Source: Thermanaeromonas toyohensis ToBE (lineage in GTDB: Bacteria > Bacillota > DSM-521 > Neomoorellales > Neomoorellaceae). From it: a stretch of DNA of 64,000 nucleotides. This document shows, one piece after another, positions 1 to 64,000 of this stretch. Where the stretch lies: contig NZ_LT838272.1 of the NCBI RefSeq assembly GCF_900176005.1, forward strand, positions 1-64,000, in the 5' to 3' direction. The position numbers and the translations under genes were made by a program. The notes under the pieces were generated by a model. The model ran no database searches. It was not told the origin of the DNA and saw only the letters and a list, made by a program, of their open reading frames with translations. Every line of letters starts with the position of its first letter. The first letter of the stretch is position 1.

Positions 1-88
1 TAAAGGATCCTACCCCAAAAAGGGCAGTAAGCGCTAGCATAGTTACATTATATCCCAGCATTTTTCCTCCTGTCAAGAAAAAGGCCCG

Positions 89-117
89 TTGCCACTTATC
101 CACATCTTTGTTAAGAT
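89..117 (+). promoter_or_regulatory. dnaA promoter with embedded DnaA box
   Basis: TTGCCA (89-94), a 17-base spacer and TAAGAT (112-117) form a sigma-A type promoter. A perfect DnaA box TTATCCACA fills 96-104, inside the spacer. DnaA binding there should block RNA polymerase, so autorepression of dnaA is inferred. Confidence 0.65.
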
Positions 118-137
118 AATTTTGCCCCCTATCCACA
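96..137 (+). other. DnaA boxes upstream of dnaA (edge of oriC)
   Basis: Two DnaA boxes in the same orientation: TTATCCACA at 96-104 (perfect) and CTATCCACA at 129-137 (one mismatch). In Firmicutes, DnaA box clusters flank dnaA and make up oriC. Only about 150 bases upstream of dnaA are in the window, so most of any upstream cluster would lie outside it. Confidence 0.7.
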
Positions 138-156
138 GGCAAGGAGGTTTTCACCT

Positions 157-1494
157 TTGCCACCCATGAACTTACATGCCGCGTGGCAACAAGCTCTTCA
201 GCTGCTAGAACAGCAGCTTCCGCCTCGAACCATAGAAGTATGGTTCCGCCAGGCGCGCCCTTTAGCTTTAAAGCAACACACATTTATCTTGGGCGTGCCC
301 AATGAATTCGCCCGGGATTACATCCAGAGCCGTTTTTCTCCTTTACTCCAGGCCACCCTGGAAAGAATATTCCAGCGCTACGTCAACGTGCAGCTTATAG
401 CCCTGCCCCCTGGAGAAGAGGAAACCTCCTTTTTCTTAGGGGCGACGGCGGTACCCGATAACGAAGAACTTTGCTATCTTAATCCTAAATACACCTTTGA
501 CACCTTTGTAGTAGGGAATAGTAACCGCTTCGCCCACGCAGCCTGCCTAGCCGTGGCCCAAGCCCCAGCTAAAGCTTATAACCCCTTATTTATCTATGGA
601 GGGGTAGGGCTAGGGAAAACCCACCTCATGCAGGCCATCGGCCATTATGTACGCCAGCATATGCCCCATTACCGGGTCATGTACGTTTCTTCGGAAAAGT
701 TCACGAACGAACTTATTAATGCCATCCACGATAATGATACGGTGGCCTTCCGTAATAAATACCGTAATATTGATGTTCTGCTCATCGACGATATACAGTT
801 TTTAGCTGGTAAAGAGCGAACCCAAGAAGAGTTTTTCCATACCTTTAACGCCCTGTACGAGGCTAGCAAACAGATCATAATATCCAGCGACCGGCCACCT
901 AAAGAGATCCCTACCCTAGAGGAAAGACTCCGCTCCCGCTTTGAATGGGGATTAATCACCGATATCCAACCTCCCGATCTAGAAACCAGGGTGGCTATTT
1001 TAAGAAAAAAAGCTTCCTTAGAAAATCTATACCTTCCCGACGAGATTATGCTTTTTATCGCCCAAAAAGTAGATTCTAACATCCGGGAACTAGAGGGGGC
1101 CTTCATCCGGGTAGCCGCTTATGCTGCCTTCACGGAACAGGAACTCACTTTGGAAACTGTGGAAAAGATCCTTAAGGAAGCCCTGAACCTAGCTAAACCT
1201 AAACCTATAACCGTCCATCTTATCCAAGAAAAAGTCGCTGCCTACTTTAATCTCAAAGTGGAAGATTTTAAATCGAAAAGGAGAACGCGGGACCTAGCTT
1301 ATCCCCGCCAGATAGCCATGTACCTGGCCCGGGAACTTACAGATACCTCTTTACCCAAGATCGGTGAAGCCTTCGGTGGCCGGGACCATACTACAGTTCT
1401 TCATGCCTGGGAAAAAATTAGCCAGGATCTCCAAGAAGATCCTGAGTTACAACAGACTATAGAGCACCTGATACAGCAAATAAAGCAAGGATAA
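157..1494 (+). CDS. dnaA: Chromosomal replication initiator DnaA
   Basis: Replication initiator: an AAA+ ATPase that binds DnaA boxes at oriC, opens the duplex and loads the helicase. The 445-residue protein has the N-terminal interaction domain, Walker A GGVGLGKT (about 148-155), Walker B LLIDD (about 208-212) and a C-terminal DNA-binding domain with the DHTTVLHA signature. The start is TTG at 157: AAGGAGG at 141-147 is 9 bases upstream, whereas the in-frame ATG at 166 is too far from it. It is the first gene of the dnaA-dnaN-recF-remB-gyrB-gyrA origin cluster. Length and motifs are normal for the family. Confidence 0.98.
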
Positions 1495-1645
1495 ATAAAC
1501 ACCATTACTCACAGCCCTCTCTCTATTCTTAACAAGCCTTTAGGAGCTATCATCCACATCTCCACAAGTTTATATTACGATCACTACTAGAAACAATATC
1601 ACTAATAATGAGGAGAAGAAAAACATAGAGGAGGTCTAAAACCCT
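1495..1645. other. dnaA-dnaN intergenic region, possible origin unwinding element
   Basis: An AT-rich gap of 151 bases with two degenerate DnaA boxes in tandem: TCATCCACA (1550-1558, one mismatch) and ATCTCCACA (1558-1566, two mismatches). About 17 bases further is CTACTA (1584-1589) in an AT-rich stretch. In Bacillus subtilis the origin unwinds between dnaA and dnaN next to DnaA-trio repeats, which read CTA/CTA on one strand. That parallel is inference. The dnaN ribosome binding site AGAGGAGG is at its end. Confidence 0.45.
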
Positions 1646-2770
1646 GTGCGGGTAACTTGTCCCCAACCTTTACTTCTTAGCGCTGTACAAAAAGTTCATC
1701 GGGCTATAACTCAAAACAGCCCCCTACCTGCTCTAAGCGGAATACTTATTAAAGCACAAGCTGGACGTTTATCCTTCCACGCTACAGATTTAGAGATAGG
1801 GATTCTTTTCAATGTAGAGGCCGAAGTAGAAGAAGAGGGAGAACTTTTAATACCTGCGCGGCTGCTTACGGATATAGTACGGCATCTTCCTCCCGTAACT
1901 GTACACATTGACGGTGTAGCTGGTGGAGTGGTGACCCTTTCTTATCAGCAATCGCGGGTAGAGCTTTATAGTCTGGACCCAGGGCAATTTCCAGCCCTTC
2001 CAGAAAAAGAAGGAAGTATTTCCTTCCGTTTACCTATAGAAACTTTTAAAGAAGCCATAAAAAGGGTAGGTATAGCTACGGGAAGCGAAGATCTCCGGAG
2101 CATTTATCATGGCATTTTATGGGAGATAGACCCGGCTTCAGGCGAGTTTACCATGGTGGCTACAGATACCCACCGTCTGGCCCTGCAGCGCGGGAAGGTG
2201 GTCGTGCTGGAAGGTAAAGGTGAGGCTGCTCCCATAATCCCCCACCGGACCCTGGCTGAGCTGGCCCGGCTCCTGGGTAGTGAAGGTGAAGAAGAAGTTA
2301 CTTTTACCTTGGGTCCCAGTCAGGTCTTCGCAGCGGCCGAAAATCTAAACTTCTATGGCCGGCTGCTTAATGGCCAGTTTCCTCCCTATCGCCAGGTGTT
2401 ACCCTCTACCTTCGCTACGGAAGTTATAGTAGAAGCGCAAGAACTTACCCTAGCGGTGGAGCGGGCCTTAGTTTTAGCTCGTGACGATAGCCGTTTACGT
2501 TCTCCTATTATTCGTCTCCAGGTAAGGGAAGATTTAAAACTTTCCACCCAGGCCCCTGAAGTTGGCCAGCTAGAGGAGGAACTGGTAGCGGAAGTTTCCG
2601 GCCCCGGCTTGGAAGTAGCCTTAAATGGCAAGTATCTACTAAGCGCCTTAAAGGTGATCGATGAAGATAAGGTTATTTTAAAATTTAACGAGCCTTTAAA
2701 ACCCATTGTTGTACAGGGTCTAGGCTATGAGGATTATTTTTGCTTGATTTTACCGATTAGAGTTGGGTAA
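1646..2770 (+). CDS. dnaN: DNA polymerase III beta sliding clamp
   Basis: Processivity clamp: a ring-shaped dimer that tethers the replicative polymerase to DNA and recruits partners. The 374-residue length fits three clamp folds. The family C-terminal end is present (IVVQGLGYEDYFCLILPIRVG, read as the I-x-P-[IM]-R terminus). Start is GTG at 1646 after AGAGGAGG. The gene follows dnaA in the conserved origin order and is 8 bases before recF, so the two are probably co-transcribed. Nothing unusual is visible. Confidence 0.97.
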   Translation: MRVTCPQPLLLSAVQKVHRAITQNSPLPALSGILIKAQAGRLSFHATDLEIGILFNVEAEVEEEGELLIPARLLTDIVRHLPPVTVHIDGVAGGVVTLSYQQSRVELYSLDPGQFPALPEKEGSISFRLPIETFKEAIKRVGIATGSEDLRSIYHGILWEIDPASGEFTMVATDTHRLALQRGKVVVLEGKGEAAPIIPHRTLAELARLLGSEGEEEVTFTLGPSQVFAAAENLNFYGRLLNGQFPPYRQVLPSTFATEVIVEAQELTLAVERALVLARDDSRLRSPIIRLQVREDLKLSTQAPEVGQLEEELVAEVSGPGLEVALNGKYLLSALKVIDEDKVILKFNEPLKPIVVQGLGYEDYFCLILPIRVG

Positions 2771-2778
2771 AAATAAAA

Positions 2779-3852
2779 ATGCAGGCGGTCTTTTTATCTG
2801 AACTTGTACTTAAGGATTTCCGTAATTTCCGGGAAGCTCAAGTTTCCTTTGCCCCTGGCCTCAACATCCTGGTGGGACCGAACGGCACTGGAAAAACCAA
2901 TCTTTTGGAAGCTATAGGATATCTCTCTTTGGCCCGCTCTTTCCGCTATCATCCTGACCGGGAGCTTAGGAGTTGGGGTTGTGAGGAGTTTAGGATCCAG
3001 GGTACAGTATGGCGGGGAAGCCAGAAATTACAAGTGGATATACTATATCGGCCAGGACAGAAAGAATTAATGATTAATGGGAACCGCCAGCGGCTGCTAG
3101 ATCTTTTGGGGTTATTCTTGACCGTCACCTTTGGGCCTGATGATCTCTATTTAGTCAAGGGCCCGCCAGCCCTACGTCGTAAGTTTTTGGATCGCGAGCT
3201 TTGTCAGATAGACCGTGCTTATGCCCAGCATCTTTGGGCTTACCACCGGGTTCTTCTTCAACGGAATGCTATTCTTAAGCAGGTAGCCGCCGGTAAAGTT
3301 CCCGTAGGAGATGTAGATCCTTGGAATGTCCAGCTTATCACCTTAGCCTTACCCATAATGGAACGCCGAAGGAGTTTTCTAGAACGACTTAACACTCTGG
3401 CTTCTTATTTTTATGCTCATCTGGCTCCTAAACAAAATGTGAGGTTAATTTACTCCCCCAGCCTGCCTTTAGGAGAAGATTGCTTAAGTAAGCTAACTTC
3501 CTCTCTAGAGAAGGAAGTGGCTGCTGGGGCTACCCTTTGGGGACCCCAGCGGGATGACTTTGTATTTTACCTAAACGGTCGTCCTGCCCGTCACTCCGCT
3601 TCCCAGGGCGAGCAGCGCTCTCTGGTTTTGGTCCTTAAACTGGCAGAAGTGGTTTATTTCAGCGAAGTATTAGGAATAAGACCCTGCCTTTTGTTAGACG
3701 ATGTTTTTTCGGAGCTGGATAAAAAAAGGCAGGAACTGCTCCTTAAGTTGTTAAGTGAAGAAGGGCAAAGCTTTATAACCACAACTGAACTGGCTTCCCT
3801 ACCCCAAGAAATAGTAAATAAAGGTAAAATCCTCGCCTTTCCTTTTAGATAG
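2779..3852 (+). CDS. recF: DNA replication/repair protein RecF
   Basis: SMC-like ATPase that helps load RecA at gaps in replicating DNA. Walker A GPNGTGKT is at about 33-40, the ABC-type signature SQGEQRS near residue 275, and Walker B LLLDDVFSELD near 310. The 357-residue length is typical. It starts with ATG 8 bases after the dnaN stop. No good Shine-Dalgarno sequence precedes it (the gap is A-rich), which suggests translational coupling to dnaN. Confidence 0.96.
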   Translation: MQAVFLSELVLKDFRNFREAQVSFAPGLNILVGPNGTGKTNLLEAIGYLSLARSFRYHPDRELRSWGCEEFRIQGTVWRGSQKLQVDILYRPGQKELMINGNRQRLLDLLGLFLTVTFGPDDLYLVKGPPALRRKFLDRELCQIDRAYAQHLWAYHRVLLQRNAILKQVAAGKVPVGDVDPWNVQLITLALPIMERRRSFLERLNTLASYFYAHLAPKQNVRLIYSPSLPLGEDCLSKLTSSLEKEVAAGATLWGPQRDDFVFYLNGRPARHSASQGEQRSLVLVLKLAEVVYFSEVLGIRPCLLLDDVFSELDKKRQELLLKLLSEEGQSFITTTELASLPQEIVNKGKILAFPFR

Positions 3853-3896
3853 CTTTAAAGTTTTAACTATAAGACTTTTAAGGAAGGTGGCTTTTA

Positions 3897-4151
3897 ATGT
3901 ACCTTCATATAGGTGGGGAGATAGTTATACCTTTACGGGAGATAGTGGCCATTTTAGATTATGAAAAGGCCCTGCGCTCCCCAGCCAACAAGGAATTCTT
4001 AAGCAGTAAAGCTAAAGCCCCTCAAGGGGTAAAATCTTGTATAGTTACCAAGGATAATAAAGTATTTTACTCTCCCATATCCTCCTTAACCTTAGCCCGC
4101 AGGGCGGAAAGCTTCACCCATAGGTACATTGCGGCTGAAAATTACTTATGA
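3897..4151 (+). CDS. remB: RemB-like (YaaB, DUF370) regulator
   Basis: An 84-residue protein of the DUF370 family. It starts MYLHIGGEIVIPLREIVAIL, like YaaB/RemB, which lies between recF and gyrB in Bacillus subtilis; the position here is identical. In Bacillus, RemA and RemB regulate biofilm matrix and osmoprotection genes, and RemA forms DNA-binding rings. The function here is inferred from family and context. A good ribosome binding site (AAGGAAGG) precedes the ATG. Confidence 0.88.
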   Translation: MYLHIGGEIVIPLREIVAILDYEKALRSPANKEFLSSKAKAPQGVKSCIVTKDNKVFYSPISSLTLARRAESFTHRYIAAENYL

Positions 4152-4190
4152 TATATTTGCCCTGGAAAAGTTCAATTTAGGAGGTTTTAA

Positions 4191-6116
<1,926 letters not shown>

Positions 6117-6146
6117 GCTTCTAAAGCTAAAGGAGGGTTTAAGTCT

Positions 6147-8561
6147 TTGCTAGCGGAACCCACCGGCCTCATCTTGCCGGTAAGGATCGAGGAAGAAATG
6201 AAGCGCTCCTATATCGATTACGCCATGAGCGTAATTGTAGGGCGCGCTTTACCCGATGTGAGGGATGGTCTAAAGCCCGTACACCGGCGCATCCTTTATG
6301 CCATGTATGAGGCTAATATGACTCCGGACAAGCCCTATAAAAAGTCAGCCCGGGTGGTGGGTGATGTCCTGGCCCGTTATCATCCCCATGGCGATGCTGC
6401 GGTGTACGAGAGCATGGTGCGGCTGGCCCAGGATTTTGCTAGCCGTTATCCTTTGGTGGATGGCCAAGGAAACTTCGGATCCTTAGATGGGGATTCCCCG
6501 GCGGCTATGCGCTATACCGAGGCCAGGCTATCGAGCCTCGCCATGGCCATGCTGCAGGATATTGAGAAAGATACCGTGGATTTCATCCCCAACTATGACG
6601 GGACCTTAAAAGAGCCTGTGGTGCTTCCTGCCCGCATCCCTAATCTTTTAATAAACGGCTCGGCAGGGATCGCCGTAGGTATGGCCACCAATATCCCTCC
6701 CCATAATTTAGGGGAGATAATCGATGCCTTAGTTTTACTTATAGACCAGCCGGGGGCAGGGCTAAAGGAGATTTTGAACGTAGTTAAGGGCCCTGATTTC
6801 CCCACCGGCGGCTTAATCATCGGCCGGGAGGGGATACGTAACGCTTATCGTACTGGCCGGGGCACCATCAAAATACGGGCCCGGGCCGAGATAGAGCAGG
6901 TGGGTGGCAAAAGCCAAATTGTTATCACAGAAGTACCCTACCAGGTTAACAAAGCCCGTCTTATAGAGACTATAGCTGAGCTGGTAAGGGAGAAAAAAAT
7001 AGAAGGGATAACTGACCTGCGGGATGAATCCGACCGCACGGGACTAAGGGTGGTAATTGAACTTAAAAAGGATGCCCAGCCTAAGGTCATCTTAAACCAG
7101 TTATATAAGCATACCCAGATGCAGGAGAATTTCGGAGTTATTATGCTAGCCCTGGTGGACGGCCGGCCCCAGATCCTTAACCTAAAGGAGATGCTAGAAC
7201 ATTATCTTAAGCATCAGAAGGAGATAGTTACCCGCCGTAGCCGCTACCTTTTAAACCAAGCCGAGGCCCGAGCCCATATTGTAGAGGGGTTAAGGATCGC
7301 TCTAAAGTTTTTGGATGCGGTCATCCAAACCATAAGAAGATCTCCTGATGTAGAGGCTGCTCGCCGCGCTTTGATGGATAAATTTTCTTTAAGCGAAAAG
7401 CAAGCCCAGGCTATTTTGGATATGCGCCTGCAGAGGCTTACGGCTTTGGAGCGGGAGAAGTTAGAAGAAGAGTACCGAGAACTTATGGAGAAAATAAGTT
7501 ACTTTAAAGAGGTCTTGGCGGACGAATCTAAGGTGCTAGCCATTGTGCGGGAGGAGCTTTTAGAGATTAAGGCAAAATTTGCGGATCCTCGCCGTACCCA
7601 GATAGTAGATGAAGAGGAGCCTTTAGAGGCTGAAGATTTTATACCCCGGGAGGAAGTGGTTATTACTGTTACCCACCGGGGTTATATTAAACGCCTTCCC
7701 TTGGATACCTATAGAAGCCAGAGGAGGGGTGGCCGCGGTATCCAGGCTTTAACCACACGGGAGGAGGATTTTGTAGAGCATTTAACCGTAACCACTACTC
7801 ACCACTACCTCCTCCTCTTTACTAACCAGGGTAAGGTCTACCGCCTTAAAGCCTTTGATGTTCCTGAAGCTAACCGCCAGGCCCGAGGTACAGCCCTGGT
7901 TAATTTGATCTATATAAATCAGGGAGAAAGGATAACAGCCCTTATAAGCGTAGAAAGTTTTGAGGAAGAAGCTTACCTTTTCCTGGCTACCCGCCAGGGC
8001 ACCGTTAAAAAGACACCCTTAAGGGAGTACAATACTTCCCGGCGCGATGGGATAATTGCCTTGAACCTGGATGAAGGTGACGAGCTCATCGGCGTAGAGC
8101 TTACCCGCGGGAAGGACGAGATTATTTTAGGCACCCGGCAAGGCAAGGTAATACGCTTTTCTGAGGAGGAAGTACGGCCCATGGGCCGGGCCACCCGGGG
8201 TGTGCGCGGGATAGCCCTGGAAGGTGAGGATGAGGTAGTAGGTATGGTTAAAGTAAAGCCTTTTGCTGATTTGGTCTTGGTGTCGGAGAGGGGCTTCGGT
8301 AAGCGTACCCCTTTAGAAGAATACCGGGGCCAGGGTAGGGCTGGCAAGGGCTTGCTAGCCCTTAAAGTGAGCGAGAAGACGGGCCCCTTGGTGGCCTTGG
8401 CTGTGGTCCGGGAAGAAGATGAGCTTATGCTTATTACTGCTGAAGGCCTGCTTATTCGCCTTAGCGTAGAGGATATCCCCCGCCAGGGGCGCTATACTCG
8501 AGGGGTTACCCTTATGCGGTTAGAGGAAAAGGATAAGGTTATGGCTGTGGCTCGCCTTTAG
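6147..8561 (+). CDS. gyrA: DNA gyrase subunit A
   Basis: Breakage-reunion subunit of gyrase. Catalytic tyrosine is in [11 protein letters not shown] (about Y123). The GyrA-box QRRGGRG near residue 530 distinguishes it from ParC and is needed for DNA wrapping. Six beta-pinwheel repeats fill the C-terminal part of the 804 residues. Start is TTG at 6147 after AAGGAGG. In the quinolone-determining region the sequence is [11 protein letters not shown]: Ala replaces the Ser equivalent to E. coli S83, and Glu replaces D87. Confidence 0.98.
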
Positions 8562-8607
8562 AAAAATTTAATTCTAGCTTTAAAAATTAATTTCTAATAA
8601 AAAGGCC

Positions 8608-8636
8608 TTGCAGTAGCTTAAAGCCTGGTGTAAGAT
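8608..8636 (+). promoter_or_regulatory. Putative sigma-A promoter for pdxST
   Basis: TTGCAG (8608-8613), 17 bases and TAAGAT (8631-8636), 34 bases upstream of the pdxS start. It separates pdxST from the gyrase genes. Confidence 0.5.
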
Positions 8637-8670
8637 CACATAGAGCCAGGTTTGAAAGGAGGGGAAACCT

Positions 8671-9591
8671 ATGGCTTTACTGGAGAAACCTAATGGGGAG
8701 GGGAATGGGGTCCAAAAAGGAACTTGGGTCGTAAAAAAAGGCCTGGCGGAGATGCTTAAAGGTGGCGTAATAATGGATGTCACCACCCCTGAGCAGGCTA
8801 AAATTGCGGAAGAAGCTGGGGCTTGCGCTGTTATGGCTTTAGAGAGGGTCCCCGCCGACATCCGGGCTTCCGGCGGAGTAGCCCGCATGGCCGATCCTAC
8901 AGTAATCCTAAGGATTATGGAAGCGGTGACCATTCCAGTAATGGCCAAGGTGCGTATTGGCCACTTTGTAGAGGCCCAAATTTTAGAGGCTTTAGGTGTA
9001 GATTATATCGATGAGAGCGAGGTATTAACCCCGGCCGATGAGGAATTCCACATAAATAAACATGCCTTTAAAGTTCCCTTCGTGTGCGGAGCCCGGAATC
9101 TAGGTGAAGCCCTCCGGCGGATCGGGGAAGGGGCGGCTATGATCCGCACTAAGGGCGAGGCGGGAACTGGAAATGTGGTGGAAGCTGTCCGGCATATGCG
9201 CCTTATTATGAGCGAGATAAGGCGCCTGCAAAACCTCCCTGAAGAAGAGGTTATGACTTTTGCTAAAAATATCCAGGCACCCTATGAACTGGTAATGGAG
9301 ACGAGGAGGCTGGGCCGGTTGCCGGTGGTGAACTTCGCCGCTGGTGGTATAGCCACCCCGGCTGATGCCGCCCTTATGATGCAGCTCGGGGCGGACGGTA
9401 TTTTCGTAGGTTCTGGTATTTTTAAGTCCTCGGATCCTATGAAGCGGGCCCGCGCTATTGTAGCGGCTACGACTTATTATAATGACCCCCATGTACTAGC
9501 AGAAGTTTCTAAAGATCTAGGTGAGCCCATGCCCGGGATCGATGTGGCCACCTTACGGCCAGAACAGCGCCTCCAGGAACGCGGGTGGTAA
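8671..9591 (+). CDS. pdxS: Pyridoxal 5'-phosphate synthase, lyase subunit PdxS
   Basis: Makes pyridoxal 5'-phosphate from ribose 5-phosphate, glyceraldehyde 3-phosphate and ammonia supplied by PdxT (DXP-independent route). The 306-residue TIM barrel shows [18 protein letters not shown], the active-site stretch [14 protein letters not shown] with its lysine, and the phosphate-binding GAVAGGI-like segment (here [20 protein letters not shown]). Start is ATG at 8671 after AGGAGGGG. pdxT follows 68 bases later; the two subunits form a 12+12 complex. The product serves the PLP-dependent transaminase downstream (29287), among others. Confidence 0.97.
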
Positions 9592-9659
9592 GGAATCTTT
9601 TGGGGTTAGAAACTTGGGTTTAAGGGGAATTTGTAGCAGTTCTAGGAGGAAGAATAGTC

Positions 9660-10229
9660 ATGCTGATAGGTGTTCTAGCGTTACAAGGGGCCTTTCGTGA
9701 GCACATAGTGGCCTTAGAGCGTTGCGGAGTTAAGGGTAAAGAAATACGAAAAAAAGAGCAGTTAAATGGCCTAGATGGCTTGATAATCCCTGGGGGTGAA
9801 AGCACCACCATCGGAAGGTTAATGGTGGATTTTGAGCTCCTTAATCCTATCCGCTACCTTATGGAGGAGGGCCTTCCTGTTTTCGGTACCTGCGCTGGCC
9901 TGGTGGTCCTCTGTAAAGAAATTGTAGGGAGCCAGCAGCCGCGGCTAGGGCTCCTTAACGCCCGGGTCCGCCGTAACGCCTTCGGACGCCAAGTAGACAG
10001 CTTTGAAGCCTATCTGGATGTACCCCTTTTGGGACCCCCACCCTTCCGGGGTGTGTTTATCCGGGCACCTTATTTAGAAGAAATATGGCCTCCGGCTGAA
10101 GCGCTGGCCACCTTTGAAGGTAAAATCGTGGCTGCCCGGCAGGACAAAATTTTGGCCACGGCTTTTCACCCAGAATTGACCGCGGACGACCGTTTTCATA
10201 GATATTTTATAAGCACTGTGGCTGGCTAG
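9660..10229 (+). CDS. pdxT: Pyridoxal 5'-phosphate synthase, glutaminase subunit PdxT
   Basis: Class I glutamine amidotransferase that releases ammonia for PdxS. Visible are the N-terminal IGVLALQGAFREH, the oxyanion-strand PGGESTTIGRL, the nucleophile elbow FGTCAGLVVL (catalytic Cys near residue 80) and the His-Glu pair in AFHPELT near the C terminus. The 189 residues match the family. ATG at 9660 is preceded by AGGAGGAAG. Confidence 0.96.
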   Translation: MLIGVLALQGAFREHIVALERCGVKGKEIRKKEQLNGLDGLIIPGGESTTIGRLMVDFELLNPIRYLMEEGLPVFGTCAGLVVLCKEIVGSQQPRLGLLNARVRRNAFGRQVDSFEAYLDVPLLGPPPFRGVFIRAPYLEEIWPPAEALATFEGKIVAARQDKILATAFHPELTADDRFHRYFISTVAG

Positions 10230-10287
10230 AAAGTAATAGGGGAGAAGGAAAGAATTCTCCAAGCTGTAACCTCAAGGAGGAGGGTAT

Positions 10288-11367
10288 TTGAAAGCACTAT
10301 TAACACGCAGCATAGAGATCCTTAAAAAGCATCAAGCTTGGACGGGAGCCTTCCCTGCTGCTCCTTATTTTCCTCCCTACCGGTATGTGTGGTTGCGGGA
10401 TGGTACTTTTGTGGCCTGGGCCTTAGACTGGGTGGGGGAAAGGGAGGCGGCAGGGGCTTTTTATTCTTTTATGAGCCGTACGATTTTAAAGCATAGCTAT
10501 AAAATAGAACGTGCTTTAAAGAGAGCTACAGAGGGGTATCCATTAGATGATGCCACTTGCCTTCACACCCGCTATACCTTAAAGGGAGAAGAAGGGCAGG
10601 AGCCTTGGGGCAATTTCCAGTTAGATGGGTATGGTACTTTCCTCTGGGGGCTGGCGCATCATCTACGTGCTGGGGGGAGGGGAAGGGAAGAATATATAAA
10701 GGTGATCGCAGAAGTAACCCGCTATCTTTGTGGCCTATGGAAAATCCCTTGCCTGGACTGCTGGGAGGAGAGGGGGGATCGCCTTCATCCTTCCACTCTA
10801 GCTGCCATCTATGGAGGTTTAAAGGCTGTTTTGGACTGGCTTCCCCTTAACCTAAAGGAGAAAGCCCAGGAAGTTCTTATAGCGTTGCCAGAGGTGGTAA
10901 AAAAGGAATTTGTGGTAGATGGGCACCTGGTAAAGGAGGCTTATTCGCCCGAAGTGGATGGCAACCTCCTATGGTTAGCCATACCCTATGGTGTACTGGA
11001 TCTAGAGGAACCTGTTTTTATTGCTACTGTGCAGAAAATCGAGGAGGACTTGCGCGGCGGGGGAGTTAAGCGGTATCGGGGGGATACCTTTTATGGGGGC
11101 GGGGAATGGGTTTTGCTTACTGCCTGGTTGGCCTGGTATTACCGGCTTAGGGGAAAAGAAGAGGAAGCACGGGAACTTTTAAGTTGGATAGAGGCCCAGG
11201 CCGATGAGGAAGGCCAGCTGCCGGAACAAGTACCCAGTAACTTGACTTCTGAGGAACATTATTATTACTGGATAGAACGCTGGGGTCCTATAGCGAGGCC
11301 TCTCCTTTGGTCCCATGCCATGTATATAGCAGCCCGGCTTCCCGTCTTAGTTCCCGTTTGCAGTTGA
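10288..11367 (+). CDS. Glycoside hydrolase family 15 (glucoamylase-like)
   Basis: A 359-residue single-domain (alpha/alpha)6-barrel protein resembling GH15 enzymes, which release glucose from alpha-glucosides. Family-like landmarks are WLRDGTF near the N terminus, DCWEERGD near residue 155 (expected general acid Glu) and LPEQVP near residue 312 (expected general base Glu). No signal peptide or starch-binding module is present, so a cytoplasmic role on small glucosides or glycogen-derived oligosaccharides is likely. The exact substrate cannot be read from the sequence. TTG start at 10288 with AAGGAGGAGGG upstream. Confidence 0.82.
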   Translation: MKALLTRSIEILKKHQAWTGAFPAAPYFPPYRYVWLRDGTFVAWALDWVGEREAAGAFYSFMSRTILKHSYKIERALKRATEGYPLDDATCLHTRYTLKGEEGQEPWGNFQLDGYGTFLWGLAHHLRAGGRGREEYIKVIAEVTRYLCGLWKIPCLDCWEERGDRLHPSTLAAIYGGLKAVLDWLPLNLKEKAQEVLIALPEVVKKEFVVDGHLVKEAYSPEVDGNLLWLAIPYGVLDLEEPVFIATVQKIEEDLRGGGVKRYRGDTFYGGGEWVLLTAWLAWYYRLRGKEEEARELLSWIEAQADEEGQLPEQVPSNLTSEEHYYYWIERWGPIARPLLWSHAMYIAARLPVLVPVCS

Positions 11368-11392
11368 CGCTAGCCAGATGCTCTTGGGTTCC

Positions 11393-11422
11393 TTGCCTAG
11401 AAAACAAAAGTTATGTTACAAT
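11393..11422 (+). promoter_or_regulatory. Putative promoter for selC
   Basis: TTGCCT (11393-11398), 18-base spacer, TACAAT (11417-11422). It lies 23 bases before the tRNA-Sec 5' end, just after the GH15 gene. Confidence 0.55.
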
Positions 11423-11445
11423 ACTTTCTAAAGTGGAGCTTTCCT

Positions 11446-11546
11446 GGGGGTGGATCGGGCCTGGTGGCCTGCCTGGACTTCAAATCCAGCTGGCGCGCGG
11501 GGGAGACCCCGGGCGCGGTGGGTTCGATTCCCACACACTCCCGCCA
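11446..11546 (+). tRNA. selC: tRNA-Sec (anticodon TCA)
   Basis: Selenocysteine tRNA of about 101 nt, CCA encoded. The anticodon arm CTGGACTTCAAATCCAG carries TCA, as in bacterial selC. The extra arm is very long (GCGCGCGGGGGAGACCCCGG region), the T arm is GTGGG-TTCGATT-CCCAC and the discriminator is G. The acceptor aligns as an 8-bp stem GGGGGTGG/ACACTCCC with a G.U at pair 4 and an apparent G.A at pair 8. It reads UGA as selenocysteine with SelA and SelB, neither of which is in the window. No selenoprotein gene was recognised here. Confidence 0.93.
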
Positions 11547-11649
11547 TAATGTAAAGCTCACTGGGTTTATTTAGGGGAAGGATTTCTAAAGGGCAGGGAG
11601 AGTTTTTAAGGAAAAAGTGCGGTAAAGGATAAGGGAGGAGGTTATTTTT

Positions 11650-11874
11650 GTGCCTGTTATAACTAAAGATATGAGCATCACGGAAGTGGTCAGCAGATAC
11701 CCCCAGACGGTTCCCGTATTCATGGAGCACGGGATGGGATGTTTAGGTTGTGTGGCTGCTCGATTTGAAAACATCGAACAGGGCGCCCGGGCCCACGGCA
11801 TCGATGTAGACAAGTTAATAGAAGATCTTAATAAGGTAGTGGCGGAGGAAAGGGATTCCAGAGATAACGCGTAA
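11650..11874 (+). CDS. DUF1858 domain protein
   Basis: A 74-residue protein almost entirely made of a DUF1858 domain, here with the motif MGCLGCVAARFENIEQGARAHGI. This CxxC-containing domain is found alone or next to ScdA/RIC-type and hybrid-cluster proteins and is thought to bind a ligand or metal; the exact role is unknown. Start is GTG at 11650 after GGAGG. A strong terminator follows at 11892, so the gene ends a short unit that may begin at the selC promoter. Confidence 0.8.
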   Translation: MPVITKDMSITEVVSRYPQTVPVFMEHGMGCLGCVAARFENIEQGARAHGIDVDKLIEDLNKVVAEERDSRDNA

Positions 11875-11891
11875 ACTTAAATACTTTAGAG

Positions 11892-11936
11892 TCGCTCTTG
11901 CTCGCAGTTAAGGGAACGGGGTCAAGAGCGATTTTT
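11892..11936 (+). terminator. Rho-independent terminator after the DUF1858 gene
   Basis: TCGCTCTTG (11892-11900) pairs perfectly with CAAGAGCGA (11923-11931), followed by a T-run. Confidence 0.85.
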
Positions 11937-11967
11937 TATTGTGGGCTAACTTGGAGGTAAAGTTACA

Positions 11968-13179
11968 GTGAGCTGCCCCCCAGATAAGCCTTTCTGCGAA
12001 CTCATTGCCGCTTTGGGTACGGTCTTAGATATGGAAGATGAGACTAAATTATACCATGCTTGGCGTGTGGCCCTGGTAGCCCAAAAATTGGCCCAGGATC
12101 TTTTACCCCAGGAAGAAGCCCTTGTATTTTATGCAGCCCTCCTCCATGATGTGGGAGGTATAGGTTTACCCGATCATATTGTCCATAAGGCCGTACAACC
12201 AAGAGCGGAAGATGATCCTGAGATCCGCCAGCATCCCCAACGTGGAGCAGAAATGGTGCGGCTTCTACCAGTTTTAGGCCCTTTGCTTGCCCCTATGGTA
12301 GAGCAGCACCATGAACACTGGGATGGGTCTGGCTATCCCCGGGGGCTTAAAAACGGGGAGATCCATCCCGGTGCCCTGCTTATAAGTATTAGCGACATAT
12401 TCGATTTGCGCTTGCGGGTGGCCAAGGTAAAAGCCTGGGAAAAAATAAGGCCGGCGATGGCGGCCCTTTCTGGTAAGGTGTACCCGCCGGAGCTCTGGGA
12501 AGCCTTTGACCGGTTAATGGGTTCTGCCTTTTGGGAAGAGGTAGCCACCGATTCGAATATAGAAGCGCACATGGAGGCTATCCATCAAGCTTTACCCCCT
12601 GTAGAAGGTATGTCCGGTGATTTTTTAAAGGCCACCATTTCCCTTTTTGCTAATATTATCGATGCCAAGCACGCTTATACAGGTGGGCATTCCCACCGGG
12701 TGGCCGCTTATGCCCTGAAACTAGCTAAAGCTCTGGGGCTTAAAGAGGAGGAGAGGGAGAAACTGGAGATAGCTAGTTTATTGCACGATTTCGGGAAAGT
12801 GGCTGTTCCTCGCTCGGTCCTGGATAAGCCTGGTCCTTTAGACCCTCATGAGCTTGAGGTGGTAAGGCGGCACCCCACACGTACCATAGCCTTGCTTAAG
12901 CAAGTCTCCGGCCTAAGGGAATTAGCCGAGATAGCGGGGTTACATCACGAAAGGTATGATGGGAAGGGATACCCCTACGGCTTAAAAGGAGAAGAAATAC
13001 CCTTACCCTCCCGTATCCTCGCTGTGGCAGATGCCTTTGACGCCATGACCTCACGGCGTCCCTACCAGCCTATCCGGACACCCCAGGAAGCCTTGGAACG
13101 CCTCCGTCAAGGAGCAGGGACCCAATTCGATCCTCAGGTAGTGGAGGTAGCCCAGGTACTCGTAGAGAATAAGGGATGA
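11968..13179 (+). CDS. Tandem HD-GYP domain protein
   Basis: A 403-residue protein with two consecutive HD-GYP-like domains. The first (about 25-150) has LLHDVGG with HD at 60-61 and HHEHWDGSGYPRGL. The second (about 230-400) is more canonical: GGHSHRV, SLLHDFGKVAVP, HHERYDGKGYPYGL and ADAFDAMTSRRPYQ. HD-GYP proteins hydrolyse cyclic di-GMP or related dinucleotides with a bimetal centre. No sensor, receiver or membrane segment is visible. GTG start at 11968 after GGAGG. The kinase gene starts 1 base after the stop, so the two are coupled. Confidence 0.88.
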   Translation: MSCPPDKPFCELIAALGTVLDMEDETKLYHAWRVALVAQKLAQDLLPQEEALVFYAALLHDVGGIGLPDHIVHKAVQPRAEDDPEIRQHPQRGAEMVRLLPVLGPLLAPMVEQHHEHWDGSGYPRGLKNGEIHPGALLISISDIFDLRLRVAKVKAWEKIRPAMAALSGKVYPPELWEAFDRLMGSAFWEEVATDSNIEAHMEAIHQALPPVEGMSGDFLKATISLFANIIDAKHAYTGGHSHRVAAYALKLAKALGLKEEEREKLEIASLLHDFGKVAVPRSVLDKPGPLDPHELEVVRRHPTRTIALLKQVSGLRELAEIAGLHHERYDGKGYPYGLKGEEIPLPSRILAVADAFDAMTSRRPYQPIRTPQEALERLRQGAGTQFDPQVVEVAQVLVENKG

Positions 13180-13180
13180 G

Positions 13181-14620
13181 GTGGAGAAATTGAAGCGCCT
13201 GGCCCGCAAAATGGCTGTTAATATTACTGGTTGGATATTTTTTGTTTTATTTTTTATCTATTGGGCCATACGTTTTATCCTAGGGCCCCAGGGCCAGGGG
13301 ATCCCCCTTATCCTTTCTGGCCAGGGGTGGGTATTCCTTATAGGCTTCTTGCTGGTAATAGGTGTGGGGGTTTACCGGCTTTGCTGCAACTTTTTATCCC
13401 CTCTAGAGGCTATGCTCCCTATAACCCGCAAGATAGCTGCTGGTGACCTAGAACAGCGCATCGAGGTAGAGAGGGATGATGAGCTGGGGATTTTAGCCAA
13501 ACACCTTAATGATATGGTGGACCGCCTCCGTAACAACATCCGGGAGATTTCGGGTGAAAGGAATAAAATTAAGGCTATATTAGCTAGTCTTACGGATGCC
13601 GTAGTGGCAGTGGACCAGGTGGGCCGGGTGATGTTTGTGAACCCTGCAGCAGAAGAGATGCTTAAGAAAAGAGAGGACGAGGTGGTGCGCAAGTATCTTC
13701 TGGAGGTGATCCGTAACCATGAGATGGATAGCCTCGCCAAGGATATTTTGGATAAAGGGGAGACACGGGAGGCTGAACTTCGTTTATTTCCAACCTCTTC
13801 CCGGGTATTTAAAGTCCACGGTGCTCCCATAACTACTGAACAGGGCAGGATAGTAGGGGCAGTTCTTTCCATCCGGGATATTACGGAACTGAGGCGTTTG
13901 GAACAGATGCGCACTGAATTTGTGGCCAATGTATCCCACGAGCTTAGAACCCCCTTGACTTCTATCCGGGGTTTTGTAGAGACCTTGCTAGAAGGGGCCC
14001 TGGAGGATGAGAAGATAAGCCGCCGCTTTTTAACCATCATAAATAGTGAGGCCCAGCGTTTGCAGCAGTTAATAGAGGATCTCCTCACCCTTTCCCGGCT
14101 TGAACACCAGAAACCAGAAAAGGTGGTTAAGGGAGCCTCTCTAAAGGAAACCTTAAGCCGGGTCCTGGAGGTGGTAGGGCCCCTGGCACAGGACAAAGGA
14201 GTGGAACTTAAAGTAGAACTTCCTCCCGACCTTCCCCTTTTGAAGTTCCCGGAAAACTTTCTAGAACAGGTTCTCCTTAACCTTTTAGATAACGGGATCA
14301 AATATACTCCGAGGGGTGGTTCGGTAACTGTAGCTGCAGAGCGGGAAGGATCTAAGATACGGGTGGAGGTGCGGGATACCGGCATAGGGATCCCGAAGGA
14401 AAGCTTGCCTCGGGTCTTTGAACGGTTTTACCGGGTGGATAAGGCCCGTTCCCGGGAACTTGGGGGTACAGGCTTGGGGTTATCTATTGTAAAGCATATG
14501 GTAGAATCCCATGGTGGGACGGTAGGAGTCCATAGTCAAGTAGGGCAAGGTAGTACCTTTTACTTTATACTCCCTATAGCCGAAGGGGAGGAAGGGGGTG
14601 AAGGAGTTACGAGAAGGTAA
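13181..14620 (+). CDS. PhoR-like sensor histidine kinase (HAMP-PAS-HisKA-HATPase)
   Basis: Membrane-bound sensor kinase, 479 residues. Two transmembrane segments (about 16-35 and 49-67) with only a short loop between, then HAMP (about 67-120), PAS (about 125-235), HisKA with phospho-acceptor in FVANVSHELRTPLTS (about H253) and an ATPase domain with NLLDNGIKYTP, DTGIGIP and GTGLGLSIVKH. The architecture is PhoR/WalK/ResE-like, but no response regulator is adjacent, so it is an orphan here. Start GTG 13181 or TTG 13190. The tail overlaps the next gene by 23 bases. Confidence 0.92.
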   Translation: MEKLKRLARKMAVNITGWIFFVLFFIYWAIRFILGPQGQGIPLILSGQGWVFLIGFLLVIGVGVYRLCCNFLSPLEAMLPITRKIAAGDLEQRIEVERDDELGILAKHLNDMVDRLRNNIREISGERNKIKAILASLTDAVVAVDQVGRVMFVNPAAEEMLKKREDEVVRKYLLEVIRNHEMDSLAKDILDKGETREAELRLFPTSSRVFKVHGAPITTEQGRIVGAVLSIRDITELRRLEQMRTEFVANVSHELRTPLTSIRGFVETLLEGALEDEKISRRFLTIINSEAQRLQQLIEDLLTLSRLEHQKPEKVVKGASLKETLSRVLEVVGPLAQDKGVELKVELPPDLPLLKFPENFLEQVLLNLLDNGIKYTPRGGSVTVAAEREGSKIRVEVRDTGIGIPKESLPRVFERFYRVDKARSRELGGTGLGLSIVKHMVESHGGTVGVHSQVGQGSTFYFILPIAEGEEGGEGVTRR

Positions 14621-14951
14621 GGTAGTGGGGACTTTAGGAGGGTCCCGGGAGATAGTTTACCGTCGGGTGGTGGATGAGAAGGGTAGGGTTACTTTACCCA
14701 CTGAAATGAGGCAGCAACTAGAGATCCGGGCGGGGGAAGAAGTAGAGTTTCTCCTCCGGGAGGACGGACAGTGGTATATCCGCAAGGGATTCCCCCAGCG
14801 GGCTTGCACTTTTTGCGGTTGTGAGGTGGATTTAATACAGGTTTGGGGGCAGACCCTCTGTCGCCGCTGCGCTAAAAAATATCTGTATCTTTTAGCCCGG
14901 GAGCTAGAACTGGATATTTTTGTGGGAAAGAGTGGGAATCTACCAGATTAA
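14598..14951 (+). CDS. AbrB/SpoVT-type DNA-binding protein with C-terminal zinc ribbon
   Basis: A 117-residue protein. Residues about 17-60 form an AbrB/MazE-like swapped-hairpin domain (YRRVVDEKGRVTLPTEMRQQL), typical of transition-state regulators such as AbrB and SpoVT. A Cys cluster follows, CTFCGCEVD ... LCRRC, that could bind zinc. GTG start at 14598 overlaps the kinase by 23 bases, so co-translation is likely. The combined domains suggest a small transcriptional regulator made with the kinase; its target is unknown. Confidence 0.78.
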   Translation: MKELREGKVVGTLGGSREIVYRRVVDEKGRVTLPTEMRQQLEIRAGEEVEFLLREDGQWYIRKGFPQRACTFCGCEVDLIQVWGQTLCRRCAKKYLYLLARELELDIFVGKSGNLPD

Positions 14952-15009
14952 GGAGGATTTTGGCTAACGGCGTCGAACAAATTTACCACCACAAAAAAAA
15001 TCTCGAAAT

Positions 15010-15131
15010 AAGAGCTGCTTCAGGGTAAACCTGTCGAAAGGCAGGGGCACAAAGCCATGGGTCTAAGGCTTTTCCCTTTAAGGGGTTAGCTCCTCTAAAG
15101 GGAGGCTATGATCGCCAGGCTGCCAGCTCTT
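15010..15131 (+). ncRNA. Cyclic di-GMP-I (GEMM) riboswitch aptamer
   Basis: Closing helix AAGAGCTG (15010-15017) with CAGCTCTT (15124-15131), 8 bp. Inside are the class-defining CAGGGTAAACC, a hairpin CCTGTC-GAAA-GGCAGG with GAAA loop, the CACAAAGCCATGGGTCTAAGG receptor strand and ATGATCGCCAGG. This matches the GEMM-I layout: GNRA hairpin docking into a tetraloop receptor with the ligand at the three-way junction. It lies 88 bases before an HD-GYP gene, a typical c-di-GMP effector. Discrimination between c-di-GMP and cGAMP was not resolved. Confidence 0.88.
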
Positions 15132-15186
15132 AAGGGGTATAAGTGACCCTGGCGAGCCTTGCTCTGAAGCAAGGTTATTTTGTTTT
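15113..15186 (+). terminator. Riboswitch expression platform: anti-aptamer hairpin and terminator
   Basis: CGCCAGG (15113-15119, in the aptamer 3' strand) can pair perfectly with CCTGGCG (15148-15154), which is incompatible with the aptamer closing helix. Directly after it is a hairpin CCTTGC-TCTGAA-GCAAGG (15157-15174) and an interrupted T-run (15175-15186). Ligand-dependent choice between these folds is inferred; the ON/OFF sense is not decided by the sequence. Confidence 0.6.
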
Positions 15187-15218
15187 ATTAAAAAGAATTT
15201 AAGAGAGGATGTCCTTAA

Positions 15219-15854
15219 GTGGACGCCTACGCCGTTAGCGCATTGCTTGAGGATTTGTTTAGACATTCGCGCCTCACTTACTACCATTGCCTGCATGTAG
15301 CCGTTACTGCTCGCCAGGTAGCCATGGAGCTTGGATTAGAGTACCAAGAAGTGGAGAAGATTTTTTTAGGCGCTCTATTTCACGATATCGGCAAACTCAA
15401 AATTCCCCGGGCTATATTACATAAGAAGGGTCAGCTTACCCCTGCGGAGTGGGAAAAGATGTATAAACACCCGGAGGAAGGGTGCCACCTTCTACCGGAT
15501 ACCTTTCCTTGGCAGCCTATTAAGGAAATAATCCTTTACCACCATGAAAGATGGGATGGTAGGGGTTATTATGGGCTATCCCGCACGAAGATACCCCTAG
15601 GAGCTAGGATAATAGCCCTGGCTGATGCCTTTGACGCCATGACCTCACGGCGGCCTTACCAAGAAGCCCGCGGCTTAAGCGCAGCCCTGCGGGAGCTAGA
15701 GGAATGTAGTGGTAGCCAATTTGATCCTCAAGTTGTAGAGGCCTTTTTTTCCCTTACTGCAGGGTTCCTTAAGGGCCGGCAGGTCTTAAGACCGGAAAAA
15801 ATTAATCTGATCTTAAACGTAACAACACGGAAACTTAACAGTAATGAGTTATGA
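15219..15854 (+). CDS. HD-GYP domain protein under riboswitch control
   Basis: A 211-residue single-domain HD-GYP protein, probably a cyclic dinucleotide phosphodiesterase or effector. Visible are HCLHVAVTAR, GALFHDIGKLKIP (HD at 55-56), HPEEG, LYHHERWDGRGYYGL (about 107-120) and ADAFDAMTSRRPYQ. The naming motif GYP-x-GL is altered to GYY-GL, losing the proline and one residue; other metal ligands are kept. GTG start at 15219. It is preceded by a c-di-GMP-I aptamer and followed by its own terminator at 15929. Confidence 0.87.
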   Translation: MDAYAVSALLEDLFRHSRLTYYHCLHVAVTARQVAMELGLEYQEVEKIFLGALFHDIGKLKIPRAILHKKGQLTPAEWEKMYKHPEEGCHLLPDTFPWQPIKEIILYHHERWDGRGYYGLSRTKIPLGARIIALADAFDAMTSRRPYQEARGLSAALRELEECSGSQFDPQVVEAFFSLTAGFLKGRQVLRPEKINLILNVTTRKLNSNEL

Positions 15855-15928
15855 TATCAATGAACAGCCCGCTAGCCCTTTACTACAAGCGTCCTCTGAC
15901 CTCCTTTTTTATATAAACCTTAAGCTTA

Positions 15929-15956
15929 GCCCAGAGATTTCTCTGGGCGTTTTTTT
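15929..15956 (+). terminator. Rho-independent terminator after the HD-GYP gene
   Basis: GCCCAGAG (15929-15936), loop ATTT, CTCTGGGC (15941-15948), then G and seven T. It ends the + strand transcript just before the opposing minus-strand RNA terminates. Confidence 0.9.
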
Positions 15957-15964
15957 ACCTTGCC

Positions 15965-16412
15965 AAAACAAAAGCAAAGAAGGCCGCGATCTTGCGGCCT
16001 TCCTTTTAAAGAGCCCATAAGGACCTTAACACCGGCTAACACACATCCCTACAGAGCCCATACCAGCCTTTCGGCGGGTATAGACCCTTACGGAACCTAT
16101 GCTAACCTTAGCTCGACAATTTAAAGTACCTGAGAAGCCGAACAAGGTCTCTCGATCTTGTTCGACCTCTAGCCTTTAAAGGTTGCCTGCGGCACCTTAA
16201 ATTGTCTTAGCTCGACCAAGGATCATCCTTGCCGACCTGCCCCTAATCCTTCGGACTAGGGGCAAGCCTTGACGGACTTATCCTTGATCTTCCCGCCAGC
16301 CGGTACCGAGCCTTTTTGACCCGGTACCGACCTTTGGCCGGAGATGGCCGAGCCCTTGCGGACCCGGCCATCTCCTGGGCTCGGCCCTTATGGACCCTGA
16401 CGCTATTATTAT
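15965..16412 (-). ncRNA. Candidate large structured non-coding RNA, class not recognised
   Basis: No credible coding frame, but dense inverted repeats. Read on the minus strand from about 16412: hairpin 16396-16383; 16-bp hairpin 16375-16340 with GCAA loop; 15-bp hairpin 16332-16298 with A5 loop; 16279-16264; 11-12 bp hairpin 16264-16238; bulged helix 16237-16209; 16-bp long-range helix 16206-16191 with 16130-16115 enclosing a 14-bp hairpin 16170-16133; alternative hairpins in 16100-16054 with GUAA and GAAA loops; 16025-16012; terminator. About twenty G.U pairs on this strand would be A.C on the other, so the minus strand is the RNA. Promoter-like and terminator sequences match. It does not resemble tmRNA, RNase P, 6S or SRP RNA. 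Exact ends are estimates. Confidence 0.72.
15966..16001 (-). terminator. Terminator of the minus-strand structured RNA
   Basis: Stem AAGGCCGC (16001-15994, minus strand) pairs with GCGGCCTT (15987-15980), loop of 6, followed on the minus strand by CTTTGCTTTTGTTTT. The T-tract is interrupted, so moderate strength is expected. On the + strand only TTCCTTTT follows the same stem. Confidence 0.65.
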
Positions 16413-16419
16413 TACCCGG

Positions 16420-16448
16420 AGCATAGGATAATATTTATTCTAAAGCAA
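16420..16448 (-). promoter_or_regulatory. Putative promoter of the minus-strand structured RNA
   Basis: Minus-strand TTGCTT (16448-16443), a 17-base spacer and TATGCT (16425-16420), with the first predicted hairpin about 25 bases downstream. The inverted repeat AGCAAA/TTTGCT (16444-16460) overlaps the -35 and could be an operator. Confidence 0.5.
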
Positions 16449-16550
16449 AATCTCTTTGCTAAATTTTTGTTAAACAGAAGGACAAGGTATTGTCTTTGCG
16501 CTATACTTGTAGATAGAAAATCGCATTTAAAAGTAAAGGAGCGGAAAAAG

Positions 16551-17291
16551 ATGTATTGCGAGGCCGATCTTCATACCCACACTATAGCCAGCGGCCACGC
16601 TTATAGCACAGTTAAGGAGCTTGCGGAAGCAGCCCAGGCCAAGGGGTTAAAAATGATAGCCATCACCGATCACGGCCTGGCTATGCCCGGAGGACCCCAT
16701 GAATATTATTTCCACAATTTAATTTCGTTACCCCGTAAAATAGGGGAAGTAGAGATATTAAGGGGGGTAGAGGCTAATATTATCGATGAAGAAGGCCACT
16801 TGGATATACCGGAAAACCTTTTAGAAAAGCTCGATATAGTGCTCGCTGGCTTTCATGTAGCTACAGGCTTTGATGGCCGTTCCCAAGAAGAATACACCCG
16901 TGCAGCTTTGGCTGTCTTGGCCAATCCCCACGTACATGTTCTGGTCCATCCAGGGAATCCGGATTTTCCCTTGGATCTGGAGGCTATCGCCCAGGCCGCA
17001 GCAGCTAACCGTAAGGCCCTAGAATTTAACAATAATTCCTTTTTCTATAGTCGCCCGGGGAGCCTACCCCGTTGCCAACTCTTGGCCCAGTTAGCTAAGA
17101 AATATAAGGCTCCTGTAGTATTATCTAGCGATGCCCATGTATTTACGGCTGTGGGTAATTTCATGCGGGCCTGGCAGGTAGTGCGGGGTGCAGGAATAAA
17201 CGAGGACCAGATACTTAACCTTACGGTTACCAGGGTAAAGGAATTTTTAGGCTGGCACCGGCGTCGGCCGCGGGCTGGACAGGGCGCCTAA
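16551..17291 (+). CDS. PHP-domain phosphoesterase (YcdX-like)
   Basis: A 246-residue PHP (polymerase and histidinol phosphatase) domain protein. Metal-binding motifs are DLHTHTIASGHAYST near the N terminus, ITDHG, GVEANI, GFH, HPGNPDF and SSDAHVF near the C terminus, as in YcdX-type trinuclear-metal hydrolases. The substrate is unknown. The ATG at 16551 with AAAGGAGCGG upstream is preferred over an earlier in-frame start at 16467, since the extra 28 residues have no family similarity. It is divergent from the minus-strand structured RNA and upstream of radA by 6 bases. Confidence 0.85.
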   Translation: MYCEADLHTHTIASGHAYSTVKELAEAAQAKGLKMIAITDHGLAMPGGPHEYYFHNLISLPRKIGEVEILRGVEANIIDEEGHLDIPENLLEKLDIVLAGFHVATGFDGRSQEEYTRAALAVLANPHVHVLVHPGNPDFPLDLEAIAQAAAANRKALEFNNNSFFYSRPGSLPRCQLLAQLAKKYKAPVVLSSDAHVFTAVGNFMRAWQVVRGAGINEDQILNLTVTRVKEFLGWHRRRPRAGQGA

Positions 17292-17297
17292 AGGGGG

Positions 17298-18680
17298 ATG
17301 TCCGTACTGGCCAAGGTAAAGGTTAAATTTATCTGCCAGGTTTGTGGTTATGAAAGCGCAAGCTGGCTTGGGCGTTGCCCGGCCTGTGGGTCTTGGGATA
17401 CGCTGGTCCCGGAAACGCAGCCTATAACTTCACGTATGGGCCTTAAAGGTAGTCCCCAACCGGTAGGTACACCTCCTGTGGCTTTGACGGAGGCCCCGCG
17501 ACTAGAGGGTGAGCGCCTCTGTACTGGCCTTAAAGAATGGGATCGTGTCTTAGGCGGGGGTTTAGTACCCGGTTCCCTGGTCCTGGTGGGAGGCGCGCCT
17601 GGGATAGGGAAATCTACCCTCCTTCTGCAGCTGGCTTATGCTGTAGCTAACCAGTGGGGGCCAGTGCTTTACGTTTCCGGGGAGGAGTCTTTAGCCCAAA
17701 CCCGCCTACGGGCTGAACGCCTGGGGACGCTATCTTCTTCCATTTATTTGCTTTCCGAAACCAGCGTCCCGGCTATCCTGGAACAGGCAGAAATGTTAAA
17801 GCCTGTGCTTTTGATTGTGGATTCCATCCAGACGGTCTTTATCCCGGAAATACCAGTGGCCCCTGGAAGCGTCTCCCAGGTGCGCGAAAGTGCTGCTGCT
17901 TTCCTTAGGGCAGCTAAAATGGGAGGCCCTGCTATAATCTTGATAGGACATATAACTAAAGATGGGTTGCTGGCTGGCCCTAAGGTTCTAGAACACCTTG
18001 TGGATTGTGTTTTGTATTTAGATGGGGAGGGCTTGCAGGCGTACCGGCTTCTAAGGGCAGTAAAAAATCGGTTTGGTTCTACTAATGAGATAGGGGTTTT
18101 TGCCATGACCTCCCAGGGCCTCATGGAAGTCCCTAACCCTTCGGAAATACTTTTGGCCGAGCGCCCCTGGGGGGTAGCCGGGTCAGTGGTTACAGCCTGC
18201 CTGGAAGGTACCCGGCCCTTACTCCTGGAGATACAGGCCCTGGTGAGCCGGACAAGTTTTGGGCATCCCCGGCGCTTGACCACAGGGTTAGATTATAACC
18301 GAGCTTCCCTCTTGATCGCTGTATTGGAAAAGAGGGCCCAGCTCCCCTTGGGTCTGTGCGATATTTACCTCAATGTAGCTGGGGGAATAAGCATCGATGA
18401 GCCAGCGGCTGATCTTGCTGTTTGCCTAGCTATAGCCTCAAGTTTAAAGGAGATAGCTGTGGATGCGCGGCTCTTGGTACTAGGGGAGGTGGGTCTGGCC
18501 GGGGAAGTCCGGGCCGTCCCTCAGGTGGAAAAGAGGCTGGAGGAAGCCCGGCGGCTAGGTTTTTCTCACTTTATCCTTCCTGAAGGGAACCGCAAGGCTT
18601 GGGAGGGTAGCCAGGGGGAAGTGTTCTTTGTACGCAGCGTAACCCAGGCTTTAGAGCTGGCTTTTGTCCAGGCCGGGTAG
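17298..18680 (+). CDS. radA: DNA repair protein RadA (Sms)
   Basis: Hexameric RecA-like helicase that promotes branch migration in recombination. The 460 residues show an N-terminal zinc finger (CQVCG ... CPACG), Walker A GGAPGIGKSTLL, the RadA signature KNRFGSTNEIGVF and a C-terminal Lon-protease-like domain. ATG at 17298, 6 bases after the PHP gene. In many Firmicutes radA precedes disA; here it is followed directly by the PIN/TRAM gene. Confidence 0.96.
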   Translation: MSVLAKVKVKFICQVCGYESASWLGRCPACGSWDTLVPETQPITSRMGLKGSPQPVGTPPVALTEAPRLEGERLCTGLKEWDRVLGGGLVPGSLVLVGGAPGIGKSTLLLQLAYAVANQWGPVLYVSGEESLAQTRLRAERLGTLSSSIYLLSETSVPAILEQAEMLKPVLLIVDSIQTVFIPEIPVAPGSVSQVRESAAAFLRAAKMGGPAIILIGHITKDGLLAGPKVLEHLVDCVLYLDGEGLQAYRLLRAVKNRFGSTNEIGVFAMTSQGLMEVPNPSEILLAERPWGVAGSVVTACLEGTRPLLLEIQALVSRTSFGHPRRLTTGLDYNRASLLIAVLEKRAQLPLGLCDIYLNVAGGISIDEPAADLAVCLAIASSLKEIAVDARLLVLGEVGLAGEVRAVPQVEKRLEEARRLGFSHFILPEGNRKAWEGSQGEVFFVRSVTQALELAFVQAG

Positions 18681-18699
18681 GCAAGTTTGCTAGTGAACT

Positions 18700-18728
18700 T
18701 TGCCAGTCTTGCAAATATCTGTTATAAT
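18700..18728 (+). promoter_or_regulatory. Sigma-A promoter for the PIN/TRAM-ispDF unit
   Basis: TTGCCA (18700-18705), 17 bases, perfect TATAAT (18723-18728), 95 bases before the coding start. Confidence 0.75.
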
Positions 18729-18823
18729 CAAGACCGGACGAAGGGGCTGGTATAATGTGGTGGCCGGTGAGGAATAATCCAGGGGAAGGAGAACTTTATT
18801 AGCTTAAAGAAGGTGAGGATAAA

Positions 18824-19948
18824 ATGCTGTACATGTTACTTCGGGGTATAATATCCCTGATGGGGGGGGCCCTGGGGTTCGCCCTGGCTCAAACTGCTTT
18901 GAGGTGGTGGGTTACTGGACCCCCGGGAGCCAAGCAATCTCTGGTAGCCCTTGTTACCCTTCTGGCCGCCCTAGCCGGCTTCATCTTGTCCCGGTATCTG
19001 ATCGAGGCTACCTTGCAAATTGTACGCCGCCTGGAAAATAAGCTTCAGCGTCTTTCTGCTCAAGAAATAGTAAGCGGCGCCATGGGACTCATCCTTGGAC
19101 TTATCATCGCTAATTTGCTGGGGGCCTCTTTTATACACCTGCCTTGGATAGGCCCTTACATCCCCATGGCGGCGAGTATATTATTTGGCTATCTAGGCTG
19201 GAGCCTGGGAACTAAAAGGAGAGAGGAAATCTGGAGTTTGTTTTCCATTTTCCCTAAGCTAAGTTCTAAGGATAAGGCCAAAGGAGGGGCTTCCAGCCCA
19301 GGGGCCAAGATTCTAGATACGAGCGTTATAATCGATGGCCGTATCGCTGACATTATCCGTACGGGCTTTCTGGAAGGTACCATCATTGTTCCCAGCTTCG
19401 TACTAGAAGAACTTCGCCATATAGCTGATTCTTCAGATATACTTAAGCGGAACCGGGGCCGGCGGGGACTAGATATGTTAAATAAGATCCGGAAGGAGCT
19501 AGGCGTTAATGTAAAAATTTACGAAGAAGATTTTGAGGATATTACAGAGGTGGATACTAAACTTGTACGTTTGGCCCAGAAGCTTAAGGCTCCTATTTTA
19601 ACTAATGATTATAATCTAAACAAGGTAGCTGAGCTCCATGGTGTGAAGGTGCTAAATATTAATGAACTGGCCAACGCGGTAAAACCCATAGTACTACCTG
19701 GTGAGGAAATGACCGTGCAGGTTATAAAGGATGGGAAAGAAGCGGGCCAGGGGGTGGGTTACTTAGACGATGGTACCATGATAGTGGTGGAGAACGGGCG
19801 ACGCTTCATGGGCCAGTCCATAGCTGTACTGGTGACTAGTGTCTTGCAAACCTCGGCAGGCAGGATGATCTTTGCCCGGCCTAAGGTCCTCGAACGTAAG
19901 AACAACCACCAGCCCCTGGAGCGGGGAGAATATCAATGCCTTTCTTAA
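18824..19948 (+). CDS. PIN/TRAM domain membrane protein (YacL family)
   Basis: A 374-residue protein with about four N-terminal transmembrane segments (to residue about 130), then a PIN nuclease domain with acidic residues in [25 protein letters not shown] and [10 protein letters not shown], and a C-terminal TRAM domain ([18 protein letters not shown]). PIN domains are usually ribonucleases and TRAM binds RNA, so a membrane-tethered RNase is plausible but unproven. ATG at 18824 with AAGGTGAGG. It overlaps ispD by 13 bases, as in many Firmicutes. Confidence 0.93.
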
Positions 19949-20637
19949 CCGCCCTGGTGGCGGCAGCAGGGCGGGGGCGGCGATTGGGTCTGGGGTATAA
20001 TAAGGTTTTTTTGCCCCTTAAAGGCCGTCCTCTTTTGAGCTATAGCCTGGAGGTCTTGGGAAGATCCCCTCTTGTACAGGCTGTTATAGTAGTCACCACC
20101 CCTGAAGATGTGGACAGGTGTTGGGCCATAATAGGTCCCCAGTATGCTAAAGGGATCCGGGTGGTGGAAGGGGGAAAAGAAAGGCAGGATTCCGTAGGCA
20201 AGGGACTAAAAGCCCTACCCCCGGAGACTGAATTTGTAGCTATCCACGATGCAGCCCGGCCCTTGCTTACGGAAGAGCTTTTAGCTAAGGTAGTGAAAGC
20301 AGCCTTGGAGACGGGGGCGGCTATAGCAGCTGTTCCCGTGCAGGATACCATCAAACGGTGCGGGGCAGCTGAGCTAGTAGAAAGGACAGTTAACCGGGAG
20401 GGCCTCTGGGCCGCTCAGACACCCCAGGTGTTCCGACGGGATTGGTTGGAAGAAGCCCATCGACGGGCTAGAGCGGAAGGATGGCGGGCTACCGATGATG
20501 CATCTTTAGTAGAAAGGTGCGGTTATCCAGTTAAGCTGGTACCTGGGGATTATGCTAATATTAAAATAACTACCCCTGTAGATCTAGTGCTGGCCACCGC
20601 CCTTTTGGAGGCCCGAGAGAAGATAAAAATAGAGTAG
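19936..20637 (+). CDS. ispD: 2-C-methyl-D-erythritol 4-phosphate cytidylyltransferase
   Basis: Third step of the MEP isoprenoid pathway: transfers CMP from CTP to methylerythritol 4-phosphate. The 233 residues have the nucleotide-binding [29 protein letters not shown] and the C-terminal [18 protein letters not shown] at 19936, inside the end of the upstream gene. The next pathway gene in the window, ispF, follows after a few bases. Confidence 0.97.
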
Positions 20638-20666
20638 GGGCCTTGGCCGGAAAGGTGAGGAACTTT

Positions 20667-21161
20667 ATGCGTATAGGTTTGGGCTTTGATGTACATCCTT
20701 TAGTGGAAGGCCGTGAACTCATCCTAGGGGGCATAAAAGTGCCTTATGAGCGGGGTTTGGATGGGCATTCGGATGCCGATGTTCTTCTTCACGCCTTGGT
20801 CGATGCTTTACTCGGGGCAGCGGCTCTGGGGGATATCGGTCAGTATTTCCCTCCCCAGGATCCCCAGTGGTTAGGGATTTCGAGCCTTGTTCTTCTTAAA
20901 GAGGTTTGGGATAAAGTTAGCCGGTTGGGTTACCGGGTGGGTAATGTGGATGCAGTATTAGTGGCCGAGCGCCCACGTCTTGCTCCTTATCTTCCCGCTA
21001 TGCGGGAAAATATTGCTCGGGTTTTGGAAGTTGGGCTGGAACAGGTGGGGTTAAAGGCTACTACTACAGAAGGGTTAGGCTTTACGGGACGGGGCGAGGG
21101 GATAGCTGCTTTTGTTACCGTCCTCCTCTTTCTTGACAAGGAGATCCCGCGCGATTTATAA
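20667..21161 (+). CDS. ispF: 2-C-methyl-D-erythritol 2,4-cyclodiphosphate synthase
   Basis: Fifth MEP-pathway step: cyclises CDP-methylerythritol 2-phosphate. The 164 residues show GLGFDVHPLVEG (metal ligands Asp and His), GLDGHSDADVLLHALVDALLGA, DIGQYFPP and KATTTEGLGFTGRGEGI. The ATG at 20667, preceded by AAAGGTGAGG, matches the family N terminus (MRIGLGFDVH); an in-frame TTG at 20643 is not needed. A consensus promoter for the next operon lies in its last codons. Confidence 0.97.
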   Translation: MRIGLGFDVHPLVEGRELILGGIKVPYERGLDGHSDADVLLHALVDALLGAAALGDIGQYFPPQDPQWLGISSLVLLKEVWDKVSRLGYRVGNVDAVLVAERPRLAPYLPAMRENIARVLEVGLEQVGLKATTTEGLGFTGRGEGIAAFVTVLLFLDKEIPRDL

Positions 21162-21162
21162 T
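21133..21162 (+). promoter_or_regulatory. Consensus promoter inside the end of ispF, for the Cys T-box operon
   Basis: TTGACA (21133-21138), 18-base spacer, TATAAT (21157-21162); both hexamers are perfect. The -10 overlaps the ispF stop codon. The T-box leader begins just downstream. Confidence 0.85.
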
Positions 21163-21169
21163 GGGCAAG

Positions 21170-21453
21170 GAAAAGGTTAAAAGGCAAGGAACGGGCAAAG
21201 TAGACGCCCCCGCCTCCTCCAGAGAGGGGTCGCCGTGGGCTGGAAGCGGCCTTAGGTAGGCAGGCGTTGAAGTGCGCCCGGGAGCTGGGTGGCCGAAAGG
21301 TTAGAAGCTTAGTAGGCTACCACGGGTTCGCCCCGTTAGAGGCGAAGGCGCTTTTCTTGCGCCAAAAGAGGGGGAAGGCAGATTTTAGGTTGCCTTCCAA
21401 GCAGGGTGGGACCGCGGAGGCCCTCCGCCCCTGAGGGGTGGAGGGCCTTATTT
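21170..21453 (+). ncRNA. T-box riboswitch, probable cysteine specificity
   Basis: The conserved antiterminator element GCAGGGTGGGACCGCGG is at 21401-21417. A strong terminator hairpin (GGCCCTCCGCCCC / GGGGTGGAGGGCC, 21419-21447, then TTATTT) overlaps it. In the upstream stem, GAAGTGCGCCC (about 21270-21280) contains TGC (21273-21275), a Cys codon in a typical specifier context. The genes below are cysE and cysS. Uncharged tRNA-Cys should stabilise the antiterminator and turn the operon on. Confidence 0.9.
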
Positions 21454-21493
21454 AGCTAGGATGTTTTTTAAGTAAATTTAGAGGGGTGGGGCT

Positions 21494-22210
21494 ATGTGGA
21501 GGCAAATTAAGCGGGATATCCAGGTGATTTTTGAACGGGATCCTGCAGCGCGTAGCGTGCTGGAGGTCATTTTATGCTATCCTGGATTCCATGCCATCCT
21601 CCTTCACCGTATAGCCCATTTTTTCTGGCGTAAAGGTTTTAAACTTTTGGCCCGGCTCATCTCCCAATTTAACCGTTTCTTAACAGGGATTGAGATCCAT
21701 CCTGGTGCCCGTATAGGGAAAGGGCTGTTTATCGATCATGGTATGGGTGTGGTCATAGGGGAGACGGCTGAGATAGGGGATAATGTTACCCTCTATCAAG
21801 GGGTAACCCTGGGGGGGACAGGTAAGGAGAAGGGCAAGCGCCATCCCACTATTGGCAATAATGTGGTCATAGGAGCTGGAGCCAAGGTATTGGGCAATAT
21901 TTGCATTGGGGATAACGTAAAAATAGGTGCGGGTTCGGTGGTGCTGCGGGACGTGCCTGCCAATTGTACTGTGGTGGGGGTCCCGGGTAAAATTGTGGTC
22001 CGCGATGGCCGCAATATTGCGGATGCTCAAGTTTCGGAGATCGATCTTCGCCACGAGGACTTGCCGGACCCCGTGGCGGAGATGCTCCTTTGCTTGCAGC
22101 GCCAGATACAACGCTTGGAACGCCGGATAGAGGAACTGGAGGGTAAAAGCCTTGAGCTTACATCTTTACAACACGCTGACGGGCTGCAAGGAAAAGTTCG
22201 TACCTCGTGA
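21494..22210 (+). CDS. cysE: Serine O-acetyltransferase
   Basis: First step of cysteine synthesis: acetyl-CoA plus L-serine to O-acetylserine. The 238-residue protein has a short SATase helical N terminus and a left-handed beta-helix of hexapeptide repeats with [38 protein letters not shown] and [12 protein letters not shown] at 21494 after AGGGGTGGG. Controlled by the Cys T-box, and its 3' end overlaps cysS by 59 bases, so synthesis and charging of cysteine are made together. Confidence 0.96.
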
Positions 22211-23621
22211 ACCTGGCCGGGTAACCATGTACGTGTGCGGTCCCACTACTTATAACTATATCCACCTGGGTAATGCCCGGCCTTTGGTGGTTTTTGATAC
22301 TTTGCGCCGGTATTTAGAATACAAGGGTTACCGGGTATTTTATATTCAAAATTTCACCGATATTGATGATAAAATTATTAAGCGAGCCCAGGAAGAAGGG
22401 CGCACCGCGAATGAGGTGGCCGCCCAGTATATTGAGGAATATTTTAAGGACGCTGATGCCTTAAACGTCCGGCGGGCTGATTTTTATCCCCGGGTGACTG
22501 ACCATATCAAGGATATTATAGCGGCGGTGGAGGGTCTGTTGCGCTCAGGGTACGCTTACAATATAGAGGGGGATATCTACTTTGCGGTGGAAAAGTTCCC
22601 AGGTTACGGGAAATTATCCCACCGCCGGCCTGAAGAAATGCTGGCTGGTGCCCGGGTGGAGGTGGATACACGCAAAAAAAATGCCCTAGACTTTGCCTTG
22701 TGGAAAAAGAGCCGGCCAGGGGAACCAGCCTGGGAGAGCCCTTGGGGGCTGGGAAGGCCCGGTTGGCATATTGAGTGTTCTACCATGGCCCTTAAATACT
22801 TGGGCCCTAATTTCGATATTCATGGGGGAGGAGCGGATCTCATCTTTCCCCACCACGAAAATGAGATAGCCCAGGCTGAGGCCTGGACAGGGCAGCCGCT
22901 AGCTCGTTTTTGGCTGCATAATGGATTTATCACGGTAAATCAGGAGAAGATGTCCAAGTCCCGGGGTAACTTCTTCCTTGTGCGGGAAATACTTGCCCGC
23001 TTTTCTCCCCAAGCGGTGCGCTTGTATCTTCTTAGTACCCATTACCGCAGCCCTTTAGATTTTGCCGATGAGTACCTGGAAGAGGCCGAAAGGAGCTTTG
23101 AGCGTTTAGCTAATGCCCGGATAGCCTTAACTCAAGCTTTAGAACGCATCAAGAAGGAGGAAGAAGCTTATAGGGAGGCTGTTGCTAGGGAGGAAGACCC
23201 TAAAGCCGTAAGGTTAAAAATACGTGTGCAGGAACTGCGAGATCAATTTGAGGAAGCTTTAGATGATGATTTTAATACCGCCCAAGGTATGGCTATATTG
23301 TATGAACTAGTACGGGAGATCAATAGCTATTTGCATAAAGGCGAGCTAGGCCCTGGGGCGGGTGAGGCTTTGAAGTTGGCTTCTTTTGCCTTAGAGGAAT
23401 TGGGAGAGGGGGTTTTGGGCCTTTTTGGTCCTGCCAAATTAAGTGCTGATGACCGTTTAGTACAAGGTCTGATAGAATTGATAATAGAGCTACGGCAAGA
23501 AGCTCGGCAGAAGAAAGACTGGGTTACGGCTGATTACCTGCGGGAGCGCTTAAAGGCCTTAGGGATTATGGTAGAAGATACCCCCCATGGCCCGCGCTGG
23601 AAGATAAAGCGGTCTAATTAA
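22152..23621 (+). CDS. cysS: Cysteinyl-tRNA synthetase
   Basis: Charges tRNA-Cys. The 489 residues carry the HIGH-type motif YIHLGNARP, the KMSKS loop (EKMSKSRGN), zinc ligands (Cys in [30 protein letters not shown]) and the DALR anticodon-binding domain. The TTG at 22152 has GGAGGG 8 bases upstream and gives the normal N terminus ([11 protein letters not shown]), so the start lies inside cysE with a real 59-base overlap in another frame. Confidence 0.96.
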
Positions 23622-23646
23622 TTTTGAAGTAAGGAGAGAAAGCAGG

Positions 23647-24339
23647 TTGCGGGTGGAACTTATAGCTTATACCCCTGAGCCGGAAAAAATAGTAGCTGCT
23701 GCTGCACGTATTTGTTATTCCCAGCGGGGGGCAGCTGAAATCTTGGAAAACATGGAAGATAAAGAGGTGGATAGGCTCATCAAGCTCCTTTTATCTTGCG
23801 GCCATGAGTCCCCGGTGGAACACGTTACCTTTACCTTCGCTATAGAAGGGGTAAGCCGCGCTTTATCTCACCAACTTGTCCGGCATCGTATAGCCTCTTA
23901 TTCCCAGCGTTCCCAGCGTTATGTTTCTGAGGAAAATTTTCCATACATCGTGCCGCCCAGCATAAATGGGGAACCGGAGGCCTTAGAGATCTTTGAAAAT
24001 TGCTTATCCCAGATAAGGGAAGCTTATGCCCGCCTGACAAAGCTTGTTCCCCGGGAAGATGCCCGTTATATTTTGCCCCAGGCGTGCGAGACCAAGCTCA
24101 TATGCACTTTTAACGCCCGTAGCTTATTTAATTTTTTCCGCTTACGCTGCTGTTCCCGGGCCCAATGGGAGATACGGGCGCTGGCCCTTAAAATGAGGGA
24201 GGTTGTGCGGCAGGTGGCTCCTCGGCTATTCGCCAAGGCTGGACCCAATTGCGAAGTTTTAGGGATATGTTATGAAGGCCCCTTTAGCTGCGGCCGGGCT
24301 CCGGTAGTTAAGTCTAGGGGAGAAATAGAAGAAGAATAA
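23647..24339 (+). CDS. thyX: Flavin-dependent thymidylate synthase
   Basis: Makes dTMP from dUMP using methylenetetrahydrofolate and reduced FAD. The 230 residues contain the ThyX motif RHRIASYSQRSQRY (RHRxxSxxxxSxR type), GHESPVEHVTF and the C-terminal LRCCSRAQWEIRALA. TTG start at 23647. In many clostridia a Mini-III RNase gene sits between cysS and thyX; it is absent here. Confidence 0.95.
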   Translation: MRVELIAYTPEPEKIVAAAARICYSQRGAAEILENMEDKEVDRLIKLLLSCGHESPVEHVTFTFAIEGVSRALSHQLVRHRIASYSQRSQRYVSEENFPYIVPPSINGEPEALEIFENCLSQIREAYARLTKLVPREDARYILPQACETKLICTFNARSLFNFFRLRCCSRAQWEIRALALKMREVVRQVAPRLFAKAGPNCEVLGICYEGPFSCGRAPVVKSRGEIEEE

Positions 24340-24489
24340 GAAAGCCAAGAAACGGGGTTTGGCCAAAAGGGATATCCAAGGGAAAAGTTTGGCAGTCGGC
24401 AGAAGGGGCAGGAGAAAAAAGGTTGGCTGCGAGGGATCTTTAAGGAAAGGGGATGCTCCAGACAAAAGGGAAGCAGGAGATGAAATTTT

Positions 24490-25260
24490 ATGGAAGAACT
24501 GCTGGCTGGCCGTCAGGCGGTGCGGGAGGCGCTTAAGGCCGGGCGTCCCCTGCACAAGATCCTAATAGCTGAAGGCACCAAGGGTGCCCTCCTTAACGAG
24601 ATTCAGTTCCTAGCCAAGGAGCGAGGGGTACCTGTTTTAAAGGTAGAACGCAAGGCACTGGATAGGTTGTCCAGAACCGCCCCCCATCAGGGAGTAGTAG
24701 CCCTGGCCGCTGCTAAGGAATATGCTGAACTAGAGGATCTGATAAAGGCAACCCAAGCCCAAGAGGAGCCTGCCTTTTTAGTTATGCTAGATGGGGTAGA
24801 GGACCCTCAAAACCTGGGGGCTATCTTGCGCTTAGCTGACGCCTGTGGGGTACAAGGGGTGATAATTCCACGCCGACGTAGCGCTGGACTCTCCGCTGCC
24901 GTGGCCCGTGCTTCGGCTGGGGCCCTTGAGTATGTTCCTGTGGCCCGGGTAACTAATCTTCATCAGGCTGTGGATACCTTAAGGGAGGCTGGTATGTGGA
25001 TTATAGGCGCGGAGGGGGATGGAGAAACCCTGGCCTTTGAGGCTGACTTTACAGTACCCTTGGTCCTGATCTTGGGGGGTGAAGGTAAGGGGCTTTCTCC
25101 TTTATTAAGGAAGCATTGTGATCTAGTAGTGCGGCTTCCCTTATTAGGCCATGTAACTTCCCTTAATGTAGCGGCAGCTGCTGCGGCCCTCTTTTACGAG
25201 GTGGTTCGCCAGCGAAAATTTCCATCTGGCCGGGAAGAGGAGCTGGGCAAGGAAAACTAA
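24490..25260 (+). CDS. rlmB: 23S rRNA (guanosine-2'-O-)-methyltransferase RlmB-like
   Basis: SpoU-family methyltransferase expected to methylate the ribose of a 23S rRNA guanosine (G2251 in E. coli). An N-terminal substrate-binding domain (about 1-80) is followed by the knotted SPOUT domain with VMLDGVEDPQNLGAILRLAD, ILGGEGKGLSPLL and LPLLGHVTSLNVAAAAA. 256 residues is normal. ATG at 24490 after a weak A-rich site. The preceding 150 bases hold no supported gene. Confidence 0.93.
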   Translation: MEELLAGRQAVREALKAGRPLHKILIAEGTKGALLNEIQFLAKERGVPVLKVERKALDRLSRTAPHQGVVALAAAKEYAELEDLIKATQAQEEPAFLVMLDGVEDPQNLGAILRLADACGVQGVIIPRRRSAGLSAAVARASAGALEYVPVARVTNLHQAVDTLREAGMWIIGAEGDGETLAFEADFTVPLVLILGGEGKGLSPLLRKHCDLVVRLPLLGHVTSLNVAAAAAALFYEVVRQRKFPSGREEELGKEN

Positions 25261-25297
25261 AAAGTGTAAGTTACAAGAGAAGGAAATTTTTCGAGTC

Positions 25298-25326
25298 TTG
25301 CTCGAGAGCTTGATTTCCGGTATAAT
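25298..25326 (+). promoter_or_regulatory. Sigma-A promoter for sigH
   Basis: TTGCTC (25298-25303), 17 bases, perfect TATAAT (25321-25326). A leader of about 105 bases precedes sigH. Confidence 0.7.
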
Positions 25327-25439
25327 TAATGGTGTCGTTGGACAAGGTAAAAAGCCTCCCGAAAGATAGAGAATAGAGAGATATAGAGAAATACCCAAGA
25401 GAAATATGAGTACGGAGAAACCGGGGCGGAGGCGATGTC

Positions 25440-26084
25440 ATGAGCGTTGATATCCAGCGCGAGGCCTTCCAAACCTACGAGGTCATGGGGGACGAGGAAG
25501 TTGTCACGCTGGCCCAAGGGGGGGACGATGTAGCCCAAGAATATTTGATAAATAAATACCGAAATTTTGTGCGGGCTAAAGCGCGGTCCTACTTTCTAGT
25601 GGGGGCCGACCGGGAAGATATCATCCAGGAAGGCATGATCGGCCTCTACAAAGCCATCCGGGATTTCCGTGGAGACAAACTCTCTTCCTTTCGTGCCTTT
25701 GCTGAATTGTGTATAACCCGGCAGATTATCACCGCCATCAAAACAGCCACCCGTCAAAAGCACATCCCTCTTAATTCCTATGTGTCCCTAAACAAGCCCG
25801 TATATGATGAGGATTCGGACCGTACCCTTTTGGATGTTATTTCCGGTTCTAGCATTGCAGATCCCGAAGAACTGATTATTAGCCGAGAAGAGTTTGACAA
25901 CATAGAGGAAAAAATGGGAGAGATTTTAAGCTCGCTGGAATGGCAGGTTTTGATGTCCTATTTAGAGGGGAAGTCCTACCAGGAGATAGCTTTAGATTTA
26001 AAAAGACACGTTAAGTCCATAGATAACGCTCTGCAGAGGGTAAAACGCAAGCTGGAGCGCTATTTAGAAAAAAGGGATGGATAG
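25440..26084 (+). CDS. sigH: RNA polymerase sigma factor SigH (sporulation, stationary phase)
   Basis: Sigma-70 family factor directing early sporulation and transition-phase genes. The 214 residues show region 2 (AQEYLINKYRNFVRAKARSYF, GADREDIIQEGMIGLYKAIRDF) and region 4 (SYLEGKSYQEIALDL, HVKSIDNALQRVKRKL). These match SigH rather than housekeeping factors, as does its place after rlmB and before tRNAs and secE-type genes in Firmicutes. It supports a spore-forming host. ATG at 25440 with GGCGGAGG. Confidence 0.95.
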   Translation: MSVDIQREAFQTYEVMGDEEVVTLAQGGDDVAQEYLINKYRNFVRAKARSYFLVGADREDIIQEGMIGLYKAIRDFRGDKLSSFRAFAELCITRQIITAIKTATRQKHIPLNSYVSLNKPVYDEDSDRTLLDVISGSSIADPEELIISREEFDNIEEKMGEILSSLEWQVLMSYLEGKSYQEIALDLKRHVKSIDNALQRVKRKLERYLEKRDG

Positions 26085-26177
26085 GGGAAGAGGCAAAGCT
26101 TCCAAAGTACAGCAGTAGAGCGAAGGGGTAAGGCTTTGTTTAGAGGCAAGAGAAAAAATGGAAGTTCTTTAAGTCCC

Positions 26178-26206
26178 TTGACGAAGGGCTAGCGAGTTGC
26201 TATAAT
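26178..26206 (+). promoter_or_regulatory. Promoter of the tRNA-Tyr/fMet/Thr cluster
   Basis: TTGACG (26178-26183), 17 bases, perfect TATAAT (26201-26206), 30 bases before tRNA-Tyr. Confidence 0.8.
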
Positions 26207-26235
26207 GAGTCTTGCGCTTGGCAAGAAATATTTAA

Positions 26236-26321
26236 GGAGGGGTACCCAAGCTGGCCAAAGGGGGCAGACTGTAAATCTGCTGGCGATGCCTTCGCTGGTT
26301 CGAATCCAGCCCCCTCCACCA
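26236..26321 (+). tRNA. tRNA-Tyr (anticodon GTA)
   Basis: 86 nt with encoded CCA. Acceptor GGAGGGG/CCCCTCC, anticodon loop CTGTAAA with GTA, a long class II variable arm, and T arm CTGG-TTCGAAT-CCAG. Confidence 0.96.
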
Positions 26322-26368
26322 AGAGAGCAAACAAATAAGGAAAGAAAAGATAAAGACCAAGTTTTCGT

Positions 26369-26444
<76 letters not shown>

Positions 26445-26445
26445 T

Positions 26446-26521
26446 GCCCATATAGCTCAGTGGGTAGAGCGTCGCCTTGGTAAGGCGGAGGTCACCGGTT
26501 CAATCCCGGTTATGGGCTCCA
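26446..26521 (+). tRNA. tRNA-Thr (anticodon GGT)
   Basis: 76 nt with CCA. Acceptor GCCCATA/TATGGGC, anticodon loop TTGGTAA with GGT, T arm ACCGG-TTCAATC-CCGGT. It starts one base after the initiator tRNA. Confidence 0.95.
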
Positions 26522-26578
26522 AAGTTGGCCCCGGGGAAGTCCCCGGGGTTTAATCTTTTAAAACGAGGTGAAGGGCAA

Positions 26579-27661
26579 TTGGCCTTAACTTGCGGAATAA
26601 TTGGTCTACCCTTGGTGGGGAAGACCACCCTGTTTAACCTCCTTACCTGGTCCCAGGTGGATACTTCTACCTTTGTGGGCAAGACTAAGACCAACGTTCG
26701 GACGGCCCCCATCCCCGATCCACGGCTCGATTTTTTGGCTTCCCTTTACCGGCCTCGTAAAGTAACCCCAGCTACACTGGAGGTCATCGATGTTCCAGGA
26801 TTTACGCCAGGTGCCGGTGCGGCTTTTTTGGCGGCAGTACGGGAGGTGGATGCCCTAATCCATGTAGTGCGGGCTTTCCGGCGGGAGGATATTCCTCATG
26901 TAGCGGGGGAAGTTAACCCAGCCCGGGATTTGGATACTGTTAATACGGAGCTTATCCTGGCTGATCTTGAGCTTGTGGAAACTAGGCTTGAACGGATAGC
27001 GACCAGTAAGAAAATTAAGGGGGAACTTCTGGCCGAGCAGAAAGCCTTGGAACGCTGTAAGTTCGCCTTGGAGGAAGAGCGGCCCTTAGTAGAAGCTGGT
27101 TTGACTAGGGAAGAATGGCAGGCTTTGCGGCACATTGAATTTTTGACTACTAAGCCCATGATCATTGTGGTCAATATTGATGAAGACCAGCTCAAGAAAG
27201 GGGATTATGAGGGTCGGGCGGGGGTAGAAGCCTATACTTCGGCCCGGGGACTCCCTGTTTTAACCTTGTGCGCTGAGCTAGAGGCGGAGATAGCGGAGCT
27301 AGATCCTACTGACCGGGAAGCGTTTTTAAAGGAGATGGGCATAGAAGAGCCCGGTATTCATCGTTTAGCCCGGGCTATATACCGGCGGCTAGGGCTTATT
27401 TCGTTCTTGACTGTCGGTGAGGAGGAAGTAAAGGCCTGGACCATCCGGGAGGGGACCCGGGCCAAAGAGGCAGCCGGGAAAGTCCACTCTGATATGGAAA
27501 GGGGTTTCATCCGGGCCGAAGTAGTGAAGTTTGAGGATCTTTTGGCCTGCGGCACTATGGCCAAAGCGAGGGAAAAGGGTTTGGTTCGCCTGGAAGGGAA
27601 AGATTATGTGGTGGCCGATGGCGATATAATTAACTTCCGGTTTAATGTGCATAAGCAATAG
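26579..27661 (+). CDS. ychF: YchF/Obg-family P-loop ATPase
   Basis: A 360-residue TRAFAC-class nucleotidase of the YchF/OLA1 type, which binds ATP and interacts with ribosomes. The P-loop is GLPLVGKTTLFN (about 9-20) where YchF usually has NVGKS; G3 is DVPGF; the YchF-type specificity motif NxxE appears as VNIDE. The C-terminal TGS domain ends GDIINFRFNVHK. TTG at 26579 with GAGGTG upstream is preferred: earlier in-frame codons run back into tRNA-Thr. The P-loop variant suggests a divergent subfamily. Confidence 0.88.
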   Translation: MALTCGIIGLPLVGKTTLFNLLTWSQVDTSTFVGKTKTNVRTAPIPDPRLDFLASLYRPRKVTPATLEVIDVPGFTPGAGAAFLAAVREVDALIHVVRAFRREDIPHVAGEVNPARDLDTVNTELILADLELVETRLERIATSKKIKGELLAEQKALERCKFALEEERPLVEAGLTREEWQALRHIEFLTTKPMIIVVNIDEDQLKKGDYEGRAGVEAYTSARGLPVLTLCAELEAEIAELDPTDREAFLKEMGIEEPGIHRLARAIYRRLGLISFLTVGEEEVKAWTIREGTRAKEAAGKVHSDMERGFIRAEVVKFEDLLACGTMAKAREKGLVRLEGKDYVVADGDIINFRFNVHKQ

Positions 27662-27760
27662 CAAACTTAAAACAATAGAGGGGCTAAGGAGGGTCTGGTC
27701 TTAAAGGAAAGGATGTGGGTAAGGTTTCCGTAGAGGCTTGTACCAAGGAGGAAGGTTTGG

Positions 27761-28639
27761 GTGAAGCTTAAAGCCTATGGTAAGGAAAATAGTTATCCTT
27801 GCGCAGAAAGTTTGGTTGTTGTGGATACCCCCCAGGCGCAAGGGTATTCTTTAGAGCAGGTTAAAAATAAGGTCATCCTGGGTGATGCCTTAAAGGTGCT
27901 TAAAAAACTTCCTTCCGAAGCAGTAGACATGGTCTTCATAGATCCCCCTTATTTTCTCCAGCTTCCTAATAAGACCTTGCGGAGGTGGAAAGTAAAGAGT
28001 TTAGTAGAGGCTGTTCAGGACGACTGGGATAAATTTAGTTCCTTTGTAGAATATGATACCTTTATGACCCAAATATTATCAGAAGCCCGGAGGGTTATGA
28101 AACCTAATGCCACCATTTGGGTGATTGCCACCTATCATAGCATCTTTCGCATCGGCAAGATAATGCAGGATTTAGGGTATTGGATACTTAATGACGTGAT
28201 ATGGGTAAAAACCAATCCCATGCCTAACTGGTTGGGAGTCCGCTTTACTAACGCTACAGAAACCTTAATATGGGCGGTTAAGGATAAGAAAGTCAAGAAA
28301 TACACTTTTAATCGTGAGGCCGCTAAAGAATACGGGATAGGCAAGATAGGGGCCAATGTATGGGTTTTACCCATCTGTACAGGGGCCGAAAGATTAAAGG
28401 ACGGGAGAGGGAAGAGGCTCCATTCTACCCAGAAGCCAGTGGAGCTCCTCCGCCGGGTCCTCTTAACTTCTACTAAGGAGGGGGACATAGTACTAGATCC
28501 CGTGGCTGGGGTAGGAACTACAGGCTATGTAGCCCGTTGTCTTAAGAGGAATTTTATCATGATCGAGATAAACCCTAGGTACGTGGAAGGGATTAAGAAA
28601 AGGTTTAGAGATATAAGCTTAGGAAATGTACCAGAGTAA
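27761..28639 (+). CDS. CcrM/HinfI-like adenine-N6 DNA methyltransferase
   Basis: A 292-residue beta-class methyltransferase. Catalytic motif IV is DPPYFLQLPN (about 61-70). WDKFSSF, WVIATYHSIFRIG, DVIWVKTNPMPNWLGVRFTNATETLIWA and HSTQKPVELL closely follow CcrM and HinfI methylases, which methylate GANTC; that specificity is inferred. Motif I reads LDPVAGVGTTG, with Val where the family usually has Phe. No restriction enzyme gene is adjacent, so it looks solitary. GTG at 27761 after AAGGAGGA. Confidence 0.87.
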   Translation: MKLKAYGKENSYPCAESLVVVDTPQAQGYSLEQVKNKVILGDALKVLKKLPSEAVDMVFIDPPYFLQLPNKTLRRWKVKSLVEAVQDDWDKFSSFVEYDTFMTQILSEARRVMKPNATIWVIATYHSIFRIGKIMQDLGYWILNDVIWVKTNPMPNWLGVRFTNATETLIWAVKDKKVKKYTFNREAAKEYGIGKIGANVWVLPICTGAERLKDGRGKRLHSTQKPVELLRRVLLTSTKEGDIVLDPVAGVGTTGYVARCLKRNFIMIEINPRYVEGIKKRFRDISLGNVPE

Positions 28640-28750
28640 CCTTATAAATTTAAGGAGGATAAGAAGGAATAAAAAGGAAGGAAAGCTTAAAGCCCAGGGC
28701 GGAACCTTATGTGCACTACCTTCATAATAAAGTAACTGAAAGGAATTTGG

Positions 28751-28876
28751 ATGGGGGGCTTTCTTATGGGAGAACTCGGTCAGGTAACTGAACAAACTGC
28801 CCGGGATCTCATAGCTGATGGGGGTTTGTTATTCCTCTTCTTGATATTGCTGCTTATTTTGTTTACCTGGCTATAA
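28751..28876 (+). CDS. Small single-pass membrane protein, unrecognised
   Basis: An unrecognised small frame. ATG at 28751 (41 residues) follows GAAAGGA at a suitable distance; an internal ATG at 28766 would give 36 residues. The N-terminal half is polar (GELGQVTEQTARDL) and the C-terminal half is an uninterrupted hydrophobic stretch ending in TWL, so one transmembrane helix is predicted. It stands alone between the methyltransferase and the Ser T-box promoter. It could be a sporulation or toxin-like micropeptide, or a chance frame. Confidence 0.45.
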   Translation: MGGFLMGELGQVTEQTARDLIADGGLLFLFLILLLILFTWL

Positions 28877-28920
28877 AAGTTCAATTTTGGCTGGGGAAGC
28901 TTTACTTTTAGCGGAACCCC

Positions 28921-28949
28921 TTGCGTTTTCTTTACCCCTATGTTAAAAT
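28921..28949 (+). promoter_or_regulatory. Promoter of the Ser T-box operon
   Basis: TTGCGT (28921-28926), 17 bases, TAAAAT (28944-28949), just upstream of the leader RNA. Confidence 0.6.
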
Positions 28950-28956
28950 CATGCCC

Positions 28957-29252
28957 AAAAAGAAAAGCGATAAAGTGATGAGGGGGACAGGGGCGCGGCC
29001 CAATCCGGTAAACGAGAGAGCTGGTGGCCGGTGGGAACCAGCCCGGAGGTCGTAGCCAGGCACCCCTGAGCGGCCGGTGAGAAATCTGCAAGGTAGACCT
29101 TGCAGAGCAAATCGGCCCGGGCATGCCCGTTACGCATGTAGAGGGGGTTAGGATGGGTTTAAAGAGATTTAGCCTGTCCTGGCCAAGAAGGGTGGCACCG
29201 CGGGAAGTAACTCCCGTCCCTTTGCCATGTGGAGGGACGGGAGTTTTTATTT
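28957..29252 (+). ncRNA. T-box riboswitch, probable serine specificity
   Basis: The antiterminator element AAGGGTGGCACCGCGGG is at 29188-29204. The terminator is a 13-bp stem, AACTCCCGTCCCT (29209-29221) with AGGGACGGGAGTT (29233-29245), then TTTTATTTT. The 5' part holds the stem I features AAAGTGATGAGGGGGAC and GAGAGCTGG. A possible specifier is AGC at 29054-29056, not certain. Serine is inferred mainly because the genes below are a transaminase, serA and serS. Confidence 0.85.
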
Positions 29253-29286
29253 TAATCAGATTTAATTGCGGGGAGGGAATTAGAGT

Positions 29287-30447
29287 ATGATTGATAAGCA
29301 GATCTTGCTCTTACCTGGACCGACCCCTGTACCACCCCGGGTGGCCTTGGCTATGGCACGGCCGGCCATTAACCACCGGGGACCCGAATTTGCAGAGCTC
29401 CTTCATACGGTAACCCAGGGGCTTAAGAAGGTCTTTAAAACCAATAATGAGATAGTCATCCTTACAGCCTCAGGAACTGGGGGTATGGAGGCGGCGGTGG
29501 CCAATCTCCTTTCCCCTGGAGATAAGGCTTTGGTTATAACTATAGGAGCCTTCGGTGAACGTTTTGTTAAAATAGCGCGCCGTTTTGGTGTAGAGGCAGA
29601 GGTATTAGCTTTTCCCTATGGCCAGGCGGCAGATCCTGTGGCTATAGCGGAAAGACTGGCTCAAGATAAGGCAGGAGAGATCAAAGCCATCTTAGTCCAA
29701 CATAACGAAACTTCTACGGGTGTTCTCAATGATATAGAGGCCATCAGCCGAGCTAGGGGAGATCACCCTGCCCTGCTCGTGGTGGATGCTATTAGCGGCC
29801 TGGCCGCTGCCGATCTCCGGGTGGATGAGTGGGGTATCGATGTGGCTATTGCCGGTTCCCAGAAGGCCTTTATGCTCCCGCCAGGGCTTACCATGCTTAG
29901 CTTAAGTGATAGGGCCTGGCAAGCTGTAGAAAGGTGCAGGAACAATCGCTATTACTTGGATCTTAAGGCAGCCAGGGATTATGGTATTAAAGGACAAACC
30001 CCTTATACGCCGGCAGTATCCCTGTTGTACGGGCTTAAGGAAGCCCTCGCTATGTTGGAAGAGGAGACACTAGAGGGAAGTTTCCGGCGCCACGCCTGCT
30101 TAAGGGATATGGTGCGGGCTGGTGTGAAAGCTTTGGGGCTTGAACTTTTAGCTAAAGATCAAGTGGCTTCTCCTTCAGTAACAGCAGTTAAAGTGCCCGC
30201 GGGCCTTAAACCTTCGGCTATCACTGTTCCCCTCCGGGAAAAACATGGGGTGGTAGTTGCGGGAGGCCAGGGCCAAGTAAAAGATCGGGTCTTTCGTATA
30301 GGGCACTTAGGCTATGTTAATCATATGGACATTTTGAGCGGGCTCGTAGCCTTAGAAGAGGTTCTAGTAAGCTTAGGAGTTGCTTCCCTTAGGGGTGCTG
30401 GTGTAGCTAAAGCTCTGGAAGTGTACCAAAAATGGAAGGAGGCTTAA
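29287..30447 (+). CDS. Class V aminotransferase, probably for serine synthesis
   Basis: A 386-residue PLP enzyme of the alanine-glyoxylate/serine-pyruvate aminotransferase family. The N terminus ILLLPGPTPVPPRV and INHRGPEF are typical; PLP binding shows in TASGTGGMEA and the Schiff-base lysine in GSQKAFMLPPGL (about 197). It lies under a T-box and 5 bases before serA, so it most likely acts as the phosphoserine or serine-forming transaminase in place of classical SerC. That role is inferred from context. Confidence 0.85.
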   Translation: MIDKQILLLPGPTPVPPRVALAMARPAINHRGPEFAELLHTVTQGLKKVFKTNNEIVILTASGTGGMEAAVANLLSPGDKALVITIGAFGERFVKIARRFGVEAEVLAFPYGQAADPVAIAERLAQDKAGEIKAILVQHNETSTGVLNDIEAISRARGDHPALLVVDAISGLAAADLRVDEWGIDVAIAGSQKAFMLPPGLTMLSLSDRAWQAVERCRNNRYYLDLKAARDYGIKGQTPYTPAVSLLYGLKEALAMLEEETLEGSFRRHACLRDMVRAGVKALGLELLAKDQVASPSVTAVKVPAGLKPSAITVPLREKHGVVVAGGQGQVKDRVFRIGHLGYVNHMDILSGLVALEEVLVSLGVASLRGAGVAKALEVYQKWKEA

Positions 30448-30452
30448 AGTAT

Positions 30453-32030
30453 ATGAGGGTATTAGCCTTGGATGATATAGATATCCAGGGAATTAAGGTG
30501 TTAAAAGAGGCCGGGTTAGAAGTGGAAGCCCGGGGGAAGATGGCTGAAGAAGAGCTTAAAAATGTTTTGCCCGCCTTTGATGCCCTTATCGTACGTAGCG
30601 CAACTAAGGTTACAGCTTCCGCCTTGGCGGGAGCCAAGAGGCTTAGAATTATTGGGCGGGCCGGGGTAGGTATCGATAATATCGATGTAGAGGCGGCTAC
30701 AGAAAAGGGGATACTGGTGGTTAATGCCCCTGAAGGCAATACAATAGCCGCAGCAGAGCACACCTTGGCCTTGATGTTAGCCCTGGCCCGGAATATTCCC
30801 CAGGCCAGCGCTCTCCTAAAGCAGGGTATATGGGAAAAAAAGAAATTTGTAGGGGTGGAGTTAAGACACAAAACCTTAGGTATTCTGGGACTGGGCAAAA
30901 TCGGGAGTGAAGTGGCCCGGCGGGCCCGGGCCTTCGATATGCGCCTTTTAGCCTATGATCCTTATGTGGCGCCCGAACAGGCCGAACGCTTAGGAGTGGC
31001 CCTTTTACCGCTGGAGGAGGTGTTGAAACAGGCAGATTTTCTAACCTTACATTTACCGCTTACCCGGGATACTTACCACCTCCTGGACCGGGAGAAACTT
31101 TCCTTGCTTAAGCCTACTGCCCGGCTATTGAACGTAGCCCGGGGGGGCATAGTAGATGAGGAAGCCCTCTACGAGGCTTTAACTTCCGGCCGCCTGGCAG
31201 GTGCCGCTTTAGACGTTTTTGAAGAGGAACCCCTAACGGAAAGCCCCTTGTTTAAGTTGGACAATGTTATTGTAACTCCCCACTTGGGGGCCTCCACGGC
31301 TGAAGCCCAGGTAGCGGTGGCTGTAGAGGTAGCCCAGGATGTTGTACGTTGTCTTAAAGGTGAACCGGTACTCAATGCTGTCAATATTCCCGTAGTACGT
31401 GGGCAGGCTATGGAGACTTTGCGGCCTTATCTTAAACTTGTGGAAAGACTAGGGAGTTTTCTTTCCCAGCTTATGGAAGGGCCTATCCTGGAAGCGGAGC
31501 TTTCCACTAGTGGTGAGTTAGCCCAACACGAGCTTTCTCCCTTAACCAATGCTTTTCTGAAAGGGCTTTTGCGCCCCCTCTTAGGGGAGGCAGTGAACTA
31601 TGTGAATGCGCCGGTGGTAGCCCGGAAGAGGGGTATCCGGATTAGGGAAAACAAGACCCAGGAAATGGGTTACTATACTACTCTGATAACAGCTACGGTG
31701 AAAGGCCGGCGGGAAGGCCATACAGTGGCTGGTGCGGTAAACCAACGGGGTGAACCCCGGTTGGTGGGCCTTAACGGATACAGCCTGGATGCCGAACTCG
31801 AAGGCCATATGTTGGTTGTACCCCATATAGATAAGCCCCGGATCATAGGGCCTGTAGGATTAGCCATAGGTGATTATGGCATCAATATTGCTGGTATGCA
31901 GGTGGGCCGCCGGGAAGCCGGTGGCGAGGCGGTTATGATCCTCCGTATCGATTCTGAGGTGCCCCGGGAGGTTCTGGGCGCCATCCGCCAGGTAGACGGG
32001 GTTTTGGATGTGCGGTACCTCCGCCTGTAG
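30453..32030 (+). CDS. serA: D-3-phosphoglycerate dehydrogenase
   Basis: Commits 3-phosphoglycerate to serine synthesis, reducing NAD+. The 525-residue long form has the catalytic/NAD domain (GLGKIGSEVARRARAF, RAGVGIDNIDVEAAT, NVARGGIVDEEAL, TPHLGASTAEAQ), an intervening domain and a C-terminal ACT domain for serine feedback. The ATG at 30453 is 10 bases after AAGGAGG (30436-30442); an in-frame ATG at 30432 precedes that site and is rejected. Confidence 0.96.
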   Translation: MRVLALDDIDIQGIKVLKEAGLEVEARGKMAEEELKNVLPAFDALIVRSATKVTASALAGAKRLRIIGRAGVGIDNIDVEAATEKGILVVNAPEGNTIAAAEHTLALMLALARNIPQASALLKQGIWEKKKFVGVELRHKTLGILGLGKIGSEVARRARAFDMRLLAYDPYVAPEQAERLGVALLPLEEVLKQADFLTLHLPLTRDTYHLLDREKLSLLKPTARLLNVARGGIVDEEALYEALTSGRLAGAALDVFEEEPLTESPLFKLDNVIVTPHLGASTAEAQVAVAVEVAQDVVRCLKGEPVLNAVNIPVVRGQAMETLRPYLKLVERLGSFLSQLMEGPILEAELSTSGELAQHELSPLTNAFLKGLLRPLLGEAVNYVNAPVVARKRGIRIRENKTQEMGYYTTLITATVKGRREGHTVAGAVNQRGEPRLVGLNGYSLDAELEGHMLVVPHIDKPRIIGPVGLAIGDYGINIAGMQVGRREAGGEAVMILRIDSEVPREVLGAIRQVDGVLDVRYLRL

Positions 32031-32164
32031 AAGGCTGGAGATACCGCACAACTTAACAAAAAAGCTAGAGGCGTTTTTCGAGCGAAAGCCCAAAGGCTTA
32101 GGCTTAAAGCTTTGCTTAGGTGGGGATGCGCCAGGGGGAAGGTTTCCCTAGGTATAGGGAGGAT

Positions 32165-33502
<1,338 letters not shown>

Positions 33503-33570
33503 AAAACGTTAAGGTTCTGATGCCCTGAAGGGATAGCGAGCGGTGCCGCCTTGAGTAGGAGGGCGGTCTA

Positions 33571-35022
33571 GTGTTCAAAGCTTCTTTCCAGGATATACTA
33601 AGTCGGAATTGGTATCTTGTATTCTTTGTTTATGGACTGGCTTTTTTTCTTATGGGTTTTAGTATCGCTCTACAGGCTAGGCGCCCGAGCACCTTCCGGT
33701 TAGGTCAACATCTTAAACTTTTGGCCGGTTTTGGCCTCTTACATGGGGCAGCCGAGTGGGCTTATATTTTTCTTACGCCTGGGCTTGTGAACAGTGGCTG
33801 GGAAACCCTTAAAGGAGCTGTTTTGACTAGTGGCCATGCCATCCTTATTGCCCTTTCCTTCGCTTTTTTGTTTGCCTTTGGGATGGGACTTTTGGGCAGC
33901 ACCTGGGGCTGGGCGCGGTGGGGGATAAAGTTGGCCTTTTTCCTTTTTGGCCTTTGGCTATGGATTTTTTTCGCTTCCCAGCCTAAAGATGCCTTCGAGA
34001 TCCCTGGCTGGCTAAGCTACATGGAAATATTGAGCCGCTATCTTTTAGCCTTCCCCGGGGCTCTCCTAAGTTCTATAGGTATAATCTTGCAGCATAGCGA
34101 ACTGCGGGGATTAAAGCACCCTCCTTTAGAGCGTAGCCTTAAGGGGGCTTCTTTTGCCTTTGCGCTTTATACCTTCGCTGGTGGTCTTGTGGTTCCCCCT
34201 GCTCCTTTTCCTCCCGCCAGTTTCCTCAATACCTCCCTTATGTTACACCTAGGCCTTCCTGTACAGTTCTTGCGGGCCATAGCTGGGGTATTTATGGCTT
34301 ACTTTATCATCCGTAGCCTAGAGTTATATGAAGTGGAAAGCAAAAAGAAGTTAGAGAATTTGCGGCAGCGTGAGCTCCTTTGGTTAGAAAGGGAGCGCAT
34401 CCGGCGGGATCTCCATGATGGTGTAACTCAAGCCATATATGGCTTGCTTTTAGGATTAGATCATGCTTTAAAGCTTTTAGACCACAATCCTACTGCCTGC
34501 CGGGATAAGCTTGAAGAGTTAAAAGTGCGGGCGGACGGGATTATAACCGAGTTACGACGGTACTTGCGGGCCATGGAGTTTTCTATAAAACTACCTGGGA
34601 GGGCTGTTACTCTTCTAGAAGATCTGCTGGCCGATTATACTGCCGCTACTAATCAGAAGCCAGTGTTTTATGTTCGGGGCCAGCAGGAAAGGGAACTTGA
34701 CCCCTTTCAGAGGGAACATCTCTACCACATGGTAACTGAAATTTTAAGCAATATACAGCGCCACTCCCAAGCTACTCGTGTATGGGTTGAGTTAGATCTA
34801 GGCTCTACAGGCTTGCGCCTGTTGGTGAAGGATGACGGAGTAGGCTTTATTCCTGAGGCTAGTACTTCTCGAGGGATGGGTCTTATAAATTTGCGGGAGC
34901 GGGCAGCCCTGGCCGGGGGTTGGGTGGAGATAACCTCTGCGCCTGGAAAGGGAACGGAGATAGAACTATGGATCCCCTATGTAGCGCCGGAGAGGGGGGC
35001 GAGGCAATGGCCATCAAAGTGA
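33571..35022 (+). CDS. NarL-type sensor histidine kinase with integral membrane N terminus
   Basis: A 483-residue kinase. About seven hydrophobic segments fill the first 270 residues, so it probably senses a membrane or small-molecule signal. HisKA_3 dimerisation follows, with phospho-acceptor in RIRRDLHDGVTQAIYGL (about H285), then the HATPase with EILSNIQRHSQA, KDDGVGF and GMGLINLRERA. This pairs it with LuxR/NarL-type regulators such as the one it overlaps by 16 bases. GTG start at 33571 after AGGAGGG. Confidence 0.92.
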   Translation: MFKASFQDILSRNWYLVFFVYGLAFFLMGFSIALQARRPSTFRLGQHLKLLAGFGLLHGAAEWAYIFLTPGLVNSGWETLKGAVLTSGHAILIALSFAFLFAFGMGLLGSTWGWARWGIKLAFFLFGLWLWIFFASQPKDAFEIPGWLSYMEILSRYLLAFPGALLSSIGIILQHSELRGLKHPPLERSLKGASFAFALYTFAGGLVVPPAPFPPASFLNTSLMLHLGLPVQFLRAIAGVFMAYFIIRSLELYEVESKKKLENLRQRELLWLERERIRRDLHDGVTQAIYGLLLGLDHALKLLDHNPTACRDKLEELKVRADGIITELRRYLRAMEFSIKLPGRAVTLLEDLLADYTAATNQKPVFYVRGQQERELDPFQREHLYHMVTEILSNIQRHSQATRVWVELDLGSTGLRLLVKDDGVGFIPEASTSRGMGLINLRERAALAGGWVEITSAPGKGTEIELWIPYVAPERGARQWPSK

Positions 35023-35669
35023 TGTTGGTGGAGGATCACGCCATCGTCCGGGAGGGCCTTAAAGCATTATTAGCTTCTGAAAAGGATATCGAAGTAGTAG
35101 GGGAAGCCGGAAGTTCCAGGGAAGCCCTGCAAGTAGCCATCCGGGCCCGGCCCGAAGTAGTGATTATGGATCTGCGCCTCCCTGATAGAAGCGGGATTGA
35201 GGTTACCCGCGCCTTAAAGGAAGCCTTTCCGGATATAAAAGTAGTTATTTTAAGCATGTATGATGAGGAAGAGCTGGTCATACGGGCTTTAAAATCAGGG
35301 GCTACAGGATATGTATTAAAGAGGGCCGGGGTAACCGAACTCTTAAGGGCTATACGAACTGTAAGCTCTGGAGAAGCTTACTTAGATTCTGCCATCGCTC
35401 GCCGGGTGGTGGAGGGATTACAGAAAGGTATATCTTTAGAGCAAAGGGCTGGGATGGGGCCTGAGCTTACCCCCAGGGAGGAGGAGATCCTCCGCCTAGT
35501 AGCCCAGGGGCTTACCAACCAAGAGATAGCCCAACGGCTTTTCATCAGCATAAAAACGGTCCAGGCCCATCGCGCCAACCTTATGAAAAAGCTAGGTGTT
35601 CATGATCGGGTGGATCTTGTAAAGTATGCCCTTAAGAAGGGGTTGCTCGACCTAGAAAAGGAGGATTAA
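35007..35669 (+). CDS. NarL/LuxR-family response regulator
   Basis: Partner of the overlapping kinase. 220 residues: receiver domain with acidic pocket VEDHAIV, phospho-Asp in VVIMDLRLPD (about 56) and Lys in GYVLKRAG, then a LuxR-type helix-turn-helix (LTPREEEILRLVAQGLTNQE, IAQRLFISIKTVQAHRANLM). ATG at 35007 after GAGGGGGG. Its targets are unknown; the phased repeats just upstream of the next gene (35718) are candidates. Confidence 0.94.
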   Translation: MAIKVMLVEDHAIVREGLKALLASEKDIEVVGEAGSSREALQVAIRARPEVVIMDLRLPDRSGIEVTRALKEAFPDIKVVILSMYDEEELVIRALKSGATGYVLKRAGVTELLRAIRTVSSGEAYLDSAIARRVVEGLQKGISLEQRAGMGPELTPREEEILRLVAQGLTNQEIAQRLFISIKTVQAHRANLMKKLGVHDRVDLVKYALKKGLLDLEKED

Positions 35670-35717
35670 AGCTAAAGGCCCGGGTTAAAATCATTATTCC
35701 CATCGGTTTAAATTATA

Positions 35718-35765
35718 TATCCTAGATTGTATATCCTAAGGTATAAATCCTAGGTGAAATAGGAT
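35718..35765. repeat. Phased TATCCTA repeats upstream of the DoxX gene
   Basis: Direct copies TATCCTA (35718-35724), TATCCTA (35732-35738) and AATCCTA (35746-35752), each exactly 14 bases apart, and an inverted ATAGGAT (35759-35765). They sit 83-130 bases before the DoxX start and right after the response regulator gene. An operator array is inferred. Confidence 0.5.
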
Positions 35766-35847
35766 GTTGGGCTGATAGCAAGGGCTTCCTGCCTGGGTTT
35801 ATAGTAAACATAGAGAGTTCAAGCACAAAATTTAAGGGGGAGGCCTC

Positions 35848-36357
35848 ATGATAAGTCTTTTGCGTAACTTGCGCCTGGCACCGTTGTGGACGTTATTGAG
35901 GATTTGGCTAGGCTGGCAGTGGTTGGAAGCTGGATGGCATAAAATTTCAGATCCCAAGTGGATGGATGGGGGAGAAGCCCTTAAGGGGTTCTGGGCTAAG
36001 GCAGTGGGAGCTCTACCTAATACCCAGCCAGCTATTAAGTACGGTTGGTATAAGGCCTTTATCCAAGGCTTGCTGGACGGGGGCCATTATACCTGGTTTG
36101 CTAAATTGGTAGTTTTCGGTGAAATCTTAACTGGCATAGCCCTTATCTTGGGTGTGGTAACTGTTTTCGCCTTGCTAGTAGGAGCCTTCATGAATCTGAA
36201 TTTCATGCTGGCGGGGTCGGCTAGCACTAACCCGGTAATGTATACCATAGCTATTTTACTTCTGTTAGCTGGACCAGCGGCCTACTACTACGGTGTAGAT
36301 CGCTATCTCCTTCCCTTTTTACAGCAGTCGCGCAAAAAAGAAGTCGTGGCCAGCTAG
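35848..36357 (+). CDS. DoxX-family membrane protein
   Basis: A 169-residue protein with four predicted transmembrane helices (about 13-30, 80-103, 105-125, 128-147) of the DoxX/DoxD type. DoxD is a subunit of archaeal thiosulfate:quinone oxidoreductase; most bacterial DoxX proteins have no proven function. The sequence LRIWLGWQWLEAGWHKISDP is family-like. ATG at 35848 after AAGGGGGAGG. It is monocistronic, with a terminator at 36375. Confidence 0.8.
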   Translation: MISLLRNLRLAPLWTLLRIWLGWQWLEAGWHKISDPKWMDGGEALKGFWAKAVGALPNTQPAIKYGWYKAFIQGLLDGGHYTWFAKLVVFGEILTGIALILGVVTVFALLVGAFMNLNFMLAGSASTNPVMYTIAILLLLAGPAAYYYGVDRYLLPFLQQSRKKEVVAS

Positions 36358-36374
36358 TGTACCAAGCTAAAGTT

Positions 36375-36397
36375 CCCGGCTTAGGCCGGGTTTTTTT
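36375..36397 (+). terminator. Rho-independent terminator after the DoxX gene
   Basis: CCCGGC (36375-36380), loop TTAG, GCCGGG (36385-36390), then seven T. Confidence 0.92.
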
Positions 36398-36415
36398 ATT
36401 TATGGAGCTTTATAT

Positions 36416-36446
36416 GCTATTCAGGATAAAAATGCGCTGTTCAGGA
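36416..36446. repeat. Two 11-base direct repeats upstream of cstA
   Basis: GCTATTCAGGA (36416-36426) and GCTGTTCAGGA (36436-36446), 20 bases apart (two helical turns), about 175 bases before cstA. Possible regulator binding sites. The rest of the 36398-36619 gap shows no other feature. Confidence 0.35.
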
Positions 36447-36619
36447 AGAAAGAGAAGACACCCCCAAATTATCTCCTTAAAATTTCTATGGTGGAGTAAA
36501 GCGAGGGGATAAGGAGGGCGGTAAAAGAGAAAGTCTTCAAGAAATGCTTTTAGTAAAAATTAATAGAAAAGTTTACTAGCAAATTAGCGAATTTTTAATC
36601 TTTAAGGAGGGGAGTAGAA

Positions 36620-38377
36620 ATGAATATACTCGTACCTTTACTATTAGGCCTGTTGCTTTTCTTTTTCGGGTTCCAGTTCTATAGGAGAGCTTTAAGCCGG
36701 ATCTTTGGTGAGGATGATACCCGGAAAACCCCAGCAGTTGAGCTAAATGATGGCGTGGATTATGTGCCTTCGCCTCCGCTTGTTGTTTTCTCTCACCATT
36801 TTGCGGCCATTGCAGGGGCGGGCCCTATTGTCGGGCCGGTAACAGCTATGCTTTTTGGTTACGTCCCTGTATGGCTTTGGATTGTACTGGGGGGCATCTT
36901 TTTTGGAGCCGTTCATGATTATAGCGTGCTTTTTGTTAGTCTCCGCGAAAAAGGGAAATCAGTAGCCGAGATTGCCCGCAGTACTATGGGCCGCTGGGGC
37001 TTTTCCTTCTTTATACTTTTCACTCTAGCCATGATAGTACTGGTGACTTCTGCCTTCCTTAATTTAACAGCCGTCGCCTTAACTTCCCTCGCTCCCGCCT
37101 CCGAATTGAAGGTAGATCCAGCTACTACCAGCCTCCACATAGTGATGAAAAATAATGTACCCATGGTTCAAATTGGGGGAATTGCTTCTACCTCAGTAAT
37201 AGTTATGACGATTTTGGCTCCCCTGATTGGATATCTCCTCTACAAGCGCGGCATCAATACCATTCTTGCTTCCCTCCTAGCCATAGGTATCTGTATATTT
37301 TCCGTCATCGTCGGAGTTTATTATCCTGTAACTTTAGATCCTAAAACATGGATGTGGCTTCTTGCTATTTACTGCTTCTTTGCCGCCGGCATTCCGGTAT
37401 GGCTGGTCCTGCAGCCGCGGGATTTTGCCAATTCTTTTATCCTTTATGCTGGCGTAATCATGCTAGCTATCGGTGTGGTTGTTGGCGGTTTGACAGGTGT
37501 GACCATTCAAGCTCCCCCGGTGAATTTAGCAGAAGGAGCTGCCAAGCTAGGTATGGTTTGGCCCTTCCTTTTCATCACCGTGGCTTGTGGGGCTATTTCA
37601 GGTTTCCATGGGTTAGTGGCCAGCGGTACAGTACCTAAACAAGTGACCAAGGAAAGCCAGGCAAGTATCATCGGCTATGGAGCTATGATTGTGGAGAGCA
37701 TTTTTGCCCTCCTGGTCCTCTTAACTGCTGCGGCGGGATTAAAGTTTAGCCAATACTTAAATATCGTTTTTCCTACTTCGGGAGCCTCCAACCCCATCTT
37801 AGCCTTTGCCTTAGCTACAGGTAATTTACTCCATAATTCTCTAGGGCTACCTATTATGGTCGGTACTGTTTTTGGCATTATCCTGATTGAAGGCTTTGAA
37901 ATCACCACCTTAGATGCGGCCGTAAGACTAAACCGGTATTTACTGGAAGAGTTATGGAATGTCCTATTTAATGGTAAGCCCCATCCTCTTTTCCGCTCGT
38001 ATTACTTTAACGCTCTAATTGCTGTAGGCATGATGCTATATTTGGCTTATACCAACAAGTTCTTGGCCATCTGGCCTATTTTCGGGTCCGCAAACCAACT
38101 CCTAGCCGCTTTAAGCCTTATTGCTGTCTCGGTCTGGCTTTCGGTGCGGAAAAAACCCTATTGGTTTACCCTTATCCCGGCCATCTTTATGATGCTCACC
38201 ACTTTACGCGGGCTTTATTCTTTGCTCCTTACCAAATACCTGCCAACCCACAATATAGCGCTCATAATTACTGATATACTCCTTATAGGCTTATCCATTG
38301 GAGTGATAATCCTCTCCGGCTACAAGTTGGTAGAGGGGCTTAAAGCGCGTAAGCCTGCTTTGGACGAAGTTGCCTAA
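36620..38377 (+). CDS. cstA: Carbon starvation protein CstA-type transporter
   Basis: A 585-residue membrane protein with about 14-16 hydrophobic helices of the CstA family, which import pyruvate and possibly peptides. Landmarks are VDYVPSPPLVVFSHHFAAIAGAGPIVGP near the N terminus (read in parts), FGAVHDYSVLFVSLREKGKS and SGFHGLVASGTVPKQ. In other bacteria cstA/btsT is induced by pyruvate through a LytTR system; here the nearest two-component system is NarL-type. ATG at 36620 with AAGGAGGGG. Confidence 0.93.
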   Translation: MNILVPLLLGLLLFFFGFQFYRRALSRIFGEDDTRKTPAVELNDGVDYVPSPPLVVFSHHFAAIAGAGPIVGPVTAMLFGYVPVWLWIVLGGIFFGAVHDYSVLFVSLREKGKSVAEIARSTMGRWGFSFFILFTLAMIVLVTSAFLNLTAVALTSLAPASELKVDPATTSLHIVMKNNVPMVQIGGIASTSVIVMTILAPLIGYLLYKRGINTILASLLAIGICIFSVIVGVYYPVTLDPKTWMWLLAIYCFFAAGIPVWLVLQPRDFANSFILYAGVIMLAIGVVVGGLTGVTIQAPPVNLAEGAAKLGMVWPFLFITVACGAISGFHGLVASGTVPKQVTKESQASIIGYGAMIVESIFALLVLLTAAAGLKFSQYLNIVFPTSGASNPILAFALATGNLLHNSLGLPIMVGTVFGIILIEGFEITTLDAAVRLNRYLLEELWNVLFNGKPHPLFRSYYFNALIAVGMMLYLAYTNKFLAIWPIFGSANQLLAALSLIAVSVWLSVRKKPYWFTLIPAIFMMLTTLRGLYSLLLTKYLPTHNIALIITDILLIGLSIGVIILSGYKLVEGLKARKPALDEVA

Positions 38378-38438
38378 TAAGATAAGGAGAAGTAAATTCT
38401 ATATAAACCCAGGATCTAAAGGAGGTATCTTAAAAATT

Positions 38439-38472
38439 AAAGCTGCCTGCGTTATTTTGCAGGCAGCTTTTT
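38439..38472 (+). terminator. Rho-independent terminator after cstA
   Basis: A 12-bp stem AAAGCTGCCTGC (38439-38450) with GCAGGCAGCTTT (38459-38470), loop GTTATTTT, short T-run. Confidence 0.85.
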
Positions 38473-38516
38473 AGTAAAGGGTGGCCTAAAGTTTTCTTGG
38501 ATGGGGTGAGGGAATA

Positions 38517-40223
38517 ATGGGTAGTAAGTATAGCTCAGGGGTTATGGCCATTAATCTAGAGGGTAAAATCATAGTATTTAACGAGGCTGCCCAGCGCTTA
38601 GCAGGTGTAAGAGCAAGCCAGGTCCTGGGGCAACCCATAGATAAAGTTCTTCCGGGCAACCCGTTACTGGCTGTTCTTAAAACGGGAGAGCGGGTGGTAA
38701 AGGAAGAAAAAGTTAGAGATAGGATCTTGCTGCTCGAGTGTTTCCCCTTACAGGATGCCGCTGGGGAAATTATAGGAGCTGTAGAGATATTACAGGATAT
38801 TACAGGAATTAAAACTCTGGAAGAAGAAGTCGCCCGCCTAAAAGAGAGGGAAAGCTTGCTAGAGGCTATAATAGATTGCACCCAAGACGCCATCTCTGTC
38901 TCTGATGCCCAAGGTAATGTTGTGCTGGTAAACCGGGCTTATACTGCCCTTACAGGGTTAAAACCGGAGGAGGTTATTGGGAAGCCGGCCACAGTAGATA
39001 TTGCCGAAGGGGAGAGCATGCACCTTAAAGTAGTAAAGACGCGGCAGCCCGTATATGGTATTCCGATGAAAGTTGGCCCGCATAAGAAAGAGGTGCTGGT
39101 AAATGTAGCGCCTATCCTGGTGGCTGGACAGCTTAAAGGCAGTGTGGGGGTTATCCATGATGTCTCTGAGATCCGCCGGTTAACCCGGGAACTGGATAAG
39201 GTGAAACGCCAGCTAAGATATCTCCATGCTAAATATTCTTTTGAAGATATAATAGGTGATAGCCCTCTTATGCAGCTAGCAGTAGCTCAGGCTAAAAAAG
39301 CGGCGGGGACCTCGGCTACAATTTTATTACGCGGGGAAAGCGGTACAGGTAAAGAGCTTTTTGCCCATGCTATCCATAACGCTAGCGCGCGAAAAGAAGG
39401 GCCTTTTATCCGGGTCAACTGTGCAGCCATACCGGATAACCTATTTGAAAGCGAGCTTTTCGGGTATGTAGAAGGGGCTTTTACAGGGGCCAAAAAAGGC
39501 GGGAAACGCGGGCTCTTAGAAGAGGCTAGTGGCGGTACCATCTTTTTAGATGAGATCGCTGAGATGAGTATAGCTATGCAGAGCAAGCTCCTCCGGGTAC
39601 TCCAGGAAAAAGAAATCATACGGGTAGGAGATAATAAGCCTGTTGCGATTGATGTGCGCGTCATAGCCGCGACTAATTCTAATTTAGAAAAGGCTGTGGA
39701 AGAAAAGCGGTTTCGCGAGGACCTGTACTGGCGCCTGAGCGTTTTCCCTATTTTTATCCCACCTTTGCGGCAGCGGAAAGAAGATATTCCTCGTCTGGCC
39801 CGATTTTTTGTGGATAAATATAATCATGAATATGGCCGTAATGTAAAGGAGATCTCGCCCGAAGTTTTAGATGTATTGCTTAAGTATTCCTGGCCAGGAA
39901 ATGTACGGGAACTAGAAAACGTTATCGCCCGGGCTATGATAAACATGCATTATGCGGATACCGTTATAACGCTAGAGCACCTCCCGCCTTTAGAAAAAGG
40001 GGTTCCTCTAGCCTCCCCCCACCAGCCAGATAGAATGGAAAGCCTACCCGCTTTAGAAAATAGTAATTTACCCGCCCTGGTACGGGAGAAAGAAAAGGAG
40101 ATTATACTAAATGCTTTGCGGCAAACTGGAGGCAATAAGACCAGGGCGGCCCGCCAGTTAGGGATACCCATCAGGACGCTGTATTATAAGCTAGAGCAGT
40201 ATGGCATAAAATATAAGCATTAA
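38517..40223 (+). CDS. Sigma-54-dependent transcriptional activator with PAS domains
   Basis: A 568-residue enhancer-binding protein. Two PAS sensor domains (about 5-95 and 110-215), an AAA+ domain with Walker A GESGTGKE (about 273-280), the sigma-54 contact loop GAFTGA (about 320-325) and FLDEIAEM, then a Fis-type helix-turn-helix (GNKTRAARQLGIPIRTLYYKL). Such proteins hydrolyse ATP to open sigma-54 promoters. A sigma-54 promoter lies at 40341 before the buk operon, so it is likely the BkdR-like activator of that operon. Confidence 0.94.
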   Translation: MGSKYSSGVMAINLEGKIIVFNEAAQRLAGVRASQVLGQPIDKVLPGNPLLAVLKTGERVVKEEKVRDRILLLECFPLQDAAGEIIGAVEILQDITGIKTLEEEVARLKERESLLEAIIDCTQDAISVSDAQGNVVLVNRAYTALTGLKPEEVIGKPATVDIAEGESMHLKVVKTRQPVYGIPMKVGPHKKEVLVNVAPILVAGQLKGSVGVIHDVSEIRRLTRELDKVKRQLRYLHAKYSFEDIIGDSPLMQLAVAQAKKAAGTSATILLRGESGTGKELFAHAIHNASARKEGPFIRVNCAAIPDNLFESELFGYVEGAFTGAKKGGKRGLLEEASGGTIFLDEIAEMSIAMQSKLLRVLQEKEIIRVGDNKPVAIDVRVIAATNSNLEKAVEEKRFREDLYWRLSVFPIFIPPLRQRKEDIPRLARFFVDKYNHEYGRNVKEISPEVLDVLLKYSWPGNVRELENVIARAMINMHYADTVITLEHLPPLEKGVPLASPHQPDRMESLPALENSNLPALVREKEKEIILNALRQTGGNKTRAARQLGIPIRTLYYKLEQYGIKYKH

Positions 40224-40237
40224 AAAAAATAAGCATT

Positions 40238-40275
40238 AAAAGGCTGCCTTGCAAGATCTTGCAAGGTAGCCTTTT
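40238..40275. terminator. Long hairpin terminator between the activator gene and buk
   Basis: AGGCTGCCTTGCAAG (40241-40255) pairs with CTTGCAAGGTAGCCT (40258-40272), one G.T wobble. T residues follow, and an A-run precedes it, so it could work in both directions. Confidence 0.85.
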
Positions 40276-40284
40276 AGTTTTATC

Positions 40285-40298
40285 TGCAAGTTTTTGCA
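40285..40298. promoter_or_regulatory. Inverted repeat, possible activator binding site
   Basis: TGCAA-GTTT-TTGCA, about 43 bases upstream of the sigma-54 -24 element. Upstream activating sequences are usually 80-200 bases away, so the assignment is tentative. Confidence 0.35.
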
Positions 40299-40340
40299 CA
40301 AATAGATGGTTAGAAAAAGCTATTTTCCTGGGAAATCGCT

Positions 40341-40357
40341 TTGGCATGAAATATGCA
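40341..40357 (+). promoter_or_regulatory. Sigma-54 promoter (-24/-12) of the buk-ptb-vor operon
   Basis: TTGGCATGAAATATGCA fits the YTGGCACGN4TTGCW consensus with GG at -24 and GC at -12 correctly spaced. It is 58 bases before buk and just after the sigma-54 activator gene. Confidence 0.85.
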
Positions 40358-40414
40358 TAACAAGCAATAAAGAAAATATATTCTTTCTCTAAAAATGGGG
40401 GCGGTAAGGAAACA

Positions 40415-41482
40415 GTGAGACACTATTATATCCTAACCATAAATCCCGGTTCCACTTCCACTAAGATTGCTTTTTACCAGAATATAGAGCCTCTTTTTAC
40501 GGAAACGATACGCCATAAAATGGATGAACTAGCCCAGTTCCCGAGGATTATTGAGCAATTACCTTTCCGCCGGGACAAGATAATGAATTTCTTAAAGGAT
40601 AAGGATATTCCTCTTACCCGCCTTTCCGCTGTGGTTGGCCGGGGAGGTTTGCTTCGCCCCTTACCGAGCGGTACCTACCGGGTTAACGAAAAGATGCTTA
40701 AAGACTTGCGCGAGGGTTCTTATGGAGAGCATGCCTCTAACTTGGGGGCCTTACTGGCGGCTGAGATTGCTAGCGAAGCCGGGGTTTTAGCTTATGTTGT
40801 AGACCCGCCCTGCGTGGATGAGCTGGATCCTCTAGCCAGGGTTTCGGGTTGCCCGGAAATTGAGCGGCGTAGCCTGTTTCATGCTTTGAATGTAAAAGCG
40901 GTGGCCAGGAGAGTTTGCCGTGAATTAGGAGAACGCCTAGAAAATATTAACCTTCTTGTAGCCCATATGGGTGGCGGTATTTCCGTATGCGCCTTGAAAA
41001 GAGGAAAAGTGATTGATGTTAACAACGCTTTGGCAGAAGGACCGTTTTCGCCAGAAAGGGCGGGGGGATTACCTACCCTGGAGCTTGCGCGGCTATGTTT
41101 TTCGGGGCGTTACACTTGGGCAGAGGTATATAAGAAACTTGTGGGTCAAGGAGGTCTGGTGGCCTACCTTGGCACGCAAGATGCCACCGAAGTAGAAAAA
41201 AGAATTGAGCAGGGAGATGAAAAGGCCAGGCTTATATATGAGGCCATGGCCTACCAAGTGGCTAAAGAGCTAGGTAGCATGGCTGCGGTCCTAAAAGGGG
41301 AAGTCAGGGCTATAGTGTTCACCGGCGGGCTGGCTTATTCTTCTAGGCTGACAAGTTGGATAAAGGAGCGCGTTGAGTTTATCGCGCCAGTACTTATCTA
41401 TCCCGGGGAAGACGAGATGAAGGCTTTGGCGGAAGGGGCCTTGCGGGTACTAATGGGGGAAGAAAAAGCTTTAGAGTATTGA
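40415..41482 (+). CDS. buk: Butyrate (branched-chain fatty acid) kinase
   Basis: Acetokinase-family enzyme interconverting acyl-phosphate plus ADP and acid plus ATP. The 355 residues show INPGSTSTKIAFY, AVVGRGGLLRPLPSGTY, HMGGGISVCALKRGKVIDVNNAL and FTGGLAYS, matching Buk rather than acetate kinase. GTG at 40415 after GGCGGTAAGG. First gene of the operon. With the 2-oxoacid oxidoreductase below, the substrate may be isobutyryl- or isovaleryl-phosphate as well as butyryl-phosphate. Confidence 0.94.
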   Translation: MRHYYILTINPGSTSTKIAFYQNIEPLFTETIRHKMDELAQFPRIIEQLPFRRDKIMNFLKDKDIPLTRLSAVVGRGGLLRPLPSGTYRVNEKMLKDLREGSYGEHASNLGALLAAEIASEAGVLAYVVDPPCVDELDPLARVSGCPEIERRSLFHALNVKAVARRVCRELGERLENINLLVAHMGGGISVCALKRGKVIDVNNALAEGPFSPERAGGLPTLELARLCFSGRYTWAEVYKKLVGQGGLVAYLGTQDATEVEKRIEQGDEKARLIYEAMAYQVAKELGSMAAVLKGEVRAIVFTGGLAYSSRLTSWIKERVEFIAPVLIYPGEDEMKALAEGALRVLMGEEKALEY

Positions 41483-41498
41483 AAGGGGGATAGAGGTT

Positions 41499-42392
41499 TT
41501 GCGGAGTTTTGAGGAACTAATTAAGGCGGCCCAAGATAAGGGGCCTAAAAAGGTAGTGGTGGCTGCTGCCCACGATGGGGAGGTAATACAGGCCCTTAAA
41601 AGCGCCCAGGAATTAGGGCTGGTGGAGGGTATCCTGGTAGGCGATTCTTCTCTTATCTATCAAGAAGCCCAAAAGTGGGGACTTGAGCTTAAAGAGAAGC
41701 AAGTCATTCATGAGACCGACCCTGAGGTAATCGCCAGCCGGGCTGTGGAGCTGGTCCGGTTAGGCGAAGGAGATATGCTCATGAAGGGGTTAATAGACAC
41801 GGCTAAACTTATGAAAGCTGTGCTGGATAAAGATAGGGGGTTGCGGACTGGCCGGGCTTTGAGTCATGTAGCTGTTTTACAAGTAGAGGGGATTGACCGC
41901 TTTATTTTCATAACTGATAGCGGGATAAATATAGCCCCTGATCTAGCTAGGAAAGCAGAGATCATCCAAAATGCCATTGAAGTAGCCCAGGCTTTAGGGG
42001 TAAAGGAGCCTAAGGTGGCAGTTTTGACAGCTATTGAAGTAGTGAATCCTGAGATGCCGGCTACAGTAGAAGCGGCCAATTTAGCCAAAATGGCTGAGCG
42101 AGGGCAAATCAAAGGGGCTATTGTAGATGGCCCCCTGGCCCTAGATCTAGCTATTTCTCCTGAAGCTGCTAAGCATAAAAAAGTAAATAGCCCGGTGGCG
42201 GGCAAGGCTGATATCCTAGTAGTACCTTATATCGAAGTGGGTAATGTCCTTCTTAAAGCCTTAATCCATTTTGCCCGGGCCAAGGCAGCAGGGGTAGTAA
42301 TGGGGGCTAAAGCACCCATTGTTTTAATGTCCAGGTCAGATGCCCACGAGACAAAAACTTACTCCCTGGCCCTGGGGTTAATGGTGGCTTAA
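41499..42392 (+). CDS. ptb: Phosphate butyryltransferase
   Basis: Exchanges CoA for phosphate on butyryl- or branched acyl-CoA, giving the acyl-phosphate used by Buk. The 297 residues belong to the Pta/Ptb family, with GLVEGILVGD, MKGLIDTAKLMKAVLD, HVAVLQVEGIDRFIFITDSGI (in parts) and VNSPVAGKADILVVP. TTG at 41499 after AAGGGGG, 16 bases after buk. Confidence 0.93.
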   Translation: MRSFEELIKAAQDKGPKKVVVAAAHDGEVIQALKSAQELGLVEGILVGDSSLIYQEAQKWGLELKEKQVIHETDPEVIASRAVELVRLGEGDMLMKGLIDTAKLMKAVLDKDRGLRTGRALSHVAVLQVEGIDRFIFITDSGINIAPDLARKAEIIQNAIEVAQALGVKEPKVAVLTAIEVVNPEMPATVEAANLAKMAERGQIKGAIVDGPLALDLAISPEAAKHKKVNSPVAGKADILVVPYIEVGNVLLKALIHFARAKAAGVVMGAKAPIVLMSRSDAHETKTYSLALGLMVA

Positions 42393-42408
42393 GAGTTGGG
42401 GGTGAAAC

Positions 42409-43113
42409 ATGAAGCGAATTGTTATATTTTGGGGCGCTTATGGCAGCGGCAAGACGGAAATAGCCATTAACTATGCTTTGGAGGGAGCTAAAAAAGGGAG
42501 AAGGGTTGCCCTGGTAGACTTTGATCTGGTAACCCCTTATTTCCGGGTTAGAGATGTTTACCGTTTTTTAGAAACCAAGGGGTTGCAGGTTATAAAACCC
42601 TCTAATGGAGTATGTAATTCTGATCTACCGGTTTTTTCGCCCGAGGTTCTAGAAGCTTTATATAATCCTTACCACCAATTGATCTTTGATGTTGGGGGAG
42701 ATGCTATAGGAGCTCGGCCTTTGGGTTACTTGTCTAAATTGTTGCCCAGCCAGGGTTATGAAGCTTTTTTAGTAATAAATATCAACCGCCCCCAGACAAG
42801 AGATATCCCCAGCATTAAAGCAGTTCTCCAAAATATAGAGCGGGTAAGCCGTATCAAGACTACGGGCCTGGTGAGCAATACCCATCTAGGAAACAGGACT
42901 ACCCTGGCAGATATCAAAAGGGGTTATGAAACTGTGTTACAAGCCTCCCGGGAGTTGGGGATTAAGCTTGCTTTTGTGTGTATCCCAGAGTTTTTGCGGG
43001 AAGAGTTACAGAGAAGCAGCTGGCAAAAGGATTTTCAAGCGCCTGTTTTAGTTTTGCGGCGTTATTTGCTTCTACCTTGGGAGGAGGATATAAATGCAGA
43101 GGGTGATATTTGA
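42409..43113 (+). CDS. P-loop NTPase of unknown function in the vor operon
   Basis: A 234-residue protein with Walker A WGAYGSGKTE (about 8-17), LVDFDLVTPYFRVRD (about 37-51) and Walker B-like LIFDVGGDAIG (about 92-102). It resembles SIMIBI/MinD-type nucleotide-binding proteins (dimeric ATPases such as metal- or cofactor-insertion factors). Its place between ptb and the ferredoxin subunit suggests a role in assembling or regulating the oxidoreductase; this is inference. ATG at 42409 after GGGGGTGAAA. It overlaps the ferredoxin gene by 20 bases. Confidence 0.75.
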   Translation: MKRIVIFWGAYGSGKTEIAINYALEGAKKGRRVALVDFDLVTPYFRVRDVYRFLETKGLQVIKPSNGVCNSDLPVFSPEVLEALYNPYHQLIFDVGGDAIGARPLGYLSKLLPSQGYEAFLVININRPQTRDIPSIKAVLQNIERVSRIKTTGLVSNTHLGNRTTLADIKRGYETVLQASRELGIKLAFVCIPEFLREELQRSSWQKDFQAPVLVLRRYLLLPWEEDINAEGDI

Positions 43114-43297
43114 TGAGGAGAGGTGCAAAGGATGCGGCCTGTGCCAGGAGGCTTGCCCTAAAGGGTTAATTTCTATGGCTTCTAGGATTAATACCAAGGG
43201 ATTTCACCCGGCTACTGTACAAGACGCATCCCAATGCACAGGCTGCGCCTTATGCGCCAGGATGTGTCCAGATGTAGCTATCGAAGTCTACCGGTAA
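43094..43297 (+). CDS. vorD: 2-oxoacid:ferredoxin oxidoreductase, delta (ferredoxin) subunit
   Basis: A 67-residue 2[4Fe-4S] ferredoxin with two cluster motifs, CKGCGLCQEACP and CTGCALCARMCP. It relays electrons from the TPP subunit to free ferredoxin. ATG at 43094 within the end of the P-loop gene. Naming as Vor rather than Kor is from the buk-ptb context; specificity is not set by sequence alone. Confidence 0.88.
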   Translation: MQRVIFDEERCKGCGLCQEACPKGLISMASRINTKGFHPATVQDASQCTGCALCARMCPDVAIEVYR

Positions 43298-43310
43298 GGG
43301 GGAACCTTTT

Positions 43311-44375
43311 ATGACTGAGATGGTGCTAATGAAAGGGAACGAGGCTGTAGCTGAAGCTGCCATCCTGGCAGGTTGCCGGTATTATTTTGGCTATCCCATT
43401 ACTCCCCAGAACGAGATAAGCGAGTATATGGCCAAAAGGATGCCCGAGGTCGGGGGGGTATTTTTACAGGCTGAGAGCGAGCTGGCCGCTATCAACATGG
43501 TTTATGGTGCGGCCGGGGCGGGCGGCCGCGTTATGACCTCTTCGTCCAGTCCGGGTATAAGCCTTATGCAAGAAGGTCTTTCTTACCTTGCGGCCGCGGA
43601 ACTTCCTTGTGTGGTGATAAATATGATGCGCGGAGGGCCGGGGCTGGGGGGAATCCAGCCTTCCCAAGCGGATTATTTCCAGGCAGTTAAAGGAGGCGGC
43701 CACGGGGATTACCACCTGGTGGTGCTGGCCCCGGCTACTATCCAGGAGATGATAGATCTCACTATAGAGGCTTTCGATATAGCTGATAATTACCGGGTTC
43801 CCGTGATGGTATTAGGGGATGGGATGCTAGGCCAGATGATGGAAGCTGTAAATTTAAGGCTCCCCAGAAAAATTCCAGCTACTTCTAAGAGTTGGGCCAC
43901 TACAGGAGCAAAGGGGCGTGCGCGGAATATTATTACTACCCTTTATTTAGATCCCGCTGAGCTGGAAAAGCATAACTTGCGCTTGCAGGAAAAATATGTC
44001 TGGTTAAAAGAAAGGGAAGTGCGGTACGAGGAGCTTAACTGCGAAGATGCCGAGATAATTATTGTAGCTTATGGCACTACCTCCCGTATAGCCCGGACAG
44101 CCATAAAAAATGCGCGCGCAGAAGGCATCAGAGTTGGCCTGCTACGGCCGATAACCCTGTGGCCTTTTCCTGCGAAAGCTTTTAAGGAGATACTGGAGAG
44201 GGGCGCTAAGGCTTTCCTATGCATTGAAATGAGCGCGGGCCAGATGGTGGAGGATGTTAGGCTGGCTGTGGACGGGAAGGCTCCGGTTTACTTTTATGGG
44301 CGGACGGGAGGTGTGGTCCCCAATCCGCGGGAAGTCTTAGAAGAGATTAAGAAAGTTAGCCAAGGAGAGAGGTAG
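43311..44375 (+). CDS. vorB: 2-oxoacid:ferredoxin oxidoreductase, alpha subunit
   Basis: A 354-residue pyrimidine-domain/transketolase C-terminal type subunit (PorA/KorA/VorB). Typical stretches are [29 protein letters not shown], split over the N terminus, [19 protein letters not shown] and [11 protein letters not shown]. With the beta subunit it binds TPP and oxidises a 2-oxoacid plus CoA to acyl-CoA, CO2 and reduced ferredoxin. ATG at 43311 after AAGGGGGAA. Confidence 0.92.
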
Positions 44376-44382
44376 AGGTAAA

Positions 44383-45114
44383 ATGAAGAAGGTCTTTAGC
44401 CGGCCGCAGGCCATGACAGAAGAGAAGATGCATTATTGCCCGGGCTGTACCCACGGTATAGCTCACCGCCTGGTAGCAGAAGTTATCGATGAGTTAGGGA
44501 TATTAGAGCGGGTGATCGGGGTAGCTTCTGTAGGCTGCTCGGTTTTAGCCTATAACTATTTTAACTGTGATTTCCAACAGGCAGCCCATGGCCGGGCTCC
44601 GGCGGTGGCTACAGGGATTAAAAGGGTCTTACCCGACCGGATAGTTTTTACCTACCAGGGTGATGGGGATCTGGCAGCCATTGGGACGGCAGAGATCATT
44701 CATGCCGCGGCCAGAGGAGAAAAAATCACGGTAGTATTTATAAATAACGCTATTTATGGCATGACAGGGGGGCAAATGGCGCCAACTACCTTACCAGGCC
44801 AGAAGACCACCACTTCGCCTTCGGGCAGGGATGTAAGCTATGCCGGGTATCCTTTAAAGGTTGCGGAAATCTTAGCAGCTTTTCCTGGGGCAGCTTACGT
44901 TGCGCGCGTTTCCCTCCATGATCCAGGAGAGATAGCTAAAGCGAGGAAAGCCTTGCTTAAGGCCTTTAAGACCCAATTAGAAGGGAAAGGATTTTCCTTA
45001 GTTGAGATTTTATCGAGTTGCCCTACCAACTGGGGGATGACACCGAAAGAGGCATTAAAATGGGTAGAAGAACATATGGTACCTTACTACCCGCTGGGAG
45101 AATTTAAGGGTTAA
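44383..45114 (+). CDS. vorA: 2-oxoacid:ferredoxin oxidoreductase, beta (TPP-binding) subunit
   Basis: A 243-residue TPP-binding subunit: [18 protein letters not shown] (one Cys pair, cluster or metal related), [20 protein letters not shown] (the GDGD...N TPP motif) and [20 protein letters not shown]. Matches KorB/VorA-type proteins. It starts 8 bases after the alpha gene. Confidence 0.92.
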
Positions 45115-45137
45115 AAGCTTTTAAGGGGTGAAAGAAA

Positions 45138-45668
45138 TTGGGCCAGGAGATAATTATAGCTGGTTTTGGAGGCCAGGGGATAATGGCTATGGGGAGTTTG
45201 CTAGCCTATGCCAGTATGCTAGAAAAAAAGAAAGTGTCCTGGCTACCCTCTTATGGTCCTGAAATGCGAGGAGGCACAGCCAATTGCACGGTGGTCATTT
45301 CTGAAGAAGAGATTGGCTCTCCAGTAGTAGCAGAGCCTACAGCCGTTATTGCTATGAATAGGCCCTCCTTAGATAAATTTGAACCCCTTTTAAGGCCAGG
45401 GGGGTTCTTATTTATTAATACTTCTCTTATTGATCGCGAGGCAAAGCGTCAAGATGTAAAAGTCGTACAGGTCCCAGCCACTACCATTGCTGGCGAACTC
45501 GGGAATTTAAAGGTGGCTAATATGGTTATGCTGGGGGCCTTTGTTAAAGTAACTGGGGTTGTAAGGTTTGACACCCTGCTTCTGGCTTTACAGAAGGCTC
45601 TGCCTGAGCGACACCGCCATCTTATTCCCCTAAATGAACAGGCTTTAAAGCGCGGCGCGAGTTTATGA
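45138..45668 (+). CDS. vorC: 2-oxoacid:ferredoxin oxidoreductase, gamma subunit
   Basis: A 176-residue gamma subunit: [39 protein letters not shown] and [13 protein letters not shown]. Last gene of the operon; TTG at 45138 after AGGGGTGAAAG. No clear terminator follows within the 70 bases before the rpmG promoter. Confidence 0.92.
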
Positions 45669-45674
45669 GGTTTG

Positions 45675-45703
45675 TTGACAGGGTATAGCTTTTATGCTAA
45701 ATT
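45675..45703 (+). promoter_or_regulatory. Sigma-A promoter for rpmG-secE-nusG
   Basis: Perfect TTGACA (45675-45680), 17 bases, TAAATT (45698-45703), 38 bases before rpmG. Confidence 0.65.
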
Positions 45704-45741
45704 AGGTTAGGTATGCTACAGGCCAAAATGTGGAGGTGGCC

Positions 45742-45894
45742 ATGTTGCGGGTTGGAATAACCCTAGAATGTACCGAGTGTAAGCGCCGTAACTATACCAC
45801 AACCAAGAATAAACGCAACGATCCGGACCGGCTGGAACTAAGGAAATATTGTCCCTATTGCGGCAGGCATACAGTGCATAAAGAGACTAAATAA
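45742..45894 (+). CDS. rpmG: 50S ribosomal protein L33
   Basis: A 50-residue protein starting [18 protein letters not shown] and ending in a second Cys pair ([15 protein letters not shown]). It is the zinc-binding C+ form of L33, with all four Cys. ATG at 45742 after GGAGGTGG. It stands before secE-nusG, the usual place in Firmicutes. Confidence 0.95.
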
Positions 45895-45920
45895 GGCAAG
45901 TTAAGTAAGGTGTGAGGACC

Positions 45921-46148
45921 ATGGCTACCAAGTCAGTGGCCAAGCCGGCCAGCGAGAAGGCCAGGCCGGGAGAAAGGTTAGTTAAGTTTTTTAGGGGTTC
46001 CTGGGCGGAGCTTAAGAGGGTCCACTGGCCTACCCGGCGCGAGCTTGTAGTCTACACAGGAGTTGTTCTTTTGACTGTTTTTCTAGTAGGCATTTTACTT
46101 TGGATTATAGATTCCATTTACAGCTTCGTGTTTAAACTTATTTTATAG
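45921..46148 (+). CDS. secE: Preprotein translocase subunit SecE
   Basis: A 75-residue translocon subunit with a basic N terminus, the conserved FFRGSWAELKRVHWPTRREL and one C-terminal transmembrane helix. The ATG at 45921 has AAGGTG at a good distance; an upstream in-frame GTG (45912) overlaps that site. Confidence 0.94.
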   Translation: MATKSVAKPASEKARPGERLVKFFRGSWAELKRVHWPTRRELVVYTGVVLLTVFLVGILLWIIDSIYSFVFKLIL

Positions 46149-46160
46149 AGGGATAATTTT

Positions 46161-46688
46161 ATGGAAAAGGCCTGGTACGTTATCCACACCTATTCCGGTT
46201 ACGAAAACAAAGTTAAAGCTAATTTGGAAAAGCGTATAGAATCCATGAACATGGGCGACAAGATCTTCCGTATCGTAGTCCCTATGGAAGATGAAATCCA
46301 GGTAAAGGACGGGAAGCGGAAGATCGTTAAACGCCGTATCTACCCGGGGTATATATTAGTGGAAATGATATTGACGGATGCTTCTTGGTACGTAGTCCGG
46401 AACACCCCAGGGGTTACGGGTTTTGTAGGCGCTGGTAACAAGCCCATCCCTTTACGGGAGGAAGAGGTAAAGCAGATCCTTGAACGTACAGGCCTGGAGA
46501 CACCGCGGCCGCGTATAGATGTAAGCGTGGGGGAGAATGTTAGGGTTACTAGTGGGCCTTTTGAGAATTTTATTGGTACGGTAGAAGAGGTCTATCCCGA
46601 AAAAGGGAAGCTTAAAGTTCTGGTCTCCATGTTCGGCCGGGAGACACCTATAGAGTTAGAGTTTACCCAGATAGAGAAACTGGATTAA
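46161..46688 (+). CDS. nusG: Transcription termination/antitermination protein NusG
   Basis: 175 residues, with the NGN domain (WYVIHTYSGYENKVKANLEKR, split; GYILVEM, TPGVTGFVG) and a C-terminal KOW domain (GENVRVTSGPFENFIGTVEEV). It binds RNA polymerase and couples to ribosomes or Rho. It is 12 bases after secE. Confidence 0.97.
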   Translation: MEKAWYVIHTYSGYENKVKANLEKRIESMNMGDKIFRIVVPMEDEIQVKDGKRKIVKRRIYPGYILVEMILTDASWYVVRNTPGVTGFVGAGNKPIPLREEEVKQILERTGLETPRPRIDVSVGENVRVTSGPFENFIGTVEEVYPEKGKLKVLVSMFGRETPIELEFTQIEKLD

Positions 46689-46744
46689 AAGGATTTAAAG
46701 AGAGACAGGTAGGGGAAGGGCTTCGGATAAAGGAGGTGTAATTT

Positions 46745-47170
46745 ATGGCCAAGAAGGTTATGGCGGTGGTTAAACTGCAGGTTCCGGCCGGTAAGGCCAC
46801 CCCGGCTCCCCCCGTTGGTCCAGCCCTCGGCCAGCACGGGGTTAATATAATGGCCTTTGTAAAGGAGTTTAACGAGCGGACAGCTTCCCAGGCGGGATTG
46901 ATAATTCCTGTGGAAATTACTATCTATGAGGACCGCTCCTTTACCTTCGTTACTAAAACCCCGCCGGCGTCTGTCCTTTTAAAGAAGGCCCTGGGGATTG
47001 AAACGGCTTCCGGGGAACCTAACCGCAAAAAGGTGGGTAAGGTATCCCGGGCTACTATCCGGGAGATAGCTGAGCTCAAGATGAAGGATCTTAATGCTAA
47101 CGATATTGAAGCGGCCATGCGTATGATCGAGGGTACGGCCCGCAGCATGGGTATAGAGGTAGAAGGATGA
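46745..47170 (+). CDS. rplK: 50S ribosomal protein L11
   Basis: 141 residues. Signature [22 protein letters not shown] near the start (proline-rich N-terminal domain) and the rRNA-binding C-terminal domain. ATG after AAAGGAGGTG. Confidence 0.97.
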
Positions 47171-47191
47171 CTCTAAAAGTAAAGGGTTGCG

Positions 47192-47210
47192 GCAGGGACA
47201 GCCCTGCGTT
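47192..47210 (+). terminator. Weak hairpin between rplK and rplA
   Basis: GCAGGG (47192-47197) with CCCTGC (47202-47207), then GTTTTA. Only a short T-run; partial attenuation at most. Confidence 0.3.
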
Positions 47211-47257
47211 TTAGGGTGGGAGGAGTATATCCGCTAGTACCACAAGGAGGAGATTCT

Positions 47258-47959
47258 ATGCCTAAGCACGGGAAGAAATACCTAGAAGCCAAGAAATTGG
47301 TGGATCGTGGGCGCTTATATGAGCCCGCGGAAGCCATAAGCCTGGTTAAAAAGACAGCCACGGCCAAGTTCGATGAGACTGTAGAGGTAGCGCTACGCTT
47401 AGGGGTTGACCCGCGCCATGCTGACCAGCAGGTACGAGGTAGCGTAGTGTTGCCCCATGGTACCGGTAAAACGAGGCGGGTTTTGGTTTTTGCTAAAGGC
47501 GATAAGGCCAAGGAGGCCGAGGAAGCAGGAGCCGATATAGTAGGAGCCGAAGAATTGGTGGAGAAGATCCAAGATGGCTGGCTGGACTTTGATGTGGCTA
47601 TAGCCACGCCGGATATGATGGGAGTGGTGGGTAAACTGGGCAGGATTTTAGGCCCTAGGGGCTTGATGCCCAACCCCAAGGCTGGTACAGTGACCATGGA
47701 TGTAGCCCGGGCGGTTAAAGAAGTCAAGGCCGGTAAAATTGAATTCCGGGTGGATAAGGCGGGTATTATCCACGCTCCCATCGGAAAGGTAAGCTTTGAC
47801 GAGGAAAAGTTGCGGGAAAATTTCCGGGCCCTGGTAGAGGCCGTGGTAAAGGCTAAGCCGCCTGCTGCTAAGGGCCAGTATATAAAGAGCATAAGCTTGT
47901 CCTGCACCATGGGTCCAGGTATTAAGGTGAACCCGGTTAAAGCCCTGGGCCGCCAGTAG
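47258..47959 (+). CDS. rplA: 50S ribosomal protein L1
   Basis: 233 residues. [16 protein letters not shown] at the N terminus and the family stretch [18 protein letters not shown] are clear. ATG at 47258 after AAGGAGGAG; an upstream in-frame start at 47216 lacks support. L1 usually represses its own L11-L1 mRNA. Confidence 0.97.
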
Positions 47960-47984
47960 CTTTATAACGTAGCCTATAATCATT

Positions 47985-48112
47985 ACAAGCAAGCAACCGT
48001 AGACAGCAGGTGCTCCCTAAGGGAGCTTAAACAGGCCTGCCGAGGTTGGTAGTAGCCCTTAAAAACACTAAGGGAGGAGTGCCCCTGCTGTCGTGGCAGG
48101 GGCTTTCTATTT
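47985..48112 (+). ncRNA. Ribosomal protein L10 leader
   Basis: The rplA-rplJ gap holds the L10-leader pattern: GCAACCGTAGACAGCAGGTG, a hairpin GCTCCCTAAGGGAGC, GGCCTGCCGAGG, and a terminator-like GCCCCTGC/GCAGGGGC hairpin (48081-48103) with TTTCTATTTT. L10 or its L12 complex binds this leader to limit rplJL expression. TATAAT at 47975-47980 lacks a good -35. Confidence 0.85.
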
Positions 48113-48136
48113 TATAAGGATAAAGGAGGTGAGGCC

Positions 48137-48673
48137 TTGAGTAAACAGCGGGAAGCCAAAGCCCTGGTGGTACAAGAAATCAAAAATAAGTTAGGGCAGT
48201 CCATAGTTTCCATTCTAGTGGACTATCGCGGTCTCAATGTAGCTGAGATGACCGGATTGCGGCGGCAGCTTCGGGCCGCTGGAGTGGAATTTAAAGTAGT
48301 AAAAAACACCCTAACACGTATTGCTTCCCGGGAATTAGGGCTTACTGAGTTGGAGCCCTATCTGGAAGGCCCTACGGCCATAGCCTTTAGTTCCCAGGAT
48401 CCAGTAGCTCCAGCTAAAATACTTTCCAATATGGCTAAAACAAATGAACACTTAAAGCTTAAAGCTGGAGTGCTACAGGGTAAAGTTATCGGCCTGGACC
48501 AGATTAAAGCCTTGGCTGAGCTTCCACCCCGGGAAGAGCTTCTGGGTAAAGTGGTGGGCTCCTTACAAGCCCCCTTGTATGGGTTGGTTGGTGTGCTATC
48601 TGGACCTATCCGGAAGCTAGTTTATGCCTTGGAGGCTATCCGTAAGCAGCGGGAGGCCGCGGCTAATACTTAA
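48137..48673 (+). CDS. rplJ: 50S ribosomal protein L10
   Basis: 178 residues, base of the L12 stalk. Conserved [19 protein letters not shown] and [10 protein letters not shown] are present. TTG start at 48137 after AAAGGAGGTGAGG. Confidence 0.96.
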
Positions 48674-48742
48674 GTTTACTTGGACCTTCCCCTTAAAGAT
48701 TTACTAGCCAAATTAACTTTAATTCTTAAGGAGGAGTTTTCT

Positions 48743-49126
48743 ATGAGCAAGGTAGCAGAGATAATCGAAGCCGTCAAAGGGATGACGGTTCTAGAGCTTG
48801 CCGAGTTAGTTAAAGCTTTGGAGGAGGAATTCGGTGTAACTGCCGCTGCTCCAGTAGCTATGCCGGTAGCACCGGGTGCTGCTCCGCAAGTTGCCGAGGC
48901 ACCGGTTGAGGAGCAGACTGAATTTGATGTAATCCTTAAATCCGCTGGGGACAAAAAGATTAACGTTATCAAAGTAGTACGTGAGCTAACAGGGCTTGGT
49001 CTTAAAGAGGCCAAAGATTTAGTAGACGGGGCTCCCAAACCGGTGAAAGAGAAGGTCAGTAAGGAAGAAGCTGAGCGTATTAAAGCTAAGCTTGAAGAAG
49101 CAGGGGCTACAGTAGAGATAAAGTAG
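48743..49126 (+). CDS. rplL: 50S ribosomal protein L7/L12
   Basis: 127 residues: N-terminal dimerisation domain ([20 protein letters not shown]), an Ala/Pro-rich hinge, and the C-terminal factor-binding domain ([20 protein letters not shown]). ATG at 48743 after AAGGAGGAG; upstream in-frame starts are not family-like. Confidence 0.97.
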
Positions 49127-49155
49127 GCTTTAATTTTTTAGGAAATAGATTTTTA

Positions 49156-49202
49156 AAAGCTGGGACCGATCTTAGGAAAAGGGAGAGGTCCCAGCTTTGT
49201 AT
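49156..49202 (+). terminator. Hairpin after rplL
   Basis: A 12-bp perfect stem AAAGCTGGGACC (49156-49167) with GGTCCCAGCTTT (49187-49198), loop of 19. The T-run is short (TTTGTATAT), so partial termination before rpoB is likely. Confidence 0.55.
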
Positions 49203-49209
49203 ATAGGTC

Positions 49210-49238
49210 TTGACAGGTTTTTAACCTTATGCTAGCAT
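49210..49238 (+). promoter_or_regulatory. Sigma-A promoter for rpoBC
   Basis: Perfect TTGACA (49210-49215), 17 bases, TAGCAT (49233-49238), with a leader of about 135 bases before rpoB. Confidence 0.65.
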
Positions 49239-49378
49239 TTTAAAATGCCATTATTTTAGGGTCCTGTTAGGATTAAATTTTTCCTCATAGGGCAATAATT
49301 AGTTAAGTAAGGTGGCCTTTAAAAGAAGCGAGGTCTTGATACCTTGCTTTTGTAGTTTCTTTTGAGGGGGACCGGGCT

Positions 49379-52300
49379 ATGCCTTTTCCCATCAAAGTTG
49401 GCAAGAGAGAACGGTGGAGCTATGCTAACATTAAAGAAGTTTTAGATCTGCCTAACCTGATAGAGATCCAACGCAGGTCTTACCAGTGGTTTATTGAAGA
49501 AGGGATACGGGAGACTTTCCAGGAGATTTCCCCCATTCAGGATTTTACAGGTAATTTAATCCTCGAATTCGGGGAGCATTCCCTCGGCGAGCCCAAGTAC
49601 ACAGTAGAAGAATGTAAAGAGCGGGATATGACCTATGCAGCCCCTCTCCGGGTTAAAGTGCGCCTCATCAACAAGGAGACGGGGGAGGTCAAGGAACAGG
49701 AGGTTTTTATGGGGGATCTGCCCCTGATGACACCTAAAGGTACCTTCGTCATCAATGGGGCCGAAAGAGTTATTGTCAGCCAGCTTGTGCGTTCTCCTGG
49801 AGTTTATTATTCAGAAGCCGTAGACCCTTCAGGAGCCAAAATGTACACCGCCACCCTTATTCCTAACCGCGGGGCCTGGTTAGAGCTAGAGACGGATAAT
49901 ACAGGGAGCATTTACGTCCGTGTAGACCGTACCCGCAAGATACCTGTTACTGTTCTTCTTAAGGCCCTGGGATATAACACTAAGGCTAGGATTTTAGAGC
50001 TTTTCGATTACGATGTCCGTATCCAAACCACTCTGGAAAAGGATACTACAGATTCCGAAGAAGAAGCTCTGGTAGAGATTTATAAGCGCTTACGCCCCGG
50101 TGAACCACCTACTGTAGAGAGCGCCCGGAACCTCCTAGAATCCCTCTTTTTTGATCCTAAGCGGTATGATCTAGGCCAGGTAGGACGCTACAAACTTCAT
50201 AAAAAGCTTAATCATGGCGTGCTCACGCAAGAAGTTAACGGCCGCCAGGAATACATCCGCTGCCTCACTAAAGAGGACATAGTGCATATTATTAAATACC
50301 TACTTCGCCTGATGGACGGCCAGGTGAAACCTGATGATATAGACCATCTAGGTAACCGCCGGGTTCGCTCTGTAGGGGAATTGTTGCAGAATCAATTTCG
50401 CATTGGGCTTGCCCGTATGGAGCGCGTAGTACGGGAGCGTATGACTATCCAGGACGTAGAGGCTATCACTCCCCAGGTATTAATAAATATACAGCCGGTA
50501 GTAGCGGCTGTAAAGGAATTTTTCGGGTCTAGCCAGCTATCCCAGTTTATGGATCAGACCAACCCCCTGTCAGAGCTTACCCATAAGCGCCGGCTTTCTG
50601 CCTTAGGTCCTGGGGGTTTAAGCCGGGAGCGGGCAGGTTTTGAGGTGCGCGATGTGCATACCTCCCACTACGGCCGGATGTGCCCTATCGAAACCCCGGA
50701 AGGTCCTAACATCGGGCTTATCGGTTCTTTGAGCACCTATGCCCGGGTGAACGAATTTGGTTTTATTGAGACCCCTTATCGTAAGGTAGATAAGGAGCGG
50801 GGTGTGGTCACTGATGAGGTGGTATATCTAGCCGCTGACGAAGAGGACCAGTACGTTATCGCCCAAGCTAATACGCCGGTGGATGAAGAAGGACGTTTCT
50901 TGGTGCCTAGGGTGACTGCCCGGTACCGGGGTGAGATTGTAGTGGTACCGGCTGAGCGGGTGGACCTCATGGATGTTTCACCTAAGCAGATGGTCAGCGT
51001 GGCCGCCTCCCTTATCCCCTTCCTGGAGCACGACGATGCTAACCGGGCCCTCATGGGGGCCAACATGCAGCGCCAGGCTGTACCCTTGATACGCACGGAA
51101 GCCCCCCTAGTGGGTACTGGTATGGAATGGCGAGCAGCGCGGGATTCTGGTGTAGTTGTGCTGGCTAGGAATCCCGGTGTTGTGGAACGGGTTACTTCCC
51201 AGGAAATTGTTATACGTAAGGACGATGGGACCACCGACGTATATAAGCTTCAGAAATTTGTCCGTTCTAACCAGGGGACGTGTATTAATCAGAAGCCCAT
51301 TGTCCGCAAGGGCCAGAGGGTGGAAGCGGGGGAGGTTATCGCTGATGGCCCCTCTACCGACCAGGGAGAACTGGCTTTGGGTCGTAATGTCTTAGTAGCT
51401 TTTATGAGCTGGGAAGGTTATAATTACGAGGATGCCATCCTCATAAGCGAGCGCTTGGTCAAGGAGGATATTTTTACTTCCATTCATATAGAGGAATATG
51501 AATGCGAGGCCCGGGATACCAAACTGGGGCCCGAAGAAATAACCCGGGATATCCCCAACGTGGGCGAGGATGTACTAAAGGATCTAGATGAGCGGGGGAT
51601 CATCCGTATCGGAGCAGAGGTGCGACCCGGGGATATTCTAGTAGGCAAGGTGACTCCTAAAGGAGAGACGGAGCTAACTGCTGAAGAGAGGCTGCTCAGG
51701 GCCATCTTTGGTGAGAAGGCCCGGGAGGTACGGGATACTTCCCTGCGGGTTCCCCATGGCGAATCTGGGAAGGTAGTGGATGTTAAGGTATTTTCCCGGG
51801 AGAACGGGGATGAACTCGCGCCTGGGGTAAATAAACTAGTGCGGGTATATGTAGCCCAGAAACGTAAGATCTCTGTAGGGGACAAAATGGCCGGCCGCCA
51901 CGGTAACAAGGGTGTAATCTCCCGTATCTTGCCCGAGGAAGACATGCCCTTCTTGCCTGATGGTACGCCGGTGGATATAGTGCTTAATCCCTTGGGTGTA
52001 CCTTCCCGCATGAACTTAGGCCAGATCCTGGAAACCCACCTGGGTTGGGCAGCCAAGACTTTAGGGATCCATATAGCTTGTCCAGTCTTTGACGGTGCTG
52101 ATGAAGAAGAGATCAAGGAAGCTCTACGGCGGGCCGGGTTGCCCGAAGACGGTAAAACTATCCTTTATGATGGCCGGACCGGTGAACCTTTCGATCGCCC
52201 CATTACTGTGGGGTATATGTACATGCTTAAGCTTGCTCACCTCGTGGATGATAAGATCCATGCTCGCTCTACAGGGCCTTACTCCTTAGTTACTCAGCAG

Positions 52301-52831
52301 CCCTTGGGTGGAAAAGCCCAATTCGGTGGCCAGCGTTTTGGAGAGATGGAAGTTTGGGCCCTGGAGGCTTATGGTGCGGCCTACACCCTCCAGGAAATCC
52401 TTACAGTAAAATCCGATGATGTAGTAGGACGGGTTAAAACCTATGAAGCCATTGTAAAAGGAGAAAATGTCCCTGAGCCAGGGGTACCGGAATCCTTTAA
52501 GGTACTCATCAAAGAGCTTCAGAGCCTAGGGTTAGACGTGAAGGTACTTTCCGAAGAAAATCAGGAGATAGAGATAAAAGATGAAGATGAGGATATTACA
52601 GAGGCAGGTAAAGATCTAGGTTTAGAGCTTCACCCTGAGGAGAAGACCCTTCGGGCTGTGAGGCCGAAAGGAGAGGCGGAGGAAACCTTCGAGGATAAAG
52701 AGGAGGAAGCAGAGGAAGAACTGGATTTGGATGAACTGGAAGGGGAACTCCCTAGCCTAGAGGAAGGGGAGGAGGAGTGGGCCAAAATAGTACCCGATGG
52801 CGATCTGGATGAACTGGAGGAGGAAGAATAA
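49379..52831 (+). CDS. rpoB: RNA polymerase beta subunit
   Basis: Catalytic core subunit, 1150 residues. The rifampicin pocket reads [20 protein letters not shown] and is of the sensitive type; [19 protein letters not shown] and the C-terminal [20 protein letters not shown] are clear. The last about 85 residues are a strongly acidic tail (many Glu/Asp), longer than in many homologues. ATG at 49379 after GGGGGACC. Confidence 0.98.
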
Positions 52832-52921
52832 CTTAGGTTCCTTAAGGGCGACTAAATTTAGGTTTTTGGTCGCCGGGCCAAAGGGAATAGAGCACCCCAA
52901 AATTTTTTGGGAGGGAGTCCT

Positions 52922-55900
52922 GTGCTGGATGTAAGCAACTTTGAGCGTATGCGTATTGCCCTGGCCTCCCCGGAGCAGATCCGGGCCTGGTCCAGCGGAG
53001 AAGTGAAAAAGCCGGAAACCATCAATTACCGCACCTTAAAGCCTGAGCGGGATGGCCTATTCTGCGAGCGCATTTTTGGGCCTACCCGGGATTGGGAGTG
53101 TCATTGTGGAAAGTATAAAAGGGTGCGCTACAAAGGTGTGGTATGCGATCGCTGTGGGGTAGAGGTAACCCGCTCTAAGGTGCGGCGCGAGCGCTTGGGC
53201 CATATTGAGCTTGCGGCTCCCGTGTCTCATATATGGTATTTTAAAGGTATCCCTAGCCGGATGGGCCTGCTACTAGATATGTCTCCGCGGGCCTTAGAAA
53301 GGGTGCTCTATTTTGTTTCTTATATAGTGATCGATCCCGGGGATACAGGTTTAACTAAAAAGCAGCTTCTTTCCGAAGCCGAATACCGGGAATACCGCGA
53401 AAAGTACGGCAACCGGTTCAGAGCAGGTATTGGCGCGGAAGCTATAAAAGAGCTTTTACAGGAGATCGATCTCGATAAGCTGGCCGAAGAGCTGAGGCAA
53501 GAACTTAAAGAAAGCACCGGACAACGCCGTATTCGAGCTATACGGCGGCTGGAAGTGGTAGAAGCTTTCCGCCAGTCAGGGAACCGGCCGGAATGGATGA
53601 TTTTGGATGTTATCCCGGTGATCCCTCCCGAGCTTAGGCCTATGGTGCAGCTGGATGGCGGCCGTTTCGCTACTTCGGACCTGAATGATCTCTACCGCCG
53701 AGTGATAAACCGGAATAACCGCTTAAAACGGCTGCTCGATTTAGGCGCCCCCGATATTATAGTGCGTAACGAGAAACGTATGCTCCAGGAGGCCGTGGAT
53801 GCCCTTATTGATAATGGCCGCCGGGGTCGGCCCGTGACTGGGCCTGGTAACCGGCCTTTGAAGTCGTTAAGCGACATGCTTAAAGGCAAGCAGGGGCGCT
53901 TCCGCCAGAACCTTTTAGGGAAACGCGTGGATTACTCTGGACGCTCAGTTATTGTAGTAGGTCCCGAGCTTAAACTCCACCAGTGCGGGCTGCCTAAAGA
54001 GATGGCTTTGGAGCTTTTTAAGCCCTTTGTGATGAAAAGGCTGGTGGACAAGGGTTTTGCCCACAACATCAAGAGCGCCAAACGCATGGTGGAGCGAGTT
54101 AAAAATGAAGTCTGGGATGTGCTGGAAGAGGTTATTAAGGAGCATCCTGTGCTCCTTAACCGAGCTCCCACCCTCCACCGCTTAGGTATCCAGGCTTTTG
54201 AACCGGTACTTGTGGAGGGGCGGGCTATCCAGATCCATCCCCTGGTTTGTACGGCCTACAACGCCGACTTCGATGGTGACCAGATGGCTGTCCACGTGCC
54301 CCTTTCAGCAGAAGCCCAAGCTGAGGCTAGGCTTCTTATGCTGGCCAGCAATAATATTTTGAACCCCAAGGATGGCCGGCCAGTGGTAACCCCCACCCAA
54401 GATATAGTTCTTGGTTGTTACTGGTTAACCCTAGCCAGGCCGGGAGCTAAAGGAGAAGGACGGGTCTTTGCCAGTTACGAAGAAGCTTATATGGCTTATG
54501 TGCATAAGGTTATCGACCTCCAGGCCCTTATTAAAGTACGTATGGAAGACGGCCAGCTGGTGGAAACTACCATCGGTCGCCTCATTTTCAACAAGGAGAG
54601 TCCTATCCCTAAGGAGTTGGGCTTCTATAACTGCGAAATAGGTAAGAAACAGCTGGGTGAGATCGTAGCCCGTTGCTACCGGGAGCTAGGCACCGCAGCC
54701 ACGGCTAAGATGCTGGACGGGATCAAAAGGTTGGGCTTCCATTATGCCACCCTGGCCGGCGTCACCATTGGCCTAGATGATATCCACGTGCCAGAAGAGA
54801 AGAACCAGATCTTAAGGCAGGCGGAAGAGCAGGTAGATCAAGTGGACCAGCAATATCGCAAGGGTCTGATCAGCAGTGAAGAGCGTTACCAAAAGGTTAT
54901 CAAGGTATGGAACGAGGCTACAGAGGCGGTAACTAAATGCCTGGTAGATAAAATGGATAAATTAAACCCTGTATTTATGATGGCTAATTCCGGGGCCCGG
55001 GGCAATATCCAGCAGATACGGCAGCTCGCCGGTATGCGGGGCCTTATGGCCGACCCCTCTGGCCGTATCATCGATATGCCCATCAAGTCCAACTTCCGCG
55101 AGGGTCTAACGGTACTGGAGTATTTCATATCTACCCATGGAGCCCGCAAAGGCTTGGCGGATACTGCCTTGCGTACAGCCGACTCTGGCTATCTTACCCG
55201 TAGGTTGGTGGATGTAGCCCAGGATGTGATTGTACGGGAAGAAGATTGCCGTACCGAAGACTACGTGGAGATCGAAGAGCTACGGGAAGGAAACGAAGTT
55301 ATCGAAAAGCTCGAGGAGCGGCTTCTGGGGCGCGTGGCTGCCCGGGATATCGTCCATCCCGAAACAGGGGAGATTATTGTCCGCCGTAACGAAGAAATTA
55401 ATGAAGAAGCTGTCCATGCCATTCTGGCCGCGGGGATAAAAAAAGTTCCCGCCCGTTCAGTGCTTACTTGCCAGACTAGATATGGTGTCTGCTCTAAGTG
55501 CTATGGCCGCAACTTGGCTACGGGCAAGCTAGTAGAAATAGGGGAAGCAGTAGGCATCATCGCCGCTCAATCCATCGGTGAACCTGGTACCCAGCTTACT
55601 ATGCGTACTTTCCATACTGGTGGTGTAGCTGGAGAAGATATCACCCAGGGTTTGCCGCGGGTAGAGGAACTTTTCGAGGCTCGTAAGCCCAAGGGGCAGG
55701 CCCTTATCGCCGAGGCAGCAGGTGTAGTTAAGATTAATGAAGTCAAAGGCCGGCGGGAGATCGAGATTGTGGCAGATAATGGAGAAAGATATACCTACCA
55801 GGTTCCCTATGGTTCCCGCCTCCGGGTGGAAGAAGGCCAGCGGGTAGAGCCAGGGGATGAGCTAACCGAAGGCTCGGTCAACCCCCATGACTTACTAAAG

Positions 55901-56404
55901 GTTAAAGGGGTACGGGGAGTACAGCTTTACCTCCTTAGGGAAGTCCAGCGGGTTTATCGCATGCAGGGCGTAGAAATAAACGATAAACACATTGAGATTA
56001 TGATAAGACAGATGCTCCGCAAGGTGAAAGTAGAAGATCCTGGCGATACTAACCTTTTGCCGGGAGGCCTGGTAGATGCCTTCGAATTTGCCGATAAGAA
56101 CGAGCAAGTTAAGGCTATAGGCGGTAAACCAGCGGTGGCTCGCCCGGTACTCCTGGGGATTACTAAAGCTTCCCTTACCACGGAATCCTTCTTGTCAGCG
56201 GCCTCCTTCCAAGAGACTACACGGGTACTGACGGAGGCGGCTATAAAGGGCAAGGTAGACCCCCTAATGGGTCTTAAAGAAAATGTAATTATAGGCAAGC
56301 TCATTCCAGCCGGCACAGGTATGGCCCGTTACCGGCAGATTAAGGTAATTACCCCGGAAGAACAAAGGGTGGCGGATACTGTTGACTCTGCTGCTGGAAA
56401 ATGA
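52922..56404 (+). CDS. rpoC: RNA polymerase beta' subunit
   Basis: 1160 residues. The zinc site is [21 protein letters not shown], split over about 55-80; the catalytic magnesium site is NADFDGDQM; the second Cys cluster is [16 protein letters not shown]; the trigger-loop region has [19 protein letters not shown] at 52922 with GGGAGGG 6 bases upstream gives the normal N terminus (MLDVSNFE). It is 90 bases after rpoB. Confidence 0.98.
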
Positions 56405-56443
56405 TAATATATCTAAGCGTGTGACTCCTAGGAGGGTCGAGTT

Positions 56444-56695
56444 GTGTCCTATGAACGGATAAGGGCAGCCAAAAAGAGGGCGGTCGGTACCAGGGAGACT
56501 ACCAAGGCCGTTCAAAAGGGTCTGGCCCGGGTGGTCTTCGTAGCTCGGGATGCTGAGGCTCATGTGACTGAACCGCTCCTCTCCCTCTGCCGGGAAAAGG
56601 GTATAGAAGTTATTATGGTAGATTCCATGCGGGAGCTGGGTCGGGCCTGTGGTATCGAGGTAAGTTCAGCTTCGGCTGCCATTCTGGAAGAGTAG
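56444..56695 (+). CDS. L7Ae-like K-turn-binding ribosomal protein (YbxF family)
   Basis: An 83-residue L7Ae/L30e/S12e-fold protein. In Bacillus, YbxF sits between rpoC and rpsL in the same way and binds kink-turn RNA. Typical are TTKAVQKGLARVVFVARDAEAH and GRACGIEVSSASAAIL. Start at 56444 after AGGAGGG (a GTG). The RNA target here is unknown. Confidence 0.9.
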   Translation: MSYERIRAAKKRAVGTRETTKAVQKGLARVVFVARDAEAHVTEPLLSLCREKGIEVIMVDSMRELGRACGIEVSSASAAILEE

Positions 56696-56725
56696 TAAAA
56701 GGAGTAAGAGTATAGGAGAAAGCCT

Positions 56726-56754
56726 GCTGGGCCAAGGAAGGAGCTTGGCCCAGC
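56726..56754. other. Stable intercistronic hairpin without T-tract (before rpsL)
   Basis: GCTGGGCCAAG (56726-56736) pairs perfectly with CTTGGCCCAGC (56744-56754), loop of 7. No U-tract, so a processing or pausing element is more likely than a terminator. Confidence 0.6.
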
Positions 56755-56814
56755 GGTTGCTAATATTCTAAGGAAGGTTCTTAGGGCGGCTTTACGGGGA
56801 AGGGGGTGCGAGGG

Positions 56815-57189
56815 ATGCCCACCATCCAGCAGCTGGTTCGTGAAGCGCGCAAGAAAGTGGAGAAAAAATCGGGAGCGCCGGCCCTGAAGGGAGCTCCCCA
56901 GCGTCGCGGAGTATGTACCCGGGTCTACACGACCACTCCCAAGAAACCTAATTCGGCGCTGCGTAAGGTAGCCCGTGTACGGCTGACCAATGGAATTGAA
57001 GTCACGGCCTATATCCCTGGCATCGGCCATAATTTGCAGGAACACTCGGTGGTTCTGGTGCGAGGGGGCAGGGTTAAAGACTTGCCAGGTGTGAGATATC
57101 ACATAATTCGCGGTGCCTTGGATGCTGCTGGGGTCCAGAATCGGCATCAAGGTCGTTCTAAGTACGGTGCTAAGCGGCCTAAGAAATAA
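56815..57189 (+). CDS. rpsL: 30S ribosomal protein S12
   Basis: 124 residues. The decoding-centre loop [17 protein letters not shown] keeps the lysines linked to streptomycin sensitivity; [12 protein letters not shown] and [13 protein letters not shown] close the protein. ATG at 56815 (MPTIQQLVR) after GGGGGTG; an in-frame start 9 bases earlier is less family-like. First gene of the str operon. Confidence 0.97.
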
Positions 57190-57232
57190 AGGGGAAAGCC
57201 CGCTTTATTAAAACCTGGAAGGAGGGGTGAGG

Positions 57233-57703
57233 GTGCCGCGAAGGGGAAGTGTGCCCCGGCGAGAAGTAGAGCCTGATCCTGTTTATGGGAGCACCAAAGT
57301 AACCAAACTTATAAATCAAGTAATGCGTAGCGGTAAAAAATCTTTGGCCCAACGCATATGCTACGGTGCCTTTGATATAATCCGGCAGAAGACCGGGAAA
57401 GACCCTATGGAAGTCTTTGAGCAGGCTTTAAAAAACGTGATGCCGGTCTTGGAAACTAAAGCGCGCCGGGTAGGTGGGGCTAACTATCAGGTTCCGGTGG
57501 AGGTCCGGCCGGAGAGGCGGCAGACCTTGGCCATCCGTTGGATTGTGAACTATGCCCGAGAGCGCAGCGGGAAAAGTATGCAGGAGAAACTTGCTGCAGA
57601 ACTTATAGATGCTGCTAATAACACTGGCGGTGCGGTGAAAAAGAAGGAAGACACCCATAAGATGGCCGAAGCCAACCGCGCCTTTGCCCATTATCGGTGG
57701 TAG
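57233..57703 (+). CDS. rpsG: 30S ribosomal protein S7
   Basis: 156 residues, normal length. [20 protein letters not shown] and [20 protein letters not shown] are typical. GTG at 57233 with GGAAGGAGG upstream is chosen over GTG at 57227. Confidence 0.97.
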
Positions 57704-57783
57704 TACGGGGTCAGGGATCCAAGTGGAGGGGAACTCCTTTAGATCCCTGGAGCCTGTGTAGCCTGATTGGAGGAGGTGAGATC

Positions 57784-59862
57784 ATGGCACGGGAATATCC
57801 GCTAGAGAAGACGCGCAATATCGGCATTATGGCCCACATTGACGCTGGTAAGACTACCACCACCGAGAGAATCCTCTTCTACACCGGGCGTGTTCACCGG
57901 ATGGGCGAGGTTCATGAAGGTACGGCTACCATGGATTGGATGGTCCAGGAGCAAGAGCGAGGCATTACTATAACTTCTGCTGCCACTACTTGCTTCTGGC
58001 GCGACTGTCGTATAAATATCATAGACACGCCAGGGCACGTGGACTTTACTGTAGAAGTGGAACGCTCCCTACGAGTGCTGGACGGTGCAGTGGCTATCTT
58101 TTGCTCTGTAGGCGGGGTAGAACCCCAGTCGGAAACTGTCTGGCGGCAGGCGGATAAATATGGCGTGCCGCGCATCGCCTATATCAACAAGATGGATCGC
58201 GTGGGAGCCGATTTCTTCCGCGCCGTTAGAGAAATAGCCGAAAAGCTAGGTGCAACACCTGTGCCTATTCAGCTTCCCATCGGGGTAGAAGATAGCTTCC
58301 GTGGCGTGGTAGATCTCATCCGCCAGAAGGCCATCTATTTCGTAGATGAACTGGGTACAGTTATAGAAGAAGGACCTGTACCACCGGAAATGGAGGAACT
58401 AGTAGCCGAGTACCGGGAAAAACTTTTAGAAGCGGTAGCGGAAAGCGATGAGGAATTGATGCTTAAGTACTTGGAGGGCGAGGAGCTTACAGAAGAGGAA
58501 ATAAAGGCCGGTATTAGGAAGGCTACCATCGCCCTCAAGATGGTGCCGGTGCTTTGCGGTTCTTCCTTTAAAAATAAAGGGGTTCAGCCGCTACTGGATG
58601 CTATTGTGGATTATTTGCCTGCGCCGACGGATATCCCAGCTATTCGGGGTATAGATCCCGAGACGGGGCGAGAGGACAGGCGGCAGGCGAGCGACAACGA
58701 GCCCTTGGCTGCCCTGGCCTTTAAAATCATGGCTGATCCCTATGTGGGTAAGCTCACCTTCATCCGCGTGTACTCGGGAACCTTAAAACCCGGCACTTAT
58801 GTTTACAATTCCACTAAGGGCAAACGGGAGCGCATAGGCCGTATCTTGCGTATGCATGCCAATCACCGCGAAGAGGTCGGTGAGGCCTTTGCAGGTGATA
58901 TCATAGCGGCTGTGGGGTTAAAGGAGACCACTACCGGCGATACTTTATGTGACGAGCAGCATCCCATTATCTTGGAGTCTATGGACTTCCCTGAGCCGGT
59001 GATTTCTGTCGCCATCGAGCCCAAGACCAAGGCCGACCAGGAGAAGATGGGCCTGGCTCTACAGAGGCTGGCTGAAGAGGATCCCACCTTCCGTATGCAT
59101 ACCGATCCGGAGACTGGCCAGACCATCATTTCCGGGATGGGCGAGCTGCACCTAGAGATCATTGTGGATCGGCTTTTGAGGGAATTTAAGGTGGGGGCTA
59201 ACGTGGGCAAGCCCCAGGTGGCCTACAAGGAGACCATCCGCAGGCCTGTCCGGGCGGAAGGTAAATATATCCGCCAGACAGGCGGTCGCGGTCAGTATGG
59301 TCACGTGATCCTTGAGCTGGAGCCCCTCGAGCCTGGTAAGGGTTACGAATTTGTAAACAAGATTGTGGGTGGTGTGGTCCCCAAGGAATATATCCCGGCG
59401 GTGGATGCCGGTATCCGGGAAGCTATGGAGAACGGGGTGCTCGCTGGGTATCCTCTAGTGGATATCCGAGCTACTTTGGTAGATGGCTCCTATCATGAAG
59501 TAGACTCCTCGGAGATGGCCTTTAAGATCGCGGCTTCCCAGGCCTTAAAAGACGGGGTAAAGAGGGCTAACCCGGTGCTCCTGGAGCCCATTATGAAGGT
59601 GGAAGTTACAGTGCCGGAGGAATATATGGGAGATGTAATAGGTGATCTCAACGCGCGCCGGGGCCGGATCGAAGGCATGGAACCCCGGGGCGGGGCTCAA
59701 GTTATCCGTGCTTATGTGCCCTTGGCGGAAATGTTTGGGTATGCAACAGACTTGCGTTCCCGGACCCAGGGTCGGGGCACCTATGTCATGCAATTTTCCC
59801 ACTATAGCGAGGTGCCTGCTAACTTAGCCGAAGAAATTATAAAGAGGCGCCAAAGCGCGTGA
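57784..59862 (+). CDS. fusA: Elongation factor G
   Basis: GTPase driving ribosomal translocation, 692 residues. G1 [15 protein letters not shown], switch [11 protein letters not shown] and NKMD are clear, and domains II-V follow. ATG at 57784 after GGAGGAGGTGAG; a longer in-frame reading from 57697 overlaps rpsG and is rejected. Confidence 0.98.
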
Positions 59863-59866
59863 ACAA

Positions 59867-59891
59867 CTCCAGCGGGTAAAGCCCGCTGGAG
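59867..59891. other. Stable intercistronic hairpin without T-tract (fusA-tuf)
   Basis: CTCCAGCGGG (59867-59876), loop TAAAG, CCCGCTGGAG (59882-59891), perfect 10 bp and no T-run. Possible mRNA processing or stability element upstream of tuf. Confidence 0.6.
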
Positions 59892-59934
59892 AACAATACT
59901 TAAAAAAGTTAGTCTATAAGGAGGAAAGAAAGTT

Positions 59935-61137
59935 ATGGCCAAGCCCAAGTTTGAGCGGACCAAGCCGCATGTGAACGTAGGCACCATAGGGCATGTGGAC
60001 CATGGGAAGACTACACTGACCGCAGCCATCACCTTCTGCCTGGCCAAGCAAGGGCTAGCTGTACCTACGGCCTATGATCAAATCGACAAAGCTCCAGAAG
60101 AAAGGGAGCGCGGCATCACCATCGCTACTGCCCATGTGGAATATGAGACCCCCAAACGGCACTACGCCCATGTTGACTGCCCAGGCCATGCCGACTATGT
60201 AAAGAACATGATAACTGGGGCGGCCCAGATGGACGGGGCTATCCTGGTGGTGTCGGCGGCGGACGGCCCCATGCCCCAGACAAGGGAACACATACTTTTA
60301 GCGCGGCAGGTCGGGGTACCCTATATCGTAGTGTTCTTGAATAAAGTGGATATGGTGGATGATCCGGAGCTTCTGGAGTTAGTAGAGATGGAGGTGCGCG
60401 AGCTTCTTACCCAGTACGAGTTCCCAGGCGATGAGGTACCAGTGGTGAAGGGTTCAGCCCTTAAGGCTATGGAGTGCGGCTGCGGCAAGAGGGAGTGCCA
60501 GTGGTGCAGCAAAATATGGGAGCTTATGGATGCTGTGGATGAGTATATCCCCACACCTCAGCGGGAAGTGGATAAGCCGTTCCTTATGCCCATTGAAGAC
60601 GTGTTCAGCATCACGGGTCGCGGAACAGTTACCACAGGCCGGGTTGAGCGTGGTAAGGTCAAAGTAGGGGATGAGGTAGAGATTATAGGTTTGCGGGAGG
60701 ATATCCGGAAGACAGTAGTAACTGGCGTAGAGATGTTTCGCAAGACTTTAGATGAGGCTGTAGCTGGTGACAATATCGGAACCCTCCTCCGGGGTATAGA
60801 GCGGAAGGAAGTAGAGCGGGGTATGGTCTTGGCCAAGCCGGGGACCATTAGACCCTATACCAAGTTTGAGGCTGAGGTGTACGTGCTGACTAAGGAGGAA
60901 GGAGGGCGGCATACGCCTTTCTTCAACGGTTACCGGCCGCAGTTTTATTTCCGTACCACCGACGTCACCGGCGTGGTAAAACTGCCCGAAGGGGTGGAGA
61001 TGGTCATGCCGGGTGATAATATTAGGATGACCATAGAGCTTATAACTCCCATAGCCATCGAAGAAGGTTTGCGGTTCGCTATACGGGAGGGCGGACGCAC
61101 CGTAGGCGCCGGAGTGGTCACTAAGATTGTAGGATAG
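59935..61137 (+). CDS. tuf: Elongation factor Tu with Cys-rich insertion
   Basis: Delivers aminoacyl-tRNA to the ribosome. 400 residues with G1 [16 protein letters not shown] and NKVD, then domains II and III. At the end of the G domain there is an insertion, [12 protein letters not shown] (Cys 181, 183, 188, 191), arranged CxCx4CxxC like a zinc-binding knuckle and absent from E. coli EF-Tu; I recall similar inserts in related clostridia. ATG at 59935 after AAGGAGGAAAG. Confidence 0.98.
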
Positions 61138-61148
61138 CCCTAAAGGGT

Positions 61149-61190
61149 GGGGATATGTTCCCGGGAGCTGTAAGCCGGGGACATATCCCC
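61149..61190. other. Stable intercistronic hairpin without T-tract (tuf-rpsJ)
   Basis: GGGGATATGTTCCCGG (61149-61164) pairs with CCGGGGACATATCCCC (61175-61190), 16 bp with one G.T wobble. No T-run; it marks the str/S10 operon boundary. Confidence 0.6.
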
Positions 61191-61258
61191 GTTATGTGCA
61201 AGGGATGAGAAACCTCTCCGAGTAATAAGGATGGCCAGGAGGGAGGGAAAAGGCATTC

Positions 61259-61570
61259 ATGGCTACCAAGCAAAAGATACGCATCCGCCTTAAAGCCTTT
61301 GACCATAGGATTTTAGACCAATCCTCCCAGAAGATCGTGGAGACAGCTAGGCGTACAGGTGCGGTGGTTTCCGGTCCCATTCCTTTGCCGACCAAGAGGA
61401 CCCTCTTTACTGTACTGCGTTCTCCTCATATAGATAAGGACTCTAGAGAACAGTTTGAGATGCGCATCCATAAGCGGCTTATTGATATTTTGGATCCTAC
61501 ACCCAAGACCATCGACGCTCTCATGCGCCTGGATCTCCCGGCTGGAGTGGATATCGAGATTAAGCTTTGA
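61259..61570 (+). CDS. rpsJ: 30S ribosomal protein S10
   Basis: 103 residues; [20 protein letters not shown] and [26 protein letters not shown] (in parts) are diagnostic. Also the NusE antitermination subunit. First gene of the S10 operon. ATG at 61259 after GGAGGGAAAA. Confidence 0.97.
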
Positions 61571-61586
61571 GTGGGGGGTAAGTTTG

Positions 61587-62219
61587 GTGCAGAAAGGTAT
61601 CCTTGGGAAAAAGATAGGTATGACCCAGATCTTTGATGAAACTGGGCGCGCCATTCCTGCCACGGTGATCCAGGCCGGTCCCTGTGTGGTGGTGCAAAAA
61701 AAGACCATAGCTACCGATGGCTATAATGCCTTGCAAGTGGGTTTTGAGCCTATTAAAGAGAGCCGTGTGAACAAGCCCTTACGGGGCCATTTTGCTAAGG
61801 CTAAGGTGGGTCCTTTCCGTTATCTTCGGGAACTGCGCCTGGAGAACGTGGAGGATTACCAGGTGGGTCAAGAGATAAAAGCAGACATCTTCAAACCGGG
61901 TGAGCGCGTGGACGTGACGGGTATATCTAAGGGTAAGGGCTTTGCCGGTGGTATCAAGCGGCATGGGTTCCAGCGGGGTCCCATGGCCCACGGTTCTAAA
62001 TATCACCGGCGGCCAGGATCTTTAGGTGCCAAAGGGCCGGCCCGGGTGTTTAAGGGAAGAAAGCTCCCTGGGCATATGGGCATGGAGAGGGTCACGGTCC
62101 TTAATCTAGAGGTTTTAAGGAGCGACGCTCAAAGGAATCTCCTGCTGGTCAAAGGGTCGGTGCCAGGACCTAGGATGGGGCTCCTCATCATCAAGGATTC
62201 GGTCAAGGGGGGCAAATGA
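61587..62219 (+). CDS. rplC: 50S ribosomal protein L3
   Basis: 210 residues, starting [19 protein letters not shown] at 61587 gives this family N terminus; TTG at 61584 is also in frame, and GGGGGG lies just upstream. The central [27 protein letters not shown] (in parts) is the peptidyl-transferase-centre loop. Confidence 0.96.
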
Positions 62220-62221
62220 TT

Positions 62222-62848
62222 ATGCCTAAGGTGGCGGTGTATAACACCCAGGGCCAGCAGGTAGGCGAGATGGAGCTTGATGAACGAGTTTTCGGGGCCG
62301 AAGTTAACGAGGCGGTTCTTTTTGATGCAGTGGTGATGCAGTTAGCCAGCGAGCGGCGGGGCACGGCTTCTACTAAGGGATGGGCTGAAGTGCGGGGAGG
62401 CGGCCGTAAACCCTGGCGCCAGAAGGGTACTGGGCGTGCTCGAGCAGGAAGTATTCGGTCACCCCTATGGAGGGGTGGAGCGGTGATCTTCGGCCCCCGA
62501 CCCCGGGATTATAGTTATAAATTACCCAAAAAGGTACGGCGCCTGGCCATGCGCTCTGCTCTTTCCGCCAAGGTTAAGGAAGGCAATATGATTGTGCTTG
62601 AGGATCTAAAGCTTCCTAGGCCGCGCACTAAAGATATGCTGGGGATCCTTAAGGCCCTTAAATTAGAAGATAGGAAGGCGCTGGTCGTTACGGCTGAGCC
62701 AGACAGGAACGTGGAGCTTTCCGCCCGTAACATTCCGGGAGTGACCCCTATGGCTTCCCGCGGCCTCAATGTGTATGATATCCTGGCCCACGAAAAGCTA
62801 GTCATAACGCGGGAGGCTGTAGAGCGGGTACAGGAGGTGCTGGCCTAG
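62222..62848 (+). CDS. rplD: 50S ribosomal protein L4
   Basis: 208 residues. The exit-tunnel loop is [19 protein letters not shown]. The ATG at 62222 (MPKVAVYN) is 9 bases after GGGGG and fits the family; ATG at 62216 overlaps the rplC stop and is the alternative. L4 represses S10 operons in some bacteria. Confidence 0.96.
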
Positions 62849-63139
62849 ATGCGCGCTCCCCAGGACATCATCATCGCGCCCCTAATTACAGAAAAAACCA
62901 CTAATCTTATGGCGGAAAACAAGTATACCTTTATCGTGGCCCCGGATGCCAATAAGATAGAAATAAAACAGGCCGTGGAAAAGCTCTTCAATGTAAAAGT
63001 AGAAAAGGTTAATACCCTAAAGGATCGGGGTAAGATGCGTAGGATGGGTCGCTTTGAAGGTCGCCAGTCTGACCGCAAAAAGGCTATCGTAACCTTAAAA
63101 CCGGGATATAAGATACCCATTTTTGAGGGGTTGGAGTAA
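62849..63139 (+). CDS. rplW: 50S ribosomal protein L23
   Basis: 96 residues; [20 protein letters not shown] and [20 protein letters not shown] are typical. The ATG abuts the rplD stop. Exit-tunnel docking site for SRP and trigger factor. Confidence 0.97.
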
Positions 63140-63141
63140 AC

Positions 63142-63966
63142 ATGTCTATAAAGAAGTTTAAACCGACATCGCCTGGACGTAGACAGATGACAGTTTCCAC
63201 CTTTGCCGAGATAACTGCTGAAGAGCCGGAGAAATCTTTGCTGGCTCCCTTGCTTAAGAAGGCTGGACGCAACAACCAGGGCCGTATTACAGTCCGGCAC
63301 AGGGGGGGCGGACATAAGCGCCTCTACCGTATCATTGATTTCAAGCGGGATAAAGATGGTATACCTGGCCGGGTGGCTACCATCGAGTACGATCCTAATC
63401 GTTCGGCTAGAATCGCCTTGATCCATTATGCCGATGGGGAGAAGAGGTATATCCTGGCTCCGGAGAACTTAAGGGTAGGCGACGTGGTAATGTCCGGACC
63501 CGACGCTGATATAAAAGTGGGCAATACCCTCCCCTTACGGAATATTCCTGTAGGCACCTTAGTTCATAACGTGGAGCTTAGACCCGGTAAAGGTGGCCAG
63601 ATTGTACGGGCCGCTGGGGCAGCAGCCCAGGTGATGGCTAAAGAGGGTGATTATGCCCAGCTCCGCCTGCCTTCAGGAGAGATTAGGCTGGTGCACCTGG
63701 ATTGCCGGGCTACGGTTGGCCAGGTGGGAAACTTAGATCATGAGAATATTACCATAGGTAAGGCTGGCCGGTCGCGTTGGCTAGGTATCCGCCCCAGCGT
63801 TCGTGGTGTGGTCATGAACCCGGTAGACCATCCCCATGGTGGTGGCGAGGGTAAGTCTCCTATCGGGCGTCACCCTGTAACGCCTTGGGGCAAGCCGGCC
63901 TTAGGCGTGAAAACCCGCAAGAAAAATAAGCCTTCAGATAAGCTCATTATTAAGCGGCGGAAATAG
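63142..63966 (+). CDS. rplB: 50S ribosomal protein L2
   Basis: 274 residues, complete. [20 protein letters not shown] and the C-terminal [20 protein letters not shown] with the functionally important His are present. ATG at 63142, 2 bases after rplW. The S10 operon should continue (rpsS next) beyond the edge; 63967-64000 holds no start. Confidence 0.97.
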
Positions 63967-64000
63967 TAGAGTAAATATTTGCCCCAGCAGGCCTACCAGC

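Follow-up and report, generated by a model that had tools for sequence, protein, structure and literature searches.

The window considered here, a 64,000-nt stretch of DNA from Thermanaeromonas toyohensis ToBE, holds between two ordinary genes a gap (15965-16412) in which all open reading frames are short, and the question it raises is what such a gap contains and what its product might be for. An earlier note, made from the sequence letters, had proposed that the minus strand of this interval encodes a large structured RNA and had left its function unknown. That observation is confirmed, and it was understated: the gap is the gene for a large non-coding RNA of a new family. This gene is free-standing, occupies 16402-15965 on the minus strand, is present as a single copy in its own genome and specifies a non-coding RNA of about 400 nt (392 nt counted).

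Identity of the locus

For the minus strand of 15965-16412, the minimum free energy of folding is -270.3 kcal/mol, compared with a mean of -155.5 (sd 6.6) for dinucleotide shuffles (z = -17.5), and 0 of 100 shuffles fold as low. Since the plus strand of the same interval gives a weaker fold (z = -7.25), the strand had been called correctly. In the window, no Rfam 15 family was found to match the RNA, either at the gathering threshold or at a relaxed E-value. At the gathering threshold, 20 homologous loci likewise gave no match to the RNA itself, the sole hit being a neighbouring c-di-GMP riboswitch. The open-access literature yielded no earlier description, although one could exist in a subscription paper or a preprint, and two surveys of structured RNAs leave Moorella and Pelotomaculum unmentioned. 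The proposal of an undescribed large structured RNA is thus supported by the Rfam scans, as it is by the compensatory changes described below.

Several other elements were recorded in the window. A c-di-GMP-I riboswitch (15014-15127, plus strand, 67.7 bits) lies directly upstream of an HD-GYP gene (15219-15854, plus strand) that probably encodes a c-di-GMP phosphodiesterase, an arrangement that suggests feedback control, and a sister genome also has a c-di-GMP-I riboswitch (L005, 581-681). In addition, a tRNA-Sec (11446-11542, plus strand, 71.4 bits) makes it likely that the organism uses selenocysteine, and a T-box leader is located at 21178-21435 (plus strand, 108.8 bits).

Homologues and compensatory change

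By BLASTN, 31 of 61 genomes were found to hold relatives, which are nearly full length and 67-85% identical in the organism's own family and in several others. When 398 genomes sampled from the phylum were searched with R1, a covariance model built on the 3' domain, 163 of them matched, and a second model (R2), built from 53 diverse members, matched 172, which amounts to over 40% of the phylum sample and to 120 of its 267 genera. The carriers include Moorella thermoacetica, M. mulderi, M. stamsii and Carboxydocella thermautotrophica, as well as metagenome-assembled genomes of Pelotomaculum, Desulforudis and Desulfotomaculaceae, and divergent members retain the same helix plan. Some genomes hold several copies. 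In Pelotomaculum sp. PtaB.Bin104, two copies lie about 2 kb apart (L069, at 219 and 2206) and others are found elsewhere (L068, L076), and in G094 two copies are about 2.6 kb apart (L101). An origin from phages, plasmids or viruses was ruled out, as no match to the RNA was found in collections of such sequences.

When 40 full-length RNAs were aligned, 96.9% of the cells in the named structure could pair, compared with 80.0% after shuffling, and changes on both sides were seen at 111 of 143 pairs. The alignment contains 978 double-change cells against 250 ± 17 in shuffled controls, a number that 0 of 500 shuffles reach, and the signal collapses once the partners are slid by 1-3 columns. With compensatory change exceeding both the shuffled and the slid controls, the RNA is a new structured RNA family.

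A fold built from one repeated helix

The 40 full-length relatives share one fold (alignment A3), which consists of a closing helix and five arms and comprises nine helices, nearly all of exactly 16 bp. The RNA can accordingly be modelled as a six-way-junction scaffold built of nine near-identical 16-bp rods. On the minus strand, the closing helix P1 (16 bp) pairs 16398-16383 with 16025-16010, with 99.1% of cells paired and double changes at 10 of 16 pairs. Two arms are single hairpins, namely P2 (16375-16340, 16 bp, double changes at 13 of 16 pairs) and P3 (16332-16298, 15-16 bp, 12 of 15 pairs), and the remaining three contain two helices each. The P4 arm (16289-16214) is formed by P4a (16289-16273 with 16229-16214, 14 of 16) and P4b (16269-16254 with 16248-16233, 15-16 bp, 14 of 16); the P5 arm (16206-16115) by P5a (16206-16191 with 16130-16115, 12 of 16) and P5b (16169-16154 with 16149-16134, GAGA-type loop, 13 of 16), separated by a small inserted hairpin that varies; and the P6 arm (16107-16034) by P6a (16107-16092 with 16049-16034, 13 of 16) and P6b (16088-16073 with 16068-16053, GAAA loop, 10 of 16). 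In almost every homologue, this 3' domain (P6) has a length of exactly 111 nt.

Much of the pairing drawn in the earlier note recurs in this homologue fold. Its 16-bp and 15-bp hairpins are P2 and P3, its long-range helix is P5a and its hairpin at 16170-16133 is P5b. A 12-bp hairpin at 16264-16238 is also real, but it is only the tip of the longer P4b (16269-16233). The GAAA- and GUAA-capped stems placed at 16100-16054 were mis-parsed, since the homologues give P6a and P6b (16088-16053) there, and P1 and P4a were missed.

The six junction linkers resemble one another, and many invariant unpaired columns of the alignment fall within them. The linker between P1 and P2 reads GAGCCCA (16382-16376), and related purine-rich linkers are found at 16339-16333, 16297-16290, 16213-16207, 16114-16108 and 16033-16026, all on the minus strand; the consensus structure also predicts, tentatively, that linkers touch through 2 bp (GC/GC).

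The preference for one helix length was also evident in minimum-free-energy folds of 62 members, where helix lengths cluster sharply at 16 bp, with 289 helices of precisely this length and about 470 of 15-17 bp; composition shuffles of the same members show no peak. Furthermore, each helix carries conserved wobbles at bp 3, at bp 5 or 12, and at bp 14. In P1, P4b, P5b and P6b, bp 3 and bp 14 are G.U and bp 5 is U.G. In P2, P3, P4a, P5a and P6a, bp 3 is U.G, bp 12 is G.U and bp 14 holds a wobble that is mostly U.G, and G.U in P5a; this second pattern is the same brick read from the opposite end. In most of the nine helices the wobbles are typically kept in about 80-100% of sequences, with looser sites at P2 bp 3, P4a bp 14 and P5a bp 12, and most non-wobble positions swap Watson-Crick pairs freely. 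The G.U pairs had earlier been taken as a sign of structure and strand, and their retention at fixed helix positions in homologues bears this out. Since the 11 bp from bp 3 to bp 14 amount to roughly one turn of an A-form helix, the marks would lie on one face of the rod. Not every brick is indispensable, since two members from the Moorella family have shortened arms: P6b is reduced in L030, and the loss in L028 is larger. We know of no natural RNA in which one 16-bp rod is reused nine times with its wobbles in register, and the modular plan resembles that of designed RNA nanostructures.

Promoter and terminator

Alignment with the sequences upstream of 62 homologues shows that the promoter at 16436-16406 on the minus strand is by its sequence of the forespore (SigG/SigF-like) type. 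Its -35 element, AAATATT (16436-16430), is followed by N15 and by the motif GG(T)AATAATA, with a -10 at about 16415-16408; homologues conserve both elements, and transcription would start at about 16402-16398. The consensus of the 62 non-redundant regions is GNATATT-N15-CATAATA/CATACTA, and a GG usually stands immediately before the -10. Scored against dinucleotide shuffles with B. subtilis sigma consensus strings, these regions gave z values of 17.4 for SigG, 11.3 for SigF, 7.0 for SigE, 1.2 for SigH, 0.5 for SigK and 0.2 for SigA. The consensus sequences for SigE and SigG partly coincide, and their textbook -35/-10 spacings bracket the GNATA-N17 of this promoter. SigE was the reading considered first, and its score falls below that of SigG. 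The SigF and SigG promoters of C. difficile resemble each other; an upstream G marks the former and a downstream A the latter, and the spoVT promoter bears both marks (PMC3789822). The promoter of the RNA likewise has an upstream GG and a downstream A.

Genes for small acid-soluble spore proteins (SASP) provided a further comparison. When 30 SASP genes of relatives were scanned with a matrix derived from the RNA promoters alone, GCATAAA-N15-CATACTA or near variants emerged 54-68 nt before most of them (mean z 11.1), and the SASP gene of the organism's own genome (L140) is among those with a recovered promoter. The GNATA-N17 spacing is the same in the SASP promoters of these organisms, and the RNA has the GNATA-N17-CATAMTA architecture of the sspA-like SASP genes of the Moorella lineage. 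These genes are protein-coding, unlike the RNA, and the likeness is one of regulation only. A search of the organism's own genome with a fixed promoter pattern proved too stringent, missing even the RNA itself.

At the other end of the gene, the intrinsic terminator that had been noted earlier is present as a hairpin at 16003-15979 (GGAAGGCCGCAAGATCGCGGCCTTC) followed by a T-rich tract reaching to 15965 (TTTGCTTTTGTTTT), both on the minus strand.

Association with sporulation

Of the 398 genomes, 336 have the sporulation gene spoIVA (TIGR02836). Using R1, the RNA was found in 158 of these 336 and in five of the 62 genomes that lack spoIVA (Fisher p = 9e-10, relatedness ignored), and three of these five are only 61-80% complete. 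When the comparison is confined to high-quality genomes, the counts are 145 of 307 and 2 of 49 (p = 4e-10, relatedness ignored). All nine genomes added by R2 have spoIVA, which is thereby present in 167 of the 172 carriers, and the RNA occurs almost only in spore-formers. In about half of the spoIVA-positive genomes no copy was detected, and with so many sporulators in this position sporulation as such does not depend on the RNA. The SigG/SigF-type promoter and the spoIVA-linked distribution tie the RNA to endospore formation, so that its function is no longer wholly without a context, and they strongly suggest that it is expressed in the forespore.

The flanking genes, recognised by sequence alone, vary among genomes: PHP and histidine kinase genes adjoin the RNA in Moorella, and glycerate kinase, ThiC/Upp, SpoVR, IleS and others elsewhere. 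This variation indicates a free-standing gene, and on the same ground cis-regulation was ruled out, though spoIVA adjoins in several lineages. In these lineages (G064, G311, G372, L048 and Desulforudis L071), the RNA is convergent to spoIVA and lies within about 150 bp of it.

Relation to known RNAs

A forespore-expressed RNA has precedents as regulatory logic, and the novelty lies in the class of RNA and in its architecture of repeated bricks. The Bacillus forespore sRNAs Bvs196/S547 and CsfG resemble it in their predicted SigF/SigG control, independent gene, terminator, conserved structure and restriction to spore-formers (PMC9147052). Bvs196 has 294 nt, a consensus fold of -82 kcal/mol and a fixed hinT-ecsA locus in Bacillus (PMC9147052), whereas the present RNA has about 400 nt, about -270 kcal/mol, nine 16-bp bricks and no fixed locus, and is set apart by that description. 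OLE, ROOL and GOLLD are likewise large, highly structured, multi-arm RNAs with functions that are unknown or poorly known, but the present RNA differs from them in size, helix plan, and taxonomic and regulatory setting; their models gave no match in the Rfam 15 scan, provided that release 15 includes them. CsfG and Bvs196 are thus the nearest functional relatives, and OLE, ROOL and GOLLD the nearest structural analogues, with membership in neither group supported.

Proposed role and alternative explanations

On balance, we favour, as probably correct, the reading that the RNA is a trans-acting scaffold of about 400 nt with nine docking faces, made in the forespore under SigG and probably also SigF. 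Transcribed there by SigG, and probably by SigF too, it would act in trans, as suggested by a stand-alone, terminator-bounded gene of forespore type that has no fixed neighbours. Its nine 16-bp helices would form a rigid scaffold around a six-way junction, in which the same wobble pattern in each helix, with marks about one A-form turn apart, would create nine copies of one docking face. Either a forespore protein or the packing of helices against one another, self-assembly included, may make use of such faces. The RNA could thereby have a structural or a sequestering role within the spore as it develops; it would presumably bind a partner and persist in spores, and the scaffold role is one that the architecture suggests.

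A forespore regulatory sRNA that base-pairs with mRNAs, like Bvs196 of Bacillus velezensis, would account equally for the predicted control, independent transcription, own terminator and conserved structure that the two RNAs have in common (PMC9147052). We regard this as unlikely, since nearly all consensus nucleotides fall inside helices, the P2 and P3 hairpin loops vary in length and sequence, and the conserved unpaired bases lie in the junction linkers rather than in an exposed seed. Moreover, a regular brick length and fixed wobbles play no part in antisense pairing; one helix module repeated with fixed wobbles suggests instead a recognition event that recurs, whether through a protein or through the packing of RNA helices.

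To a similarly small extent we credit an RNA-only homo-oligomer, a dimer or cage like those of OLE, ROOL and GOLLD, in which the wobbles and GNRA-type loops would form the intermolecular contacts. Large ornate bacterial RNAs are known to form such complexes (PMC12286853), and the GAAA and GAGA loops on P6b and P5b, the uniform 16-bp rods and the repeated faces would suit one. However, no receptor or kissing-loop partner was found in this RNA, its P2 and P3 loops are not conserved, and its length of about 400 nt is below that of ROOL (659 nt) and GOLLD (often above 800 nt).

Improbable, in our view, is a dsRNA-like ligand that titrates or nucleates the forespore alpha/beta SASP through an A-form duplex with marked minor-groove wobbles. 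SASP-bound DNA is A-like, the RNA and the SASP genes share a promoter class, and SASP are present in 31 of 31 genomes tested, but many SASP-bearing genomes have no RNA and the open-access literature yields no report of SASP-RNA binding. A vegetative housekeeping RNA transcribed from a sigma-A promoter is very improbable: its -10 ATAATA would be compatible and the TTGCTT-17-TATGCT proposed as promoter in the earlier note does match at 16448-16420, but that match is not retained among homologues, SigA scores no better than shuffles over the 62 promoters, and the carriers are restricted to sporulators. A CsrA-sequestering RNA was rejected, as CsrB-like RNAs have many GGA motifs in hairpin loops, whereas only six GGA occur in these 392 nt and the bases after AGG vary.

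Extending the favoured reading of a forespore-made scaffold, we tentatively suggest, as possible rather than probable, that the RNA is a structural part of the endospore in many spore formers of the phylum, a nine-module scaffold that may bind or pack many copies of a partner, or of itself, in the spore core. To our knowledge, few non-coding RNAs have a known role in endospore biology. If true, this reading would add to it a broadly conserved RNA class (172 of 398 genomes, 120 of 267 genera), and as Moorella and its relatives are culturable and spore-forming, its experimental study looks feasible.

Follow-up and report, generated by a model that had tools for sequence, protein, structure and literature searches.

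The gene under study lies in a 64,000-nucleotide stretch of the Thermanaeromonas toyohensis ToBE genome (contig NZ_LT838272.1, positions 1 to 64,000), hereafter the window. It occupies positions 42409–43113 of the forward strand, starts with an ATG and encodes a 234-residue protein assigned, from its open reading frame, its motifs and its predicted fold, as a SIMIBI-type P-loop NTPase. The genes that follow on the same strand encode a 2-oxoacid:ferredoxin oxidoreductase (OFOR): vorD (43094–43297), the [4Fe-4S] ferredoxin or delta subunit with two Fer4 stretches; vorB (43311–44375), the alpha subunit, which scores 587 bits against the NF005507 cut-off of 399; vorA (44383–45114), the beta, TPP-binding subunit with a TPP_enzyme_C match; and vorC (45138–45668), the gamma subunit of the PorC/KorC type (TIGR02175, 88.9 against a cut-off of 81.1). 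The four usual OFOR subunits (alpha, beta, gamma and ferredoxin) are together in this operon, which is of the VorDBAC type. As in other vorDBAC operons the four subunits are ordinary ones, with VorB and the gamma subunit above their NCBIfam cut-offs; the window unit differs by a fifth, unnamed gene in front, that of the NTPase. On the other side, and also on the forward strand, are buk (40415–41482), a butyrate/acyl kinase gene (TIGR02707, 538 against 289 bits), and ptb (41499–42392), a phosphate butyryl/acyl transferase gene (PRK05805, 400.9 against 399; TIGR02706 below its cut-off). The name of the VorB model and the adjoining buk and ptb are what suggest 2-ketoisovalerate as the OFOR substrate.

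The NTPase ATG lies 16 bases past the end of ptb and is preceded by its own ribosome site, GGGGGTG. The NTPase stop codon ends at 43113 while the vorD ATG is at 43094, and a strong ribosome-site-like sequence, GGGAGGAGG, precedes this ATG within the 3' end of the NTPase gene. The first-pass annotation had placed the gene between ptb and the ferredoxin subunit with a 20-base overlap, which the reading-frame coordinates confirm. A single NTPase copy was found at E ≤ 0.001 in the 3.33-Mb Thermanaeromonas genome. The contig of this genome holds nine POR_N (OFOR alpha-type) loci; the single NTPase copy can therefore stand beside at most one of them.

Further upstream on the same strand are a gene for a CstA-family carbon starvation/pyruvate transporter (36620–38377) and, directly 3' of it, a gene for a sigma-54-dependent activator with PAS domains (38517–40223), identified by Pfam and NCBIfam matches. 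CstA-like matches were also seen near vor genes in two other loci (L095 and L197). A terminator-like stem (40235–40278) follows the activator gene, and then, shortly 5' of buk, a tentative candidate −24/−12 promoter of the form GG-N10-GC (40342–40357, forward strand, two mismatches to the pattern). Across the whole window, the scan for such sites returned 15 matches against a shuffle mean of 23, which is not above chance; the terminator-like stems were likewise not above chance overall in the window. The GG-N10-GC site could possibly be a sigma-54 promoter for the buk-ptb-NTPase-vor cluster. The activator itself is probably the regulator of the cluster, since similar genes recur near buk, ptb and vor in related loci.

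The NTPase carries a Walker A motif G-A-Y-G-S-G-K-T at residues 9–16, the pair D37-x-D39 and a Walker B motif D94-V-G-G at residues 94–97. Seven residues (G14, K15, D37, D39, D94, N124 and R127) are invariant in all 207 distinct NTPase rows aligned, including those fused to FolC; the pair N124-x-x-R127 is thus strictly kept, and N157 is present in 206 of the 207. The AlphaFold2 model of the window protein (pLDDT 91.0, pTM 0.89) forms a single compact domain, to which only a short C-terminal helix and a tail of low confidence are added, and lends no support to the membrane tethering that the first-pass annotation had envisaged. On this model, the K-[ST] P-loop, the acidic residue after beta-2, the Walker B aspartate and the fold place the protein in the SIMIBI class, so that the earlier label "SIMIBI-like" was well chosen.

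The closest folds to the predicted model in VIA-align are those of the SRP GTPases FtsY/Ffh and of FlhF (Z about 13 to 15.6), over about 170 to 187 aligned residues and at 13 to 24 percent identity. The SRP GTPases feature an N domain, for which the NTPase has no room, and the NKxD guanine motif is lacking from the NTPase. Further fold neighbours of the model are TRC40/Get3, HypB, AF_226, Cfd1 and ApbC (Z 13.2 to 14.7); the HypB entry (Z 13.7) is an ATPase-type HypB. At the sequence level, a PDB search with a 60-row profile matched MinD, ParA and ApbC as its best hits, mostly over about 40 N-terminal residues. No NCBIfam model reached its cut-off on the window NTPase, which is not among the subunits named by these models and stands, as first proposed, outside the known complex. 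The best Pfam match of the window protein was CbiA (PF01656), at 24.4 bits just below the gathering cut-off of 25.4. CbiA was also the commonest Pfam match among relatives (56 of 60 at E ≤ 0.01, a count by E-value rather than by gathering cut-off); this domain (CobQ/CobB/MinD/ParA) is a broad one and does not denote a function. In a Monoglobus record, NCBI labels the NTPase a "hypothetical protein".

With MinD, Mrp, ParA and CooC the NTPase shares the predicted fold, the Walker A and B motifs and a single asparagine where NKxD would stand. It differs from them by the missing deviant Walker A lysine at position 10, seen in 1 of 207 rows, and by the missing conserved cysteine. No cysteine column exceeds 30 of the 207 rows, a CxxC, CxC or CC occurs anywhere in only 11 of the 207, and no histidine column exceeds 77. 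The Fe-S carriers Mrp, ApbC and NBP35 bind a bridging cluster through two conserved cysteines, to which the NTPase columns show no counterpart. The likeness to MeaB/MMAA and HypB is one of idea, a nucleotide-driven partner for a single enzyme. MeaB carries NKxD, as does the GTPase-type HypB (PMC9164220), whereas the motif is found at residues 157–160 in 0 of 207 NTPase rows, a count that is silent on ATPase-type HypB, and the NTPase also lacks a conserved Cys/His site. With neither the lysine of MinD/CooC, nor NKxD, nor a conserved cysteine, the NTPase shows none of those hallmarks of known metallochaperones that were tested. CooC likewise retains just the asparagine of NKxD (PMC9164220), and by this analogy the lone asparagine of the NTPase suggests ATP rather than GTP as its nucleotide.

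In order to determine how far the association with OFOR genes extends, we searched 398 genomes of the window's phylum. NTPase relatives (E ≤ 1e-10) were found in 242 of them, the window's own included, and the VorB model matched 302 (E ≤ 1e-60), 228 of these over the model's own cut-off. The breadth of this distribution and the kept active-site residues show that the NTPase is not a chance reading frame. Both genes were present in 237 genomes, the OFOR only in 65, the NTPase only in five and neither in 91 (Fisher's test, 3e-40, a value that ignores kinship). VorB is thus matched in 237 of the 242 NTPase genomes against 302 of the 398 overall. Among the five NTPase-only genomes, in one (G333, locus L128) the NTPase lies at a contig end next to an incomplete VorB gene, and in another (G271, locus L215) a divergent OFOR adjoins it.

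Gene positions were compared among the best 150 matches for each protein in the 398 genomes. Of the 150 VorB matches, 68 had a listed NTPase within 3 kb by coordinates, in all 68 cases upstream and on the same strand; the median distance of 287.5 bases between the listed pairs leaves room for the ferredoxin gene. The other 82, without a listed NTPase within 3 kb, comprise some second operons, genomes free of NTPase and cases in which a lower-scoring NTPase falls outside the best 150. Seen from the NTPase side, 113 of the best 150 places are directly 5' of vor genes, one of these ending after vorD; 68 were established by coordinates and 45 from 70 fetched contexts. Of the remaining 37, six belong to the same buk/ptb/sigma-54/vor cluster, 27 follow folC or are fused to it, with no vor genes alongside, and four lie elsewhere. 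Homologues therefore do not lie mostly outside such operons, and the tie to the 2-oxoacid oxidoreductase operon drawn at first sight is upheld.

Over 136 loci, the NTPase stop lies at a median of 37 bases from the vorD match, with 108 at 100 bases or less and eight overlapping. The gene 5' of the NTPase varies (buk, folC or others, with 19 loci left unassigned), so that the conserved unit is the NTPase plus the OFOR. We found buk/ptb near 35 of 130 directly vor-linked relatives and none within 8 kb for the other 95, the flank being 1.5 kb at some loci; a role tied to buk/ptb is thereby disfavoured. Because loci L121–L190 were picked for having no listed VorB beside the NTPase, the sets of 178 and 207 rows lean against linkage. 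The weakest NTPase relatives come from 90 genomes; a repeat search covered 80 of these, and the context was read at 30 places. Taken as a whole, the association of the NTPase with the OFOR is near certain. In single loci, other neighbours were seen: the NTPase is directly 5' of a larE-like gene, so named from reading the frame, in L123 (6001–7531), and larE-like genes stand 3' of vor genes in L165, L169 and L173.

The pairing also extends to a second OFOR type. A deep NTPase branch of 21 rows, labelled by the neighbouring gene, forms one clade with a support of 100 and includes genomes of the window's own family. It precedes a different OFOR, whose alpha subunit is about 35 percent identical to VorB and whose gene order, in the three divergent loci read further (L231–L233), is alpha-beta-gamma-ferredoxin. 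The NTPase-OFOR pairing thus spans a deep split and two gene orders. In L231 (8182–11692), the divergent NTPase and OFOR adjoin genes that, from reading the frames, resemble dnaX, ybaB and recR.

In the family of Neobacillus vireti (G418), the NTPase is present in 36 of 121 genomes and the VorB model matches in 38. The 36 NTPase genomes coincide exactly with those matched by VorB at E ≤ 1e-100, and none of the other 85 carries the NTPase, including two with a weaker VorB (E about 1e-64). Among 40 VorB rows of this family, 37 are preceded by the NTPase at a distance of up to 1.5 kb, and the three exceptions are below the model cut-off. One genome (G626) carries two NTPases, one ahead of each VorB, and another (G663) has an NTPase in two pieces beside an intact VorB, from decay or from a sequencing error. 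The distribution in this family is patchy, as if the NTPase had been gained by transfer; Bacillus-like records such as L054, L063 and L072 show an NTPase-vorDBAC cassette.

Scanning genome contigs with the single NTPase protein as query returned no relative. A profile scan returned 572 loci, of which the best 80 were named; these include Atribacterota, Acidobacteria, Zixibacteria, Desulfobacterales, WOR-3, Planctomycetota, Myxococcales and Bacillus-like members. At 69 of these best 80, vorD lies downstream on the NTPase strand. The NTPase is rare in the phylum of Desulfosarcina widdelii (5 of 198 genomes), where all five copies adjoin vorD and vorB. This patchy spread suggests that the NTPase-vor unit may be a mobile cassette.

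The OFOR also exists without the NTPase. VorB was matched at E ≤ 1e-100 in 232 genomes, 38 of which lack the NTPase; a profile search of these 38 returned only two P-loop matches of about 40 residues, one of which extends to 85 by BLAST. The NTPase is thus not universally needed. On a VorB tree with NTPase-absent rows drawn from 21 of the 38 genomes, these 21 rows require 12 changes, at least eight of them forced by starred branches, indicating that loss (or gain) of the NTPase occurred many times. Such repeated absence marks it as an accessory rather than an obligate subunit. A comparison of Vor residues in the presence and absence of the NTPase gave each of the four subunits a maximum z above the 95 percent point of the null; this signal rests on few substitutions (z 6.7 at a VorA site, in 2 of 9 pairs) or on conservative changes, and no interpretable site emerged in the Vor subunits.

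A second genomic link connects the NTPase with folC, which precedes the NTPase and the vor genes in 10 of 207 rows and the NTPase alone in 30 of 207. FolC and the NTPase form a single open frame in 11 genomes of one family (f50, 11 rows) and in G012, and a 685-codon frame in G324 suggests the same fusion. The fusions, such as those at L002 (1489–3498, reverse strand) and L003 (145–2190, forward strand), join a folylpolyglutamate synthase to the NTPase; in several of these genomes a SPOR-domain-like gene, named from reading the frames, comes next. Eight vor operons located apart from a folC-linked NTPase (L191, L193 and L254–L259) have no NTPase 5' of vorD. It is unlikely that a stoichiometric subunit of the OFOR would be fused to FolC, and a trans-acting factor would fit these arrangements better. 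A folate role was rejected as the main reading: folC-NTPase-vor chains in 8 of 70 loci join both forms, and none of the five genomes lacking a VorB match is a folC-only genome.

As the NTPase is encoded right beside the OFOR in most of the examined bacteria that have it, it very probably works for this enzyme specifically, as a helper or as a switch. Our preferred reading, to which we give a probability of roughly 45 percent, is that it is a dedicated ATP-dependent maturation or activation factor of the OFOR. An ATP-switch role would agree with an OFOR partner kept across contexts, a predicted single domain, a kept active site and absence in places. The NTPase gene opens a conserved unit of five genes, NTPase-vorD-vorB-vorA-vorC, and its product would serve the OFOR encoded by the other four as a soluble ATP-driven switch, similar in logic to MeaB or CooC and from a different family. 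We infer that it may dock on the assembling or inactivated OFOR, where ATP binding and hydrolysis would control how the TPP/Fe-S enzyme is loaded, assembled or reactivated. It would act in trans and not as a catalytic subunit, since the operon of some lineages does without it and in others it is fused to FolC with the vor genes elsewhere. In the window, the OFOR would supply acyl-CoA to Ptb and Buk, leading to ATP. Of the roles first proposed, maturation and activity control are the more probable.

Published clusters bear on this reading in both directions. In Blautia hydrogenotrophica, RUMHYD_00553, a "hypothetical" gene between a 4Fe-4S gene and buk, is listed as upregulated (8.74) with its neighbours (PMC6378601); by gene position, it should be of the same NTPase family. 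According to PMC13290082, several OFORs made in E. coli showed no activity, and a RUMHYD_00549–00553 clone expressed as one VOR gave VOR-like activity in E. coli; by gene position, this clone seems to hold the NTPase already. Counting against the need for a helper, the Clostridium sporogenes VOR, cloned from four locus tags (CLOSPO_00146–00149), showed activity in E. coli together with sufABCDE (PMC13290082).

The main rival, to which we give about one chance in four, is an energy-state regulator that binds ATP/ADP and reversibly inhibits or activates the mature OFOR, so that 2-oxoacid oxidation keeps pace with the ATP made through ptb/buk or with the ferredoxin pool. A predicted soluble single-domain nucleotide switch with one enzyme partner, absent in some lineages, would suit such a regulator, as would the acyl-phosphate-to-ATP genes near 35 of the 130 vor-linked relatives; the 95 without buk/ptb in the flanks examined do not. 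Known SIMIBI switches are moreover mostly of another kind, namely chaperones or targeting factors, which speaks against this rival.

Two further readings are improbable. The NTPase might be a small-molecule enzyme, a BioD/CbiA-type ATP-using ligase or kinase that makes or modifies an OFOR substrate or cofactor, the folC link then being a second use of the same product. CbiA is indeed the commonest Pfam match, BioD-type enzymes also have no MinD-type lysine, and the FolC fusions of family f50 and G012 are compatible with this proposal; against it, the link is one-to-one with OFOR genes and not with a pathway, and no substrate-site motif was recognised in the NTPase. Slightly less probable still is a metallochaperone in the strict sense, one that would supply the OFOR with Fe, Ni or an Fe-S cluster in the way that CooC, HypB or ApbC/NBP35 supply their own clients. 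HypB, ApbC, Cfd1 and AF_226 are fold neighbours of the model and the client has Fe-S clusters; the scarcity of cysteines, cysteine pairs, histidines and the MinD/CooC lysine in the 207 rows speaks against it, and the Fe-S carrier role that had been considered for the gene is disfavoured in its narrow sense.

That the NTPase is a hitchhiker unrelated to the OFOR, carried in an inherited gene block, is very improbable: operon neighbours are co-inherited and OFORs without NTPase exist, but the linkage is kept over several phyla while other neighbours change, and it recurs in two OFOR types with different gene order and with the nucleotide site kept throughout.

We know of no dedicated helper for 2-oxoacid:ferredoxin oxidoreductases. 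A search of the open literature, with most subscription papers outside its reach, found neither an OFOR accessory factor nor this NTPase family. Nucleotide-driven helpers of a single enzyme are already known as a principle. We consider it an even bet that the OFORs of much of the window's phylum, and of scattered members of other phyla, possess an ATP-driven factor dedicated to their maturation or activation. Such factors would form a SIMIBI family apart, lacking the MinD lysine, NKxD and metal ligands, paired with two OFOR types and fused to FolC in some lineages. OFORs are an ancient class; both anaerobic amino-acid fermentation and acetogenesis rest on the carbon and electrons that they carry. 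If this reading is true, a conserved ATPase would be, to our knowledge, the first accessory factor of the OFOR class.
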